This document shows positions 1 through 64,000 of a DNA stretch of 64,000 nt, piece by piece (position 1 is the stretch's first letter; each line of letters opens with the position of its first letter). Position numbers and translations under genes: made by a program. Under the pieces are notes generated by a model. The model made no database searches and was not told the origin of the DNA. It saw only the letters and a program-made list of their open reading frames with translations. This stretch comes from Herbinix sp. (GTDB taxonomy: Bacteria; Bacillota; Clostridia; Lachnospirales; Lachnospiraceae): positions 94,729 to 158,728 of the forward strand of contig JAQZBN010000003.1 of assembly GCA_029238935.1 (NCBI GenBank), in the 5' to 3' direction.

Positions 1-840
1 TATGCGTTACGGCAAAAATTAAAAGCCATCCCCGGAATCTACTCCTTTTTCAAAGCAGTCACCAGTCAAATCGTACCGGAACGGAAGCAAAAATTAAATA
101 TGAATAGCTTAAAAGTCGGCCCCAGCCAATATCCTGAGATTTATGATATGACAAAGGATTGTGCCAGAATCTTAGGGATTGGTATTCCCACTGTCTTTAT
201 CGAGCATGACTTAAGTGTGATGAACGCTTATGCCCTTGCCTGGGAAGATAGTGAACCAGTGGTTATATTAACCTCCTCCCTGGTGGAGCGTTGTACACCG
301 ATGGAACTAAAAGCTATTATCGGTCATGAATGTGGTCATATTCATAATAATCATGGTATTTATAATGTAGCTTCTGAAATTTTAATCAGTAATACCTTAG
401 GTAGGATTTCTTTCCCTCAACAGGTTGCAATGCTACTCTCCTCCTCCATCACTTTTGCCCTGCAAGCATGGTCCAGAGCTGCCGAGGTGACCTGTGACCG
501 CGCAGGTATTATATGCTGCGGAGATTCTGCTCCCACCATTCGTGTTCATGGAAAATTGGCTTCCGGTGCAATGATAAATGGAGTAAGTATCAATATTGAT
601 GAATTAACGAATCAATATGAAACCTTCCGCAATACTCCGGTTCGTTTGATGGAACTCTACAGTACCCATCCGGTTTCTGTTCGAAGGATTTTGGCTGCGA
701 AAGAATTTATACATAGCGAAGTATATTATGACTGGCATCCGGAACAAAAACAGCCAGGCCAAAATTTATACAGCAAACAAGAATTGGATTCCAGATGTGA
801 CAAATTCGTAAGTGTATTAAAAAGTGAAAAAAAAGATTAG
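1..840 (+). CDS. M48-family zinc metallopeptidase, 5' end cut off by the window edge
   Basis: HExxH motif in IIGHECGHIHNNH. Frame 1 is open from base 1 (YALRQKLKAIPGIYSFFKAVTSQIVPERKQKLNMNSLK...), so the listed start at 100 is probably internal. Confidence 0.85.
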   Translation, partial: YALRQKLKAIPGIYSFFKAVTSQIVPERKQKLNMNSLKVGPSQYPEIYDMTKDCARILGIGIPTVFIEHDLSVMNAYALAWEDSEPVVILTSSLVERCTPMELKAIIGHECGHIHNNHGIYNVASEILISNTLGRISFPQQVAMLLSSSITFALQAWSRAAEVTCDRAGIICCGDSAPTIRVHGKLASGAMINGVSINIDELTNQYETFRNTPVRLMELYSTHPVSVRRILAAKEFIHSEVYYDWHPEQKQPGQNLYSKQELDSRCDKFVSVLKSEKKD

Positions 841-850
841 GAGGGTTGAC

Positions 851-2629
851 ATGGATAAGCTTCAAGATAGATTTGTCTTAGATTATGAGGATGTGGAACG
901 TGAAATTAATTTAATCCTTGATTATGTGAAGGAGCTTCGCAATGACAGTTTTATCAAGCGTATTTTAAGCAAGGCTGACCGTGACGCAATCCTTCGATGG
1001 GAAAGCCTGATTAAAGAGAAGTTGGATGAGGAGTTCTCCGTAGTTGTCATCGGAGATTTTAAGAGAGGTAAATCCACCTTCATTAATTCCCTCTTAGGGA
1101 AAGACTTAGTTACCACCAATGTAACTCCGGAAACAGTAACCATCAATCGCATTTCGTTCGGAACAGAACCCAAAATGGAAGCAGTTCTGGAAAATGGTAA
1201 ACGCTTTCGTCTGGATAAAAATGAATTAAGCCGAGAAGAGTTAGAAAAGATCATAGCAGAATTGCCCGGTGCCATTGATTACATAGATATAAAAGATAAC
1301 AATGATATTCTTAAGGAAATTGCTATTGTAGATACTCCTGGAATAGGTGATATCTTGAAAGCTTACGATCAGAAAGTAATGAATTATCTGATCAAAGCCG
1401 ATGCTGTTATTTATCTTGTATCAGCATTATCTCCCATTTCAGAGACAGAGCAGATATTTTTAAATACTGCTGTCTTACCCCACAGCTTTTCCCGTATCTT
1501 TGTTGTAATAAATATGGTGGATTGTATCGATGAGGTATCAGATATCGCCCGGATTAAAAATGCAATCAATGACAAAGTGAAAGCAATTACTAGGCAGGCT
1601 AATGTGTTTACCATCAGTGGCCTTGATGAGTTCTGCCGCAAGACGGATCAAAAGAGACCAAATCCTGCGCTGGTAGACTTCCTAGAAGCAAATTACGAGG
1701 AATTTGAAACAGCCATCCAATCTGATATTGTCATACAGAAGATGGTAATCAAGTCCGAACGGGTTATTCAAACAGTCAAGCAAATGGTTGTTGATATCGA
1801 AGGACGTATTAAGTTGATCAGCAATATGCTATCAAACAGCAAAGAAGAGTTAGATCAATTAGAAACCAAATATGAACAGGAAAACATTCAGGTAACGACG
1901 ATAATCAAACACAGCAGCGAAGCACTCCATGAGGAAATCAAACGTTATTCGATTGAAGCAAAGGATTGGATGAGCCTCTTCTTAGATCGCTTAAAGCAAG
2001 AATTGGAGAGCATTGGTCAGAGCCAAACCACAGAAACACTACAAAAACACCTTCAATTTTATCTATCCGATCATGTGAAAGAAGCGATCCTGCTCTGTGT
2101 GAAAGCCCACCGAGACAAAATCGAACAAAAAATCAATGAAATTGCCCGGGACTATTCGAAGAGTTTGGCAGACATAGTTGTATCCATCAATAAGTTTGAC
2201 ATGAACTTTTTATTATCCGATATTAGCTGGACCGGAGTAGATTCTGCTACTTTTGTCTTAAATGAAGGTCTAACGATGATGGGAATGCAGTCTTTTGGTG
2301 TCATAGGAATGGCGATTGCCGGTTATCTTCGCCAAAATCGTATGAGCAAAAAACAACAAGATTTATTACAACCAATTTTAACCAACTTTAACAAAGTAAC
2401 ACAGGATGTATTCATGGCGATTGATAAAACCTACGAAGAAATCGAAAAGAATGCTCTGAAGATATTAGAACAGGCTTATCGCGGACAATTGGAGAAATCC
2501 TTGAACGCTGTTAAGCAAGCACAAGACGTATCAAAAACAGAAAACATCAAATCCGAAGAAGTGAAAGAACAAATAGCGAATGCTATGGAAATTATTTTCT
2601 CTATACATAAATCCCTGGAGAAGTTTTAA
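851..2629 (+). CDS. Dynamin-like GTPase
   Basis: P-loop GDFKRGKSTFINSLLG, DTPGIGD (G3), NMVD (G4-like), long helical C-terminus. ATG at 851 is preceded by aggaggg, a better start than 824. Confidence 0.85.
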   Translation: MDKLQDRFVLDYEDVEREINLILDYVKELRNDSFIKRILSKADRDAILRWESLIKEKLDEEFSVVVIGDFKRGKSTFINSLLGKDLVTTNVTPETVTINRISFGTEPKMEAVLENGKRFRLDKNELSREELEKIIAELPGAIDYIDIKDNNDILKEIAIVDTPGIGDILKAYDQKVMNYLIKADAVIYLVSALSPISETEQIFLNTAVLPHSFSRIFVVINMVDCIDEVSDIARIKNAINDKVKAITRQANVFTISGLDEFCRKTDQKRPNPALVDFLEANYEEFETAIQSDIVIQKMVIKSERVIQTVKQMVVDIEGRIKLISNMLSNSKEELDQLETKYEQENIQVTTIIKHSSEALHEEIKRYSIEAKDWMSLFLDRLKQELESIGQSQTTETLQKHLQFYLSDHVKEAILLCVKAHRDKIEQKINEIARDYSKSLADIVVSINKFDMNFLLSDISWTGVDSATFVLNEGLTMMGMQSFGVIGMAIAGYLRQNRMSKKQQDLLQPILTNFNKVTQDVFMAIDKTYEEIEKNALKILEQAYRGQLEKSLNAVKQAQDVSKTENIKSEEVKEQIANAMEIIFSIHKSLEKF

Positions 2630-2633
2630 ATAA

Positions 2634-2673
2634 GAGGTCAAAAGTCAGTTCTTATGACTTTTGGCCTCCTTTT
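2634..2673. terminator. Hairpin terminator between convergent genes
   Basis: gaggtcaaaagtca-gttctta-tgacttttggcctc followed by a T-run. Confidence 0.75.
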
Positions 2674-3944
2674 TCGTCTGTTCGAATAAAAAAATAACCA
2701 TTCTTTCCGTTCATTTTAGCACCATATACCGCTTGATCTGCTAAGTCCAGAGCAGCTTCTAAATTATCTTTTTCAAAATCAATTTCTTTAATTCCTACAC
2801 TGATTGTAACTTTAACATCCCCTGTTAAGGTGATTCGATCATTAATTTCATCAATGACAGCTTCCACGATGTGAATCACCGTTGCCTGATCTATTCGCTT
2901 AAGCATGATAATAAATTCATCTCCGCCAAATCTGCCCAGACATCCTCCATATTCTTCTACATGCTTTCGAATGATAGAAACGATCTTCATTAAAAGCTTA
3001 TCACCCTTCATATGACCATATTCATCATTATAATTTTTAAAATTATCAACATCAACAAATAATATGTACAACTTTTCCTTTTTCTTCTTGCATAGCTTCC
3101 ATTCTGATGTAAAAATCTCAAATATTTTTCTTCTGCTATAAGCCGAGGTTAAATCATCATAGTCAGATAAATATGCTTTCTCCTTGGCAATTTCTTTTAC
3201 TTCCATATATCTTGATAAGGTATACATTAAGATTAAGATAATTGCCATCGATAATACATTCCGTAATAAAAGTGTAAAGGAATCCCGATTAATGGATGCT
3301 AAATAATACTTTTGATTAATATCCACACATAAATAACCAATCTGATCCCCTTCTATGCTTATGACCGGAGTAAAGCCAGTTATAAATTTACCAAATCGAT
3401 CTTCTACCAATAAAAACGAAGGTGAGGTATGCTCAAATATCGCTTGATAATCTTCATTCAATACATTATAACGGTCTTTTTCCGTTATTCCAATTCCTTT
3501 CACTGCCTTTGAATAAGTATCGAGTTCTTGGGCGGAAGTAAGAAGATATGCTACTTTCAGAGGAGTCCCAACCTTTTCTTTATAGATTTTATCTTCTCCC
3601 TGTTCTACCTGATAGATCACTTTCTCACTCTTTAGCTTAGTGATTAAATAAATGGATGCAATTTCATCATACTGCATCAGTTCTTTCGTATGTTCTTGAA
3701 ATATAGCATAGAAATCATCGTTTTGTAGAGATGTTAAATCCAATGCAAGTAATCTTTCCTTATCTTTCGCGTCCAATTTTATCCCCTGTTCGATACTTAT
3801 GGCAATTAGCAATGCCTTTTCACCAAGTATCTGTAACGCATCATCTACTCTCCTATGATAGGAATAAAAATTTAGAAAACCCATGATAAGAATGTAGCAA
3901 AGAACTCCTATATTAACGAATAATCTTTTGTTCTTTTTGATCAA
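2652..3944 (-). CDS. Membrane diguanylate cyclase (GGDEF) with extracytoplasmic sensor region
   Basis: Intact GRFGGDEF motif, N-terminal TM helix, second TM before the GGDEF domain. Confidence 0.92.
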   Translation of the reverse strand: MIKKNKRLFVNIGVLCYILIMGFLNFYSYHRRVDDALQILGEKALLIAISIEQGIKLDAKDKERLLALDLTSLQNDDFYAIFQEHTKELMQYDEIASIYLITKLKSEKVIYQVEQGEDKIYKEKVGTPLKVAYLLTSAQELDTYSKAVKGIGITEKDRYNVLNEDYQAIFEHTSPSFLLVEDRFGKFITGFTPVISIEGDQIGYLCVDINQKYYLASINRDSFTLLLRNVLSMAIILILMYTLSRYMEVKEIAKEKAYLSDYDDLTSAYSRRKIFEIFTSEWKLCKKKKEKLYILFVDVDNFKNYNDEYGHMKGDKLLMKIVSIIRKHVEEYGGCLGRFGGDEFIIMLKRIDQATVIHIVEAVIDEINDRITLTGDVKVTISVGIKEIDFEKDNLEAALDLADQAVYGAKMNGKNGYFFIRTDEKGGQKS

Positions 3945-4168
3945 TGTCTTCGTAACGCAGCCTCCATCGTTTATTTCTCGTTGTTTTCGTTCCGGTCGCT
4001 TCTTTTGTATATTTTCCCCACTTTAATGAGCTAAATTACTAAACTTGAATATATACGAAAAGTAGACCCGTGTCAATATATATCATTTATAACATTTAAA
4101 AATGCAATGAAAACTAATCGAATGGTGTAGTTAAATGATTTTTCTTTAAAGCAATTATCATAATTTGT

Positions 4169-4197
4169 AACTCTTTGACGTTTCTACTCATATGATA
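4169..4197 (+). promoter_or_regulatory. Putative SigK-type promoter upstream of coat-like gene 1
   Basis: AACT-N16-CATATGATA against recalled SigK consensus MACM-N16-CATANNNTA (one -35 mismatch); 66 nt before the ATG at 4263. Confidence 0.5.
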
Positions 4198-4262
4198 TCA
4201 TAGGTAACCTGATATACAATATATCGATGGTTTCCATAATTAATTCTTTAGGAGGTATCTAT

Positions 4263-4643
4263 ATGGGAAATTTCAACAATAATTGTAATTGCAATAATAA
4301 TAATAATAATAATAATAGCCTATTACACGAATTACATCGCCATCTTGGAGAAACAGTAACAATCTTTACAACAAGCGGTGGTGCATCTGGCTGTGGCTTT
4401 ACAGGTGTTTTACTTATGGTTAATCCTTGTTTTATTCGGTTAATGGTTCGCCAGGGAACTGCACCAGCGAATCCTCTCAGTGAATCGATTTGCGGCGATA
4501 TGTACCAAGGTGGCATGCAAGATTATCGTTCTAATGGAATGTCCGGTGGTATGCCAGAATATCATCCTCCGATCTATACTGTTGGTTCCGTTTGCGATAT
4601 CCCAGTAGAAAAAATTGCATCCTTCTGCCATAATGCGGTTTAA
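4263..4643 (+). CDS. Small spore-coat-like protein (paralogue 1) with poly-Asn N-terminus
   Basis: RBS aggaggt before ATG 4263; core GETVTIFTTSGGASGCGFTG...NPLSESICGD...GSVCDIPVEKIASFCHNAV shared with the next gene. Confidence 0.75.
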   Translation: MGNFNNNCNCNNNNNNNNSLLHELHRHLGETVTIFTTSGGASGCGFTGVLLMVNPCFIRLMVRQGTAPANPLSESICGDMYQGGMQDYRSNGMSGGMPEYHPPIYTVGSVCDIPVEKIASFCHNAV

Positions 4644-4725
4644 TAAAATACAAACAAAGGAGAAAGCACCCAATAAGAGGCTTGACGAATTTAGGAATAA
4701 GTTACTTCATATTGTAGAATAAAGT

Positions 4726-4754
4726 CACATTTGATAAGGGAAGCTCATAAGATA
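4726..4754 (+). promoter_or_regulatory. Putative SigK-type promoter upstream of coat-like gene 2
   Basis: CACA-N16-CATAAGATA, full match to recalled consensus MACM-N16-CATANNNTA; 68 nt before the ATG at 4822. Confidence 0.6.
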
Positions 4755-4821
4755 TATCAGGATATCTTTTCCCTTAATGTGATACAGGATGGATATTAAA
4801 GAAGATATAGGAGGATATAAC

Positions 4822-5229
4822 ATGTCGAACTGTAATGGAAATAATGGAAATGGTATTAGCGGAGGAAACAGCTTCGTAAGACATATCAGCGAGTTTGTCG
4901 GTGAGACAGTAACTATTTTTACAACAAGTGGTGGTGCTTCCGGTTGCGGATTTACCGGCACCATTCTTGATGTTAATTGCAATTTTGTTCGATTAGTAAC
5001 TCATAGAGGTATTGCTCCAAGCAATCCCCTAAGTGAATCTATTTGCGGTGACTGCGGATATGGCCCTCGCGGTGTTGGCGGCGACAGAAATGGTATGGGA
5101 GATAATGGTGTAGGACTCGGACCAAAGGGTGGCTGTGGACCACAGAGACCTTATCCAACCCCTACCGTAGGCTCTGTATGCGATATACCAATTGATAGAA
5201 TTGCAGCATTCTGCCACAATGCAGTATAA
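4822..5229 (+). CDS. Small spore-coat-like protein (paralogue 2), Gly-rich insert
   Basis: RBS ggagg before ATG 4822; same conserved core and identical C-terminus AFCHNAV/SFCHNAV as paralogue 1. Confidence 0.75.
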   Translation: MSNCNGNNGNGISGGNSFVRHISEFVGETVTIFTTSGGASGCGFTGTILDVNCNFVRLVTHRGIAPSNPLSESICGDCGYGPRGVGGDRNGMGDNGVGLGPKGGCGPQRPYPTPTVGSVCDIPIDRIAAFCHNAV

Positions 5230-5262
5230 TGCCTGTGAGACCTTGATCATAGTATAGATAAT

Positions 5263-5294
5263 AAAAAGAGCTGTTGACGTCAACAGCTCTTTTT
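5263..5294. terminator. Bidirectional terminator, perfect palindrome
   Basis: aaaaagagctgttgacgtcaacagctcttttt between convergent genes. Confidence 0.9.
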
Positions 5295-5307
5295 ATATCA
5301 ATAACTA

Positions 5308-5568
5308 CTAGACTTCTTCTTCCATCACTTGTTTGTACACCTTAGTTAAATGATTATAATATTCCTCATCAATCTTCTTAATTGCACAGCCGTCAAGTAC
5401 CAAGACATAATCCCCTGTATTTGGTGCATCAAGTAAATGAATATCAACAATACTCTCGTATCCCATAATCATTACCTTCGCCCGATTTACCTTAGATTGT
5501 TCTAAGCTCTGACACTCCTTTGTATCCTGTATAATTTCCAATATATGAGCTGGTATAGCAAGGCACAT
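5308..5568 (-). CDS. hypC: HypC/HupF-family hydrogenase maturation chaperone
   Basis: N-terminal MCLAIPA signature, about 86 aa. Confidence 0.88.
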   Translation of the reverse strand: MCLAIPAHILEIIQDTKECQSLEQSKVNRAKVMIMGYESIVDIHLLDAPNTGDYVLVLDGCAIKKIDEEYYNHLTKVYKQVMEEEV

Positions 5569-5630
5569 TTTAATGGCACCTCCTAGATTATATATACAAT
5601 AACGATTATGATATTATATGAGTAGTCTCA

Positions 5631-6098
5631 TCAAATGAGACTTTCCTTATCTCTGGCAGCAATTCTATGAACAATTTTCTTATATAGTTCACTTGAAATT
5701 AAGGATTTCTTGTATTCTATTTCATCGCATAAGCCATAACCAAAGCGTAAATGATGTTCTTCAATTCCATAGATATACCCATTAATTTTAGGATAATAGA
5801 CATTTAATAAATAACAAAGATGAAAACTATGATGACTAAATCCTCTAGAACTAGTTTGAAATTCCACTAAGGGAATCTCCGTGATCATACCCGGCTCAAT
5901 TCCATAGCAGGATGAATCGAGTACAAGAACTAAATCGTTCTTTTTCACGGATGCAATTCCAAACCCAAGTTCTTTCTCCCCATAGATGACATCTATCCCG
6001 ATCCTTGTTAACTTTTCTTCTAGTTCCTTTGCTATCGTTATTCCTATTCCATCATCCATCATCAACATATTTCCCATGGCAATCAGTTTTACACTCAT
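5631..6098 (-). CDS. Hydrogenase maturation protease (HyaD/HupD/HycI family)
   Basis: MGNMLMMDDGIGITIAKEL motif; adjacent to hypC. Confidence 0.8.
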   Translation of the reverse strand: MSVKLIAMGNMLMMDDGIGITIAKELEEKLTRIGIDVIYGEKELGFGIASVKKNDLVLVLDSSCYGIEPGMITEIPLVEFQTSSRGFSHHSFHLCYLLNVYYPKINGYIYGIEEHHLRFGYGLCDEIEYKKSLISSELYKKIVHRIAARDKESLI

Positions 6099-6365
6099 AC
6101 GGCAACCTCAACTATTTTATTCTCATTTTTAACCTATCCCACATACTTGATCTGTCGTAGTGGCATCCTCTGAAATATACACACTATTATTATCATTTAT
6201 ATCGCTAAAAATGGTAGATTATACTTAATTGGGTGAGAAAATGTTATTTTTATATGAATACTGTCCTTTCGCTTATATCTGGTCGGTAATTGGTGATAAA
6301 ATCACAGTTCCTAACTTTTTCTTATGATATTCTTTACTCCTAGCAAATAAAGAAAGGAATAACCT

Positions 6366-6950
6366 ATGAAAAACCATAAGCTTTTATTTACTTTTACTAT
6401 CTTCTATTTTTTGATGGGACTGATTAATATTCATTTTGCTTTATTGGGTATTGTCTGTATGACTCTTCCGATCATATTACTATTCAAAAACAGAAAGAAA
6501 ACCTGGTGCCAAAATTACTGTCCCAGAGCCAGCCTCTATAAAACTGTAGGAAAATACAATAGGCACTCCTGTAAGACCCCAATTTTTTTTATAAAGGGAA
6601 ATATGAAATGGATTATCTTACTTTATTTTGTGATAAGCTTAACCTTTATCTCCATATCTACCTTAAGAGTCGCCTTAGGTAGTAAACCACCTATGGAATT
6701 TCTTCGATATTTTATATTGCTTCCTTTACCGTTTCATTTTCCACAGGCGTTTGATATTACATTCGCATCTTCCTGGCTTACCCATCTGTCTTATCGATTT
6801 TACTCCATGATGATGACAACCACTACACTAGGACTTATAATGGCATTGTTGTATAAACCAAGAACCTGGTGCACGGTATGCCCAATTAATACAATGTCTG
6901 ATGTATATCTGAAAACCTGTAGACATGAAACAAATAAAATTCGGAACTAA
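6366..6950 (+). CDS. Membrane 4Fe-4S-type protein with CxxxC-type Cys clusters (NapH-like)
   Basis: TWCQNYCPRAS and TWCTVCPINTMSD motifs plus several TM helices. Confidence 0.55.
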   Translation: MKNHKLLFTFTIFYFLMGLINIHFALLGIVCMTLPIILLFKNRKKTWCQNYCPRASLYKTVGKYNRHSCKTPIFFIKGNMKWIILLYFVISLTFISISTLRVALGSKPPMEFLRYFILLPLPFHFPQAFDITFASSWLTHLSYRFYSMMMTTTTLGLIMALLYKPRTWCTVCPINTMSDVYLKTCRHETNKIRN

Positions 6951-6992
6951 AAAATACATACGGCACCATGCTTGGTATCGTATGCATTTTCA

Positions 6993-7559
6993 CTACTTGA
7001 TATATGGATAAATAAAGCCTCCTAATATACCGGCTGCAATCATAATCAGAATAGGATTTGGTTTCCACTTTCGTAATATAAAGAGAGCGGCAGCAAATAT
7101 TCCAACTGCTAAAAAGTTTAGGTCCGTGATTTTACCCGAAATTTTACCTTCATTCCATAGTGCTAGGATAACTAAGGATATACCAGCCGAAGCAATTAAT
7201 GCAACAACCGCTGGTCTGAGTCCATTTAAGATTCCCTGAGCTGTTGATAATCCTCTGTATTTATAATAAATAACTGCTAAGCTCAATACGATGATGCAAG
7301 AAGGAAGTACACACCCAAAGGTCGCTATTACTGCTCCTAGAATTCCACCCATTCGTATCCCAACAAAGGAGGAAGCATTAATTGCAATGGGACCCGGTGT
7401 CATTTGAGATATTGTGATAACATCAGCAAATTCAGTAAGGGTAAGCCAATGGTTTTTATCAACAACTTGGCTTTGAATGATTGGCAATGCAGCATATCCC
7501 CCTCCGATACTGAATAATCCAATTTGAAAAAAGCTCCAAAATAATTGTAAGTAAATCAC
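6993..7559 (-). CDS. Chromate transporter, half-size subunit
   Basis: FSIGGGYAALP and QMTPGPIAINASSFVG motifs of the CHR family. Confidence 0.88.
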   Translation of the reverse strand: MIYLQLFWSFFQIGLFSIGGGYAALPIIQSQVVDKNHWLTLTEFADVITISQMTPGPIAINASSFVGIRMGGILGAVIATFGCVLPSCIIVLSLAVIYYKYRGLSTAQGILNGLRPAVVALIASAGISLVILALWNEGKISGKITDLNFLAVGIFAAALFILRKWKPNPILIMIAAGILGGFIYPYIK

Positions 7560-8131
7560 TTATTTACACCACCTTTGCGATGATTTGAGACGTACATCGA
7601 TATGGCTCCGATTATTCCACAAATTAATATAATAAAAATAATATTAATATCAAAAAAATAAGTAGCAGAAAAAGCACCTAACATTACTAGCATTGGTAGC
7701 ACCTTTTTCGCTTTCACAAATGGAATTGCCATCGTGATCACTACGTCAACGATGACTGCAGCAACTCCTGCTTGCATTCCCCGAAGAACATTTTGAACTA
7801 CAACACTATCACGAAATGCTGTGTAAGCTATGGATATCACCGATAAAATAAGGAGAGGCGGAAGAACTGTACCAAGAATTGTTACCAGGGATCCTAATAT
7901 CCCGGCCAAACGATAACCAATTAGTATGGAAGCATTCACAGCGATTGCCCCTGGGGAACATTGTGCGATTGCGATCAGATCCAACATTTCCTTTTCCTCA
8001 ATCCAGTGATATTGATCCACAAATTTTTTTCTCATTAAGGGTACGATTACGTATCCTCCCCCAAAAGTAAAAGCACTAAGAAAAAAAGTGGACGAAAATA
8101 ATTTTAGATAAAACTTTAAATCTTTCTTCAT
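7556..8131 (-). CDS. Chromate transporter, half-size subunit
   Basis: FTFGGGYVIVPLM and QCSPGAIAVNASILIG motifs; 4-bp overlap with partner. Confidence 0.88.
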   Translation of the reverse strand: MKKDLKFYLKLFSSTFFLSAFTFGGGYVIVPLMRKKFVDQYHWIEEKEMLDLIAIAQCSPGAIAVNASILIGYRLAGILGSLVTILGTVLPPLLILSVISIAYTAFRDSVVVQNVLRGMQAGVAAVIVDVVITMAIPFVKAKKVLPMLVMLGAFSATYFFDINIIFIILICGIIGAISMYVSNHRKGGVNK

Positions 8132-8261
8132 CCTGACATCCTCCGACTATTTTACCCTGTATGAATACTGTTTTAGCGATATCTTTCTTTAATGTCTACC
8201 AATTTCATGTAATTTATTATACAATAAAATTATATTATTTCAACGAATGAAAGGAAAATAA

Positions 8262-8690
8262 ATGAAAAAAATAACTTACCTTTATATAATTGCTATTCTA
8301 TTCGTCAGTCTCGTGACCGGATGTTCTTCCGGAAATAATAAAACAGAAGAACCAACAGATGAGAATTCCTCTTCTGTTTATGAAAAGATTACAGCAGAAG
8401 AAGCCAAAGAAATAATTGACTCCGACAAGGATTTCATTATTCTTGATGTGCGAACAGAGGAGGAATACAACTCCGGGCATATTGAAGGTGCTATTCTTAT
8501 TCCCGATACTCAAATCCTTGATAAGGCTGAGGAGTTATTACAGGATAAGGATCTTACTCTTTTAATCTATTGCCGAAGCGGCCGTAGAAGTGCTTTGTCT
8601 GCAGAAAATCTGAAGGATTTAGGGTATACCAACATCTATGATTTTGGAGGAATTACTGATTGGCCTTATGATATTGTAACTGATGATTGA
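8262..8690 (+). CDS. Rhodanese-domain lipoprotein
   Basis: Lipobox VTGCSS; LDVRTEEEYNSGHIEGA; active-site loop YCRSGRRS. Confidence 0.9.
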   Translation: MKKITYLYIIAILFVSLVTGCSSGNNKTEEPTDENSSSVYEKITAEEAKEIIDSDKDFIILDVRTEEEYNSGHIEGAILIPDTQILDKAEELLQDKDLTLLIYCRSGRRSALSAENLKDLGYTNIYDFGGITDWPYDIVTDD

Positions 8691-8728
8691 TCAAATCAAA
8701 ATAGTTTCTAACTGCATCATTATAAAGC

Positions 8729-8770
8729 CAAGGTCATCCCATGGACTACTCCGAATAAGGGATGACCTGG
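8729..8770. terminator. Hairpin downstream of rhodanese gene
   Basis: aggtcatccc ... gggatgacct. Confidence 0.6.
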
Positions 8771-8830
8771 TTATATAACAAGCTCGATGGTATCTTATTG
8801 TAATTATCTATTTCTCTATTCAAATATATC

Positions 8831-8958
8831 ATCACTTCTATATTTCATCACTTCTATATTTCATCATTTCTATATTTCTTCATTTCTATATTTCTTCATT
8901 TCTATATTTCTTCATTTCGCCATTTCTATTTTTCTTTATTTCTCATTTCTATATGTCG
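8831..8958. repeat. T-rich minisatellite, 16-bp period, about 8 units
   Basis: atcacttctatatttc (x2), atcatttctatatttc, ttcatttctatatttc (x2), then degenerate units. Confidence 0.9.
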
Positions 8959-9254
8959 TTTATAATTTACCCATAACCGTGGACACATTATTTAGTGGAA
9001 ACCTGTCTTTCCGACATCCTTACTAAATAGATGCTTAATAATGGACACTGTGCATTCCTCGTTTCCCTATTATTTTATTTCTTCATTTATTAACTATATC
9101 TCTCCATTTTCATATCGAATAGGTTATCATTAATACTCTTTATACAATCACAAAAATAATTCCAAATTTTTTTCTAATATCTCTTGACATTAGATTCATA
9201 ATACTGTATATACTGTATATATACAGTATTACTTATATACATGGAGGTGAAGGA

Positions 9255-9632
9255 TTGGATATTATCATCAGTAATTCAAGCGGAAAGCCAATTTATGAAC
9301 AAATAACCTCCCAAATAAAAAATCTAATTTTGATCGGAGAATTAAAGGCCGGTGATTCACTACCATCCATGCGCCTCTTAGCAAAAGAGCTACGGATCAG
9401 TGTCATCACAACCAAACGGGCTTATGAAGATTTAGAGCGAGATGGCTTTATCGAATCCGTTGCAGGTAAAGGAAGCTTTGTCTCCTTAAGACAAGAAGAT
9501 TTTATTCGGGAAGAACACTTAAAAATTACGGAAGAATATCTACAGAAAGCAATCGATGCAGCAAGAATATCCGGTATCAGTCTAGAAGAAATGATTGAAT
9601 TAATAACACTACTTTATCAGGGGGATGATTAA
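9255..9632 (+). CDS. GntR-family regulator (YhcF/YtrA-like)
   Basis: PIYEQITSQIKNLILIGELKAGDSLPSMRLLAKELRIS; operon with ABC transporter. Confidence 0.9.
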   Translation: MDIIISNSSGKPIYEQITSQIKNLILIGELKAGDSLPSMRLLAKELRISVITTKRAYEDLERDGFIESVAGKGSFVSLRQEDFIREEHLKITEEYLQKAIDAARISGISLEEMIELITLLYQGDD

Positions 9633-9633
9633 T

Positions 9634-10482
9634 ATGGAATATGCATTGGAATTAAAGAATTTATCAAAACAATATAATGGATTTCAATTAGAGAATTTAA
9701 ATTTATGTCTGCCAAAGGGCAGCATCATGGGTTTTGTTGGTGAAAATGGTGCAGGAAAAAGTACCACTATTAAATTAATCTTAAATATTATCCGCAGAAA
9801 CAGCGGTGAAGTTAAATTATTTGGCTTAGATAACATCAAACATAACCATGAGATCAAAGAAAATATAGGTGTTGTTTTTGATGGTAGCAATTTTCATGAA
9901 AGTATGACAGCGGCTGAGATTAGTATGGTCATGAGAAATATCTACAAAAATTGGGATGACTCCATTTTTCGTTCCTATCTTGAGAAGTTTTCGCTTCCAT
10001 CTAAGAAAATTGTGAAGGAATTCTCCAGAGGTATGAATATGAAGTTATGTATAGCAGTTGCACTTTCCCATCACGCAAAGCTATTGATCTTAGATGAGGC
10101 AACCAGCGGATTAGATCCTATCATCCGCGATGAGATCTTGGATGTCTTTTTGGATTTTATACAAGATGAAGAACAATCCATCTTTATTTCATCCCATATC
10201 ATCAGCGACCTGGAGAAAATTGCAGACTATATCGCCTTCATTCATAAAGGCAAGCTGGTATTTAACGAATCGAAAGATAAACTACTTTCTGAATATGGAG
10301 TATTAAAATGCTCCCATGGAGATTTCGAAAAAATCGATCGGAATCATGTGATCAGCTACCGCAAGAATCAATTCGGCATAGAAGCCCTGATAAAACGTCA
10401 GAAGTTACTCGGTAAATATATTATCGATCAAGCCAGTATCGAAGATATTATGTTATATAACATTAAGGGGGAAGTAAAATGA
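9634..10482 (+). CDS. ABC transporter ATP-binding protein
   Basis: Walker A GENGAGKST, Walker B LLILDEATSGLDP; ATG 9634 has the better RBS spacing. Confidence 0.93.
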   Translation: MEYALELKNLSKQYNGFQLENLNLCLPKGSIMGFVGENGAGKSTTIKLILNIIRRNSGEVKLFGLDNIKHNHEIKENIGVVFDGSNFHESMTAAEISMVMRNIYKNWDDSIFRSYLEKFSLPSKKIVKEFSRGMNMKLCIAVALSHHAKLLILDEATSGLDPIIRDEILDVFLDFIQDEEQSIFISSHIISDLEKIADYIAFIHKGKLVFNESKDKLLSEYGVLKCSHGDFEKIDRNHVISYRKNQFGIEALIKRQKLLGKYIIDQASIEDIMLYNIKGEVK

Positions 10483-11102
10483 AAGGTTTATTATTAAAAG
10501 ATGCTTTAACTTTGAAAAAGCAAGGAAAAATCATTTTGATCATGGTTGTTTTTTACACGATTTATTCTGCTTCAACAAAAAATATCAGTATGCTGGGAGC
10601 GATGGTTACCTTATTATGTGCAATGATGCCAATCACTACCCTATCTTACGATGAGTTCTGCCAATGGGATAAATATGCACTCTCCATGCCGGTATCCCGC
10701 AATGATATCGTACTCAGTAAGTATATATTTGGTGTAATTCTTGATTTACTTGGTGTAGCGGTGGTTACGGTCATCAGTTTAGTAATCGTACTCGTAACAA
10801 AAACGATTGATGTAAAAGAGACCCTAATCACAACGGTTGCTATCGGAGGTGTAGCATTGGTTTTTCTCTCCATTATCCTCCCGCTCTTATTTAAGTTAGG
10901 AGTTGAGAAGGGAAGACTTATGTTAATGGTTGTCGTCTTTGTTCCTACCATGCTGGCTATGATAGCACCTAATCTAAATCTTCCTATGCCCAGTGAGCAG
11001 ATGATCAAATATGCGATCTACGCTTCACCGATTGTAGTCATCTTAATACTGCTACTTTCTATGCAGATATCTATTCGCATTTATAATAAGAAAGAATTTT
11101 AA
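10479..11102 (+). CDS. ABC-2 type permease
   Basis: About 6 TM helices, LSYDEFCQWDKYALSMPVSR motif, overlaps ATPase gene. Confidence 0.85.
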   Translation: MKGLLLKDALTLKKQGKIILIMVVFYTIYSASTKNISMLGAMVTLLCAMMPITTLSYDEFCQWDKYALSMPVSRNDIVLSKYIFGVILDLLGVAVVTVISLVIVLVTKTIDVKETLITTVAIGGVALVFLSIILPLLFKLGVEKGRLMLMVVVFVPTMLAMIAPNLNLPMPSEQMIKYAIYASPIVVILILLLSMQISIRIYNKKEF

Positions 11103-11114
11103 CTATATTCAATT

Positions 11115-11215
11115 AAAAAGCAGGATATTCCGTCATCTTACACTCACTTAGAGATTTTACTTAGCTATGCTACTAATCATAGCTCAGTGTAAGAAGTCTT
11201 GGATACCCTGCTTTT
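11115..11215. terminator. Long imperfect hairpin, about 100 nt, 3' of ABC operon
   Basis: Outer arms aaaagcagg.../...cctgctttt, middle cttacact/agtgtaag, inner agctatg-ctactaat-catagct. Confidence 0.65.
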
Positions 11216-11268
11216 ACTAATATAAAAACAACTTTAATCTTAAATTGAATGAATAATCATCTTTTTTG

Positions 11269-12231
11269 TTACTTTTTAAATTTTAACAGTAATGCCAATC
11301 CTGCAAATAATCCAGCATAGGATACATAAAAATATGGCTTACGGGAATCCCCTGTCTTAGGAAAATCCTCGGTTTCTGTATTTCTTTCAAAATAATAAGT
11401 AATGCGATAATAATCCGTTTGATTTGTTGCTTTGATTGTATAAATTCCTGCATTTACATGATACACATGTTGATATACTGTATCGTTGATTATAATATCC
11501 GTCTTCTTTATCCTATTTCCATCTTTATCATATAACGCGATATTGGTTGGTTCTTCCGTATCATAATTATCAGTGGTTATCGTTACGGTCCCATTCCCTG
11601 GTACTGCAATCTCATAATTGGTAGGCTCTTCATCCACCACAGCGGTGAACGCCTGCTTGCTCTGCATAAGGGTACGATCTTCCCCATTATAATATTGAAC
11701 ACTGAATTTAAGCTGGAGATCCTCTTCTTCCTCATACTCCGGTGCCCTTAGTTTCATATAGTAAAAATCAGCCTCTGGTACATTAAAATGATAAAAATAA
11801 TCGTACACTTCATCGCTTTCATAATAATTTTCGACCGGGATGGTGCAGGCTGCATCCTTATAAATTGCTGGTTCAATGATACTTCCAGTCTCATAGTTCA
11901 TTACACCGATATAATAATGGATACGGCCTCTCCCTGAGACAGGAAGTGCTACAGTAATCCCTTCCTCCTTCCTATCAGAAGGTAATAAAAGTTCATGAAA
12001 TGTAATCTGATCTAATTCCTCATTGGTTCCTTCCTCCAAATAATCAGGAGTAATCGTATAAAATGCTTCCGATGCAGCTTCTTGTATCACTGTAGCCCCA
12101 GCTACGGTGCCTGACACCATATTGGACACCATATTGGACACCATATTGATGGGAACCATATTAATCGATAAAACACAAAAGAGAACAAAACTTTTTATCA
12201 CAGATTTCTTATCAATATTATGTTTTTTCAT
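11269..12231 (-). CDS. Secreted cell-surface protein with sortase-type C-terminus (FPKTG)
   Basis: N-terminal hydrophobic signal; C-terminus DFPKTGDSRKPYFYVSYAGLFAGLALLLKFKK (motif, TM, basic tail). Confidence 0.75.
   Translation of the reverse strand: MKKHNIDKKSVIKSFVLFCVLSINMVPINMVSNMVSNMVSGTVAGATVIQEAASEAFYTITPDYLEEGTNEELDQITFHELLLPSDRKEEGITVALPVSGRGRIHYYIGVMNYETGSIIEPAIYKDAACTIPVENYYESDEVYDYFYHFNVPEADFYYMKLRAPEYEEEEDLQLKFSVQYYNGEDRTLMQSKQAFTAVVDEEPTNYEIAVPGNGTVTITTDNYDTEEPTNIALYDKDGNRIKKTDIIINDTVYQHVYHVNAGIYTIKATNQTDYYRITYYFERNTETEDFPKTGDSRKPYFYVSYAGLFAGLALLLKFKK
12113..12148. repeat. Perfect 12-bp tandem repeat x3 in the signal-peptide region of the surface protein
   Basis: gacaccatattg x3. 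Confidence 0.9.
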
Positions 12232-12623
12232 CGTACATCCCTTTCTTAGGATTATATTTGAGTTATTAGAGCTTTTTGTTATTTATCATTTTTATAATGA
12301 AGTTAAGCAGTTAATTATGATGTACTATTCCTTCTACTCAATAGACGAATATTCAAATTAAAAAGTTTCAAAAAAAGAGCTAATAAAAGTAAATGGTTAT
12401 ACATTACTTTTACCAGCTCTCAATGATAAATAATTAAGTTGCGAAAGAAGATCTTCTTTTTCTCCTCCAACAGCACATAAATGCCTTTAGACCCATATTG
12501 TAAGCCATCGATCGGACTATCGCTTTGTGCAACACCAAAGAAGGACTTTCCCGCTCATTTATTGTAATGATTTACAAAAACGTAAAAGATTATTTAGAAA
12601 AAGTAAAACAAATATCCCCTTAT

Positions 12624-13556
12624 TTATAAATGCGAAACAATCAGATTCATAGTTCCTTCTAATCGATAAGTACCATAACCGGAAGGAAGAATAAAATGAT
12701 CCCCCTTCTTGATTGAAATACCATCAATTTCTCCGGTACCATCGATTACGCTGACATTTAAAAACAACTGGTCTTGAATAAATTCCTGCTCCCCATGAAG
12801 GTCTATCTTCTTAACCGTGTAAAAGCCGCAGCGTATTAACTCTTGTACTTCACAATCCCCTGTTTTATCAAGTTTTCCACTTGCTAAAACATCGACATGA
12901 GGACATCCGATTACATCAATACTTTTTTCAATATGAAGTTCTCTTGGTTTACCATTATCCAATCTGTCATAATCATACAGACGATAGGTAACATCGCTGC
13001 TTTGCTGCGTCTCCAAGATTACTGTACCACCCTTGATTGCATGAACTGTTCCCGGTTCGATCTGAAAGAAATCACCCTTTTGAATGGGTCTTAATTTGAT
13101 TAAATCCGTCCAACGACGATCCCCAATCATTGCTTTTAATTCCTCTTTATCTTTTGCATTGTGTCCGATGACGATATTCCCGTCCTCCTCACAATCTAAG
13201 ATGTACCAGCATTCCGTCTTTCCAAGAGATCCGTTCTCATGTTCTTTCGCATACGCATCATCCGGATGCACTTGGATACTAAGATCATTCTTTGCATCGA
13301 TAATTTTAATTAATAGAGGGAACACTTCCCCTGGTGCATTTCCAAACAATTCTTTGTGGTTCTCCCAAAGATCGCTTAAATGTTTCCCTTCATAGGTACC
13401 ATTTTTAATCGTACAATCCCCATTTTTATGTGCACTGATGGCCCAACATTCTCCTGTATGATCGGATGGAATGGTATATCCAAAATCCGTTGCTAATTTA
13501 TTGCCACCCCATATCATTGACTTAAATACCGGTTCTAAAAATAATATTTCCTTCAT
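12624..13556 (-). CDS. manA: Mannose-6-phosphate isomerase, class I
   Basis: FLEPVFKSMIWGG, SIQVHPDDAYA, EPGTVHAI motifs. Confidence 0.93.
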   Translation of the reverse strand: MKEILFLEPVFKSMIWGGNKLATDFGYTIPSDHTGECWAISAHKNGDCTIKNGTYEGKHLSDLWENHKELFGNAPGEVFPLLIKIIDAKNDLSIQVHPDDAYAKEHENGSLGKTECWYILDCEEDGNIVIGHNAKDKEELKAMIGDRRWTDLIKLRPIQKGDFFQIEPGTVHAIKGGTVILETQQSSDVTYRLYDYDRLDNGKPRELHIEKSIDVIGCPHVDVLASGKLDKTGDCEVQELIRCGFYTVKKIDLHGEQEFIQDQLFLNVSVIDGTGEIDGISIKKGDHFILPSGYGTYRLEGTMNLIVSHL

Positions 13557-13635
13557 GGTTAACTCCTTTTTTTTAAAGTTATCGTTAACTTAATATGACT
13601 TTAATTAAGTTTATATTTTGCAAAGCTAAGTTCCA

Positions 13636-14643
13636 TTATCTGGTAGCCTTTGTTACGGAGGCTCCTTTTACTATTCTTACACTTACTACTTTTCTACCAA
13701 AATCTGCTTTTGGATGTTTCATCTTCTTGATGATTGAATTAACAGCCATCTCAGACATTGCATCAACATTAACCTCTACGGTTGTGATCGGAGGATTACT
13801 AAGCGCTGCATATACATAATTATCATAACCTACAACGGATACATCCTCCGGAACTTGATATCCTGCTTTCTTTAATTCAAGAATGAGATAATAGGCAATT
13901 TCGTCACAGTTGCAGACAAATGCAGTAGGCATATCCTTTGGAAGCTTAAGTTCACAGAATTTACCCTTTTCGTCTCGGTCACTAATAATCCAGTCTTCAT
14001 TTACCGCAATTTTATTTTGCAATAAAGCTTTATAATACCCGATATATCGGTCCATAATACTACGAGTTGCATCCCTATTTCCAACAAAACCAATTTTAGT
14101 ATGTCCTTCTGAGATAAGATAGTTTGTAATCTCAAAAGCTCCATAAAAGCTGTCACTTACAATGGAATCCACCGGAAAATGCTCGTCCGTAAAATCCAGG
14201 AAAACAAACGGAAACCCGGCTTGATCAATACGCTCGATAAAATCCCTATCCATTTGTCCCAGTATAATGATACCATCTACTTTATTATTCTGAAGAACCT
14301 GTGGTAATATTCCCCCCATTTCCATCTCTTCCGGTATTACCTCAAGGATTCCAAAATAATTCATTGTCATAAGATCCTTCATGAGCCTTTGGTATATCTT
14401 TGTATAGAATGCTCTGTCATGCATGAAACGATCCGCAACCAGAATTCCGATATTATAGTTCATACCTTCCTTCATACTTTTTGCAATAATATTATAACGG
14501 TATCCCATTTCTTCAGCCTTTTGCTTGATTGTATCTCGGACTGCTTCACTGACACCCTCTTTACCTGATAACGCTTTGGAAACCGTAACTGTACTGACTC
14601 CCAACTGCTCGGCAACGTCTTTCATTGTAATATTTTTGCCCAT
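13636..14643 (-). CDS. LacI-family transcriptional regulator
   Basis: TMKDVAEQLGVSTVTVSKALSGKEGVS HTH and periplasmic-binding-like domain. Confidence 0.95.
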   Translation of the reverse strand: MGKNITMKDVAEQLGVSTVTVSKALSGKEGVSEAVRDTIKQKAEEMGYRYNIIAKSMKEGMNYNIGILVADRFMHDRAFYTKIYQRLMKDLMTMNYFGILEVIPEEMEMGGILPQVLQNNKVDGIIILGQMDRDFIERIDQAGFPFVFLDFTDEHFPVDSIVSDSFYGAFEITNYLISEGHTKIGFVGNRDATRSIMDRYIGYYKALLQNKIAVNEDWIISDRDEKGKFCELKLPKDMPTAFVCNCDEIAYYLILELKKAGYQVPEDVSVVGYDNYVYAALSNPPITTVEVNVDAMSEMAVNSIIKKMKHPKADFGRKVVSVRIVKGASVTKATR

Positions 14644-14826
14644 CTGATCACCCTTCCTAATTTGATCATAACCCTATTAACTTATTAATTAATTTGCTTA
14701 ATTATAACAAATTATTACTTAATTACAATGTTAATTATGCAATAATCTTAGTATTTTATGATATATAAATTCATGGCATCCCTGATCATGAATACTTGGA
14801 TGCAGGATATATAAATGAAGCAAAAA

Positions 14827-14851
14827 ACTCGACTCATGAAGGAGTCGAGTG
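14827..14851. terminator. Hairpin
   Basis: actcgactc-atgaag-gagtcgagt. Confidence 0.6.
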
Positions 14852-14861
14852 AAAAATCTCT

Positions 14862-15116
14862 CTAAAACAACTGCCCGGTAGCACCAAGATAGGCACCGAT
14901 GGCAGAATTCACTAACGAAAATAGCAAACCGAGACTACTTAATACAATCCCCGCAATTGCCATTCCTTTATAAATTGATTTCAGTCCCAGAATTCCTAGA
15001 ACCAAGCCAACAATAGTGATCGGTAATCCAAATAAAGGAATGCACCATGCCAACAAACCTATGATACCAAGTACTAACGATGCTATTGCCAAACCTTTAT
15101 GTCTCTTAACCTCCAT
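14862..15116 (-). CDS. Small DUF4190-like membrane protein
   Basis: LAIASLVLGIIGLLAWCIPLFGLPITIVGLVLGILGLKS pattern. Confidence 0.7.
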   Translation of the reverse strand: MEVKRHKGLAIASLVLGIIGLLAWCIPLFGLPITIVGLVLGILGLKSIYKGMAIAGIVLSSLGLLFSLVNSAIGAYLGATGQLF

Positions 15117-15251
15117 TGTAGTTTATCTCCCCTTCTATGTAATATGCTTGCAATATAGAAGAGTCTTACAAGCATATAGTTCAGATGATCTTCCTAACAT
15201 TACAAAACGATTTGTAATTCTCGCTTCTTCACTTTATTAATTCACAACTAC

Positions 15252-15638
15252 CTATTGTGCATCAGAAACCACTGCAATCACTTCTACTTCACATAGTACA
15301 TCCTTTGGAAGTTTCTGAACTGCAACACAGGAACGAGCCGGTTTGCTAACGAAGTAGTTCGCATATACGGAATTAAAAGCAGCAAAATCATCCATGCTTT
15401 TTAAGAAACATGTGGTTTTGATTACTTGTTGAAAGGAAGTACCGGCTGCTTCTAAGATAGCCGCAATGTTTTTCATTACTTGTTCTGCTTGTACAGTAAT
15501 GTCTCCTTCAACAACTTCACCTGTTGCCGGATTAATCGGTACTTGCCCCGATGTATATAACAGATTTCCTTGAATGATAGCCTGGGAATAGGGTCCAATG
15601 GCTGCCGGAGCTTGTTCCGTATAAATTACTTTTAACAT
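15252..15638 (-). CDS. ridA: RidA family reactive intermediate deaminase
   Basis: [47 protein letters not shown]. Confidence 0.93.
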
Positions 15639-15747
15639 GGTGTATTCCTCCTAAGATGTATAATTTTACAATTATTATAAGAATTTTTGAAAATGAAGTC
15701 AATGACAAGTTCCAATCATTCGTTATTTTTGTCTATTGCAGAAAGAT

Positions 15748-15786
15748 ATCTGCAGGATAACTAAAATTAATTTTTATCCTGCAGAT
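15748..15786. terminator. Hairpin downstream of AAA kinase gene
   Basis: atctgcaggataa ... ttatcctgcagat. Confidence 0.6.
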
Positions 15787-15849
15787 GTCATATTTCTAAT
15801 ATCTCTAAAATTCTATCTTAATTATTATTCTAAAATTCAATTAATTCAA

Positions 15850-16434
15850 TTATGTTTCTAGTATTGTTACAATTCGCTCCATGGATTCTTGATATTCGTC
15901 GTCGGAGGAATTTTTAAAAATTAACAGATCATCGATTACCTTGGGATCATCCAAAGTCGTAGGGATGTTGAAATTACACTCTGCAATATATTCTTCCCAA
16001 TGAGCTAACTTCCAAGTATCACGGTCTGAATTTCTGGTTATCATTCTTTGACGGCATACTTCAATTGAAGTGTCTACCCAGATAACTACCAGTCTTGCAT
16101 TCTTTTCCTTTAACTTGCTTTTTAATTCATTGATATAATTCATATCTCTGATTTCTCTTGTAAACGGAGCATTAATTAATACAATATCATCATAGTCCAG
16201 CGCCTCTAATGCCATGGTAACGATTACCTCATACTCATAATCCCGAATATTAGCTTCAAAGAAATCAGAACTTCTGTCGTAAGGCTCACCTGCCACCCTA
16301 AATATCTGTTTTGACAAGCCAATCAACGAATCTTTGTCCAAATACACTACATGCTTTAAAGTTTTTGATAGCTGTTTTGAGATATAAGTTTTACCGCAGG
16401 CTGGCGGTGATGTTACTAAAATCAAGCGTTTCAT
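15850..16434 (-). CDS. AAA/P-loop kinase-like protein
   Basis: TSPPACGKTYISKQLSK Walker A, VVIWVDTSIEVCRQRMITRNSDRD. Confidence 0.8.
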   Translation of the reverse strand: MKRLILVTSPPACGKTYISKQLSKTLKHVVYLDKDSLIGLSKQIFRVAGEPYDRSSDFFEANIRDYEYEVIVTMALEALDYDDIVLINAPFTREIRDMNYINELKSKLKEKNARLVVIWVDTSIEVCRQRMITRNSDRDTWKLAHWEEYIAECNFNIPTTLDDPKVIDDLLIFKNSSDDEYQESMERIVTILET

Positions 16435-16491
16435 TTGAAAATCCTCCTCTACTTATCGTATTTTTCATTCTTACTTTTGTATCTTTATTGA

Positions 16492-17514
16492 TTACTTTCC
16501 TCTTACGTATTGAACCGGCCAAGGAATTTCCTCTCGCAATTCTTTCGCTGCTTGTAGAGGCCAATAGGGATTTCTCAAAAGCTCTCTTCCAAGGAAGACG
16601 AAATCAGCCCGATCATTCTGTAATATTTCCTCTGCCATCAAAGGCGAAGTAATAAGACCTCCTGCTATCACAGGCAGTGCTGTGAAGCTGCGAACTGTTT
16701 CTGCACACTTCACCTGATATCCCGGATAGATCTTCATATTTTGCGTAGGAATAACTCCACCGGAGCTGACATCGACGAGATCGATTCCTTCTATTTTTAG
16801 ACTTTGCAGCATCTCAGCCATAATGAGTTCATGATTTCCACCATCCCCATAATCCTTTGCAGACACACGCACAAGTAAAGGTTTTTCCTTTGGCCAAACC
16901 TGGCCTACCTCTCTTAGGATCTCTTTCAGGAAGCGTATTCTATTTTCCGGACTTCCCCCATATTCATCGGTACGTTGATTGGTAAGTGGTGATAAGAATT
17001 CGCTGATGAGATACCCGTGGGCTCCGTGTAATTCTATTACATCAAAGCCTGCCTGATCTGCTCTTCTCGCTGCTTCCTTAAAAGCGGTTATGACAGATGC
17101 AATATCCTCTTTTGTCATTTCCATGGGAACCCGGTAGCTATCGCTAAACGGTATTGCACTGGGAGCAATGGAAGGTTCAGCAATAACCTCTGATTTTCTT
17201 CCTGCATGAGCTAACTGAATTCCCACCTTTGCTCCATATGATTTGCATGCTTCCACAACCTTCTTAAGCCCCTCAATATGTTCCTCTTTCCAGATACCAA
17301 GGTCATGATCCGTGATACGCCCACGGTTTTCAACTCCTGTTGCCTCCAGAATAATGAGCCCAACGCCTCCTACCGCTCTGGTTGCATAATGAATCATATG
17401 AAAATCATTTGCGTAGCCTTCGAGATCTGCGCTATACATACACATAGGAGCCATAACAATTCGATTTTTTACTTGTAAATTCTTAATCTGAAACTCTGTG
17501 AATAGCTTTGACAT
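16492..17514 (-). CDS. namA: Old yellow enzyme, NADPH dehydrogenase (YqjM/NamA-like)
   Basis: RIVMAPMCMYSA, GIQLAHAGRKSE, DVIELHGAHGYLISEFLSPLTNQRTDEYGGS. Confidence 0.9.
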   Translation of the reverse strand: MSKLFTEFQIKNLQVKNRIVMAPMCMYSADLEGYANDFHMIHYATRAVGGVGLIILEATGVENRGRITDHDLGIWKEEHIEGLKKVVEACKSYGAKVGIQLAHAGRKSEVIAEPSIAPSAIPFSDSYRVPMEMTKEDIASVITAFKEAARRADQAGFDVIELHGAHGYLISEFLSPLTNQRTDEYGGSPENRIRFLKEILREVGQVWPKEKPLLVRVSAKDYGDGGNHELIMAEMLQSLKIEGIDLVDVSSGGVIPTQNMKIYPGYQVKCAETVRSFTALPVIAGGLITSPLMAEEILQNDRADFVFLGRELLRNPYWPLQAAKELREEIPWPVQYVRGK

Positions 17515-17671
17515 ACTGCTTCTCCTTCTTTTGATATTAATTTAATTTATGCCGGGTTTCTTTTTTATAAACCCTTCTATTACCTTAAGTTATCTTGATT
17601 TGATTATAATAACCAGCCTCTCTTCAAAGCTTACAAACAATAGTCCGTAGGGCATGATTTTTTGAATATTT

Positions 17672-20560
17672 CTACGATTTTTCATCCTCATCCTTCTTTA
17701 AAATCTCTTCTAATGAAAGAGCAATAAGCGCGGTTGTAGGCCCCTGTGCCCATGGATATTTTCCATAATTCTGAGGATACATACCAAACCCCATACACTC
17801 CTGCGATGCATTAGTCACTTCTCCGTTAACAATACTTCGCTCCAATGCTCCAAGACCAAGCATTGCATGATATAGATACAGTTTATCCAGAATCCCTATG
17901 GATACTCCTCGTTTAATCGCATAAGAAATCATTGCAGTAGCAGACGTATCAATATGTCCCTCCATCGCAGTTAACTGCCAGGAATAATATCCGGAACTTT
18001 TTTGAAATTTGATCGTTGTTTCCACAATCCGAATAAAGGACTCGCATAAATATTCGTATTTTGGATGGTTGGATGCAATATAAGGAAGGCTATCTGCAAG
18101 GCCAATCAATAGCCATCCCAGAGCTCTGCCCCAGCCGATGATTCCATATTTTAGTCGTTCCTTACGGTTATATCCATGATATGGCAAACCGGTTTTACTG
18201 TCAAAGCCAAATTTTAAAAAATTAGTAATTTGTTTGATCGCCAACTGAGTTGCATTGGGATCATGATAGACACTGCCATATCGACATAAGAAAGGGCATA
18301 TCATTCCTATACTATCAATATAAATATCCTTGTTTCTGGCGATACGGTAGGGAAGACTGCCATATTCGTCTTTCGGATGGTTGTATAAATAATGCACCAT
18401 TCGATCAATCATCTTCTTATACTTATCGTCTTTCGTCAACTGATGAATTAAAATCAATGAATATCCATTAATTCCATAATCCAGATGACGCAGCTTCATT
18501 CCACTGGCAAACCATCGATTATAATAGTCAACCATACAGTAAAAATCCTGATGGTTTTTACTAACCTGAAAGGAATGTTCCAGAGCAACTGCCAGAAGAC
18601 CATTCGGCCAGAAAAATCGGTCAACATAAGGGATCGTTCGATTTGTTACCATACTGCTGATGTATTCCTTCAGATGATACTGCTTTTTACTCTTAGGATA
18701 TGCACTTAGCATTTCTCTGGTATGATTAAGGAGTTTATGATAAATCTCGGTTAATTCCTCTGCTACATCTTCATTGACAATATCCTTAGGAGTGATGTCA
18801 TTCTTCCGCTGTTCTTCTTCTAATTTTTTCATACCATCAATTCTATCCGTTGTTTCATTATTCATATCTTTATGTTTGATAGGAACCTTCCTTATGTGAT
18901 AAATCTTCATATTCAGAATACCCTCCTTCACCAATCTCAACCACAGGGTTTGAAACCATAGAACCCTTCCATCCAACCATTTTTTTATCCTTCGTTCCTT
19001 TCCATCTTCCCTTCTCTCCCTTTGATAAGGCATTCTGGCCAACAGTATCTCCTTTAGATAGAGAAATTCTTCCCTTCTACCAAAGGCTACATAGAATATT
19101 CCGTTGGTGATGATAAAAATCATGAAAAAGAAAAGAATAAAACGCATTACGGAAAGCTTTGTGAATACACTATTTCGTAAAAATAATAAAAAACAAAACA
19201 GAATTCCTAATACAGTAGCAAACCGCAAAGAATCTGCATAATAAGCTACAGCCCTTTTATGAAAAATCAAGCGGTATACGATGAAAGGTTTCGTTCCATT
19301 GGCGATCAGTCCCGCCAGAAATGCTCCAATGAATACTCCTTCCATTCCCAGAAAATGTACCAGGATTACAGATACGATTAAATTAGCAGCTCCTTGTATC
19401 ATTGCTATGTATTTATCCGCATCAAATATACCTGCTGCCGTCTTAAAATTATAAATAACAATTCTATGTCCCTTACAATAATAATCCAGCGCGATGAACA
19501 ATATGACAGTAGAATGAATGATCATATCCTTACCGATCCATAAAGTGATAAACGGAGTTAGCAAAAAGTAGAGACAAATCATAGCAAGACCATAAATCCA
19601 GAATGCCAGAAAGCGATAAACCCGAAACAAAAAATACTGCCTCTCGATCGTTTCGGTTGCGATGAGATTACCAAAGCCGGAGACCACAGAAAAAAATACG
19701 ATCTGTATAAAACCCATCACAGACGTTGTAATCAAACTATAATTCGAGAGAAGGCCTACTGCGGTTACATTAATAAAGGTAGAGATCATAATATTACCGG
19801 TCTGGTGAATGCTGATATCTCCAATCTTATGAAAGAACAATGCAATCATGTTCTTTTTAATGGCTGCCATCTCTTCCGCTGGAAGGCTTCCCTCCTCCTT
19901 TGTATGTAGATATGGATATCTATGATTTAGGTAACCGCTGATTCCTATTTTTTGTACCAGCCCAATGATGGCAGCAATTAATAAATAAAACAGAAAATTA
20001 TGAAATACAACCAACACAATAATCTGTGCAACCAATGTAACCAAAGAGGTTATCCATTGAATATTGGTCTGTATGTAATTTTTCTGTTCTGCATTGACTA
20101 AGCTAAATTTGTAGGATACAAAATACGTACTTACCGTATTAAATAGAAAAATTAGATAATATTGAATTAACTCATGTTGAGTAAGCTTTCCGGGATCTTT
20201 AATAATAAAGGAAAGTAAAGGTACCATTAGTAAACCAAGGACTGCGACCAAAACAGCGATATACCGATAAGCCTTTCGATACAATTGCATCAATAATTTT
20301 ATTTTATGGAAATCCTGTAAAGCAACCGGCTTATAGAGACTGTAATTCATGGCAGTACCAATGCCAAGCTCAGCTAAGGATAATACGGATAGCACGTTGG
20401 TATATAAGCCGTTAACACCCAGATAGGTAATTCCCAGTGTATGGATGAAGACCGTTCTGGATACAAACCCCAACAGCAGAGTTACCACATTTCCGATCAA
20501 TCCAAAGATAATATTACGGGCAGCATATTCAATTCTTCCGGATGGATTTTTTTCACTCAT
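17672..20560 (-). CDS. Fusion: Wzx-type polysaccharide flippase (N-term) and GH88/GH105-like unsaturated uronyl hydrolase domain (C-term)
   Basis: N-term about 500 aa multi-TM GNVVTLLLGFVSRTVFIHTLG...GVNGLYTNVLS; C-term about 350 aa DYGINGYSLILIHQLT...DIYIDSIGMICPFLCRYG...IIGWGRALGWLLIGLADSL. Confidence 0.75.
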   Translation of the reverse strand: MSEKNPSGRIEYAARNIIFGLIGNVVTLLLGFVSRTVFIHTLGITYLGVNGLYTNVLSVLSLAELGIGTAMNYSLYKPVALQDFHKIKLLMQLYRKAYRYIAVLVAVLGLLMVPLLSFIIKDPGKLTQHELIQYYLIFLFNTVSTYFVSYKFSLVNAEQKNYIQTNIQWITSLVTLVAQIIVLVVFHNFLFYLLIAAIIGLVQKIGISGYLNHRYPYLHTKEEGSLPAEEMAAIKKNMIALFFHKIGDISIHQTGNIMISTFINVTAVGLLSNYSLITTSVMGFIQIVFFSVVSGFGNLIATETIERQYFLFRVYRFLAFWIYGLAMICLYFLLTPFITLWIGKDMIIHSTVILFIALDYYCKGHRIVIYNFKTAAGIFDADKYIAMIQGAANLIVSVILVHFLGMEGVFIGAFLAGLIANGTKPFIVYRLIFHKRAVAYYADSLRFATVLGILFCFLLFLRNSVFTKLSVMRFILFFFMIFIITNGIFYVAFGRREEFLYLKEILLARMPYQRERREDGKERRIKKWLDGRVLWFQTLWLRLVKEGILNMKIYHIRKVPIKHKDMNNETTDRIDGMKKLEEEQRKNDITPKDIVNEDVAEELTEIYHKLLNHTREMLSAYPKSKKQYHLKEYISSMVTNRTIPYVDRFFWPNGLLAVALEHSFQVSKNHQDFYCMVDYYNRWFASGMKLRHLDYGINGYSLILIHQLTKDDKYKKMIDRMVHYLYNHPKDEYGSLPYRIARNKDIYIDSIGMICPFLCRYGSVYHDPNATQLAIKQITNFLKFGFDSKTGLPYHGYNRKERLKYGIIGWGRALGWLLIGLADSLPYIASNHPKYEYLCESFIRIVETTIKFQKSSGYYSWQLTAMEGHIDTSATAMISYAIKRGVSIGILDKLYLYHAMLGLGALERSIVNGEVTNASQECMGFGMYPQNYGKYPWAQGPTTALIALSLEEILKKDEDEKS

Positions 20561-21689
20561 ACAATTCTTCTTCCAATTCTAGCGCTTCCTTTAGATACGT
20601 AATCGCTTTTTCCCTTTCTTTTTGTAAAACTTCCGCTACGGTGGAAAAATCCACAAATAATTCCTTCCTGCTAGTGCCATCCCACCTGCAATTGGTTAGT
20701 TCAAACGTTTGAAGCAGGGTATCAATCCTCGAAGTCATCGAGGGATGATCTCCGCCACGGTCACAGACAAGAAATGGTGTCTCATATAGAATGGAGAATA
20801 CACTTCCATGGAAGGAGTCTGTAATTAAGATATGTGCATCGGCAATATAATCAATAAACTCTCTAGGTCCTGCACAATAACCTTTTCGATCTTTGATATC
20901 CCCCAAAGAAACCAATTCTAGATCATACTGTTTTGCAATTTTTACGATACTCTTTCTAATGCTATGAGATGGTTGTTCCAAAAAATATGTGGCGATATAG
21001 TTCCTCTTAGGTTTCCATTTTGATTCCTGTTTTAGTTCATTCCAATCCTTCCTTGTTAGCAGCATTGTAGGGTCTAATAGAACCTTCGCCTTCCGACCTG
21101 TTAATTCGTATATGATTGCAGCACCGGCTTCTTCCCTTACTGACAGATGCTCCATTCCTTGAATCCATTCTCTGTAATTCATCTTTACTTGGTCCGGCAA
21201 TACCGTGATTCCAAAACTAGGTGAGTAGGCAATACGCTTCCTCTTCGGAGCAAAGGTCAAAAAATAATATGAGGATAGATGGATATAATAGGGGTTCCAG
21301 ACTTGATCACTACCCGTAATGAAGAAATCATACCACTGCTCTAGTTCCTCCATTGTACATTGCTTTTCCTCTATGATATTCGTTTCATGTAAGAATTGTA
21401 TACTAAACTTAATAAAGCGTTTTTTACGATACTCCATCAGCCGGATCATTTCTTTCCGATGACTACGGCTCCATATTGAGAATAGGATCTTTCTAAAAAA
21501 CCAGTGTATCTTTTTTTCCTTCGGTAATCTACATTTCCCATTTTCCGGTAGATGTATTTTATCCGGAGGTACCAAAATGGTATCTGCTACACATCCTAAT
21601 GTTTCTAGGATTTCTTGCAACGCATAGTTTTGCAGACGGTTCCCATAATTAAAATATCCGTTTAAGGTAATGATCCCTATCTTCTTCAT
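20553..21689 (-). CDS. Polysaccharide pyruvyl transferase family protein
   Basis: GIITLNGYFNYGNRLQNYALQ...FITGSDQVWNPYY...ITDSFHGSVFSILYETPFLV. Confidence 0.9.
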   Translation of the reverse strand: MKKIGIITLNGYFNYGNRLQNYALQEILETLGCVADTILVPPDKIHLPENGKCRLPKEKKIHWFFRKILFSIWSRSHRKEMIRLMEYRKKRFIKFSIQFLHETNIIEEKQCTMEELEQWYDFFITGSDQVWNPYYIHLSSYYFLTFAPKRKRIAYSPSFGITVLPDQVKMNYREWIQGMEHLSVREEAGAAIIYELTGRKAKVLLDPTMLLTRKDWNELKQESKWKPKRNYIATYFLEQPSHSIRKSIVKIAKQYDLELVSLGDIKDRKGYCAGPREFIDYIADAHILITDSFHGSVFSILYETPFLVCDRGGDHPSMTSRIDTLLQTFELTNCRWDGTSRKELFVDFSTVAEVLQKEREKAITYLKEALELEEELYE

Positions 21690-21690
21690 T

Positions 21691-22674
21691 TCATTCCCCC
21701 ACTTTCTTCTTTCTTTTCCCCGTCTGATACATTTTCCAAAAAAGCTTCGAGTCCCAAAAGCAAATTAACACATAGAATTTCTGGCGGAAGGTCAGCTTCT
21801 TCGATTTCATGGCATAGAGAAGATACTTTCTGGAATAGTTCGTTATCCTACGGTAAAAACATCTCTCTACCTTGGGGGATTTCGCCAGGTATCCAATCAG
21901 ATTGATCAAAAATATACCATATAGCTCCTTGGCATAGCGCAGATACTTCGGATAGTTCTGTCGGATCACTGCTTCTGCAAACATAGGTACCTTCATTCCG
22001 GATAATATTTTTCCATTCATCGGCTGATGATTTGCACTGCCCTCTCTTTGCCGATAATGATATCCGGGAAAACTGCAGAGGGATATCCGGTCAACCCGGT
22101 CCAAGGCCCGTAATTGAAATTCATAGTCTTCCCAGTAATGAATCTTTGTGTTAAGACACACTCCCCCGAGTATATCTCGCTCATACAGACAGGAGCATAT
22201 AGAAGTAGGAAAATTCATACCAAGGAGTTCTCGTACGGCTTCCTCCCTCTCTAAACAATCCCCCTTTAAACTGCAATTCTCTAGCACTTTTCCCTGATAG
22301 ACCTGTTCGGTGCAAACACAGATCTGGCTGTTATCCTTTTTCATCTTCTTAAGCATCGTCTCATACATCATACAATCAATGGTATCATCCGCATCAACAA
22401 ATCCGATATAGTTTCCGGTGGCAATCTTTAGCCCAGTATTTCTGGCTGTGGAAACCCCACTGTTATTTTGATGGATCACCATTACTCTATGATCTTTTTT
22501 GGCATACTCATCGCAGATCTGAGGACAGTGATCCTTTGATCCATCGTCTACTAAGATAAGCTCCAATGCTTCATAGGATTGATGAAGAATGGAATTTATA
22601 CACTCTTCCAGATAATCCTCTGCTCCATAAACAGGTACAATTACACTAATTACGAACTCTTTGATCTCTTTCAT
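21691..22674 (-). CDS. GT2 family glycosyltransferase
   Basis: ISVIVPVYGAEDYLEECINSILHQSY...VDDGS...DADD. Confidence 0.95.
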   Translation of the reverse strand: MKEIKEFVISVIVPVYGAEDYLEECINSILHQSYEALELILVDDGSKDHCPQICDEYAKKDHRVMVIHQNNSGVSTARNTGLKIATGNYIGFVDADDTIDCMMYETMLKKMKKDNSQICVCTEQVYQGKVLENCSLKGDCLEREEAVRELLGMNFPTSICSCLYERDILGGVCLNTKIHYWEDYEFQLRALDRVDRISLCSFPGYHYRQREGSANHQPMNGKILSGMKVPMFAEAVIRQNYPKYLRYAKELYGIFLINLIGYLAKSPKVERCFYRRITNYSRKYLLYAMKSKKLTFRQKFYVLICFWDSKLFWKMYQTGKRKKKVGE

Positions 22675-23941
22675 AACTTAATTTCCTATTCCGGCTATTT
22701 ACTAACCCCTCTCCATGCTTCTGCAAATATCTGCTGCTGGAGGAGCAGGCTATCAATAGCAATACAAGACCCATCATCTTAATCTCACCCAACATAATAT
22801 TAACCGTAAAGCCTATGAAGATTGGTACAATCCAAAGATATTGTTTTAACGGTGTGACCACTCTTTTTCGGAAGAAGATATACATAAATATTACATATGC
22901 GATCATGCCGTACCCGATGATCCAATAAAAGTGACCGTTATGAGGAGAGAATTCCTTCCCACCTACTAAGGTAACTCCACCGGTACCTACAAAGATATAG
23001 TTTAAAAAATTAACCTGATTGACTACTTCCTGCCAGATTAAGATCCTGGAGCTTCCTGAATTACTGCGGATTCGTTCCATAGATTCCAGAGCAACTCCTG
23101 TCTCTAAGTAATCCGGAATTTTAGGTACCACATAGAACAGAGCAATAACAGCAAGTAATAAAAAAAAGAAATTCTCTGGCTTTACCCTCAGTTTTATATG
23201 AAAATTTGCCTTAAGCAGGCTACCAATTCCTGCGATCAGATACAGACCAGCACTTACTCCAAAGGATAAAAATCCACCATTGCTCATACAGGATACCAGG
23301 ATAAATAATAAGGAGATGAGCGAGAAAACTTTGGTGAATAAACTTGTTTTCTCATTGCACCATAAGTAAAGTACAAGGGCATTCATCATATAAGCGATAT
23401 TGTTCGCATCCATCCATACAAAGGAATACCGATAACCTACATAACCCTCGTAGATCGTGTTGTTAATTGATATTCCGGATCTTTGATTCCAGAGGAGTTT
23501 TATGTTGTGATAGATGGACTTATCCACATTAAAAAAGATGGCCAGAACGACGGTAAATAGTAAAAAGACAAGCAAAAGATTTTTAACATGAAAGTCATAC
23601 TGATCAATATAATACCGAAACACAAAATAGTACAAAAACATCGATGTAAATTGAATCAAATAAACGATATTATGGTATAAATGCTGCGGTGCAGATACAA
23701 AGCCGACTGCTGTACTTACAACCATAAGAACAAGCAGTAAGAGAAATGGTTTATACTCTTTGTAAATACCAATACTTTTTCCTCTTTTTATTAACCAAAG
23801 ATATAGAAGGGGCATGGAATAGGGAATTGAGACAAACCAAACATAGGGCAAAAACAGAGTATCCATGATACATAAATAAAATATTAAGGTATCAAAGTTA
23901 TCTGCTCTGCTTTGTATGGTTTGATTAAAAAGTTTCCTCAT
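22646..23941 (-). CDS. O-antigen ligase/polymerase-like membrane protein (Wzy candidate)
   Basis: Multi-TM; FVGTGGVTLVGGKEFSPHNGHFYWIIGYG motif typical of Wzy_C proteins. Confidence 0.75.
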   Translation of the reverse strand: MRKLFNQTIQSRADNFDTLIFYLCIMDTLFLPYVWFVSIPYSMPLLYLWLIKRGKSIGIYKEYKPFLLLLVLMVVSTAVGFVSAPQHLYHNIVYLIQFTSMFLYYFVFRYYIDQYDFHVKNLLLVFLLFTVVLAIFFNVDKSIYHNIKLLWNQRSGISINNTIYEGYVGYRYSFVWMDANNIAYMMNALVLYLWCNEKTSLFTKVFSLISLLFILVSCMSNGGFLSFGVSAGLYLIAGIGSLLKANFHIKLRVKPENFFFLLLAVIALFYVVPKIPDYLETGVALESMERIRSNSGSSRILIWQEVVNQVNFLNYIFVGTGGVTLVGGKEFSPHNGHFYWIIGYGMIAYVIFMYIFFRKRVVTPLKQYLWIVPIFIGFTVNIMLGEIKMMGLVLLLIACSSSSRYLQKHGEGLVNSRNRKLSYERDQRVRN

Positions 23942-25140
23942 AATGTCCCATCCTTTATAAAAGTATAGATTTTTTCACATTGCTTCTTCCAAGTTTTATA
24001 TTTTAAAACAAAGGATTTGGCTTCCAAGCCTTTGTTTCGCCGCTCCTCAGTAGCCAAACTCATCACTTCATTGATTTTATCCGCCAGTAACTTAGGATCA
24101 TTCTCTCGAACAACATACATATGGGAAAGATAATCCTCTGTAAACCCATTTAACTTTGTAGTCAGAACAGGCGTTCCACTTAATAGATATTCAAATATCT
24201 TGGAAGGAAACGTAACTCTTGCGATTGGATGATTTACCGGTCTAGGATTTATGAGAAGATCTGCCGACCTTTGTAACTGTCTTAACCTTTCCGGTTCAAT
24301 CTTTCCGCCGTAATATACATTGGGCAATGCTTTCACACACTGTATCACTTCTTCCTTTAACTGACCGCTGCCGTAGATATGAAGCGATATGTCAAGGTCC
24401 ACCATTTTCATAGCTTCGATCAACTTCATAATCCCGCTGTATTCAGATAGAGCACCGGAATACAGAAGAATTTTGGTTTCTTTTGTTTCCTGTTTATCCA
24501 TAACTTCATTTGCTTCTTCCTCACAATGCAAATCTTCCTCCTCCACTCCTCCCTCTACGACCAGATAAGGACAATGAGGTGCAAACCTTTTTACCGCATA
24601 GGAGTTTAGGGTTATGATTTTATCGCAGCGAGGAATGGCATAACAGGTTAATAGGTCCATGATCCAACGCAAAAAAGCGGAGATTCCTTTCCGCCCCAAC
24701 GTGTCATCAATCGGCAAATCTGCCAGGACAGAGATGATTTCACAGCCATAGCGTTTTTTTAACCATAGGGCAGGCAGACCAATCTCAGGGAACATGTTAA
24801 ACGTTAGTATCACCTTGATCTTCTCTTTTTCTATGATCCTCTTTGCTTCTTGGTATGTTACGATCGTTTCCATCAGCTGTTTCATGATCGGTAAATTAAT
24901 CATGCCTATTTTTAAGGAGATAAACCCTGGAAATATTTTTAGATACTTCTTTTTGATTACTAACTTTCCTTGGGGATATGCAGCTACCGGATAAATAGTG
25001 ATGCTGTGAAACATAAGATCCGGGTATTTTGATAGGTTTTTTAAGAGATTTACCTGCATCAGATTACCGGCAACCGATGCGCCGTATAGTGCGGATGCTT
25101 CTTTTTTACTAACTGCATAGCCTAAATATAGGACTTTCAT
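23938..25140 (-). CDS. GT4-like glycosyltransferase
   Basis: GALSEYSGIMKLIEAM...PSKIFEYLLSGTPVLTTKLNG. Confidence 0.88.
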   Translation of the reverse strand: MKVLYLGYAVSKKEASALYGASVAGNLMQVNLLKNLSKYPDLMFHSITIYPVAAYPQGKLVIKKKYLKIFPGFISLKIGMINLPIMKQLMETIVTYQEAKRIIEKEKIKVILTFNMFPEIGLPALWLKKRYGCEIISVLADLPIDDTLGRKGISAFLRWIMDLLTCYAIPRCDKIITLNSYAVKRFAPHCPYLVVEGGVEEEDLHCEEEANEVMDKQETKETKILLYSGALSEYSGIMKLIEAMKMVDLDISLHIYGSGQLKEEVIQCVKALPNVYYGGKIEPERLRQLQRSADLLINPRPVNHPIARVTFPSKIFEYLLSGTPVLTTKLNGFTEDYLSHMYVVRENDPKLLADKINEVMSLATEERRNKGLEAKSFVLKYKTWKKQCEKIYTFIKDGTL

Positions 25141-26240
25141 CGCTTTAACTCCTCAAAGATCTCCAGATGCCTTTCCGCCATTCGTTCAACTGTGAATTCC
25201 CTGATTTTATTCAAATTGTGATTGGCGATGGATTCCCTTAATTCGTCTCGATTTAACAGTAGATTAATTGTTTCTGCCAGTTTCTTTCGATCACCAACCG
25301 GAACAATATAACCGTTCTTCTCATCTTCAATCAATTCAAGACCGGCAATACAACGATTGGTTGTTACCACAGGAAGACCATAGGCCATAGCTTCGTTAAT
25401 CACTAACCCCCAGATGTCTTCTCTGGTCGGTAATACGAAAACGTCCGCCATACAAAAATACTCCTTAAGCTTCACCTTGGACTGATACCCGACAAAATAT
25501 ACATTATCTAAATCCAACCGATCTATCAGATCATAATAGCGTTCTGTCGGTTCTCCTCCGATGATAACGATAGCAGCATTCGGATCAATTCGTTTCGCTG
25601 CTTTCAGTAAAAGGTCAAAGCCTTTACGATGGATGAACTGCCCGACCGTTAAAATGGCCTTTTCTCTGGCAATCCCCAGTTTCTGTTTTAATCGCTGCTT
25701 TTTCTCCTGATCCACTACAGCCGGAAGAATATCCTCCTCTTTAATCGAGGTGAAGGGATACCGATAAAGCCTTTCCTTACTGGCACCATAGGTCAAAAAA
25801 TATTCATCGTGGGAACGGGAAGTGGAAAGGTACGCTTTTGCCCCTTTTATAATTTGTTTTTTTAAGCTCTCCTTCCATCCACTGCCGCTTCCGGCAAACC
25901 CACCGTCACCCTCTAAGAGATAAGGAATCTTACATAATTTCATATATTCAATCGCCATAATCCCAGTCGGTGTTGCCAGATCAGACACGACAATGGTTTC
26001 TGTTTTGTATTGATTGAGGTAACGTATCATTTGAACCGATACTGCCTTATCAACATCAAAATCAATACCCTTTAGTATGACTCCCCGAAAATGTATAAAA
26101 TGATGCTCTTCCCAGCTTTCATCCCGTTCCGTAGAGGTTGCTTTCTCAAACAATACTGTAAGATCACAGCTTTTGCCCAGTTCATTAAAAAAATCCACCC
26201 GGTAAGGAGAAGGAACATTCGTTAACCATAAAATTTTCAA
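25137..26240 (-). CDS. GT4 family glycosyltransferase
   Basis: VGQFIHRKGFDLLLKA...VLPTREDIWGLVINEAMAYGLPVVTT. Confidence 0.93.
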   Translation of the reverse strand: MKILWLTNVPSPYRVDFFNELGKSCDLTVLFEKATSTERDESWEEHHFIHFRGVILKGIDFDVDKAVSVQMIRYLNQYKTETIVVSDLATPTGIMAIEYMKLCKIPYLLEGDGGFAGSGSGWKESLKKQIIKGAKAYLSTSRSHDEYFLTYGASKERLYRYPFTSIKEEDILPAVVDQEKKQRLKQKLGIAREKAILTVGQFIHRKGFDLLLKAAKRIDPNAAIVIIGGEPTERYYDLIDRLDLDNVYFVGYQSKVKLKEYFCMADVFVLPTREDIWGLVINEAMAYGLPVVTTNRCIAGLELIEDEKNGYIVPVGDRKKLAETINLLLNRDELRESIANHNLNKIREFTVERMAERHLEIFEELKR

Positions 26241-27448
26241 AATATCACCTCATGATATAATTTTAGATACGTCTGATCATTTTTGACATACTGCTGTGCC
26301 TTTCGGATACAGTTCTCTTTCTGAATATTACGCTCCTCCAGTTGCTTGATTGCTTTGTAATAACTCTTACTATTCACCGCCGGGGCAACAATTCCACAAG
26401 AATCATCAATTAATTCCGGGTTAGCACTATACCGATTCGTGACCACCGGAGTACCACAGGCCAATGCTTCCAGAGTAACTAACCCAAAGGTTTCTTCTAC
26501 GGATGCATTTAAAAAAATATCAGCTGCTGTATAAATCTTCGCTAGCTTCTCAGTATGATTGGTACGGGGCAGCACAAGAATTCGTTTGGAAAGATATTTT
26601 CTCTGTCGTTTTGCAACACCGACAAGAACAATCTGATACGAATCATCCAGCTCTTCTGCTAGCTTCTGAAAAAGACCCAATCCTTTTCGGTTATGCCAAA
26701 CGGAGGATACTCCTAATATAATTTTCTTATCCTCCAGATGATAAATCTTCTTAAAATTATTCTCTATTGGCCGAAACTTCTCTAAATCAATACTGTTTGG
26801 GATTACCTGCACCGGATACTCCATTAGGAAGGACTGCTTTACTTCATTCTTTAGCCACTCTGAAACTGTAGTGATAGTCAAATTCGCAATTCCAGTAAAT
26901 AACTGCTTCTTTCTCTCATAATTAAAACGAGATCCATCCAAAAGTAAGCTTGCCGGGTAAACCTTCTTCTGAATACAATGATGGCACCCGGTCTTCCATT
27001 TCTGACACCGGGCATACGTATAATGAGCACAATGTCCTGTAAACGGCCAACAATCGTGCAGCGTCCAGATGACTGGTTTTTTTGTTTCTCTTATGTAGTC
27101 GAATAGTAATTTACAATTAAGATAGCTTCCATGAATGTTATGAAGATGAATCAAATCAGGATCATATTCTCTTAGCTTGCGAAGGAATTTTTTAGTTGCA
27201 TAATAAGAGCCAAAACCTTGCAAATCAAAGAGTCTTGTTAAAAGCCCGTGAAGATATACATGAGCAAAGTTATCTCCAATTCTTACGGATCGGATCGCTA
27301 AATTTCGGATGGTATTTTCCCTCCCGTATGCTAACAAAGCATCCTCTCCATCTGCCATTACAGCCTCATATAAATCATAGACAATTCTTCCTGTACTGCC
27401 ATATCCAATATCCGAATTAATAATTGCAACTTTCACGCTTATCTCCAT
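26237..27448 (-). CDS. GT4 family glycosyltransferase (WcaC-like)
   Basis: LIHLHNIHGSYLN...WTLHDCWPFTGHCAHY...NASVEETFGLVTLEALACGTPVVT. Confidence 0.92.
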   Translation of the reverse strand: MEISVKVAIINSDIGYGSTGRIVYDLYEAVMADGEDALLAYGRENTIRNLAIRSVRIGDNFAHVYLHGLLTRLFDLQGFGSYYATKKFLRKLREYDPDLIHLHNIHGSYLNCKLLFDYIRETKKPVIWTLHDCWPFTGHCAHYTYARCQKWKTGCHHCIQKKVYPASLLLDGSRFNYERKKQLFTGIANLTITTVSEWLKNEVKQSFLMEYPVQVIPNSIDLEKFRPIENNFKKIYHLEDKKIILGVSSVWHNRKGLGLFQKLAEELDDSYQIVLVGVAKRQRKYLSKRILVLPRTNHTEKLAKIYTAADIFLNASVEETFGLVTLEALACGTPVVTNRYSANPELIDDSCGIVAPAVNSKSYYKAIKQLEERNIQKENCIRKAQQYVKNDQTYLKLYHEVIF

Positions 27449-28443
27449 TAATTACGCAATCCAATTAGTATATCTATTATCTTATTCAATTTGAAACGTT
27501 TGGAATTATGTCTTATCAAGTTAATTACTGCAATTGTGGAAATAATTACCAGAACCGGGCGAAATAAGGTGATTAACCAAAGATCATAACGATTGCAGAT
27601 ATTCGTTATGATTCCAGCAAAGGGAGTATGCAACAGATATACCGGGAAAGAGACTTGCCCAAGATATACGAACATTTCCCGATGAGGGCTTTCTACTATG
27701 GCAGATGCTGTCCCAAATACAACTGCCATAGCCAGGATTTCAACCGGAAATGCGGCATATTTCCAATAAGTGATATAGATACCGTGGTTTAGATAATATA
27801 AAAAGATTGCCCCATAAAGATAGGTAAAAAGAAAAAGTCGTTCTCTACAATAGGATACGATATAGTGTAAACTATTTTTTTGCCGGATCAAAAATCCCAG
27901 AATAAAGTACACTGCCCAGTTAAAGGGGTTGATATAAGGATAAAGTGAGATTTGATCTAATCCGGTGTAATAAATACTAAGTACAGATAAAAACATAAGA
28001 ACAAGGAGTAGACTTGTATGCTTTCTTAACTTCCAGAAGACCAAATAGAATATGGTTAAAATGGACAGATAATAGAGATGACTGTAAACCGTAAGAGTTG
28101 TAAACCACTGAGATAAGGTGAGTCCTCCTTTTCGCAAAGCCACATAGAAAAAAAGTAGAGTTCCGCAAAAAATCCAAGGGATCAAGAGTGAAGTTACTTT
28201 TCCCTTTATAAATTTCAGAAATGTTTTTTTTGTTGAATAATATAAATAACCGGATAGTAAGAAAAATACTCCTACCCCCACAGCTCCAATGCTATGAAGC
28301 AGGTAGCTTATTGTGAATTCAATGTTGTTATATGTGTCATTAATCAACGCTACATGGGCAGCGACGATACTAATCAGTGCTACTCCCTTTGCTATATAGA
28401 TAAAGTTTCTTTCCTGAAACTGAGTTTCCACGTTTGTCACCAT
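27448..28443 (-). CDS. Acyltransferase family 3
   Basis: Multi-TM, IYIAKGVALISIVAAHVAL, GVGVFFLLSGYLYY. Confidence 0.88.
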   Translation of the reverse strand: MVTNVETQFQERNFIYIAKGVALISIVAAHVALINDTYNNIEFTISYLLHSIGAVGVGVFFLLSGYLYYSTKKTFLKFIKGKVTSLLIPWIFCGTLLFFYVALRKGGLTLSQWFTTLTVYSHLYYLSILTIFYLVFWKLRKHTSLLLVLMFLSVLSIYYTGLDQISLYPYINPFNWAVYFILGFLIRQKNSLHYIVSYCRERLFLFTYLYGAIFLYYLNHGIYITYWKYAAFPVEILAMAVVFGTASAIVESPHREMFVYLGQVSFPVYLLHTPFAGIITNICNRYDLWLITLFRPVLVIISTIAVINLIRHNSKRFKLNKIIDILIGLRN

Positions 28444-28479
28444 GAACTATCGTTAAGATTACTATTATTGTATTCTGCT

Positions 28480-29163
28480 TTATATTCTCTGTTCATCCCA
28501 GTTAATATCCTTCTTAATTATCTTAGCTGGGATTCCCCCCAGAATAACATTGGTTTTGTGAAAGGGCTTTGTTACAATCGCTCCGGTTGCAACAATGGAA
28601 TTCGTTCCAAGGACAACACCCTTTGTCAGGGTGACCCTATGTCCAATCCATATATGATCACCAAGAATAATGTTTCGAGATTCATTGATGCGGGTACCGT
28701 CAAGATTTATGATCGAATGACTGTCCCCGGTTCGTAAGACCACCTCACTGGAGAAGAGACATCGTTCCCCAATCTTAATCTTACACCCTTCAATACAAGC
28801 GATATGAGTTTTACCGTTGATATGCGTATCTTTCCCAACGATGATCTGATTGCCTTTATCCTCCAGATAAAATTCACATAGATAAGCAGATACACCTTCC
28901 CCTAGGATAATCCTATTATTATCCCCATGGATCGTTATGCTGCAATGAACCAGTCTACCGTAATCCTTTATGATAATAAGATTATTCTTACCATGGATGC
29001 TTATCTTACAGCTTTTCATATAGGCATTTTCAATCATCAGTTTATTTCCCCTTCTCCCACGGATTCGATTATTCCCTAAAAGAGTGTAGAAACCAGCAAT
29101 CAGAGATGATGCTTTTTTATTCTTTTTAAGAAACTCTTTTACCCTTTCTCTCATTCCTCCCAC
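28480..29163 (-). CDS. Left-handed beta-helix (hexapeptide) acyltransferase
   Basis: Hexapeptide repeats NIILGDHIWIGHRVTLTKGVVLGTNSIVATGAIVTK. Confidence 0.88.
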   Translation of the reverse strand: MGGMRERVKEFLKKNKKASSLIAGFYTLLGNNRIRGRRGNKLMIENAYMKSCKISIHGKNNLIIIKDYGRLVHCSITIHGDNNRIILGEGVSAYLCEFYLEDKGNQIIVGKDTHINGKTHIACIEGCKIKIGERCLFSSEVVLRTGDSHSIINLDGTRINESRNIILGDHIWIGHRVTLTKGVVLGTNSIVATGAIVTKPFHKTNVILGGIPAKIIKKDINWDEQRI

Positions 29164-29783
29164 CTCTTCTTTCCTACAGGATTGTATTCAATCACCGGAT
29201 CCAACTCCACATAGACATAGTCCTTTTTACAGGCCTCCTTAAGGATTTCTTTTTTATGCTGTGATAAAGTAGCTGCATTACTATAGGTACGTCCGAACAT
29301 TTTATGGGTGATCAGTTCTTTTTTGCAACCTTCCAGATAACAATCCATTGAACTTACCACCTTTGCAGGGATACCAACCGCAACTGTATTCTCCGGAATA
29401 TCCTTCGTTACGACGCTTCCTGCTCCGATGATGACATTATCCCCAATCACTACATTGGGAAGAATGATTGTTTTTGCTCCAATAAATACATTATTCCCAA
29501 TCACTACTTTTCCCAATTTTCCTACTCCTAAGTGATTTCTTAGGGCTTGATCATGGGCCAGGATCTGAACATGATTTGCTATGGTAACGTTATCTCCGAT
29601 CTCAATTAGAAAGCAATGAGCCGGATCAAATTTGGTTGCAGTCTGCCTATGAAAATTCTTTCCAACCTTCATTCCTCTCTTAATATAATAAGAGGTGGGA
29701 AGATCCCCGTAACAGATAAAATAAATCACGATGTGTAAATAGGTCCTTAGGATACTCATTATTTTACTCTTTATTTTTCTCAT
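29151..29783 (-). CDS. Left-handed beta-helix acyltransferase
   Basis: VVIGNNVFIGAKTIILPNVVIGDNVIIGAGSVVTKDIPENTVAVGIPAKVV. Confidence 0.9.
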   Translation of the reverse strand: MRKIKSKIMSILRTYLHIVIYFICYGDLPTSYYIKRGMKVGKNFHRQTATKFDPAHCFLIEIGDNVTIANHVQILAHDQALRNHLGVGKLGKVVIGNNVFIGAKTIILPNVVIGDNVIIGAGSVVTKDIPENTVAVGIPAKVVSSMDCYLEGCKKELITHKMFGRTYSNAATLSQHKKEILKEACKKDYVYVELDPVIEYNPVGKKRWEE

Positions 29784-29906
29784 ACTTTATTCCCCCCATA
29801 ATACTTCTTTGGCTTATCAATTCCCTTTTATGTTATCCTTTCCTTCTTAGACATGTTTAACATATCTATTTCTGAAACCACGTCCTATGAATACTCTTCA
29901 AGAGAT

Positions 29907-31121
29907 TTATCTGACACTGCTCGTTCTATTAAAATGCTTCATGATAATTTCATAGCTTTTTTCCGCAGTATACTCTGTAAGAAACAGCTGATATCCTCGT
30001 TCCCCCATTTCGGATCGAAGCTCTTTTGAACTCATGATTCGCTTGACAGCTCTTTCAAAGCTTTGCAGATTACCATGAAAGGCCTGAAAACCGCAGCCTG
30101 CAGACTCCACAATCGTGCCAATATCCGTTGCCGTATCAACAGCTGCGATCACCGGAAGTTTTGCGGTCAGATAGGATAATAGCCGGGACGGAAAATTTGG
30201 AACGGTACTATTTTGATGCAAGAAGATGAGACCAACATCACAGGCACGGGTTAATATTTCATATTCTTTGGGTGAAAGCGACGGCATTAACTTCACATTG
30301 CTTGCCCGAAGCTTCTTGAAACCTCTCTCGAGATACCCGTATTCTGTGCCGGAACCAGTAATAAGAAAAAAGATTTTCGGATGATTGCGATAATGCTCTA
30401 CGATCTCCATAAGAAATTTTAGTCCCTGGGATTTTCCCAGATTTCCACCATACAAAAAGATCACCTTATCCTTGGGGAGATGGTACTTCTCTCTTATCTC
30501 ATCCCGCTCCACATCAAAGAAAGCTCGCTTTTTCATACTGTTTGGGCATACTTCTATTATTTTATTTTTGTGAAATCTGTTATGGGATTGAAGGTATGAT
30601 ACATTGGCCGGTGACATGCAACCGATGTAATCCGAAGCATTGTAAGTCATTTTCTCGAGCATTCGAAATATTCCCCAGACGATACCTCCTTTTCGCATTC
30701 CACCAAGATCAACCGTATCCTGAGGCCAGATATCTTTTAATAACAGATACAACTTTCCATGATACCAATGCTTTAAAAATACCACAGCAGGGGTTAAGGT
30801 GATTGGAGGAGTTGAGAAAAGGATCAGATCAAAGCGTTCATTCCTAAGGTAGCGAAATGCTGCTATAAGCATTTGCAAACCGGCAAGAAAAGAGAATATT
30901 ACCTTCTTGTATTTATTCGTTTTCTGTATGCTGCCGGTTTTTACCCGAATTACTCTTACTCCATTCTCTATCGACCGGTAGGTTTTACCCCTCTGGTTCC
31001 GATCGTTAATCCCCAGAACAGTTACCTTATGTCCTTGCTTATTAAATTCCTCCATCAGGTCGGAATAAAGATTATATTCACCATAGTTTGGCCAAGCCAT
31101 CGTAATTAACAATACCTTCAT
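29907..31121 (-). CDS. GT4 family glycosyltransferase (WbuB-like)
   Basis: LITMAWPNYGEYNLYSDLMEEFNKQGHKVTVL...LLKDIWPQDTVDLG...FPSRLLSYLTAKLPVIAA. Confidence 0.9.
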   Translation of the reverse strand: MKVLLITMAWPNYGEYNLYSDLMEEFNKQGHKVTVLGINDRNQRGKTYRSIENGVRVIRVKTGSIQKTNKYKKVIFSFLAGLQMLIAAFRYLRNERFDLILFSTPPITLTPAVVFLKHWYHGKLYLLLKDIWPQDTVDLGGMRKGGIVWGIFRMLEKMTYNASDYIGCMSPANVSYLQSHNRFHKNKIIEVCPNSMKKRAFFDVERDEIREKYHLPKDKVIFLYGGNLGKSQGLKFLMEIVEHYRNHPKIFFLITGSGTEYGYLERGFKKLRASNVKLMPSLSPKEYEILTRACDVGLIFLHQNSTVPNFPSRLLSYLTAKLPVIAAVDTATDIGTIVESAGCGFQAFHGNLQSFERAVKRIMSSKELRSEMGERGYQLFLTEYTAEKSYEIIMKHFNRTSSVR

Positions 31122-32119
31122 ATCATACCTGCATTATGTTGTTCCTCATTGATTAGTGTATTCATCGCAATTATTTCTTGTTCCCCGTATCTCTGATCAA
31201 TCGTAATGGGAATGAGGTAACTGGACAACCAGTTCTCCATGGAAGCAGGTGCAGTTTCCTTCTTAAGATAATTCCACCAGTGACCCTGAAATATCTTATG
31301 CTGTATCAGGCTCTCTAAAATTCCTTCCTCCTCTATGACCAGGGGGTAGACCATGGGAACACAGTCCTCCCTATAATATTTCATTGGATTGATCCGATTA
31401 CACCCGGTAAAGAGACCATGGGCGATTGCAAAATTATCTCTTCTCTTGCCTTTCACTACCTCATAATTCGTTCCATCTAAGATGGTATGGGTTAACTTTG
31501 ACATCCGTCTGATATCGGACTGATCAATTCGGTCTTCATTTAACCTTCTAGCCTCGTAGGCTTTTCCCTCACAGCCATATTCAATCCGAAGCAACAAAAA
31601 TAAACTGGTATCCGAGGAGTAGTCCTGCTCATATTCCTCCACAAAACATTCTGCATTTTCGCCTATTACATAAGCTCCATCAGGCGTACCGATAAATTTT
31701 CTGGCGGAATAAACATTCATCGCTCCTGGGATTGGCGTAGCAAAGAAAGCCTGGGAGTTATCAAGGATGGCCTTCTGATAGCGGCTTGCAAGAGACCCCA
31801 TACGTTCACTGCTCATAATTCCATAATAGTTTACTAAAACTACAGCCTCATCCTCTTTGGGCTTTAGATCTTCGGGATTAAACTCCCAGTCAATGGAATA
31901 ATATTTTATCTTCATTCCCTTACGCAGAAGAAAATTCCTTACAGTATCGCACTGGTACAAAGGCAGATACACCGTATTACAGCCTAGAACCTTAGCGCTA
32001 TGATAAATTCCTGCTCTGCCGGTATTTAACCTTGCAATACCAGCCCCTGTGTAATATTCATTTCCGGAAGAAAATGAAAGCTCCAGAAAGCTACCTATTT
32101 CCTTCTTTAACATTTCCAA
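31118..32119 (-). CDS. Divergent DegT/DnrJ/EryC1-like PLP enzyme
   Basis: LNTGRAGIYHSAKVLGCNTVYLPLYQCDTV...ILDNSQAFF...VYSARKFIGTPDGAYVIG with candidate catalytic Lys. Confidence 0.65.
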   Translation of the reverse strand: MEMLKKEIGSFLELSFSSGNEYYTGAGIARLNTGRAGIYHSAKVLGCNTVYLPLYQCDTVRNFLLRKGMKIKYYSIDWEFNPEDLKPKEDEAVVLVNYYGIMSSERMGSLASRYQKAILDNSQAFFATPIPGAMNVYSARKFIGTPDGAYVIGENAECFVEEYEQDYSSDTSLFLLLRIEYGCEGKAYEARRLNEDRIDQSDIRRMSKLTHTILDGTNYEVVKGKRRDNFAIAHGLFTGCNRINPMKYYREDCVPMVYPLVIEEEGILESLIQHKIFQGHWWNYLKKETAPASMENWLSSYLIPITIDQRYGEQEIIAMNTLINEEQHNAGMI

Positions 32120-32802
32120 GCTTGTTCTACCTTCTCTTCAATAGAATCCCAATCATATCCATAGTGAAACAGATAATCCAGTATCGAAAGGTTCGGAATA
32201 AATTCTCCCCATAATTGCTCATAAGTAATTGGCTGATACTTGGAGTATTGTAGTGCTACTCCTCGGCTGGTAAAATGCTCTTCCTTCTGATACACCTTAG
32301 CACCATTTCCAGATAAATATACTTGTGCTCCAAATTGGGTACAGAGATCGATTACCCGTTCTTCTTTCTTTGCCTTAAGCTCTAGGGTGGAGGATCGCTC
32401 AAACCTGGTTGCAATCCCTAATTTCTCGCTGATTTTCATGATGATCGCTATATTTAAATCCGCAATGGTTTGATACTCCGGATGAAGCAGCTGCTTATAA
32501 TCCGTTAGGATCTCATCGAAGAATCTTGCTTTCGAGTAATTTTGCCGGAGCAAACTGATATGCTTCTCCTTCCAGCCTAAAGTATCCTTTGTGAGGACCT
32601 CATTGATCTTATCTCCGAGGGTCTGTTTGACCGGAATTTTAAGTCGCAGCTCTCCTCCTGGAGATTTTATTCTATTCCAATGACTGAAGCCTTCGTTGGA
32701 AAACTGAGCATCATCCAGAAAAACAAAGCAGTCACTATGAGCGATCTTATAAAAATAACCGGGATACGGAATGTAGTCCGGTTGATGAATAGCTAAAATC
32801 AT
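32107..32802 (-). CDS. WbqC-like family protein
   Basis: MILAIHQPDYIPYPGYFYKIAHSDCFVFLDDAQFS; internal Met is a better start than 32877. Confidence 0.88.
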   Translation of the reverse strand: MILAIHQPDYIPYPGYFYKIAHSDCFVFLDDAQFSNEGFSHWNRIKSPGGELRLKIPVKQTLGDKINEVLTKDTLGWKEKHISLLRQNYSKARFFDEILTDYKQLLHPEYQTIADLNIAIIMKISEKLGIATRFERSSTLELKAKKEERVIDLCTQFGAQVYLSGNGAKVYQKEEHFTSRGVALQYSKYQPITYEQLWGEFIPNLSILDYLFHYGYDWDSIEEKVEQAWKC

Positions 32803-32809
32803 ATTGGCT

Positions 32810-33589
32810 TTACTCTCCTTCCTCTCTTTGCTCCTTCTGTTTCGATAGCACTTGATCATCCTGCTTATCCGGTTCAAGTTTTAAATCCTCTCGTTTATAT
32901 GTTTCCTGAACTACTTCTTTATGCCTTTTCTGTTCTACTTCAAGTTCATCGTTTGATTTTATTAAACTATAGTTTCTCATCCGATCCGCCCGTTCCTCAT
33001 AGAAGGAGTTTCTGTTGTAAGCTCCGTAATTTGAGGATTTTCTTTTCACCAAGCCCTGCAATAGTTTGAATATTATCTTGCAGTCCATTCGAAAAGTCAC
33101 ATGGTTCGCATACTTTATCTCATAATCAAACTGTTGCTCCCAGGAAGGTGTGATATCATCATATAATAGTTCCGGAGGAATTAACCCTCCCCTAACTTTA
33201 TGCCGCTTAAGCTCATGATCCGTATAAAGAATCAGATACTCTTTGATGAGCGGTCTTGGCCCGATGAAAGAGATATCCCCCCGCAATATATTATATAGCT
33301 CCGGCAACTCATCCAGCGAAGTGGATCGTAGAAAACTACCTAACTTAGTTAATCTTGCTTCATTCGGAAGAAGTCTTCCTTTCCGGTCAGTTGCATCTGT
33401 CATAGTCCGAAATTTATACATAGTAAATATCCTATTGTTTCTTGTAATTCTCCGTTGACGAAATAACACAGGTTTGCCCAGTGTGCAACGGACGGCTAGG
33501 GCCAAAATAAGAATGACTGGCAGACCTAGAATGATTCCTAAGAAAGAGCAAATGAAATCGAATAACCGTTTGATATATTTTTGATACAT
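32810..33589 (-). CDS. Bacterial sugar transferase (initiating phosphoglycosyl transferase)
   Basis: YIKRLFDFICSFLGIILGLPVIL...MYKFRTMTDATD...LDELPELYNILRGDISFIGPRPL. Confidence 0.95.
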   Translation of the reverse strand: MYQKYIKRLFDFICSFLGIILGLPVILILALAVRCTLGKPVLFRQRRITRNNRIFTMYKFRTMTDATDRKGRLLPNEARLTKLGSFLRSTSLDELPELYNILRGDISFIGPRPLIKEYLILYTDHELKRHKVRGGLIPPELLYDDITPSWEQQFDYEIKYANHVTFRMDCKIIFKLLQGLVKRKSSNYGAYNRNSFYEERADRMRNYSLIKSNDELEVEQKRHKEVVQETYKREDLKLEPDKQDDQVLSKQKEQREEGE

Positions 33590-33593
33590 AGGT

Positions 33594-34259
33594 TTACCTC
33601 ATGATCTGTCTAACAAGTGCGAAAGCTTCTGCTGCTTTCACCTGCACCGTCGAACCACGGTATTTTGCCAAAGCCTCGATTGCCTGCAAGGATCTGGGAC
33701 TTGGAAAATCCGACAATTGAGAAGCATAATAGTTCATGGCCTTTATCTTGATATCGATATAATCACTGACATCATTATATACATTAGGGATAAAGGTATT
33801 GGATACGTTAGGTATATTCCATTCTGTTTCCGATAATGTTTCGTAGGTATATATGGCAGCCACTTTGTGTTGATACTTTGGGCGAAGTGCTACCATGGCT
33901 GATTCTGCAATCATTTGATGGTCCTTTTGCATATCACCGGGATGAGGGATAAAGACTATTTCCGGCTTAACCTTCTGGACCACATCTCCCAGTTTCTCGT
34001 TTAGGCTGCTCCGACTGGACATCTCTAGTGCAGCAGCAGGAAAATTAAGCAAGATAGTTTCTGAGATGTTTAAAAACTCATGACAACTTTTTGCTTCTGA
34101 TAGAACCTGGTCGATTAACTCCTTTTTAAAGATTGGTTCATATCCTCTGGTTACGATGCAGACAACCACCCTATGCCCCTCTGCAATCCACTTTACCATA
34201 GAAGCACCAACACCTAGAATTTCATCATCGGCATGGGGTGCAATCACCAAAACATTCAT
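33594..34259 (-). CDS. PIG-L family deacetylase
   Basis: NVLVIAPHADDEILGVGASM...FIPHPGDMQKDHQ. Confidence 0.93.
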   Translation of the reverse strand: MNVLVIAPHADDEILGVGASMVKWIAEGHRVVVCIVTRGYEPIFKKELIDQVLSEAKSCHEFLNISETILLNFPAAALEMSSRSSLNEKLGDVVQKVKPEIVFIPHPGDMQKDHQMIAESAMVALRPKYQHKVAAIYTYETLSETEWNIPNVSNTFIPNVYNDVSDYIDIKIKAMNYYASQLSDFPSPRSLQAIEALAKYRGSTVQVKAAEAFALVRQIMR

Positions 34260-34273
34260 CGGTGTCCTCCTTT

Positions 34274-35335
34274 TTATGCGCGATAACCCGGGAAAAACCC
34301 AGAATTTTCTTGTAATTCATTGTTTCGCAGTAAAATTAACTGGTCATATCGTTTATGATCAAATATTTTTTTACCGATCATAAAATCGTAATCTAAGCCT
34401 TTGTTAAAGCTCTTTTTAAATTGATATAGACTGTCTTCTTTGCTACCGACTCCACCCCCTAGATGAAAGCTCTGATATCCCTGTTCACATCCAAAGCAGG
34501 CGGCTTCATATAGAAGTAAATTCGTCGGAGCGAACGTCTTGTATTCTGCATCTAAGGCGGACAAATGATAATGCATCTGCCGGTTTGCTAATAATACAAT
34601 CGACATTGCAATAATTTTATCCTGATAAACTCCATAGAAAAAAATCATGTTATCTTTTAAGTCATTTAATAAACTGTCATAAAAACTCTCTTTAAAATAG
34701 TAATAGGGTTTTGCTTTATCCCGATCCATCGTTGCATGATACAAAGGTATAAATGCCTTCATCAGGGTATCACTGCGTCCCCAGTAGATCTTAACCCCTG
34801 CCTTTTGTGCTTTTCTGACCATATTTCTATTTTTACAGGTAAAGTCTTCAAAAATCTGGTCTTTCGTATGTAATTTCATAGCAACCGTTTTCCCAAGACT
34901 TTTTATTTCATACATTTTATTTAGAATTTCACCATTCCTTCGAATGGGATGAAAACGGACAAATTCACTTATAATTCCGTGCCCCACACAATATTCATTG
35001 TAACGGTAATTTAGCTGCTGTATCGCTTCTTCTTGAATATCCCCTTCTATTAAGAAACCTCCGTAACCGTAGGGGGTAACACAATCATAATAAGTATCTG
35101 GTTGAAGCATATTATGAAAATGCTCATCTTTTGCAATATCCCGAACCATTATTACATTCATTGCTCTTATGTTGTTATTATGATAATAAATCAGCCTTGG
35201 CTCTCCATCTCCATGAAGGGTGAAAGCCTTAACATAATCTGATAAATAATAGATATCATATTTAGCAAAACTCCGTACTGTCTCATCCCATTCCTTCGTA
35301 TTATTTAAGGTAAACTCATTTAACACATCTCCCAC
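34274..35335 (-). CDS. FemAB/GNAT-like acyl- or aminoacyl-transferase
   Basis: FTCKNRNMVRKAQKAGVKI...MHYHLSALDAEYKTFAPTNLLLYEAACFGCEQGYQSFHLGGG. Confidence 0.8.
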   Translation of the reverse strand: MGDVLNEFTLNNTKEWDETVRSFAKYDIYYLSDYVKAFTLHGDGEPRLIYYHNNNIRAMNVIMVRDIAKDEHFHNMLQPDTYYDCVTPYGYGGFLIEGDIQEEAIQQLNYRYNEYCVGHGIISEFVRFHPIRRNGEILNKMYEIKSLGKTVAMKLHTKDQIFEDFTCKNRNMVRKAQKAGVKIYWGRSDTLMKAFIPLYHATMDRDKAKPYYYFKESFYDSLLNDLKDNMIFFYGVYQDKIIAMSIVLLANRQMHYHLSALDAEYKTFAPTNLLLYEAACFGCEQGYQSFHLGGGVGSKEDSLYQFKKSFNKGLDYDFMIGKKIFDHKRYDQLILLRNNELQENSGFFPGYRA

Positions 35336-35348
35336 ATCCCTTTCCTCT

Positions 35349-36455
35349 TTATGTATGGGAGTTTATAAAATCCTTTAATACCTCGATCACTCGCTCCATT
35401 GCTAAATCTTCATATCGCTGATCACAAGGTATGGATAAAATGGACTGGTAGATTTCCTGCGTCTTTGAAAATCCACCAAGATCGATTTCTTTTGGTATCG
35501 GCCAGTGGATGGGACAGTAAATTTCGTTTCTACTGAGATATGTTCGTAATTCATTTCTAAAATTCTTACAATAAATCGGAAAAAACATAGGGCAGATTTG
35601 ATAGGAAGCTTTTGTAAACACCGGTTGAAGGATATGACTAATCCCTAGCTTCTCCGATAGAAACTTAAAGTTATTTCTTCTTCGTTTTATTAAAAAGGAA
35701 AGATTCTCTTCTTGCAGTAAAGAGTTTGAGAAGGGATCCATCCCATGTACGGTATCATCCTTCTCGAGCTGCTCCTCCCCCAGCTGGAAAAGGGAAAGGT
35801 AAAGGTCCTTAAGGGGCATATGATCGGATGGATTTTCTTTCACCCTATGCATAAATTCTGTTTTGAACTGGAACGCCTCCTTCCTAAGTTCTGCCAAGGC
35901 AGTATCGGGGGAAAGGTGCTTATCTTCTCTTTTTAATTGGGAAGCTAAAAGCCCTCCGGTTGGTAAGGCCATCCATTTTCGAATACTGGCAATCACATAA
36001 TCATTATTCTTCCTATGAAAATCATCGGAGAATAGCGTATGGGTGATATCTTCCACAACGATAGTATCTTTGTGATGCAACTCTTCTAAGATTGACTCTA
36101 ACTTCCGGTTCGTATGAAAACCAAAATAACCCATATGATAGAAGATACCAATCTTTCTTTCGTTCATCAGTTTTCTTACAGAATCAAGGTCTGGTGACAA
36201 ATCCTTCTCTATATCATAAAAATAACATTCATATCCATTGTGTATAAAGGGCAGCAGGATCGAATCACAGAGATAGGCTGGTAAACATACTGTTTTATCT
36301 CTCGGGCTTACCTCCTGTAACAATAGAGATAGGGCACCTCTGCCCGATGAAGTCATCTGTGTAAACCCAAGGTTTCTTTCCCAGTCTTTCCAATTGATTT
36401 TCCCTGTTTGCTCTTCTCTTTTTTCTTGAAAATAAAACTCACTGCCGATTTCCAT
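35349..36455 (-). CDS. Divergent PLP aminotransferase-like protein
   Basis: TSSGRGALSLLLQEVSPRDKTVCLPAYLCDSI...VEDITHTLFSD...ASIRKWMALPTGGLLAS. Confidence 0.65.
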   Translation of the reverse strand: MEIGSEFYFQEKREEQTGKINWKDWERNLGFTQMTSSGRGALSLLLQEVSPRDKTVCLPAYLCDSILLPFIHNGYECYFYDIEKDLSPDLDSVRKLMNERKIGIFYHMGYFGFHTNRKLESILEELHHKDTIVVEDITHTLFSDDFHRKNNDYVIASIRKWMALPTGGLLASQLKREDKHLSPDTALAELRKEAFQFKTEFMHRVKENPSDHMPLKDLYLSLFQLGEEQLEKDDTVHGMDPFSNSLLQEENLSFLIKRRRNNFKFLSEKLGISHILQPVFTKASYQICPMFFPIYCKNFRNELRTYLSRNEIYCPIHWPIPKEIDLGGFSKTQEIYQSILSIPCDQRYEDLAMERVIEVLKDFINSHT

Positions 36456-36975
36456 AGATATCCTCTCTTAATATAGAATAGATAAAGACATCATGATAAG
36501 TTCCCTTTTTATATACTCTTCTTTTTAGTACACCTTCTCTCTGAAAATCACATTTTTCAAATAATCGGATGGAAGGAGTGTTAAACTCATTGATCATGGC
36601 ATAGATACACTGAAGCCGTAGTTCATCCATGGCATAGGCCGTTATGGTACGAATCGTATCGGTTCCGTAACCTTTTCCTTGATACTCCGGTGAGAGCTTG
36701 ATATGAAGCTGGGCTGTTCCGTTTTTATAATCAATATCGGATAAAATTACGGTACCGACTGTGATATTTCTTTCTATCTCTTCAATCATACAGCGGAGGG
36801 TGTGGTCATCCTGTCGCAAGGATCTCATCCATTCTGTCTGCCCATAAGAGGAAACAGGAAAGGACCAACCTCCCAGCATATATTCGATCGTCTCATTATT
36901 GATCATGTTTTGCAGTAGTTTAGCATCTGCTGGTTCTATTGCTCGAAGCACGATCTTCCCCCCAGTTATTATCAT
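36439..36975 (-). CDS. GNAT N-acetyltransferase (RimJ/RimL type)
   Basis: IKLSPEYQGKGYGTDTIRTITAYAMDELRLQCIYAMINEFNTPSIRLFEKCDFQREG. Confidence 0.92.
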   Translation of the reverse strand: MIITGGKIVLRAIEPADAKLLQNMINNETIEYMLGGWSFPVSSYGQTEWMRSLRQDDHTLRCMIEEIERNITVGTVILSDIDYKNGTAQLHIKLSPEYQGKGYGTDTIRTITAYAMDELRLQCIYAMINEFNTPSIRLFEKCDFQREGVLKRRVYKKGTYHDVFIYSILREDIYGNRQ

Positions 36976-37009
36976 TGAGGTTACCTCCTTCCTATCTATT
37001 TAAGCTGAA

Positions 37010-38140
37010 TTATTTTCCTTTACAAACATCAATCACAATTTGAGCTACGCGCCTCAAATCATCTTTGGTCATCTTCGTATCACTAGGCAGACATAGTCCC
37101 TTATGATACAGATCCTCTGCCACCCCTTCTCCGACAAAATCACAGTCCTTATAGTAGGGCTGTAGATGCATTGGCTTCCATAGCGGTCTTGCTTCTATCT
37201 CTTCTTTTTCTAGCGCCAGTAAAAGATCGATTGGCTTTACATTCCCCTGTAACGTAATGCAGCTTAACCAGTAATTCGGCTCGTTCCATGCATTCACCGG
37301 CATCATAGTGATCTGTGGAAGGTCAGAAAATGCTGTTTGGTAAAATGTGAAAATTTCCTTCTTTTTTTCAATTCTTTTTGAAAGAACTTTTAACTGTCCT
37401 CTACCAATCCCCGCCAATACATTACTAAGCCGGTAATTATATCCCAGTTCGCTATGTTGGTAATGTCTGGCTTGATCCCTCGCTTGCGTCGACCAAAACT
37501 TAACTTTATCAATCCTCTCCGGGTCCTTTGCCACCAGCATTCCTCCTCCGGAGGTAGTTATTATCTTATTCCCATTAAAAGAATAAACGCCGTAATCACC
37601 AAAGGTTCCTGTGTGTTTTCCTTTGTATAAAGTACCCAAGCTTTCTGCTGCATCTTCAATAACCGTAACTCCATTCTGCTTACATAACTCCATGATTTTA
37701 TCCATATCTGCGGAAAGACCATAGAGATGAACTACAATAACTGCTTTTGGCATTTTCCCTAAAGCTTTATACTGATCAAATGCTTTTTGTAGGGCAGTAC
37801 TACTCATATTCCAGGTTTCATAATCACTATCGATAAAGACTGGAATGGCATGCAAATATTTAATCGGATTTGCACTGGCTGAAAAGGTAAAGGTCTGACA
37901 GAATACAATATCGCCTTCTCCCGCCCCGGCAGCTTTCAAAGCCATATGAATTGCTGCTGTTCCGTTATTTAGAGCGGCAGCTGAAGTAGCCCCCACCATA
38001 GCTGCTAATTCCTTCTCAAATTCATTGACATTTGTACCAAGAGGTGCAATCCAATTTGTTCGAAAAGCTTCCTGTATATATTCCATTTCATAACCTTCTT
38101 CGCTCATATGAGGAGAAGAAAGAAATATTTTTTTATTCAT
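37010..38140 (-). CDS. DegT/DnrJ/EryC1/StrS aminotransferase (PglE-like)
   Basis: ALNNGTAAIHMALKAAGAGEGDIVFCQTFTFSASANPI...VIEDAAESLGTLYKGKHTGTFGDYGVYSFNGNKIITTSGGG. Confidence 0.94.
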   Translation of the reverse strand: MNKKIFLSSPHMSEEGYEMEYIQEAFRTNWIAPLGTNVNEFEKELAAMVGATSAAALNNGTAAIHMALKAAGAGEGDIVFCQTFTFSASANPIKYLHAIPVFIDSDYETWNMSSTALQKAFDQYKALGKMPKAVIVVHLYGLSADMDKIMELCKQNGVTVIEDAAESLGTLYKGKHTGTFGDYGVYSFNGNKIITTSGGGMLVAKDPERIDKVKFWSTQARDQARHYQHSELGYNYRLSNVLAGIGRGQLKVLSKRIEKKKEIFTFYQTAFSDLPQITMMPVNAWNEPNYWLSCITLQGNVKPIDLLLALEKEEIEARPLWKPMHLQPYYKDCDFVGEGVAEDLYHKGLCLPSDTKMTKDDLRRVAQIVIDVCKGK

Positions 38141-38169
38141 AATGACACCTCAAAACAATCCTAATGCTG

Positions 38170-40107
38170 TTAACTGACACTCATTCTATATACTTTATCC
38201 TCCCGAGATATTGCTTCCTCATACTCCCAGTCCTCGGCTCTTCTATTTACTTCATCCGGGTCCAGGTAAGTCGGGACTACCTGTTTCATTGTATTTTTCA
38301 TCACATCCGCTGATTCTGTCTTAAGAGCGTCCTTTAGTAATCTTAACTTAAGGTATATTTCCTGTTTGGATATCTCTTTCTGACGCTCAATATATATCTT
38401 ATGATTTGCTGTAGCAATGAGTTCCTCGCTCTTCATCAGCAACTCTTCGTAAAGCTTTTCCCCGGGACGAAGTCCGGTCTCAATGATATCAATATCCTTA
38501 TAGGGTTCCTTTCCAGACAATCGAATCAAGTTCTTAGCCAAATCCAGTATCTTGACCGGCTGCCCCATATCAAGGACAAAAACTTCCGCTCTGTTTGCCA
38601 TGGCACCAGCCTGCAAAACTAATTGAGCGGCTTCCGGAATGGTCATAAAGAAACGGACAATCCGGTTATCCGTTATGGTCACCGGTCCTCCCTGCTTAAT
38701 TTGCTTTTGAAATAAAGGAATAACGGAACCATTGGACCCCAGGACATTACCAAATCGTACTGCAACAAAGGTTGTATTACTGCTATTCTTTCTGCTTTGT
38801 AAGATCATTTCACAAAAGCGTTTGCTGGCTCCCATAATGTTGGTTGGATTTACTGCTTTATCAGTAGAAATCAGAACGAATTTCTTTACTCCATACCGCT
38901 CTGCTGCTTTCACCACATTCCAGGTGCCAAAGATATTATTCTTAATGGCTTCCCCGGGGCACTCTTCCATCAGCGGTACATGTTTATGGGCAGCAGCATG
39001 AAATACAATATCCGGTCTGTAATACTTGAACAGCTGATTCATCTTTTTCTTATCCCGTATGGATGCAATCTCCACCTTAAGATCCAGTTGCTCTCCGTAT
39101 TCTTTGATTAATTCCTGTTGTATTTCATATGCATTATTTTCATAAATATCAAGTATTACAATACGCTTTGGGTATACCTTAGCAATCTGCCTGCAGAGTT
39201 CAGATCCTATGGATCCTCCCCCACCGGTAACCATAACAACTCTATTGTAGATCAATTTTTTCACTTCACAATCATCCAGAGTAATTGGTTCCCGACCTAA
39301 TAGTTCCTCTATATTAACTTCTCTGACACTATTCCAAAGATTATTTCCTTCCAGAGTATCCAAAAGAGTCAGAGTATCCGGTAAAACTCTGACATGACAC
39401 TGTAAAATGGAACATATTTCAAGAATCTCTTTTCGTTTCTCAGGACTGGCTGAGGGCATGGCTATGACAATCTCCCCAACCTCTTTTCCCGTGAATATCT
39501 TCTCTAAATCATGAATTGGTCCTTTCACAGGAATGCCGTGAATAAACTTACCTATCTTTTCTATACTGTCATCTACAAAGAAAACCGTAGAATAAATACT
39601 ATTTGGATTGTTGCATACTTCTTCATGTAGTTTCACCCCCGCCTCCCCAGCACCGATAATTACCAGGGGTGTTCTTCCTTTCTCCTTTCTGTGAAATTTT
39701 CGATATTGTCGATAGAATAATCTCATTAAAAGCATTCCAAGTAACGAAACCGAATAAGCTGCCATAGTAAATAGAACAGATAAGTCAGCTTTAAAAATAC
39801 AATGATCCAAAATTAAAAATGTACTATATCCAAGAAATCCACCACAAAGTAGTGCAAGATATTCCTTACTTTGCGCGTATCTCCACAAACTGTTATAGGT
39901 TTTAAATACAGACTGAGCCGCAGTACCACAAACAATCAGTAAAATTAAATGCGGCAGTAACAAGTGGAATTTGATGCTATCCGTTCCATTGCTATCCGGT
40001 AAAAGTATAAATAGAAGTGTGCATACCACTGCAGTTATTATAAAGTCCATTATAAATACGATTGCTTTACGGTACTTACTTAGATTCAATGTCATCGCCT
40101 CCTTCAA
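38170..40107 (-). CDS. Membrane nucleotide-sugar epimerase/dehydratase (PglF/CapD-like)
   Basis: TM N-term; VMVTGGGGSIGSELCRQIAK; FHAAAHKHVPLMEECPGEAIKNNIFGT. Confidence 0.94.
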   Translation of the reverse strand: MKEAMTLNLSKYRKAIVFIMDFIITAVVCTLLFILLPDSNGTDSIKFHLLLPHLILLIVCGTAAQSVFKTYNSLWRYAQSKEYLALLCGGFLGYSTFLILDHCIFKADLSVLFTMAAYSVSLLGMLLMRLFYRQYRKFHRKEKGRTPLVIIGAGEAGVKLHEEVCNNPNSIYSTVFFVDDSIEKIGKFIHGIPVKGPIHDLEKIFTGKEVGEIVIAMPSASPEKRKEILEICSILQCHVRVLPDTLTLLDTLEGNNLWNSVREVNIEELLGREPITLDDCEVKKLIYNRVVMVTGGGGSIGSELCRQIAKVYPKRIVILDIYENNAYEIQQELIKEYGEQLDLKVEIASIRDKKKMNQLFKYYRPDIVFHAAAHKHVPLMEECPGEAIKNNIFGTWNVVKAAERYGVKKFVLISTDKAVNPTNIMGASKRFCEMILQSRKNSSNTTFVAVRFGNVLGSNGSVIPLFQKQIKQGGPVTITDNRIVRFFMTIPEAAQLVLQAGAMANRAEVFVLDMGQPVKILDLAKNLIRLSGKEPYKDIDIIETGLRPGEKLYEELLMKSEELIATANHKIYIERQKEISKQEIYLKLRLLKDALKTESADVMKNTMKQVVPTYLDPDEVNRRAEDWEYEEAISREDKVYRMSVS

Positions 40108-40377
40108 TTACAGATTGCATCTAAATAACAAATGATAATTTAAGATATATTAATTGCAAAAAGTTACATTCTCATTTTCCATATTATTACTATTTCTAAC
40201 ATTATCATATTCCAAATACCAATAATCTGTGTCTTATCTCATGAAATACTTTAAAATGACCTATTATTGGTTGTACAAAGATTATTTTTCGACTAAATAG
40301 GAACGGAAATAATTGGAATTCATATGATGTAATAGAGGTTTATATAAAAACCTACACCTTAAGAAAGGAGATTCAAT

Positions 40378-40695
40378 ATGGATTTTATAAGATTTTTTTT
40401 AATTCTTTTAGTACCGGGAATAATAGCTGACCGGTTATTCCGTTTAATCGGAGGCACCAGAGCAAGTAGTAATATTTTTACTTCCCTTATATTTGATTTA
40501 GTTATATTTATCATTAATATTACCGGCTTATATTTTTTCAGAGGAATTACAACCATGGCTGCTCTGATCGATAGTTTTACCTGCTTAAGCTTTACAAGAA
40601 ACTATGCGCTGCTTAGTATCTTAATCGCAATCATTCTTGGTTCCATAGCAGGTGCAATTCACAGACTATTCTTCTGGTGGAGAAGGCGCGCATAA
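40378..40695 (+). CDS. Small membrane protein, 105 aa, unknown family
   Basis: RBS aaaggag before ATG; 3-4 TM helices; followed by a strong terminator. Confidence 0.7.
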   Translation: MDFIRFFLILLVPGIIADRLFRLIGGTRASSNIFTSLIFDLVIFIINITGLYFFRGITTMAALIDSFTCLSFTRNYALLSILIAIILGSIAGAIHRLFFWWRRRA

Positions 40696-40720
40696 AGATA
40701 TCACAATTTGATCAATAATT

Positions 40721-40769
40721 AAAATCAGGCTATAGCAAATTGTAATTCATGCTATAGCCTGATTTTTTT
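40721..40769. terminator. Bidirectional terminator
   Basis: aatcaggctatagca ... tgctatagcctgatttttt. Confidence 0.9.
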
Positions 40770-40807
40770 ACACTACCATATCGTTATAAAGTTTTATTTT
40801 GACCAAA

Positions 40808-41479
40808 CTAATACTTACCGTAATATCCTTTACCGTAATATCCTTTTAACTTCGAATCATGCTTATTCATTACTACTCCAAGAATTCGTAAGTTCCCCCG
40901 CTCCAACTGACTCTTTACCTTCTGTGCTATTTTAGTACTAATGGCATTTACTTCAATAATTAAAATGATACCATCACATTGTGCTCCAACAATCGCACTA
41001 TCTATGACACTACCAAGTGGAGGTGAATCTATGATAACATAATCATAGGTTTTCCGAAGCTGTGCAATCAACTTAGCAAAATAATCATTACCCAGCAGCT
41101 CGACGGGATTTGGTGGTACCGGTCCTGGAAATATTACATCTACATTCGGTATATTTGTGGTATATATGATATCATCTGCAGTAATTTGCCCTGACAAATA
41201 ATGAGCCAGTCCCTTCACCGCATGATCCGGTTTATACCGGCCCATGATAACGGATTTTCGTAAATCAGCATCTATAAATACTACCTTTTTTCCGCTCTCG
41301 CCAAAAGAAGCTGCCAACTGAAAGGAAACACTGGATTTTCCTTCATTGGGCAAGCAGCTGGTAAATCCAATTATATGGACATCATCTCCACAGAACTGGA
41401 TATTTGTTCGTAAGGATTTATAAGCTTCGTTGCTTCTTGCGTCCAATTGTTGAAGCTTCTCAAAATTTACCTTAGCCAT
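40808..41479 (-). CDS. CpsD/CapB-type tyrosine-protein kinase
   Basis: EAYKSLRTNIQF, TSCLPNEGKSSVSFQLA Walker A, VVFIDADLRKS, Tyr-rich tail GYYGKGYYGKY. Confidence 0.94.
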   Translation of the reverse strand: MAKVNFEKLQQLDARSNEAYKSLRTNIQFCGDDVHIIGFTSCLPNEGKSSVSFQLAASFGESGKKVVFIDADLRKSVIMGRYKPDHAVKGLAHYLSGQITADDIIYTTNIPNVDVIFPGPVPPNPVELLGNDYFAKLIAQLRKTYDYVIIDSPPLGSVIDSAIVGAQCDGIILIIEVNAISTKIAQKVKSQLERGNLRILGVVMNKHDSKLKGYYGKGYYGKY

Positions 41480-41482
41480 ATA

Positions 41483-42244
41483 TTATTTCCTCCTAATCAG
41501 CTGCTTTGCTTTCTTTTTTCTATTCTTACTTAATAACTTCTTATTCGTGGCATTCCCCATCAAAGGGATAACACCAAGAACATTAAGTCCAAGATACTTC
41601 TCCACATCATCCGATGTTTTGATGGTATCATTGAATAGAAATAGAAAGGTAAGGGCAGCCATAGAAAGAAATACACCGAAGATACCGCCGATCAGGACAT
41701 TTTTAAATACATTGGGACTGGAGGGTCCCAGTGGCATATTACCATACTCGATAACATTAATTCTCTCTAGTTCCATAATTTTTACGATTTTTTCTGTGGA
41801 CACGTCAATTAATGCATCTGCTAGCTTTTTGGCCATGGAAGCATCCGGATGACTAACGGTGATTTGTAGAATTCGCGTATCCGTCGGTGTATTGACTGTA
41901 ATCATATTCGATAACTGCGACTCTGACATTGAGAGACCAAGATTATCAATAATTTGCTCTGTGATAAGCCGGCTCTTAATTAAAATTTTAAAATCTTTCG
42001 TTAATTGAGTTCCTGTCTGGAGATCCGATAGGGTAGTTTTATCTTCGTTCTGTCTATTTATTACATATACACTGGCTGTCGATTGATAGACTGGGGTTAT
42101 AAAATACTTACTGTATAATCCGGCTAGCAACGCAGATAAGATCCCTGCCACAAGGATAATCCAAAACTTTCTTATGATTTCAAAAAATAATTCTCTTAAA
42201 TCAATGTATCTTTCATTATTACTAACTTCCATAGAATGCTCCAA
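41483..42244 (-). CDS. Wzz/CapA-type chain-length determinant and kinase activator
   Basis: YIDLRELFFEIIRKFWIILVAGILSALLAGLYSKYFITPVYQSTASVYV...PLGPSSPNVFKNVLIGGIFG. Confidence 0.92.
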   Translation of the reverse strand: MEHSMEVSNNERYIDLRELFFEIIRKFWIILVAGILSALLAGLYSKYFITPVYQSTASVYVINRQNEDKTTLSDLQTGTQLTKDFKILIKSRLITEQIIDNLGLSMSESQLSNMITVNTPTDTRILQITVSHPDASMAKKLADALIDVSTEKIVKIMELERINVIEYGNMPLGPSSPNVFKNVLIGGIFGVFLSMAALTFLFLFNDTIKTSDDVEKYLGLNVLGVIPLMGNATNKKLLSKNRKKKAKQLIRRK

Positions 42245-42304
42245 AAAAGTATCTTATTCTTTATCATATACAAAAAACAATTTTTTGGAACATTATCTCT
42301 CAAA

Positions 42305-43366
42305 TTATCGGATATTAGGTACATATTTTCTCATATCAACAAAGATTAGTAAAACTCCAATTCCAGGCACCGGAATGGTAATGGAGAGGTTTATTGCCTG
42401 CTGAATATTAACGTTTTGGTATCCCTTCCCATAAAGAAACTTTCCAATTTGATTATAAAGAACCCTCGAATTCATCTGAAAAGAATTTCCATTTGACTTA
42501 ATCGCCGGGGGATCCCACTCCTGTGGCAAAATACAGTCAATCTCTTGCTCTAAAGGTAATGTAAATACCGTTCTCACTGTTTTGATAGCATATTCTTTGG
42601 AATAAAAATAATCGTCTTGTTGATATAACGTTTCCTCAGCCCTTTTATAGTCGTAACAAGTAAAGACCCACACTCTGCATTCCTTCGAGACTTCCGGCTC
42701 AATCACATCAAATACCACTGTTTGCTCATGTTCCTCTTTCAGATTTCGGTGCTTTTCTTTGGATTTTGCTCTTTCGAGATCTCGATCTGGATTTCTATCT
42801 AGATTTCTATTCGGATTTCTATCAAAATCTCTTTCTAACATGCTTTCTGTTGAATGTTCCATCCTTTCATCTGCATGATATTCCGATTGATTGAGCAAAT
42901 TAGAATCCATACTATTTCTAATGTTATTTACCCTGTCTTCTGTCGTAGTTCTATTCTCTGAACCCGTAAAAGTACTACTATCCCTTTCTTTTGTTGCAGT
43001 CGCTGCTTTTTCATTTTTCTTAGCTTTAGTTTTATTCTGTGTTCTGGTTTTTTCTTCCTTATGGCTCTTGTTATTATTATTGACTTTTTTTGTTTTTTCC
43101 TTTAATTTATCATTTATCCCTTCGCTATCCTCTAACCCCATGGTAACAAAAGTAGATAGTATTGCACCAAGGGATGCACCGGATAATGCAAATAGGTAAG
43201 TCCCTAAACCAATAGAAAGAAATACTCCTATCACTGCAAAAAGGAGTTCAAAACCTAGGAGGAATACCATAGTCAGTATCATATATCCTTTTGGTTTCTT
43301 ACCCCTCTTCACTGCTATAGAAGCATTTTGTCTACACAAATAAATGAGAGCTGTTACTTCAATCAT
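42305..43366 (-). CDS. Membrane protein with long charged linker and unassigned C-terminal domain
   Basis: Two or more N-terminal TM segments; KE/RN-rich linker; folded C-term WVFTCYDYKRAEETLYQQDDYFYSKEYAIKTVRTVFTL. Confidence 0.6.
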   Translation of the reverse strand: MIEVTALIYLCRQNASIAVKRGKKPKGYMILTMVFLLGFELLFAVIGVFLSIGLGTYLFALSGASLGAILSTFVTMGLEDSEGINDKLKEKTKKVNNNNKSHKEEKTRTQNKTKAKKNEKAATATKERDSSTFTGSENRTTTEDRVNNIRNSMDSNLLNQSEYHADERMEHSTESMLERDFDRNPNRNLDRNPDRDLERAKSKEKHRNLKEEHEQTVVFDVIEPEVSKECRVWVFTCYDYKRAEETLYQQDDYFYSKEYAIKTVRTVFTLPLEQEIDCILPQEWDPPAIKSNGNSFQMNSRVLYNQIGKFLYGKGYQNVNIQQAINLSITIPVPGIGVLLIFVDMRKYVPNIR

Positions 43367-43425
43367 CTCTCCATCCCCTTTATTAGTACTAATACATCAT
43401 ATACAGGGAATTCATGATTTGTGAA

Positions 43426-43716
43426 CTATTCTTCTGCTTTTGTTATCTGATACCCCATCGCCTTAATAACCTTTAGTGTCTCCATGGCGGTATTCCTATC
43501 ATATTCTTTCTCTACCTCGGATAAATTATCGTATGGAATCAATCCCGGATGTTGCATCTTCCTATCATCTCTGACTGAGCCGTAAGTCCATCCTTCGCTC
43601 ATTCGCTTGGCAGCCCAGACTTCATGAGTGTTTTGTGCCAAGAGTTCCGTTAGTTGCTTAATATCCTCGGATAGTTCGATTTTCGTTGTATCAAATGGAT
43701 TTGGTTTATACATCAT
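43426..43716 (-). CDS. Stand-alone RyR (ryanodine receptor repeat-type) domain protein
   Basis: NPFDTTKIELSEDIKQLTELLAQNTHEVWAAKRMSEGWTYGSVRDDRKMQHPGLIPYDNLSEVEKEYDRNTAMETLKVIKAMGYQI matches the RyR domain pattern. Confidence 0.92.
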   Translation of the reverse strand: MMYKPNPFDTTKIELSEDIKQLTELLAQNTHEVWAAKRMSEGWTYGSVRDDRKMQHPGLIPYDNLSEVEKEYDRNTAMETLKVIKAMGYQITKAEE

Positions 43717-45802
43717 TCGCTTTGCTCCTATCGTATTGCTTTACCTTGATCCCCGCATAGTGAAGAAACTTAGGGATGTTATTGATTTGTTTTAAATCTT
43801 CTAGTTGATAGTATTGGTATTCCGGATATTTTTGAATCAGATCTATTCCACAATTGCCCTCATAACCAAAGAGATCAGAGACAAACACAAGCTCTTCCCA
43901 AGTTACCAGACAAGCATGCTTTCTTCTCATCTTATCCTTTCTCTGACTATAAGTTAATTTTTCTTGTTGTCCGTTTTGTAATTGCTTGATTTCCTCTTTT
44001 GAATAATTACTCCATCCATTCACAAAATGAAAGGCATTCCACCGTAAATGTTCCACTCTCAATAAATTCTCCATTTGATCTTTATTAATATAATCCTCCA
44101 GAGAAGCGTTTTCCAGGAACTCACTGTCTGAACGCTGCACCTCCGCTTCATAGCCGATTAAGGCAAGTTTTGTACCGAGGTGCTCTGCAGCGGATCTATT
44201 GGAATTCTTAGCCAAAAGCGATAGTTCATTCCAATTATCCAGGTTTCCTTTTGGTGTATTACTCTCATTCTGAGCAGTTAAGTTGTAATGTTCATTGATT
44301 TTTTTTGCAACGGTATCCCGAATTTCATTTACTATAACATCCTCTGTATAAATAGCCTCATACTCACCAAAGAGCTTGATATGTTGAAAAAACTGATCCT
44401 CGGCTAATTCAGCAGAAATACTCTTTTGGTTTTTGCTATGTACTGCCATCAATTTATTGCTCCAAGAAATCTTTTTCTGTTCTGCCAGAGCTCGTATATT
44501 TCGTGCTAACGTAAGGTTTTCTTTGTCATCCTCCGTTGCAATGATGATATAGTTTATCGTTTCTATGGACTTATTTAGCAGCTGAAAGAACTTCTCACTA
44601 TGCCAGGATATTGGTTCCCATTTGATCTCTTTATATTCTTCTATCATACTTTGATGAATGTTACGAAATTCCCAGGGCATCATCTCCCAGTTCGGTTCCA
44701 CTACCGTAATATGCAGAGGCACCGGTTGTCTGTTTTGTCCAACAAACTGACCATTACAGATACATTTACATAAAGCTTCTCTTCCTATCTTACCAAACCC
44801 TATGATCAGAACTGATAGTTCCGCATCCAAAACAGCAGCTTTTTTTGTATCAAGATGAAGCCTTTTAACGATTGGTTCCTCTTCAAGGAGTTTTCGTACA
44901 GCCAGTTCCGCTTCACTGATGACGTTTACCTCATAATTCGTTGGACAGGCCAGTATTTCATCAATCTCTCTTAAGATAATCGTATCATCACTCTGCAGAT
45001 ATAACCTTAACCTATTACTATCCCAACCTTGGTCAGAAGCTTCTTTTAGTATTGCTTTTGCCAGACTTAAATTATAAGTTTCGTCCTGATCCAGTAAAAA
45101 GAGATTTAATTTTTTACGGTACCTTTTCACACCAAGTTTAAAGAGTAGTTCTGATTTTAACTTCCCTTTTTCCAGTACATTCTGTTTTATAACAATTGCT
45201 CCGCACTCTTTTACCTTATCGATCTCATCATCCTCTGCCTGATCATCAAAGACGATCACCAGCCGTTTACTTTTTTCCATTAGGCTTTGAGCAAGATTCA
45301 ACGATCTCTCATTAAGACCACAGATGATATAAATCGTCTTACCCAAGGGGAAAAATAACAGCAATTGTTCCTTTAGTCTTCGACCAAACAAAGCAATTAC
45401 GGCAAAGGCAAAAGAAAAAACTGCTGCCGCATTCACAGCCCAAAAAGCCGGCAGATACCAGAAGGATGTCATCACTTTAGAGTTCTCCATATGTGCACTG
45501 ATGGCAGAGAAGTCTTCCTCCAATAACATCATTCTTGCCATACTAAAGATCCCTCGAAGGAAGGAAATAAAAATCGGATTATCATTTTCCAGATACCCTA
45601 TAAAATACATCACAAAACCACTGACTGCCGTCAGGGAAATGATTATTAAGGAGAACTTCTTAATCTTTAATTGTGTTTTTTGTTTTAAAACAGAGAGGAA
45701 CAGAGTTAAAAAAACTGCTAGAATCAAGCTATAGAAAAGTCGGCTCAATGAGTAAGATACCGAATGCAACGTTAATGTTTGCTGTAGCACCATAGTTTGC
45801 AC
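43706..45802 (-). CDS. Membrane TrkA-N/RCK-type protein with divergent RyR-like C-terminus
   Basis: N-term TMs; two Rossmann segments (IYIICGLNERSLNLAQSL and LSVLIIGFGKIGREALCK); C-term LLRVEHLRWNAFHFVNGWSNY...RRKHACLVTWEEL. Confidence 0.8.
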   Translation of the reverse strand: MQTMVLQQTLTLHSVSYSLSRLFYSLILAVFLTLFLSVLKQKTQLKIKKFSLIIISLTAVSGFVMYFIGYLENDNPIFISFLRGIFSMARMMLLEEDFSAISAHMENSKVMTSFWYLPAFWAVNAAAVFSFAFAVIALFGRRLKEQLLLFFPLGKTIYIICGLNERSLNLAQSLMEKSKRLVIVFDDQAEDDEIDKVKECGAIVIKQNVLEKGKLKSELLFKLGVKRYRKKLNLFLLDQDETYNLSLAKAILKEASDQGWDSNRLRLYLQSDDTIILREIDEILACPTNYEVNVISEAELAVRKLLEEEPIVKRLHLDTKKAAVLDAELSVLIIGFGKIGREALCKCICNGQFVGQNRQPVPLHITVVEPNWEMMPWEFRNIHQSMIEEYKEIKWEPISWHSEKFFQLLNKSIETINYIIIATEDDKENLTLARNIRALAEQKKISWSNKLMAVHSKNQKSISAELAEDQFFQHIKLFGEYEAIYTEDVIVNEIRDTVAKKINEHYNLTAQNESNTPKGNLDNWNELSLLAKNSNRSAAEHLGTKLALIGYEAEVQRSDSEFLENASLEDYINKDQMENLLRVEHLRWNAFHFVNGWSNYSKEEIKQLQNGQQEKLTYSQRKDKMRRKHACLVTWEELVFVSDLFGYEGNCGIDLIQKYPEYQYYQLEDLKQINNIPKFLHYAGIKVKQYDRSKANDV

Positions 45803-45880
45803 TTTAAAACCTCCTTTGATCTACCATATATTTCTATCATATTAAATCTTTCCTCTTTGCTTTGTCAATAAAAACCAGTA

Positions 45881-45948
45881 AAAGGTGTCAGGCACCCTTA
45901 AGAAATTCTTACATTTGTAAGAATTTTGTAAGGGTGCCTGACACCTTT
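45881..45948. repeat. 68-bp palindromic repeat, copy 1
   Basis: aaaggtgtcaggcaccctta-ag-aaattcttac-attt-gtaagaattt-tg-taagggtgcctgacaccttt. Confidence 0.97.
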
Positions 45949-46064
45949 TTTTTTCTGGTTGATTAAAATGATTAATAAATAACTTAGTCAGTTATTGTTA
46001 CTCCTTGCTGTTGTAGTTAAAATAGAACTACGAACCGGTTCAAGAAAAATATGGAGGATGTAAT

Positions 46065-46598
46065 ATGAGTCTAGATATGAATAAAGTAGGTGAACAAATC
46101 GCCTTATTAAGGAAAATCAAAGGATTAACTCAAGCAGAACTAGCTGATCGAGTAGGAATTTCGTTTCAAGCGGTATCTAAGTGGGAAAGAGGGGAAACCT
46201 TACCTGATGTATCAACACTTGTTATATTGGCTGAAGTATTTGAAACATCAATTGACTTTATCTTAAATGGAGGGACGAAGATAGCAAAATTCAAAGGTAG
46301 AAAAAAAGTATCCGATATCAAAAAAGGGATCGACTGTCTCATAGAAATGGGAAACTTACTTGGACAAGAAAATCTACTGTATCGAAGTGCAATTGCTGGT
46401 ATTGATAGTGGGATGAACATGGATATAGAAACATATCTAAGTGATTCTAAAACAAAGGAGGCAGTTCTGGCAGAAGCAATTGTGCAATGTATTCTATCAA
46501 ATTATTATGTTGACATTACAGATATACGTAAAAATTTCAGTTCCGAGCATTTTGCCGATATCGTATGTGATTATGCAAGCAAGAATGGTATTCAATAA
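46065..46598 (+). CDS. XRE-family HTH regulator
   Basis: VGEQIALLRKIKGLTQAELADRVGISFQAVSKWERGETLPDVSTLVILAEVF. Confidence 0.94.
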   Translation: MSLDMNKVGEQIALLRKIKGLTQAELADRVGISFQAVSKWERGETLPDVSTLVILAEVFETSIDFILNGGTKIAKFKGRKKVSDIKKGIDCLIEMGNLLGQENLLYRSAIAGIDSGMNMDIETYLSDSKTKEAVLAEAIVQCILSNYYVDITDIRKNFSSEHFADIVCDYASKNGIQ

Positions 46599-46600
46599 AT

Positions 46601-46667
46601 AAAGGTGTCAGGCACCCTTAAGAAATTCTTACATTTGTAAGAATTTTGTAAGGGTGCCTGACACCTT
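46601..46667. repeat. 67-bp palindromic repeat, copy 2, starting 3 nt after the xre stop codon
   Basis: Identical to copy 1 over 67 nt (last base of copy 1 differs). Confidence 0.97.
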
Positions 46668-46721
46668 ATGTTTAAATCAACATGATTTGGTTACTATTAT
46701 ATATAAAGTGAGGTGTAGCAG

Positions 46722-46826
46722 ATGAATGATGATTTAAATTTTTTTAAAGGGTTAATTAATGGTCTTCTCATTAGCATCCTATTGTGGATTGTAATCATTT
46801 GTATCATAATATTAATAGTCAGATAA
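46722..46826 (+). CDS. Single-TM microprotein, 34 aa
   Basis: MNDDLNFFKGLINGLLISILLWIVIICIIILIVR; upstream gaggtg RBS; below the supplied ORF length cutoff. Confidence 0.55.
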   Translation: MNDDLNFFKGLINGLLISILLWIVIICIIILIVR

Positions 46827-46838
46827 TTACTCGGGTTT

Positions 46839-49304
46839 TTATCGTTCTTTATTTCTTCCAAATAACCCTTTTTTCTCTTCCGATGCCTTACCGATCTTCT
46901 CGCTTTCTTTTATATCATGCTGATCCGAATCCATTTTCCCGGATTTCTCAACGCTTTTGATATCCTTCTTATTGAAAGTGTTGTTGTTCTTAGGATTACC
47001 CTTGTTCTCTTTCTGATTGCTAATTTCTATGGAAGCAGCCTTTCGGAAAATATCCTCTCTGTCGTCCTCTTCCTCCGCATAACTTAGTAAATTACATTCA
47101 TAGAGCATCTGATAGACTAATTGCTTATTCTCTTCGCCCTTTAATAGCAGGGATTTCCTCTGCATACCATGCTTTAGATACAACCGTATCATCAGCCTTA
47201 AGGTTTCCTTGATTTGAGCCTGCTCTTCCTTATGTATGATCGGTACTCCGTTCCATAACTTTGCTATTCCTGTAATTCCTTCTTTTTTTCCTATGACCTC
47301 AATAATATCATCCTTATTGGGATAAGCCGGAAATGCGATGAGGAAGAATAATCGGTAATCATCATAATTTGTGAGGGAATGCAGGTATTCGATCAGAAGC
47401 TCATTTAATTCCACCGGATATTGCCGTAAGACACTTACGACTTCACTAATGGGTCGATCCAATAGGAACTTAATTTGATACGGAAGTGCAAAATTGTGAA
47501 GCACATTCTTATATTTATTATGAAGCAGCTCTTTCCACAGAATGGATGCATTCATCGAACCAGCTTTTTTAAGTTGTTCGACCATTGCAAAATCCCAGGA
47601 TCTTAAGATATTTTTATCTATTTCATTCAGCTGATAGATATCCGGAATACGATCGACTGCTTTCATTACCAATCTGATTGCCATTGCCTCATATTCTATA
47701 AGAGCATCGTGTTCCTTCCCAAAATCACTGGTCTGATTATAAAATGCATAGACATCGGAATAATTGATCAAATCCTGCTGCAGCATTAGTTTTGTAAAGA
47801 TCTGCTCAAGTACCTCAATATATCGGGAACTTTTTACCAATATGGGATATTTTTGATACAAGCTGTTCGCATCCGTATAAATCTTTGTAATTTTCTCCAT
47901 TTGCGAAAGGGTATTAACCTTTTCCCATTTAATGAGTTCTTCCTCGATGATGGTAACGGCAATTAGTTGATATTCCTTTATTTTATAGATGGTATCATAA
48001 AGAGAAAACTTTAATTCTTCGCCCAGTTCATATTCTAGGATCAGGTGATAAAGGCTATCCTTTTTTTGTTTCATCTCCGTCAGCATCGCATTACAGAGAA
48101 GCTTTATGATATCCTCTCTCTTTACTATTACATATTGGAACAAACAGTCTAGCACCTTCAACTGTACTTTTGTAATTTCGGTTATTGTTGAACTATAAAT
48201 TGTTACAAAAAGATTGATATCCTCTGTAATTTTTTGTTTTAGGAGGTTCGGCGTACCAAAGAGCTGTTCAAAGATAAAAGTGATCCGTTCAATATCAAAT
48301 TTGATTATTTTATTTTCTTTGATGGAGAACATCGTGTAAAATTCATAAACTGCTGTTATGATCTCAGGTGAAGTGATCTCATTATAATTCACTGTTGCAA
48401 TGAGATTTTCTAATAATTTTATTAAGAAACCATTATTATCTCCAGATGCCATTGTGTTATATAACACCTGAAGAAGATTTCTAGTATACGAATTCAGTTC
48501 CATGATCAGATTTTTCTGATATTTTCCATCAATCAGATAATTCTTCTTCCCGATTTCTTCATATTTCATTGTATTTGAATTATCTCTTGCTATAAATACC
48601 AGATTTATCCCTGCCGGAATTGGATTGGATAAGGCTTCATGAAAGGTTCCGGTATAGGTAAGGAAGCCAAAGCGACTTACTAAGATCGGAGGTAATATCT
48701 TCATCACTCTTTGAATAAATTCTTTCGCATAGAAAGTCATCTCTTGTGTATTTTCGGGAAGTGTGATATATACCCTGCAATTCATTTGAAAACAGGAATG
48801 CAGGAGGGCATAAATCAACGCATGAACATCTACCTGGGTAAGCTCCAGTTTTTGTAGAATAGATCGAAAATCTTTATGATCCTCCTCCGATCTGACTAAC
48901 CCGGGCTTTTCTAAAATTACACCATTTTGATACTCCTCCACATTGCTGTAGAACTTCTCAATCTCAAAGATTTTACTAGGTTTTGCAATAAGTGCTTGAT
49001 AATCATCTCCATCAAACAGGTATTTATGAACAAAACTGGTACCACGATAACCACTGGCCTGACTTGTAGCTGCTGGTACAAAGGTAGTTTTACCGACGAT
49101 CCCCATTAGTTTATTCTGAATTACCGTACTATAAAAATAAAAGCATTCGGGCAAAACCTCCAGATTCATATCACTCAGCAGTTTATAGGAATTTAAGCGT
49201 TCTCCTAAAATTGTCTTATCCGCAGTACTTAAATTCAGCTCCTTTATTTCCCCAAGCTGACCGTATCCATTCTGTGATCTTCCATAAAAATATTGATAAA
49301 TCAT
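46839..49304 (-). CDS. GAP1-like (GTPase-associated protein 1) large protein
   Basis: N-term IYQYFYGRSQNGYGQLGEIKELNL...TSFVHKYLF resembles GAP1-N domains; immediately downstream of the zinc-ribbon GTPase; long helical middle; charged tail. Confidence 0.6.
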   Translation of the reverse strand: MIYQYFYGRSQNGYGQLGEIKELNLSTADKTILGERLNSYKLLSDMNLEVLPECFYFYSTVIQNKLMGIVGKTTFVPAATSQASGYRGTSFVHKYLFDGDDYQALIAKPSKIFEIEKFYSNVEEYQNGVILEKPGLVRSEEDHKDFRSILQKLELTQVDVHALIYALLHSCFQMNCRVYITLPENTQEMTFYAKEFIQRVMKILPPILVSRFGFLTYTGTFHEALSNPIPAGINLVFIARDNSNTMKYEEIGKKNYLIDGKYQKNLIMELNSYTRNLLQVLYNTMASGDNNGFLIKLLENLIATVNYNEITSPEIITAVYEFYTMFSIKENKIIKFDIERITFIFEQLFGTPNLLKQKITEDINLFVTIYSSTITEITKVQLKVLDCLFQYVIVKREDIIKLLCNAMLTEMKQKKDSLYHLILEYELGEELKFSLYDTIYKIKEYQLIAVTIIEEELIKWEKVNTLSQMEKITKIYTDANSLYQKYPILVKSSRYIEVLEQIFTKLMLQQDLINYSDVYAFYNQTSDFGKEHDALIEYEAMAIRLVMKAVDRIPDIYQLNEIDKNILRSWDFAMVEQLKKAGSMNASILWKELLHNKYKNVLHNFALPYQIKFLLDRPISEVVSVLRQYPVELNELLIEYLHSLTNYDDYRLFFLIAFPAYPNKDDIIEVIGKKEGITGIAKLWNGVPIIHKEEQAQIKETLRLMIRLYLKHGMQRKSLLLKGEENKQLVYQMLYECNLLSYAEEEDDREDIFRKAASIEISNQKENKGNPKNNNTFNKKDIKSVEKSGKMDSDQHDIKESEKIGKASEEKKGLFGRNKER

Positions 49305-49330
49305 ACCGGTCCCTCCACCTTAAGGCTATT

Positions 49331-50824
49331 CTACTTTATGAATCTTTTGAACAAGGATGGAAGTGCATTCTTGCGGCTGATCAGCTTTCTCTGCTGTTCC
49401 AACCGATGATATAAGGATTCCTTTGTTTCATTAGCATAATAAAAGGCTGAAATCTCATGCTCTTGACCCTTTGAGTCCTGGAATTTATGAGCAATACGGC
49501 ATGGAATAATGTTATTTTCCATCATAAGCCAGTAAAAAGGTTCTGTTACACGGTAAGGTTTTATGGCTCCGTTAATTCCAATAAATTTCTCCATACTGTC
49601 TACCCCAATCCGTTCTATGAGACTTGGATTTTTGCCAAGGGAGGAGCAGAGAAAGAAATTGGAGGTTCGAAATAATCTTCGATGATTACAGAGCTCCTCT
49701 TCACCGATCTCTTTTAAGAAATGTTGTACTGTATGATCTACTTGATCGATTTCATCCATATCCAAATAACCTGGATGAAGATCCCTTTGGTCAATATTAA
49801 GTGTACTAACCTTTGAATCTTCAGTAAAATAATCCAAATCCCGAAGGATATCCCCCTTGGTTATTACCAGAGCAGTTGGAATTTTCGTCTGCTCCTCAAA
49901 GGTATTGGCGATTAAATACCGATTGATTGCAGTAATAACTTCCAGTTGGTAACGGTTGGCAATCCTCATCCCATCTTCTGTATTGAACTTAATCGCACTA
50001 AATCTAGTGGGATCAATTAGGAATAATAAACCTGAGGATGCTTTGATATGGTATCCATTCCGTTCCATGGTATCTGCACTTCTGCAATCCTCACCTGCGA
50101 TATCACAGAAAATCACAATACAGCTTTTGGGATCTTTTGAATCCGCTGTCTCATAAGTATACTGAAAAGGCATTGGTGGAAGCTTTTGTCTTAAATTAGC
50201 ATCCAAGACTTTCTTCTCATGAATTAATTTATCAATATTGCCAAAACACAATTCTTTCTCCTGCTCAGTTCCCATAAACTGAATGGTTCCTTTAAACATA
50301 TCCTTCTTTAACATTTCCTGCAGAACTGTTAAATAGATCGTCTTACCAACATTGGTATCACCGATCACTGAGATCAAGAACATATCATATTTTCCTGCAC
50401 CGTCAATAATCGGATTATGGCAATGGGGACAGAGCCGCTTCGTAAGTTTTTGCCCTTTATACGTAACCTCTGTAACATATCCGTATTTGGCCATAGCCAG
50501 TTCATCAAAATAAAGCTCCGGTGATTGATAATCCACAGTGATGGCTGGCAATAGGAAGGCTTCGTCCCTTGCATCGGATTCATTCATGTTTAGATAATCA
50601 ATATAATAACGATACAGTTTCTCATCCTGTTCTTTTCCTTGATTGTAATCCTTTGTCTTTGGTTTGTTCTTTCCTTGTGTCGGTATCCCCATCCCGGGTA
50701 GTTCCGTGTTTTCTTTTTTCTCTGTTTCCACATTGTCTTCCACCAAGCGAACCAACCGAAAATCCACATGGTTTGGTTGAAACCTTTTACAGCAATATGG
50801 ACATATGATTTCTTTCCCCATCAT
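49331..50824 (-). CDS. Zinc-ribbon TRAFAC-type GTPase (DO-GTPase2-like)
   Basis: CPYC...CPHC Zn ribbon; P-loop GDTNVGKT; G3 DIAGED; G4-like TKGD. Confidence 0.75.
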   Translation of the reverse strand: MMGKEIICPYCCKRFQPNHVDFRLVRLVEDNVETEKKENTELPGMGIPTQGKNKPKTKDYNQGKEQDEKLYRYYIDYLNMNESDARDEAFLLPAITVDYQSPELYFDELAMAKYGYVTEVTYKGQKLTKRLCPHCHNPIIDGAGKYDMFLISVIGDTNVGKTIYLTVLQEMLKKDMFKGTIQFMGTEQEKELCFGNIDKLIHEKKVLDANLRQKLPPMPFQYTYETADSKDPKSCIVIFCDIAGEDCRSADTMERNGYHIKASSGLLFLIDPTRFSAIKFNTEDGMRIANRYQLEVITAINRYLIANTFEEQTKIPTALVITKGDILRDLDYFTEDSKVSTLNIDQRDLHPGYLDMDEIDQVDHTVQHFLKEIGEEELCNHRRLFRTSNFFLCSSLGKNPSLIERIGVDSMEKFIGINGAIKPYRVTEPFYWLMMENNIIPCRIAHKFQDSKGQEHEISAFYYANETKESLYHRLEQQRKLISRKNALPSLFKRFIK

Positions 50825-50831
50825 CTCTCTC

Positions 50832-51455
50832 CTAACACCTAAAGAGTTCTATAAACTGTTTCTGATCCTCGGTAAGTAATAATTCAATTACATCATCTTT
50901 TCTGACAAAAAATTCATACTGTCCACTTTGAAATCTTTGAAGATCTATCCCATATCGTATTACCTTACCATCCTTACCGATGCTTTGATAATATAAAAAA
51001 GGCTGCTGTGTAATTTCCTGTAAGTTTAACAGTTGTAAAATGACCTTTTTGTATTTCCCAAAAGGAGACCTCTCATAACGCAGGGAATAGGATAACTTAA
51101 GCTTTCGAAGAAATTTGCCGGTTACATTTTCAACTTTCTGATCGACAAAGGTAATCTTGCCTCCTTTCTCTATATGAACCGGAAAAAGCTTAAATTGTCC
51201 TGAAAAACCGGTGATCTTTGTTCGATATTTTAAGTCAAAGGAATCCTCCATAATCGTCGGCTTCTTATATTCCAGAAGATGCTCCAGACTCTCATCCTCA
51301 TTAATCTCAAAGATTGCACATTTATTATAAAAGGTATTTTTCGGCCACTCCCAGGTGATGGTAACACTGTTTTCCCGGTCTACACACCCCCTGATCTGTG
51401 TGATATAATCTCGTTTATTTTCCGAATTAACAATGATAATATCCTCTTTCTCCAA
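50832..51455 (-). CDS. Small beta-rich protein of the GTPase locus, unknown family
   Basis: 8-bp gap to GTPase gene; predicted alternating beta strands (VTITWEWPKNTFYNKCAIFEI..., ITGFSGQFKLFPVHI). Confidence 0.6.
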   Translation of the reverse strand: MEKEDIIIVNSENKRDYITQIRGCVDRENSVTITWEWPKNTFYNKCAIFEINEDESLEHLLEYKKPTIMEDSFDLKYRTKITGFSGQFKLFPVHIEKGGKITFVDQKVENVTGKFLRKLKLSYSLRYERSPFGKYKKVILQLLNLQEITQQPFLYYQSIGKDGKVIRYGIDLQRFQSGQYEFFVRKDDVIELLLTEDQKQFIELFRC

Positions 51456-51467
51456 CTATGTAGCGCC

Positions 51468-53660
51468 TCACTTTCCTTTACTGCAAAGTTCTTCGTAGGC
51501 TGATTTCCATATCCCGTGGTAAACACCGATCTGTTCTTTTTCAAAACAACCGACCAGATAAATCATATCGATGCTGTTATAATTATGTTCGTAGAAGATA
51601 CTGATCTGATTTTTTCGATGATCTTGCTGCATCCGTTCCACCACATGATCAATAAAAGCATTGTTTTCATTGGCAAAGAAACAGATGTGTTTATTTAATT
51701 GAGAGCTTTGAACTACTTTCAAATAGAATTCCTGATTATCTAGGATGGTTCCATAAGCAAGGTTAAAGACATCGGATTGATCCTTTAGAATAAGAGAACC
51801 CTGACGAAAATCAAAGAGCCGTTTGACCATCTCTATGGTAAAATCCTCCTTAAAGCAGTCTTCCTCACAAAAATCCGCAGCATATTCTACGAGAAGCTGA
51901 TAAAAATAATTCACATCGATCCCATCCTCCGTGATCGCCTGGTTAATTCTTCTGTTTAACTCTTGAAACTTTACTTGATGCTTATTCCTTATCAAAGCAG
52001 AAAAAGTATAACTGTAATATTTCATCAAGTTTCCAACCCGAAGTGTTAACTCCTGATCCAGAGAAAGATTAATATTATCTTCCAACTCCTCCTGGGTATT
52101 TTGAATGAAGCAGAAGGATTTTTCGTATTTTTCCCGTATAAGCAAGGCTTCGGATAAGTATCCCTTAATGACCTGTAGTTTAAACTCTACACTGGCTTTC
52201 TTACAGAGCAGATTGATGTATTCTACCGCTAAGGAATAGAAGATAATCGGTTCTTTCGTTCCTTTCATTTTTTCTCTGATGTTCCTTGTAACTACGTCGT
52301 TGCCTAGCCACCGTTTCAAATCATTTTGAAATCCCAGGGTGATATCGGTATAATCCTTTACCATTTTATTTAGTTTGGCTAAGATTTTATTTTCATCCGA
52401 TAGCAGATGGTAGATCTCATAGATGGAGTGCCCCTGATCCCTACAGATGCCCTGAAGAACTTTTCTAAAATCGATTAGATTAGTTTCGAGCAGATCCTTT
52501 GCCTTAGCATCACATTTAAAATTGAGTTCATAAAAGATCTCCAGGTTAGTACCAAAGAGTTTTCCAAGTGCCTCTCGATTGGTCATCCCAACCAAATCCG
52601 ATGGTTTGATGTCATGATTCCGAATGATCGGATAAAAAAGATCGATCTCTTCTGACGATATTTCCCGAAAGCCTACCTTTTTACATAAGCTTTTTAGACT
52701 CTCCTCTGTGATAAATAGCTGTGAAAATATCTCATCGTCAACCGGTCGTATATTACCTTGCATTTCCTTTAATATCTGATGAAGTAGTACTAATTCAATC
52801 GAACGGTCTTGCTTTTCTAATTGCAGGTATCCCATGGAGAAGAAGGTCCTGTTATTTTCAATTGATTTAACATTCAATCGATCTTCCTGAAAAGAATTAC
52901 TCATATTGATTGCACTGATACCATCCTTCATGATAATCACATAGGCGATTGCCGACATAATCTTATCCATACAATTTTGATAGAGTACTCCCTGACTGTT
53001 CTTATTGGAGAGACAAAAGACATTATTAATGAGTTCCTGACTCATGGAAAGCTCCCCAAGCTCCTTTAGGGTTAAGTAAGAATAGGCATTCTTCTGTGTA
53101 TCGTACTGCTCCTTGATAAATTCATCCAGAATACAATAAACATCCAGATAGACATATTCAGGAAAATACTCCTCTAATTTATTTTTTAAAAGTTGGATTA
53201 AATTCTTTAGAACGGCTGCCATGGGATCTTCCGCTTTGATAATCAGATTAATGCGGATTCGTCCCGGTTCCTGATATTGATATTGAGCAACACAGTTATA
53301 GATTCGATTGATATAACGCTTCAGCTCACTCTGAACCATAGGGGAATTCTGAAATTTTTCTGCAAACATCTCCCTCTCTGTTACTCCGTATTTATTATCA
53401 TAAGCTACATCCATTATTTTAATAACCTGAAACCTATCGTCCTTATAATGTGAGGTCATCCCCTTACATAATAACTGGCAGAATTGAATCTTCTCAACCG
53501 TCCCGATATGTTTATCCAGCAAATTCATGAATACTCTGATATCTCCTGTAGAAAAGTCTCCTAAGAACAGATTCAGGATCGGTTTTTTTAACCGTACCTT
53601 CTCTATAGGATGAATGGTTTTCTTTTTTTGATCGGTCTGAATATAATCAATAATTCCCAT
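51468..53660 (-). CDS. Degenerate tubulin-like protein lacking the Gly-rich nucleotide loop
   Basis: By-eye alignment to the neighbouring tubulin-like protein: NAYSYLTLKELGELSMS / NGYAALKELDYLMNM and NNVFCLSNKNSQGVLYQN / FNICLFISSRDSDGTIYSD. Confidence 0.55.
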   Translation of the reverse strand: MGIIDYIQTDQKKKTIHPIEKVRLKKPILNLFLGDFSTGDIRVFMNLLDKHIGTVEKIQFCQLLCKGMTSHYKDDRFQVIKIMDVAYDNKYGVTEREMFAEKFQNSPMVQSELKRYINRIYNCVAQYQYQEPGRIRINLIIKAEDPMAAVLKNLIQLLKNKLEEYFPEYVYLDVYCILDEFIKEQYDTQKNAYSYLTLKELGELSMSQELINNVFCLSNKNSQGVLYQNCMDKIMSAIAYVIIMKDGISAINMSNSFQEDRLNVKSIENNRTFFSMGYLQLEKQDRSIELVLLHQILKEMQGNIRPVDDEIFSQLFITEESLKSLCKKVGFREISSEEIDLFYPIIRNHDIKPSDLVGMTNREALGKLFGTNLEIFYELNFKCDAKAKDLLETNLIDFRKVLQGICRDQGHSIYEIYHLLSDENKILAKLNKMVKDYTDITLGFQNDLKRWLGNDVVTRNIREKMKGTKEPIIFYSLAVEYINLLCKKASVEFKLQVIKGYLSEALLIREKYEKSFCFIQNTQEELEDNINLSLDQELTLRVGNLMKYYSYTFSALIRNKHQVKFQELNRRINQAITEDGIDVNYFYQLLVEYAADFCEEDCFKEDFTIEMVKRLFDFRQGSLILKDQSDVFNLAYGTILDNQEFYLKVVQSSQLNKHICFFANENNAFIDHVVERMQQDHRKNQISIFYEHNYNSIDMIYLVGCFEKEQIGVYHGIWKSAYEELCSKGK

Positions 53661-53750
53661 ACTGCTTTTCCTTTCTACAAGAAGATATCAAGTTATTTTT
53701 CATCTAAATTTTCTCTTATTCTCATAACGGTTGCTATTTAGCATAAAAAC

Positions 53751-56700
53751 TTAATATAAATTCCGAAATGTAAATAATTCATGTTTTGCTTCCTCTGTAA
53801 TCATTTGATAGAACTGAAGCTTTGCAATTCCCTGATCCTTAACTCCCAGGTAGTTTTCGTTCAACTCATTACGATTTTCCTGCATTCTGTCAGCGAATTG
53901 CTCCAGTGATTCAATTATCTTACTGCGTGTTTCTTCTGAAACACTATCCTTTTGCTTTAGAGCCCGCAGTATCATCTCATCCCGTATCTTCTCCTCCATA
54001 GTTAAAAAACCGTGGAAGGTATAAAATTCAATATACTGATCCTCAATCCCGTGGAATTGATATAAATTCTTCTCTGCCCCATCCTTTGCTATATATTTGC
54101 TGGAATTTTTAACAATGCAACCAGTGTAGATACAGCGGATAAATTGTCTAATGAGCAGTGTAATATTCTCATATTTCTTCAGCTTCTCGATCACGTTTAA
54201 GCATGCTTCATGATTCTTTACCATCTCGGCAATCCGTTCTCTTCCTCCGATCATCTTAATAAAGATGTTCTTTGCATACTCATCATTCGGTGTCACACCA
54301 TCCTCAAGAAAGACAATGTCATACAATTTAAAACTGCTCATCATTCTCTGACTTCCTGTAAGCTTCTCCCGAATAATATTTAAGCACTTTGTAACCTTAA
54401 CAGCATCGTTAAATTCACTGTCTAGGTCGATCTGCTGATCCTTTAATATTCCTTCCCAGCCTACCAAGTCACCGTATTTGCAGATAAAGGTTAGAATACC
54501 TGGGTCATAAACGATATAACCGTATTCTTTGGCTTTATCAAAAATAGTTTTATACTCAGCGTTTATTTTCGCTTCGCGTGGGTTTTTATGACCGGAAGTC
54601 CAAGTAGTTTCAAAGTTCGGGGACGGTAAGCTCTTCCAATTCTTATTCTTCTCATAAAGATGTATTCCATTGGTCATGATCGAAGCCTCATAGGCGTCTT
54701 CGCATTGATCCAGTTCAGCATACTCGTAGAGAGGAATTGCAATATCGAAATTCAGCATGAAGACCCGTTCTGAGATACCGCTCTTCTTCACCTGGGACTT
54801 TTTGCCTGACATATAGAGCATCGCTGCATTTAAAATCTGCGGAGCATTTTCCGGAATGGAAAGGACCGTATAACGAGGTGCAGAAATCGGCATTCCGCCC
54901 ATCTCCGGCTTCATCGGGAACATTACCTTCGCTTTCTTATTTAATTCTTGAAGGATCTCCCCATAGAAAGAAGATCTGCTCTTACCTTGATGCATTGCTA
55001 TAAACTCCATGTAATAATCCATACCCTTATCCAGGATATTCTTAAAGCTTTCCGATATGTATTCATTGATCGCATCGACCACATCGGCTCTGGTCTTACC
55101 GGTCCAAAGCTCCGGATTCTCAATCAGGTTCTGGTAGAATAGTCGAACCACTTTTGCGAAATCTATTCTCAAATAAGGATCGGTCTGCATCCTGCCCATA
55201 ATCTCGCTAATAAATTCCGGTGCACTAACAAGATACCAGGACAGAACCGTATTATTATCCGAATATTGTATTGAGGTAGCTGTATTGATTTTTCCATATT
55301 TCTGGAACAGCTTCTTTAAGGTCTCAAATAATTCCGCAATTGAGGAATAGATCTCATTATTGACCTCTAATACCAACTTATAGATTTTTGCATATGCTGC
55401 CGCCATACATTCCAATACATGGTTGGTGAGAATGGCATTGTAATATTTATCACAGGCCTTTGCATAATTTTCACGTACCTTCTTCTTATGCTCCAGCAGC
55501 CCTTTATTCATCAAATCACTTAATGCACTTTTCATCTCTGCTTCATAAGCATCCAGCTGGATGGAATCAAATCTTCTTCCCAGCAGTCTTAACCTGGTTC
55601 TCTCAAGATAGGAGCTGACACTATTACTACCTGCCGGATTGTATAATAAAAGCTGTGTAAATACAGGACCCTTATTAATATCTTTAAAATAGGTATTGAT
55701 GATATTATTCTTATCCTTTAATAAAACTTCAAAATCCTTTACTTTGGTTTCTACCATATTATTCAGTACTTCGATCTGCCTCTTTGTAACACCCTTATAT
55801 TCTGTCTCCAGAGCGGAAGAAGCCTGCCTGATCTTCTCAAAGGTATAAGATACAAAATCCGGCCTTGGAGGCATTGCTCTTCGAAATTCCCGTTCTACCG
55901 CGCCTTCGTCCAAGCCGAGATTCCTCACCATCTCTTCCACATCCCGCTCTGTAGGGTCACTATTGTATAACCGCTCCGCCTCTTCAAACATGATGTAAGT
56001 CATATAACTCATTAAGTCATCAATCGGCAAGAATGCGGTCGAAGCACCAACCACATTATAGATATAGTTCACCGGATGCTTTGCAGAACCTAGGGAATTT
56101 ACGAAAGTACTGCCATTGCTCATAATATTGGAGATAAAGGAGTTAATCGTAAATTTACCTCCGTTATCCGCTTCCTCAAAGGCTATAAAGTTAACTACAG
56201 TTTCAGCTGCGATGCTAAGAGCATATTCATAGGGAGAATCCGAATAAATCGTGCCGTCGCTATCCCTGGAGGAAATGAAAAGACAAATGTTAAACGGTCC
56301 TTCATTGGTTTTATTGACTTTAAAATTCGGCCCATAGCCCTGTTCAAAATAATCCTTGGACCGTTCCATGTTCATGAGATAATCCAATTCCTTCAGTGCT
56401 GCATACCCGTTTCTTTTAATGTTGGCGGCAATGACATCATTACCTATCCCCACATTAATTAAGGAGACATCCGGCAGGAATAAAAGACCGATATTTTCTA
56501 CATTTCTGGAGTACTCTTCTGCAACCTTTCGAATCATATATGGAATATCAATAAAGGTTCCACTGCCGGTTCCACCGCTGATACCTGCTAATATAAATAC
56601 GGAGATTGGCACATTAGCACCATACCCTCTGGTAACTCTGCTGATTTTCTTTCGGATAGCATCAATGATAATGTTGCTGTTTAAGAACAGCATTAACCGG

Positions 56701-57155
56701 CCTGCCTGACGAACACCTCTTGCTCCATGTATGATCGATGAGATTGGAAGATCCTCGCAGAGCCACTCATCCGCATCCTCCATTAAAAAGGTTTTTCTTG
56801 CTTTTAAAATCTTGGCAATATCCCTATTCTGAAATAAAAAGAATTCCTCTAATTCTTTATTTAACTTAATACCTTCATACTCTGCCTGCTCATTGGCATC
56901 ATCGGTATCAATGGCAAGGTACTCTACATTATCCGGCTTTTCCTTCCATTCTCCCGAAGGGCTTTTGCAATTAATTCTTGTGTTGATCATTTTCTTAGTA
57001 CGTATTAAGGCATCTACACCTGTACCACCAAGTCCTACGATCAAAATGGGTGCTTTAATCGTCTCTGCCTTCGTCACTACTGCTTTGAGCTTGCAATCTC
57101 TGTCAAAATCAAGCCTAGCTTCTAATTTATCTCTTACATCCTTGCTTAATCCCAT
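53751..57155 (-). CDS. Large tubulin-like (Tubulin_2-type) GTPase
   Basis: PILIVGLGGTGVDALIRTKK N-term loop; signature AGISGGTGSGTFIDIPYMIRKVA; 1134 aa. Confidence 0.85.
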   Translation of the reverse strand: MGLSKDVRDKLEARLDFDRDCKLKAVVTKAETIKAPILIVGLGGTGVDALIRTKKMINTRINCKSPSGEWKEKPDNVEYLAIDTDDANEQAEYEGIKLNKELEEFFLFQNRDIAKILKARKTFLMEDADEWLCEDLPISSIIHGARGVRQAGRLMLFLNSNIIIDAIRKKISRVTRGYGANVPISVFILAGISGGTGSGTFIDIPYMIRKVAEEYSRNVENIGLLFLPDVSLINVGIGNDVIAANIKRNGYAALKELDYLMNMERSKDYFEQGYGPNFKVNKTNEGPFNICLFISSRDSDGTIYSDSPYEYALSIAAETVVNFIAFEEADNGGKFTINSFISNIMSNGSTFVNSLGSAKHPVNYIYNVVGASTAFLPIDDLMSYMTYIMFEEAERLYNSDPTERDVEEMVRNLGLDEGAVEREFRRAMPPRPDFVSYTFEKIRQASSALETEYKGVTKRQIEVLNNMVETKVKDFEVLLKDKNNIINTYFKDINKGPVFTQLLLYNPAGSNSVSSYLERTRLRLLGRRFDSIQLDAYEAEMKSALSDLMNKGLLEHKKKVRENYAKACDKYYNAILTNHVLECMAAAYAKIYKLVLEVNNEIYSSIAELFETLKKLFQKYGKINTATSIQYSDNNTVLSWYLVSAPEFISEIMGRMQTDPYLRIDFAKVVRLFYQNLIENPELWTGKTRADVVDAINEYISESFKNILDKGMDYYMEFIAMHQGKSRSSFYGEILQELNKKAKVMFPMKPEMGGMPISAPRYTVLSIPENAPQILNAAMLYMSGKKSQVKKSGISERVFMLNFDIAIPLYEYAELDQCEDAYEASIMTNGIHLYEKNKNWKSLPSPNFETTWTSGHKNPREAKINAEYKTIFDKAKEYGYIVYDPGILTFICKYGDLVGWEGILKDQQIDLDSEFNDAVKVTKCLNIIREKLTGSQRMMSSFKLYDIVFLEDGVTPNDEYAKNIFIKMIGGRERIAEMVKNHEACLNVIEKLKKYENITLLIRQFIRCIYTGCIVKNSSKYIAKDGAEKNLYQFHGIEDQYIEFYTFHGFLTMEEKIRDEMILRALKQKDSVSEETRSKIIESLEQFADRMQENRNELNENYLGVKDQGIAKLQFYQMITEEAKHELFTFRNLY

Positions 57156-57179
57156 GACACACCCTCCAAACGTTTCCTA

Positions 57180-59264
57180 TTAATAATTCTGATATTCGTA
57201 TTCCAAGCGAACATGCACGCAATTCGCACCTTGATCATCCGTAAATTCTACATACTCCTTATCACCAATGGTGGCGTCTCTGCTTTCTGTATATCCATAT
57301 GATAAGCTCATTCTATACTTTGATTTATTCTCGATTCGGATACAAGGTCCATCCTGAAAGGACGGATAGATCGTAATATCCTTAATTTCCTTGGTATTAA
57401 GGTGAGAATCCCCAAGAATCTCACTTAACCGTAATCTTCCCTTACGAAATAATAACTCATACCGCTTTCGCTCTACTCTTTGGTCAGGTAAATCAATGGT
57501 ATAATAAAGCCTTCCTTCGAAGGGAAGCTTCATTGTTTTTATTCTCTTAAGAAGCATAATAAAACTTACAAGGACCAAGATTAAAAGTGTTATTCCTCCT
57601 ACGATCGGAAGAATGCTGGTGATAAGAACATCGGTCCAAACATCAAGCAAAATCTCACAGGTGCCACCCTTTCCATCCTGTACAAGAATTGTTAGTTTAC
57701 CAGAACCGTTGTTCTTTGGAGTAATCTGTAATATTCCATCCTTCATTACAACCTTCACAAGCTTATGATCGTATTCGGTGATTTGATAGGTTAACAAATC
57801 ACCATCCGGATCATTAGCATAACCAGAAAGTTCTACATTCTTAGATTTTCCAAAGATTACAAAACCTGTGAACTCTATTTTATCCAGATTCCCAGTGGTA
57901 AACTCTGGATTATGATTTTCTTTTACAGGCTCAGATTTTGGTACTTCCGGCACCGGTTCGGGAGCCTTTGTTGGAGTCAGTGTCGGTTGTGGTACAATCA
58001 TTTTAAATGCAACAGGTTCCGAAATTCGGTAGAAGCTTTCATTCTCTACTCTAAGTGTAGCAAAATATTCGCCTTCCTCCTCTATCTGAACATCGCCTTG
58101 AAACTCAGCTCCATTTATTCTTGCTGGAAATTCCTTACTGTTTCCATTTGAATCTTCTACGATAACGGTTGCCGTAAAGTTTTGATAGAACTCTTCCTCA
58201 GTTATGGGGGAACCCTCCACTTCCAGATGTCCCCTTATCGTAATGTCATCACCTGGTTTATATTCCATTTGTTCGATCGGGTCGATTACCAGTGATACAT
58301 CATAATTGAAAAGCAGATTGATCTGAACTTTACAGCCCTTTACTCCATTCAGCTCTAAAAACCAATTCCCTTGTCTGGGGCTTTTTATCTTTAATAACGA
58401 ATAATTTTTTGATTTAGCTAAAATAACCTTGTCATTGTCAATGGTTTCGATATTCCCTTCCGGATTCGTAAGCTCAATATCCTCCAATAACTCAGTGGAA
58501 AGCATGATGACATTGGCTTCCAGAATACTTTCATTGGGAATTTTAATGGGAATTGTGGTTTTATTGGTTCCGGTAAGTTCCACCGTACCAAGATCGTGGA
58601 TTTTAGAATTAATAAAATCAGCAAAGATTTCATTAAAGATATTTGGTAAGTTCACCGCACTGTCCACGATATAAGAATTCGCTCCTGTTTTTTCTGCCAT
58701 TTTACTAATTAGATCCTTGTCTACACTTTGGTCGGCATTGAGTCCGATCGTATAGATGGGATATTGACCGGTGGCAGCATTTACAACTTCCCATACTTCT
58801 GCTTCTGACTGCTCCTGTGTCCTTTGCAGGGTCTTCTTATCAAAGTCAATTCGTCCATCGGTGAAGAGGAGCATCATGCTATTTTCTTTCAACTGATCCA
58901 ATAAGAGGTTTCCTTCTGTCATGGCAAGTCCAATATCGGTATCATCGCTGTAGGTCAGCCCTTCAATGGCTTGTTTGATTTTTTCTTTATCTTGTGATTC
59001 TTTGATGGATGTAAGTGGAATCGATAAGGTAATCTTATCACTAAATCCAATCACTCCTACCCTGGATTCATTACTCTCCATCATATCAATAAAAAGCTTT
59101 GCTGCTTCTATGGCAACTCTGTTTGTATCAGATTCCTTCATGGATCCGCTGGTGTCAATCACAAGGACTACATCCATTCCTGATTTATCATGATCCGCAG
59201 ATGCGGTTGCTGCCATTATAAATAGTATAGCAATTCCGAGGATTGCTAAAATACGCAGCTTCAT
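57180..59264 (-). CDS. Secreted, membrane-anchored vWA protein with Ig/cadherin-like domain and cytoplasmic tail
   Basis: Signal peptide; MIDAS VVLVIDTSGSMKESD, LLFTDGRID; TM ILPIVGGITLLILVLVSFIMLL; about 120-aa tail. Confidence 0.9.
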   Translation of the reverse strand: MKLRILAILGIAILFIMAATASADHDKSGMDVVLVIDTSGSMKESDTNRVAIEAAKLFIDMMESNESRVGVIGFSDKITLSIPLTSIKESQDKEKIKQAIEGLTYSDDTDIGLAMTEGNLLLDQLKENSMMLLFTDGRIDFDKKTLQRTQEQSEAEVWEVVNAATGQYPIYTIGLNADQSVDKDLISKMAEKTGANSYIVDSAVNLPNIFNEIFADFINSKIHDLGTVELTGTNKTTIPIKIPNESILEANVIMLSTELLEDIELTNPEGNIETIDNDKVILAKSKNYSLLKIKSPRQGNWFLELNGVKGCKVQINLLFNYDVSLVIDPIEQMEYKPGDDITIRGHLEVEGSPITEEEFYQNFTATVIVEDSNGNSKEFPARINGAEFQGDVQIEEEGEYFATLRVENESFYRISEPVAFKMIVPQPTLTPTKAPEPVPEVPKSEPVKENHNPEFTTGNLDKIEFTGFVIFGKSKNVELSGYANDPDGDLLTYQITEYDHKLVKVVMKDGILQITPKNNGSGKLTILVQDGKGGTCEILLDVWTDVLITSILPIVGGITLLILVLVSFIMLLKRIKTMKLPFEGRLYYTIDLPDQRVERKRYELLFRKGRLRLSEILGDSHLNTKEIKDITIYPSFQDGPCIRIENKSKYRMSLSYGYTESRDATIGDKEYVEFTDDQGANCVHVRLEYEYQNY

Positions 59265-59281
59265 AGTTTCTCCCCCTCCCC

Positions 59282-60973
59282 TTACTCATAGATTGCTATC
59301 TCACTTAAGGTAGTATCGTTGTACATGGAACCTCGGTAAATGGATAAAATCTCAAGTCGCAGGAAGTTTGTTTGAACCGGTTGACTTAATGTAATTTCAA
59401 TTCCTGTCGGTGCATAGACATCTTCCAGTGTAATCTCCTCTTCGAACCCATTTGACAAGCGCAGCCTTACACTTTTAACTCGATTATAATTGTTGTAGCT
59501 TTCATAGCTGTTTGCATTACCATTGATAATTCTAATTCTGGAAATCGTCGCTTCCTCAAATATCATAGTGATTTTTTCCCCGATTCCATCATCGGATTTC
59601 CCTTCCTGCCAATATGTCTTGCAGTTATTATCATACAGAGAATTAGCTCCATGGGTTGCACCATCCTTCTGATCAAACTGAGATGTTGCTTCTCCCTGTG
59701 TGATGGTTACTTCAGCAGGATCCAGATATGTTAAAGCAGTTACATCTAGATATCCGGTCTGATGATCCTCTGTCTTAAACCTACGCCAAACTTTCCCCTC
59801 CAGCAATTCTTCTTCTCCTACAGCCTTCACTACGGTACCATTCATAAGCCGATCGACCATAGTCGCATTCACTGCAGGTTCCTGACGAAGTACTGCAAGA
59901 GTCTCTACGACCAGATATTTTTCTGGAGTAATACCGAAGAGCTTCCCTGCCTTCGCTAGGACCTTTTGATCATAGGTGTTAAATTCATTCAGCTTTAATC
60001 GAAATTTTTCTGAGGTAAGTCCTATCAAAAATACAGTCACCAATACCATTATAAAAATACTGAATTTACCTATGCTTTGCTCTTTGATGCGAGTTTTCTT
60101 CTGCCGATTTACATCTTTGATAAGATATTGTGCTAGAGTGATAAGGTAAAATCGGTGTTTTAAGTTCGATTGCAGCTCGTTTCCTTCTTTCACGCTTTGC
60201 ATATGTAATAACATTTGACTCTGCTTTTCCAGATCATTTTTCGTTATCATAAGCTCGTCATGAGCTTTGATTAGCTGCCTATATTGACGGGTTATTTTAT
60301 TCGCTTTTACCGCTTGATAGGCTTCACGGATTGCTTTTATGAAGAAGAATAGCAGGAAGAAAAATATCATACTAAGTAAAACGAATGTTCCGGTGGTCTC
60401 TTGTTGAATATGATAATATCGTTTGATGTGTTCCTTTCCGATATTTAAAAAGAATAGACTGATCGTAATAAGAACCAGTAAAATACCGGCAAAAACCATA
60501 TTGGGCTTTTTCTTTTTCTTCTGAAGGAAACCATGTTTTTCCTCTAACCCATGAGCTGTTGCCTCCACTATAACCCGAAAATCCTCAATCATTTTTAATG
60601 CTTCCGCTTTATCTTGGCTGTGATCTGCGGATGGTATGGGTAATCCCTGTTCCTTCAAAAATTTTATAGGAACCGGAATTCCGTAATTATTATTAACGAA
60701 GAAGTATTCCGGGTGGTGTGTAATGATTTGTCTTAAATTAACTGCACTTATTCCATTCAGTGAGGTCAGGGGATTATTGGACAGCATCTGGTAAAATTTT
60801 AGGTAGTATTGCTTGAGATTTTCGATATCTTCATTGTTTTCTACTTTTGCTCTGCTTAGTTTGCTCTTTAGTTCTCTTGCTTCTTGTGTAAGAAACTCAT
60901 ACTGATCCAGATTTTTCTGCAGCCAGATACAATTGGTACTTTTGACTCCATTTTTCAACATGTCTGCATCCAC
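59282..60973 (-). CDS. Membrane protein with SH3-like and discoidin/NADase-type glycan-binding-like C-terminus
   Basis: Two-three TMs; LAVLRQEPAVNATMVDRLMNGTVVKAV (SH3-like); HGANSLYDNNCKTYWQEGKSDDGIGEKITMIFEEATISRIRIINGNANS. Confidence 0.72.
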   Translation of the reverse strand: MDADMLKNGVKSTNCIWLQKNLDQYEFLTQEARELKSKLSRAKVENNEDIENLKQYYLKFYQMLSNNPLTSLNGISAVNLRQIITHHPEYFFVNNNYGIPVPIKFLKEQGLPIPSADHSQDKAEALKMIEDFRVIVEATAHGLEEKHGFLQKKKKKPNMVFAGILLVLITISLFFLNIGKEHIKRYYHIQQETTGTFVLLSMIFFFLLFFFIKAIREAYQAVKANKITRQYRQLIKAHDELMITKNDLEKQSQMLLHMQSVKEGNELQSNLKHRFYLITLAQYLIKDVNRQKKTRIKEQSIGKFSIFIMVLVTVFLIGLTSEKFRLKLNEFNTYDQKVLAKAGKLFGITPEKYLVVETLAVLRQEPAVNATMVDRLMNGTVVKAVGEEELLEGKVWRRFKTEDHQTGYLDVTALTYLDPAEVTITQGEATSQFDQKDGATHGANSLYDNNCKTYWQEGKSDDGIGEKITMIFEEATISRIRIINGNANSYESYNNYNRVKSVRLRLSNGFEEEITLEDVYAPTGIEITLSQPVQTNFLRLEILSIYRGSMYNDTTLSEIAIYE

Positions 60974-61059
60974 TGATCACACCTCCTGTGGTTTTATTCT
61001 TTTGGTATTGGTTGGTTATTTTATTGATAAACGCTATTTATTGATTTTTTGGGATATAG

Positions 61060-61395
61060 GAATAATTGGTTTTATGGTTCTTTGGTTTATGGTTCTTTGG
61101 TATATGGTTCTTATATTTTTGGTCTTTCGCTTTTGGTTATTTCGTTTTTGGTACTTTGGTCTCTGGTGCTTTGGCTTCTGGTTCTTTCGTTTCTGATTCT
61201 TTGGTTTTTGGTTCTTTCGTTTATGATTTTTTGTTTCTGATTTTTTCGTTTATGATTCTTTGGTTTATGATTCTTTAGTTTATGATTCTTTGTTTATGAT
61301 TCTTTGTTTATGATTTCTTTAGTCTATGATTTCTTTAGTCTATGATTTCTTTAGTCTATGATTTCTTTAGTCTATGATTCTATGATTTCTGGGTT
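61060..61395. repeat. T/G-rich minisatellite with four perfect 16-bp units (61312-61375) and degenerate flanking units
   Basis: gatttctttagtctat x4; upstream degenerate tggttctttggttta-type units. Confidence 0.92.
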
Positions 61396-61530
61396 TTGAG
61401 ATATGCATTTTTGTTTATGATCCTTCGGTGTTATGTAGTTTATGCTTTATTTAGTTTAGTTTTTGATTTTTGTTTTCCATCTTTCGATTTAATAGAATGG
61501 TCTAATCAACTACTGTTTATCTAGAGTGAT

Positions 61531-62118
61531 TTATTTATTTGCAATGATAGGAGTAATAATGATGCTACCAGCAGCAACGTCAGTTGTTTGCTTAATAATA
61601 TCTTCAATCTCTGCAACTTTTTCAGCTGTAAGATCATCTTCACGGATTACTACATCGGCACCACCATCATCGAGTCGTACAATGACTTCTTCATACCCTT
61701 TTGCTACCAATTGATCCTCTGCAGCCGTTTCCTTCTCAATAATTCCATTTAACTCTGCCAGAAGTGATTCTGTTTCTGTTCTTTGCTCCTCTGAGATGTT
61801 CTCACTATTCAAGATTCCCTCCAAGGCCGACTTATTACTTTCCCTTACTTGCTCTCGGTCCATTTTTGCCCCTTCAAAATAATCTACTTTCGAAGTTGCA
61901 TTCTCTTTCACACCATCCAGTTCGCCTATGGATGCTACTTCCACTGGTACAACATCCTGTGAGTCATCTCCCTTTACTGATTGATCCGTCTTATCTTTGT
62001 CCAGAAAATCAAAATGAAATAACTCTCTGTCTGTTAACACAACATATTCAACCGCTACAATAACCAAAGCAATGAGCAAGAAGATCAATACACTTTTATA
62101 TTTTTTGATTTGTTTCAT
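61531..62118 (-). CDS. SpoIIIAH-like protein
   Basis: TM N-term; YFEGAKMDREQVRESNKSALEGILNSENISEEQRTETESLLAELNGIIEKETAAEDQLVAKGYEEVIVRLDDGGADVVI...TDVAAGSIIITPI. Confidence 0.88.
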   Translation of the reverse strand: MKQIKKYKSVLIFLLIALVIVAVEYVVLTDRELFHFDFLDKDKTDQSVKGDDSQDVVPVEVASIGELDGVKENATSKVDYFEGAKMDREQVRESNKSALEGILNSENISEEQRTETESLLAELNGIIEKETAAEDQLVAKGYEEVIVRLDDGGADVVIREDDLTAEKVAEIEDIIKQTTDVAAGSIIITPIIANK

Positions 62119-62530
62119 AATTTCCTCCTGAAATTTTCGTTATTTGGACGTTTGTTTAAAAGCCCATTTATAATATATATGTCACTTAGCGATACTATAC
62201 TAATTAATTCCAATAACTCGTCAAACTTCATGAATTAATTATTCTTTGTTTTTTGATGAAATGTTCGGACTTTCTTGATCAGCTGACTTTTTTCATACTT
62301 TCATAAAGCAGGGATTGATAACTACTCCACTTTAATTAAAATTAATACTGTTTTATGTGCTATTGTTTACATTACTGCTTTTTCCACTACTCCCATAAGA
62401 TACCAACGTAAAATCACAGATTTTACATTTACCATCTTATGGTTCAGTGTTAGAATGGATTTTATTAGAAGATATTCTATGATTTTAAGTAAAGTTCTAC
62501 CTTGTATCTAGTGTTTGTCTGAAAGAAAGT

Positions 62531-63940
62531 GTGATACCTATGAAAAAAATAATACGTTTCTCTGCAATACTTTTATTACTACTCACTATAACGGCCTGCA
62601 GTAAAAACGACTCCTTATTGGAAGTACAAGGAAATAATCCTTTACCCTCAGAGGATGTGAACGAAAAACCTACGGATCCAACAGCAATCCCTACCGATAC
62701 AATCACAGATCCCCCAGAGCAGGAATTAACTCCTGTACCGACAGAACCTCAGACACCATTACCATCAGAAACACCATTACCGTCACCATCGAATACACCA
62801 TCATCATCAAATGCACCGTCATCTCCTGTAACAGAGCCTATAACCCCTAAGCCAGAGGATACATCCTCTACAAACTCACCAACCACCGTTCCTACTAATG
62901 AGCAAACCCAAATGAGTAACGAAAAGATTGTTGATAAAATCATTAATAATATGAGTCTGGAAGAAAAAGTAGGTCAATTGTTCTTCGTTCGAATTAGAGA
63001 TCTTAAAGCTCTCGAGGATATCAAAGAGTTTCATCTGGGAGGATACATCCTTTTTGCGGAGGATGTGAAAGATAAAACCTACGATGAATTAAAAGAAACC
63101 TTACATAATTACCAAAAGACAGCTAATATTCCTCTTCTCATCGGAGTCGATGAAGAGGGTGGAACGGTAAACCGGATTAGTAAATATCCTGAATTTCGGT
63201 CTACTCCTTTTCTATCGCCACAAGATCTTTATAAAAAAGGTGGTCTTGACCAAATCAAAAAAGATACCAAGGAAAAAGCTAAGTTACTAAAGGATCTTGG
63301 TATCAACGTAAACTTAGCTCCGGTATGCGATGTATCAACAAATCCTGAGGATTTTATTTATGAACGTTCCTTTGGAAAAGATGCATATAAAACTGCAACC
63401 TATGTAAGTACTATAGTTAAAGAAATGTCTGCAAATGGTTTGGGGAGTACCCTAAAGCATTTCCCCGGTTATGGAAATAACGTTGATACTCATACCGGAA
63501 TTGCGATTGATAAGCGCAGCTATGACACCTTTGTAAACTCAGACTTTATTCCCTTTCAAGCTGGTATAAAAGCCGGAGCTGGAAGCATTCTGGTTTCTCA
63601 TAACATAGTTATGAGTATGGATGAAACCTATCCTGCTTCCTTATCGCCTGCAGTACATAAGTTATTACGTGAAGATTTAGGCTTTGAAGGAGTTATCATG
63701 ACCGATGATTTAAGTATGGATGCAATTTTAGAATATACAGATAAGGAAGAAGCCGCGGTACAGGCAATACTTGCCGGTAATGATTTAATTATCGCATCTG
63801 ATTTCGATATTCAAATACCAGCCGTTATCGAAGCGCTAAAAGAAAAAACCATCGACGAAGATCGCATCGATGAGTCCTTGAGAAGAATATTATTATGGAA
63901 GATGAATCTTGGTATTATTACAAAAACGAAATCAAAATAA
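62531..63940 (+). CDS. GH3 family beta-N-acetylhexosaminidase-type lipoprotein (NagZ-like)
   Basis: Lipobox LLTITACSK; P/T/S-rich linker; VGQLFFVRI, LKHFPGYGNNVDTHTG, GVIMTDDLSMDAI. Confidence 0.9.
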   Translation: MIPMKKIIRFSAILLLLLTITACSKNDSLLEVQGNNPLPSEDVNEKPTDPTAIPTDTITDPPEQELTPVPTEPQTPLPSETPLPSPSNTPSSSNAPSSPVTEPITPKPEDTSSTNSPTTVPTNEQTQMSNEKIVDKIINNMSLEEKVGQLFFVRIRDLKALEDIKEFHLGGYILFAEDVKDKTYDELKETLHNYQKTANIPLLIGVDEEGGTVNRISKYPEFRSTPFLSPQDLYKKGGLDQIKKDTKEKAKLLKDLGINVNLAPVCDVSTNPEDFIYERSFGKDAYKTATYVSTIVKEMSANGLGSTLKHFPGYGNNVDTHTGIAIDKRSYDTFVNSDFIPFQAGIKAGAGSILVSHNIVMSMDETYPASLSPAVHKLLREDLGFEGVIMTDDLSMDAILEYTDKEEAAVQAILAGNDLIIASDFDIQIPAVIEALKEKTIDEDRIDESLRRILLWKMNLGIITKTKSK

Positions 63941-64000
63941 TTTAATACTCAATATGAAATCCCGGATCTGTAGCAAGCCTGGAGTCTGAACTCCATTTCT

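Follow-up and report, generated by a model that had tools for sequence, protein, structure and literature searches.

A GAP1-N2/DO-GTPase locus with two tubulins in Herbinix sp.: a divergent Lachnospirales form of the FtsZl1 system

INTRODUCTION

For a locus that combines a P-loop GTPase, two tubulin-like proteins, and proteins with extracytoplasmic domains, the questions are whether the arrangement is new and what it does for its host. The widespread FtsZl1 and GAP1-N2/DO-GTPase systems of bacteria have long been predicted, with membrane remodelling and immunity as two competing readings. No experiment on either system was found in our literature search. Here, we analysed such a locus from Herbinix sp. 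by sequence, predicted structure, and genomic distribution.

RESULTS AND DISCUSSION

Organization of the locus

The locus occupies positions 46839-60973 of the window (the whole 64,000-nucleotide stretch of DNA analysed, from a genome with a contamination estimate of 8%). All seven ORFs reported in the earlier note were confirmed, as follows:

59282-60973, minus strand: DISC, membrane protein with a discoidin domain, 563 aa, GTG start
57180-59264, minus strand: VWA, vWA protein, 694 aa
53751-57155, minus strand: TUBA, tubulin-like protein, 1134 aa
51468-53660, minus strand: TUBB, second tubulin-like protein, 730 aa
50832-51455, minus strand: BETA, small beta-rich protein, 207 aa, TTG start
49331-50824, minus strand: GTP, DO-GTPase, 497 aa
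46839-49304, minus strand: GAP1, divergent GAP1-like protein, 821 aa

The genes are separated by short gaps of 7-90 bp (17, 24, 90, 12, 7, and 26 bp from DISC to GAP1), and a purine-rich stretch resembling a ribosome-binding site precedes every one of the seven starts. A sigma-70 promoter scan was uninformative, since 59 matches were found against 58.7 expected. The gene identities proposed earlier were also upheld, by Pfam matches for the GTPase, TUBA, and the vWA protein, by relatives for GAP1, and by fold together with relatives for TUBB.

The GTPase, GAP1, and BETA

GTP was identified as a DO-GTPase2 protein (PF19993, 38.7 bits, E = 1.2e-9; cut-off, 27). It carries a split zinc ribbon (C8xxC11 and C132xxC135), the P-loop GDTNVGKT at 155, the Walker B motif DIAGE at 241, and TKGD at 322. 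Invariant columns of the family alignment and a motif search underlie these assignments, and the DO-GTPase has, by its sequence, a complete P-loop GTPase motif set. In an amphipathic scan, its C terminus was a basic amphipathic 18-mer, KLISRKNALPSLFKRFIK. Within the window clade such an end sits at the C terminus, and many Bacilli have it at the N terminus; the shuffle p-values of single amphipathic segments were modest (about 0.02-0.2, some higher).

GAP1 is a divergent GAP1-N2/M protein encoded downstream of the GTPase. Its own GAP1-M match (PF20014, 14.4 bits) is under the Pfam cut-off of 24, and its identity therefore rests on relatives: among 30 aligned family members, 28 matched GAP1-N2 and 29 matched GAP1-M, and an HMM built from Bacilli GAP1 alone retrieved the window protein at 4.1e-13. 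The C-terminal half is helical, and residues 742-821 are polar with a pLDDT below 50, ending in a short basic peptide. In contrast to most Bacilli GAP1 proteins, GAP1 of the window has no hydrophobic segment. The Bacilli and f2 members checked had this segment, whereas the three loci that carry DISC, namely the window, L098, and L112, lacked it. In Foldseek, the predicted structure (pLDDT, 63.7) weakly matched TagF (9t0n, E = 0.014) and DENND10 (8p0v, E = 0.042), but neither came up when the first 335 residues were searched as a profile against the PDB. The model may hint, as a lead only, at a longin/DENN-like N-terminal half.

BETA is soluble and beta-rich, and sits where GAP1-N2 systems have their FNIII component. 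BETA gave no Pfam match, and no member of its family matched FNIII in Pfam. Its position is conserved in relatives, and an HMM built from Bacilli alone retrieved it at 5.9e-11. BETA may represent the FNIII component.

The tubulin pair

TUBA belongs to the Tubulin_2/FtsZl1 family (PF13809, 190.7 bits, E = 5.7e-56; cut-off, 27) and was retrieved by a Bacilli-only HMM at 1.5e-163. Its T1 (GLGGTG, 41-46) and T4 (GGTGSG, 194-199) loops are intact, and a long C-terminal extension follows. Recognisable T6-H7 elements are missing from FtsZl1 proteins, which makes filament formation uncertain (PMC2875224).

TUBB had no Pfam match of its own, and 9 of 30 members of its family matched Tubulin_2. Its AlphaFold2 model (pLDDT, 82.1; pTM, 0.74) matched TubZ (4ei8, E = 3.3e-4, probability 1.00) as well as many tubulins, CetZ, and FtsZ (probability about 1.0) in Foldseek. 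The C-terminal part contains a long helix at 470-535. No T1 or T4 motif was found in any of 93 family members. On the predicted model, TUBB is a tubulin fold that has lost its nucleotide loops. Iterated profiles merged TUBA with TUBB, whereas non-iterated ones kept them largely apart; since the merging was treated as possible drift, the tubulin assignment of TUBB is carried by its fold and the Pfam matches of its relatives.

The membrane proteins

VWA contains a vWA domain (PF00092, 63.9 bits, E = 2.9e-17; cut-off, 23.8) with the MIDAS motif DTSGS at residue 37. The domain lies between an N-terminal hydrophobic (signal) segment and Ig/cadherin-like beta domains (PF17963, 5.2e-06). A second hydrophobic segment near 536-573 is followed by a short beta-rich tail predicted to be cytoplasmic, and VWA has the make-up of a transmembrane, receptor-like protein. 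No YtkA domain was found in the window protein or in three Bacilli vWA proteins, and an AAA+ protein, the MoxR partner of vWA in the MoxR-vWA ternary system, is absent among the seven.

DISC begins with a region of about 150 residues, followed by hydrophobic segments at about 155-173, 191-209, and 298-316. It ends in an NADase-type discoidin domain (96 bits; cut-off, 27; PF25302, 3e-27; NF047619, 1.4e-33), residues 441-560 of which match PDB 7ji1 at 1.9e-8. This domain is predicted to be of the glycan-binding type; no NADase catalytic domain was detected. An SH3-like region scored 20.2 bits with SH3_3, short of the cut-off of 27. Only three DISC proteins were found in this analysis, those of the window, L098, and L112, and the discoidin match was significant in that of the window only.

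Conservation of the module in relatives

A single tubulin sequence searched against genome contigs gave no confirmed relative, and an alignment-based search was needed. Among loci L113-L181 with enough flank, TUBB, vWA, and GAP1 lay beside the tubulin in 65/65 and the GTPase in 59/65, an adjacency beyond what chance would give. Five proteins of the window were matched by Bacilli-only profiles at E values from 6e-11 to 1.5e-163, and the gene order agreed. By these sequence matches, GAP1, GTP, BETA, TUBB, and TUBA are orthologues of the corresponding Bacilli proteins and are encoded collinearly with them. The possibility that homologous genomes would show these genes scattered, raised in the earlier note, was checked, and they are co-conserved in order. 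A loss of GAP1 in Defluviitaleaceae-type loci was considered and rejected: GAP1 was encoded elsewhere in all four of the f5 genomes tested.

The multi-TM vWA gene is missing from a clade that joins the window with Defluviitaleaceae MAGs and two further lineages. In the window and two relatives, GAP1 is anchorless and a membrane protein of the discoidin type is encoded separately. What is new here is this variant, with the multi-TM vWA missing, the GAP1 anchor absent, and a separate discoidin membrane protein.

Distribution and alternative functions

Immunity, envelope stress, and sporulation had been proposed as possible roles. Kaur et al. 2020 (PMC7159879) proposed an immune (conflict) role for GAP1-N2 systems. 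Here, the vWA, BETA, or discoidin proteins would sense an invader, the DO-GTPase/GAP1 switch would respond, and tubulin assembly with the membrane proteins would act as a lethal or growth-arresting effector. The component set is that of published predicted conflict systems, and flanking genes differ among Paenibacillus lineages. In the window's own genus, a full-length Tubulin_2 gene was found in 1 of 34 genomes, a scattered occurrence such as accessory systems show, and in its family a tubulin over the cut-off was found in 19 of 348. However, two Paenibacillaceae-type genera carried the module in 92/100 and 18/19 of their species, a near-universal occurrence unlike typical accessory defence. 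It was absent from 50,697 phage records, and plasmids gave no full-length match. With PADLOC, none of the seven operon proteins matched at E below 0.05. Effectors of the nuclease, TIR, SLATT, or protease kind were not detected in the operon, and a scan of surrounding window proteins turned up no recognised defence gene. A module that is near-core in two genera, missing from phages, and not seen at full length on plasmids fits stable envelope physiology better than a purely immune role. Its regular occurrence in Paenibacillaceae points to routine upkeep of the envelope, not virus defence alone. Immunity as the sole role is thus weakened, and we consider a regulated immune system unlikely.

Two further functions were weighed. 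As a developmental machine for sporulation or multicellular growth, the tubulin/GTPase system would reshape the membrane in engulfment or when the spore is assembled. Immediately upstream of DISC, on the operon's strand, is a SpoIIIAH-like gene (61531-62118) with which co-expression is possible, and the genera of Bacilli carriers are known spore formers. However, this gene is a second copy, separated from the operon by 557 bp containing a tandem-repeat array, and the relatives clustered had no conserved sporulation neighbour. SpoIIIAH occurred in 16 of 21 tubulin-bearing genomes of the family (one weakly) versus 240 of 348 overall, which indicates no association with the tubulin. Sporulation is thus unsupported, and a developmental function appears very unlikely. 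The vWA and discoidin proteins could also be the exported working parts of a surface transport, adhesion, or secretion apparatus, powered or positioned by the tubulin/GTPase, for example for the polysaccharide of the neighbouring operon. The polysaccharide-synthesis genes at about 17-40 kb and the discoidin domain type agree with such an apparatus, and a reviewer of the FtsZl1 paper (PMC2875224) favoured transport or signalling. The polysaccharide block did not recur beside the module in the relatives clustered, and the operon has no transporter or secretion ATPase. This function seems improbable.

A proposed envelope machine

The reading we prefer, and give an even chance of being correct, is a membrane-anchored machine for envelope sensing and membrane remodelling, as the Lachnospirales variant of the tubulin theme. 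VWA and DISC would sense the condition of the wall or membrane, and the signal would cross the membrane to GAP1 and the DO-GTPase. The latter may be a switch of the MinD/Ras type that binds the membrane by its amphipathic end and controls TUBA assembly there; TUBB, free of nucleotide, would be a structural partner or cap. The resulting structure could then reinforce, bend, or seal the membrane or recruit further factors. In most Bacilli relatives GAP1 has its own TM segment, whereas in the window variant both the anchor and the outside domain would come from DISC.

Several lines of evidence point to this machine: the collinear co-conservation and Bacilli-only profile matches to five proteins; the retention of GAP1 even where unlinked, in four f5 genomes; the near-core distribution with no phage match, no full-length match on plasmids, and no PADLOC system; the basic amphipathic GTPase end; the absence of the GAP1 segment in the DISC loci; and the neighbouring polysaccharide-synthesis genes. 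The association of a DO-GTPase with the Psp envelope-stress operon (PMC11237479) and the membrane-remodelling proposal (PMC2875224) are also consistent with it. Points against it are the missing T6-H7 elements of FtsZl1 proteins, the modest shuffle p-values of the amphipathic segments, the patchiness within the window's genus, the contamination estimate of the genome, and the small number of DISC proteins, of which one has a significant discoidin match. The envelope-spanning complex envisaged earlier, with outside sensors coupled to a tubulin-like GTPase and a P-loop switch, is well supported by sequence.

A narrower proposal, possible but doubtful, is that an active and a nucleotide-dead tubulin form an obligate membrane pair under a GAP1-regulated GTPase in an envelope-stress machine. 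This machine would be near-core and non-immune in Paenibacillaceae and sporadically acquired elsewhere with the sensor swapped, the GAP1 anchor being lost and the discoidin protein gained. The near-core distribution provides cultured hosts in which remodelling and immunity can be told apart, and the strict loop loss in TUBB and the exchange of the GAP1 anchor for a discoidin protein yield testable statements on which parts cooperate.

Comparison with known systems

The arrangement has been described before: both the tubulin theme of Kaur et al. 2020 (PMC7159879) and the system of FtsZl1, vWA, and GTPase (PMC2875224) match it. Within the TubZ/CetZ/FtsZ/tubulin superfamily, the likeness lies in the nucleotide-loop motifs of TUBA and the fold of part of TUBB; TUBB differs in lacking the T1/T4 loops, and both proteins differ in their long C-terminal extensions. 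In Gammaproteobacteria, a DO-GTPase of the same family as GTP is associated with PspFABC, and the authors place DO-GTPases in membrane-related stress (PMC11237479); that paper does not mention tubulin, and the window operon has no Psp gene.

The FtsZl1 system (Makarova and Koonin 2010, PMC2875224), predicted to act in membrane remodelling, contains the tubulin of the Kaur theme. Like the window operon, it has a large FtsZ-like protein in which glycine-rich loops are combined with a long C-terminal region, and a MIDAS-bearing vWA protein. Its diverged GTPase has a motif of the TxKD type, from whose consensus the TKGD of the window is one residue off. The window operon has neither the OmpA protein nor the kinase, and GAP1 and the second tubulin are not recognised as such in the portion of that paper drawn on here.

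The closest description is that of GAP1-N2/DO-GTPase systems with the Bacillota 'tubulin theme' (Kaur et al. 2020, eLife 9:e52696, PMC7159879). Common to both are the zinc-ribbon DO-GTPase with a Walker B glutamate, the downstream GAP1 with a polar C-terminal extension, the tubulin gene pair with helical C-terminal extensions, and the extracellular vWA protein. Where the theme has its FNIII component, the window operon encodes a small beta-rich protein. The Firmicutes version has two tubulin genes with C-terminal coiled-coils, and the window has both tubulins. The theme has two vWA genes, one multi-TM and one with YtkA, whereas the window operon has one vWA; its GAP1 is under the Pfam cut-off and has no TM segment. 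With a single vWA and no YtkA, the locus is filed as a divergent Lachnospirales variant on its core GTPase-GAP1-tubulin features, to which it adds a three-TM discoidin/SH3 protein.

Organization and identity of the seven-gene operon

The seven consecutive, closely spaced minus-strand genes recognized in the earlier note were confirmed, with intergenic gaps of 17, 24, 90, 12, 7, and 26 bp (range, 7-90 bp) and a purine-rich stretch ahead of each start. Window coordinates are as follows.

60973 down to 46839, minus strand: seven ORFs, in order of transcription DISC (membrane SH3/discoidin protein), VWA (vWA protein), TUBA (large Tubulin_2 GTPase), TUBB (second tubulin-fold protein), BETA (small beta-rich protein), GTP (DO-GTPase2), and GAP1 (divergent GAP1-N2/M protein)
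46065-46598, divergent: HTH gene on the 3' side of the set
61531-62118: SpoIIIAH-like gene on the 5' side, 557 bp away, with a tandem-repeat array between
61066-61425: this array, in the gap that separates DISC from the SpoIIIAH-like gene, with ~22 copies of the 15-bp unit AAAGAATCATAAACx (minus strand)
45881-45899, 45930-45948, and 46600-46620: palindrome AAGGGTGCCTGACACCTTT or a near version, around the HTH gene
17672-40107, minus strand: gene block that includes enzymes of polysaccharide synthesis (glycosyltransferases, FemAB-like, Polysacc_synt_2)
824-2629: dynamin-family protein, farther away

The array is possibly a variable-number repeat in the operon leader, and the palindromes are either terminator-like or a small dispersed repeat. 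The window genome has a second SpoIIIAH family gene (G000:C39:57593-58420), which scores higher than the window copy (167.4 vs 126.7 bits).

The identity of the set is near certain. The proposed GTPase, tubulin, and vWA relationships were supported by Pfam matches above the cut-off: GTP matched DO-GTPase2 (PF19993, 38.7 bits vs a cut-off of 27), TUBA matched Tubulin_2 (PF13809, 190.7 bits), and VWA matched vWA (63.9 bits) and also carries an Ig-like repeat. Window GAP1 alone fell under the GAP1-M cut-off (14.4 vs 24 bits), and its relationship was borne out through aligned relatives, 28/30 of which matched GAP1-N2 (best, 1.3e-48) and 29/30 GAP1-M. At its C-terminus, DISC carries an NADase-type discoidin domain (96 bits) of the glycan-binding type (NF047619), which matched the solved chain 7ji1 by sequence (1.9e-8); no NADase catalytic domain was detected in DISC. 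PADLOC gave no match below an E value of 0.05 for any of the seven proteins.

Conservation of the operon in Bacilli

A TUBA profile scan of GTDB contigs confirmed 514 relatives. The best 80 of the 514 loci came mostly from Paenibacillus, along with Brevibacillus and some Bacillaceae, several MAGs being also represented: those of Defluviitaleaceae and single ones from Lachnospiraceae (L102) and rumen Bacillota (L112). The usual order in Bacilli was VWA, TUBA, TUBB, a multi-TM vWA gene (~430 aa), BETA, GTP, and GAP1. The genes were co-conserved and not scattered, scattering being an outcome that the earlier note had named as refuting its proposal: among the 65 loci of L113-L181 with enough flank, TUBB, VWA, and GAP1 were present in 65/65 and GTP in 59/65, some GTP misses reflecting a long opposite-strand ORF retained instead of the GTPase. 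HMMs built from Bacilli without window sequences each gave a single strong match among the window ORFs (GAP1, 4.1e-13; GTP, 1.2e-48; BETA, 5.9e-11; TUBB, 1.9e-30; TUBA, 1.5e-163). The collinear relatives and these matches indicate that the set is a collinear, divergent member of the Bacilli system which has one gene missing and one gained.

On the opposite strand upstream of VWA, L113-L181 also carry two additional genes. One, in 66 loci, encodes a zinc-ribbon protein of ~313 aa with two TM segments, and the other, in 39 loci, a protein of ~597 aa with a single TM segment; Pfam gave no match above the cut-off for either in the members scanned. Reduced loci of Lachnospirales-type genomes (L091, L093, L094, L096; L084-L087, L089, L092) hold TUBA with a short TUBB (~380-430 aa) only, or TUBA alone; GAP1 lay elsewhere in 2/2 of those genomes tested (G514, G542).

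The two tubulin-like proteins

TUBA carries the loops T1 GLGGTG and T4 GGTGSG, motifs kept in 106/113 and 111/113 family members, respectively; both were absent from the TUBB family (0/93). The AlphaFold2 model of TUBB (pLDDT 82.1, pTM 0.74) matched TubZ (E 3.3e-4), tubulins, CetZ, and FtsZ with a probability of about 1.0, and 9/30 TUBB members matched Tubulin_2. Taken together, these results identify TUBB as a protein of tubulin fold whose nucleotide loops have been lost, and from gene adjacency it would pair with TUBA.

In one genome (L077; 7930-10490, 11287-14789), two TUBA paralogues share a break at one position (TATTTCTTTTGCCGGACG) that divides each of them into a pair of overlapping frames, immediately ahead of a conserved PDV motif, through either an old common frameshift spread by duplication or programmed frameshifting. 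TUBB matches of several related Paenibacillaceae-type genomes (G1166, G1194, G1196, G1197, G1158, G1182) contain one in-frame TAG, which may be a common nonsense change, readthrough, or a split gene.

A variant clade and the DISC gene

In a maximum-likelihood TUBA tree (42 rows), the window grouped with L102 (support, 96/92), and these were joined by L098, L112, and Defluviitaleaceae-type loci (100/100), the inner order being uncertain due to several long branches. No member of this clade has the multi-TM vWA gene beside the operon. The only loci in which relatives of DISC turned up were L098 and L112, with the gene order TUBA, extra ORF, TUBB, BETA, GTP, GAP1, DISC, and VWA; the likeness was clearest for the N-terminal region and topology, and Pfam did not find the discoidin domain in them. 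A partial upstream ORF of L102 resembles DISC in hydrophobic pattern, without detectable homology.

GAP1 of the Bacilli and f2 members checked has one hydrophobic segment near residue 735-785. GAP1 of the window, L098, and L112 has none and ends in short basic peptides (GLFGRNKER, FSVFGKFKR, and FFDMFGKIKR); in a coarse scan, the segment was also absent from L115 (one Bacilli case) and L083. DISC may stand in place of GAP1's membrane anchor. In Defluviitaleaceae-type genomes, GAP1 was not beside the operon but elsewhere in 4/4 f5 genomes tested, which is evidence that the genes are linked in function although not in position.

Distribution and proposed function

With Paenibacillus TUBB as the query, TUBB was present in 97/201 genomes (10/19 genera) of one family, labelled Paenibacillaceae-type because it contains G1061, whose TUBB is 100% identical to the query. 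In two genera of this family (92/100 and 18/19 species), TUBB is near-core and mostly single copy. Within the window's genus, only the window's own genome carried a full-length Tubulin_2 gene (1/34), and in its family 21/348 genomes had any match (19 over the cut-off). Across 50,697 phage records, TUBA went unmatched; on plasmids the sole match was distant and N-terminal (three Thermus/Meiothermus-type records), and IMG/VR gave two distant matches. An immune role is compatible with this pattern; however, near-core presence in two genera argues against immunity alone, and a stable physiological role in Paenibacillaceae, patchy elsewhere, fits better than a purely accessory immune one.

The earlier proposal of an envelope-spanning complex was supported in part. 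In VWA, a signal-like segment and a MIDAS domain are followed by a hydrophobic segment, and DISC has three hydrophobic segments. The suggested sporulation role was not supported, since SpoIIIAH was not associated with tubulin carriage (16/21 tubulin-bearing family genomes, one weakly, vs 240/348 overall). The C-terminal end of window GTP, KLISRKNALPSLFKRFIK, is the protein's top-scoring basic amphipathic 18-mer (discriminant 2.45), with similar ends in L102, L104, L110, and L111; many Bacilli GTPases have such a segment at the N-terminal start instead (MGIFDFFKKKP type). These ends are suggestive only, as shuffle p-values were modest for single cases. The seven-gene system would be an envelope sensing and remodelling machine, an explanation we consider the best at roughly even chances.

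Comparison with known systems

A literature search, covering few subscription papers or preprints, found no experimental paper on the system. For FtsZl1, described together with vWA and a GTPase that has diverged, a role in membrane remodelling was proposed (Makarova and Koonin 2010, PMC2875224). A 2024 phage shock protein envelope-stress paper notes that PspFABC operons contain a DO-GTPase and cites predicted roles in membrane-related stresses (PMC11237479). GAP1-N2 systems, as reported previously, include a tubulin theme in Firmicutes, with two genes each for tubulin and vWA proteins and a polar tail on GAP1; a part in biological conflict was proposed for them (Kaur et al. 2020, PMC7159879). 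The seven-gene set is a new variant of a kind already known as a prediction only.
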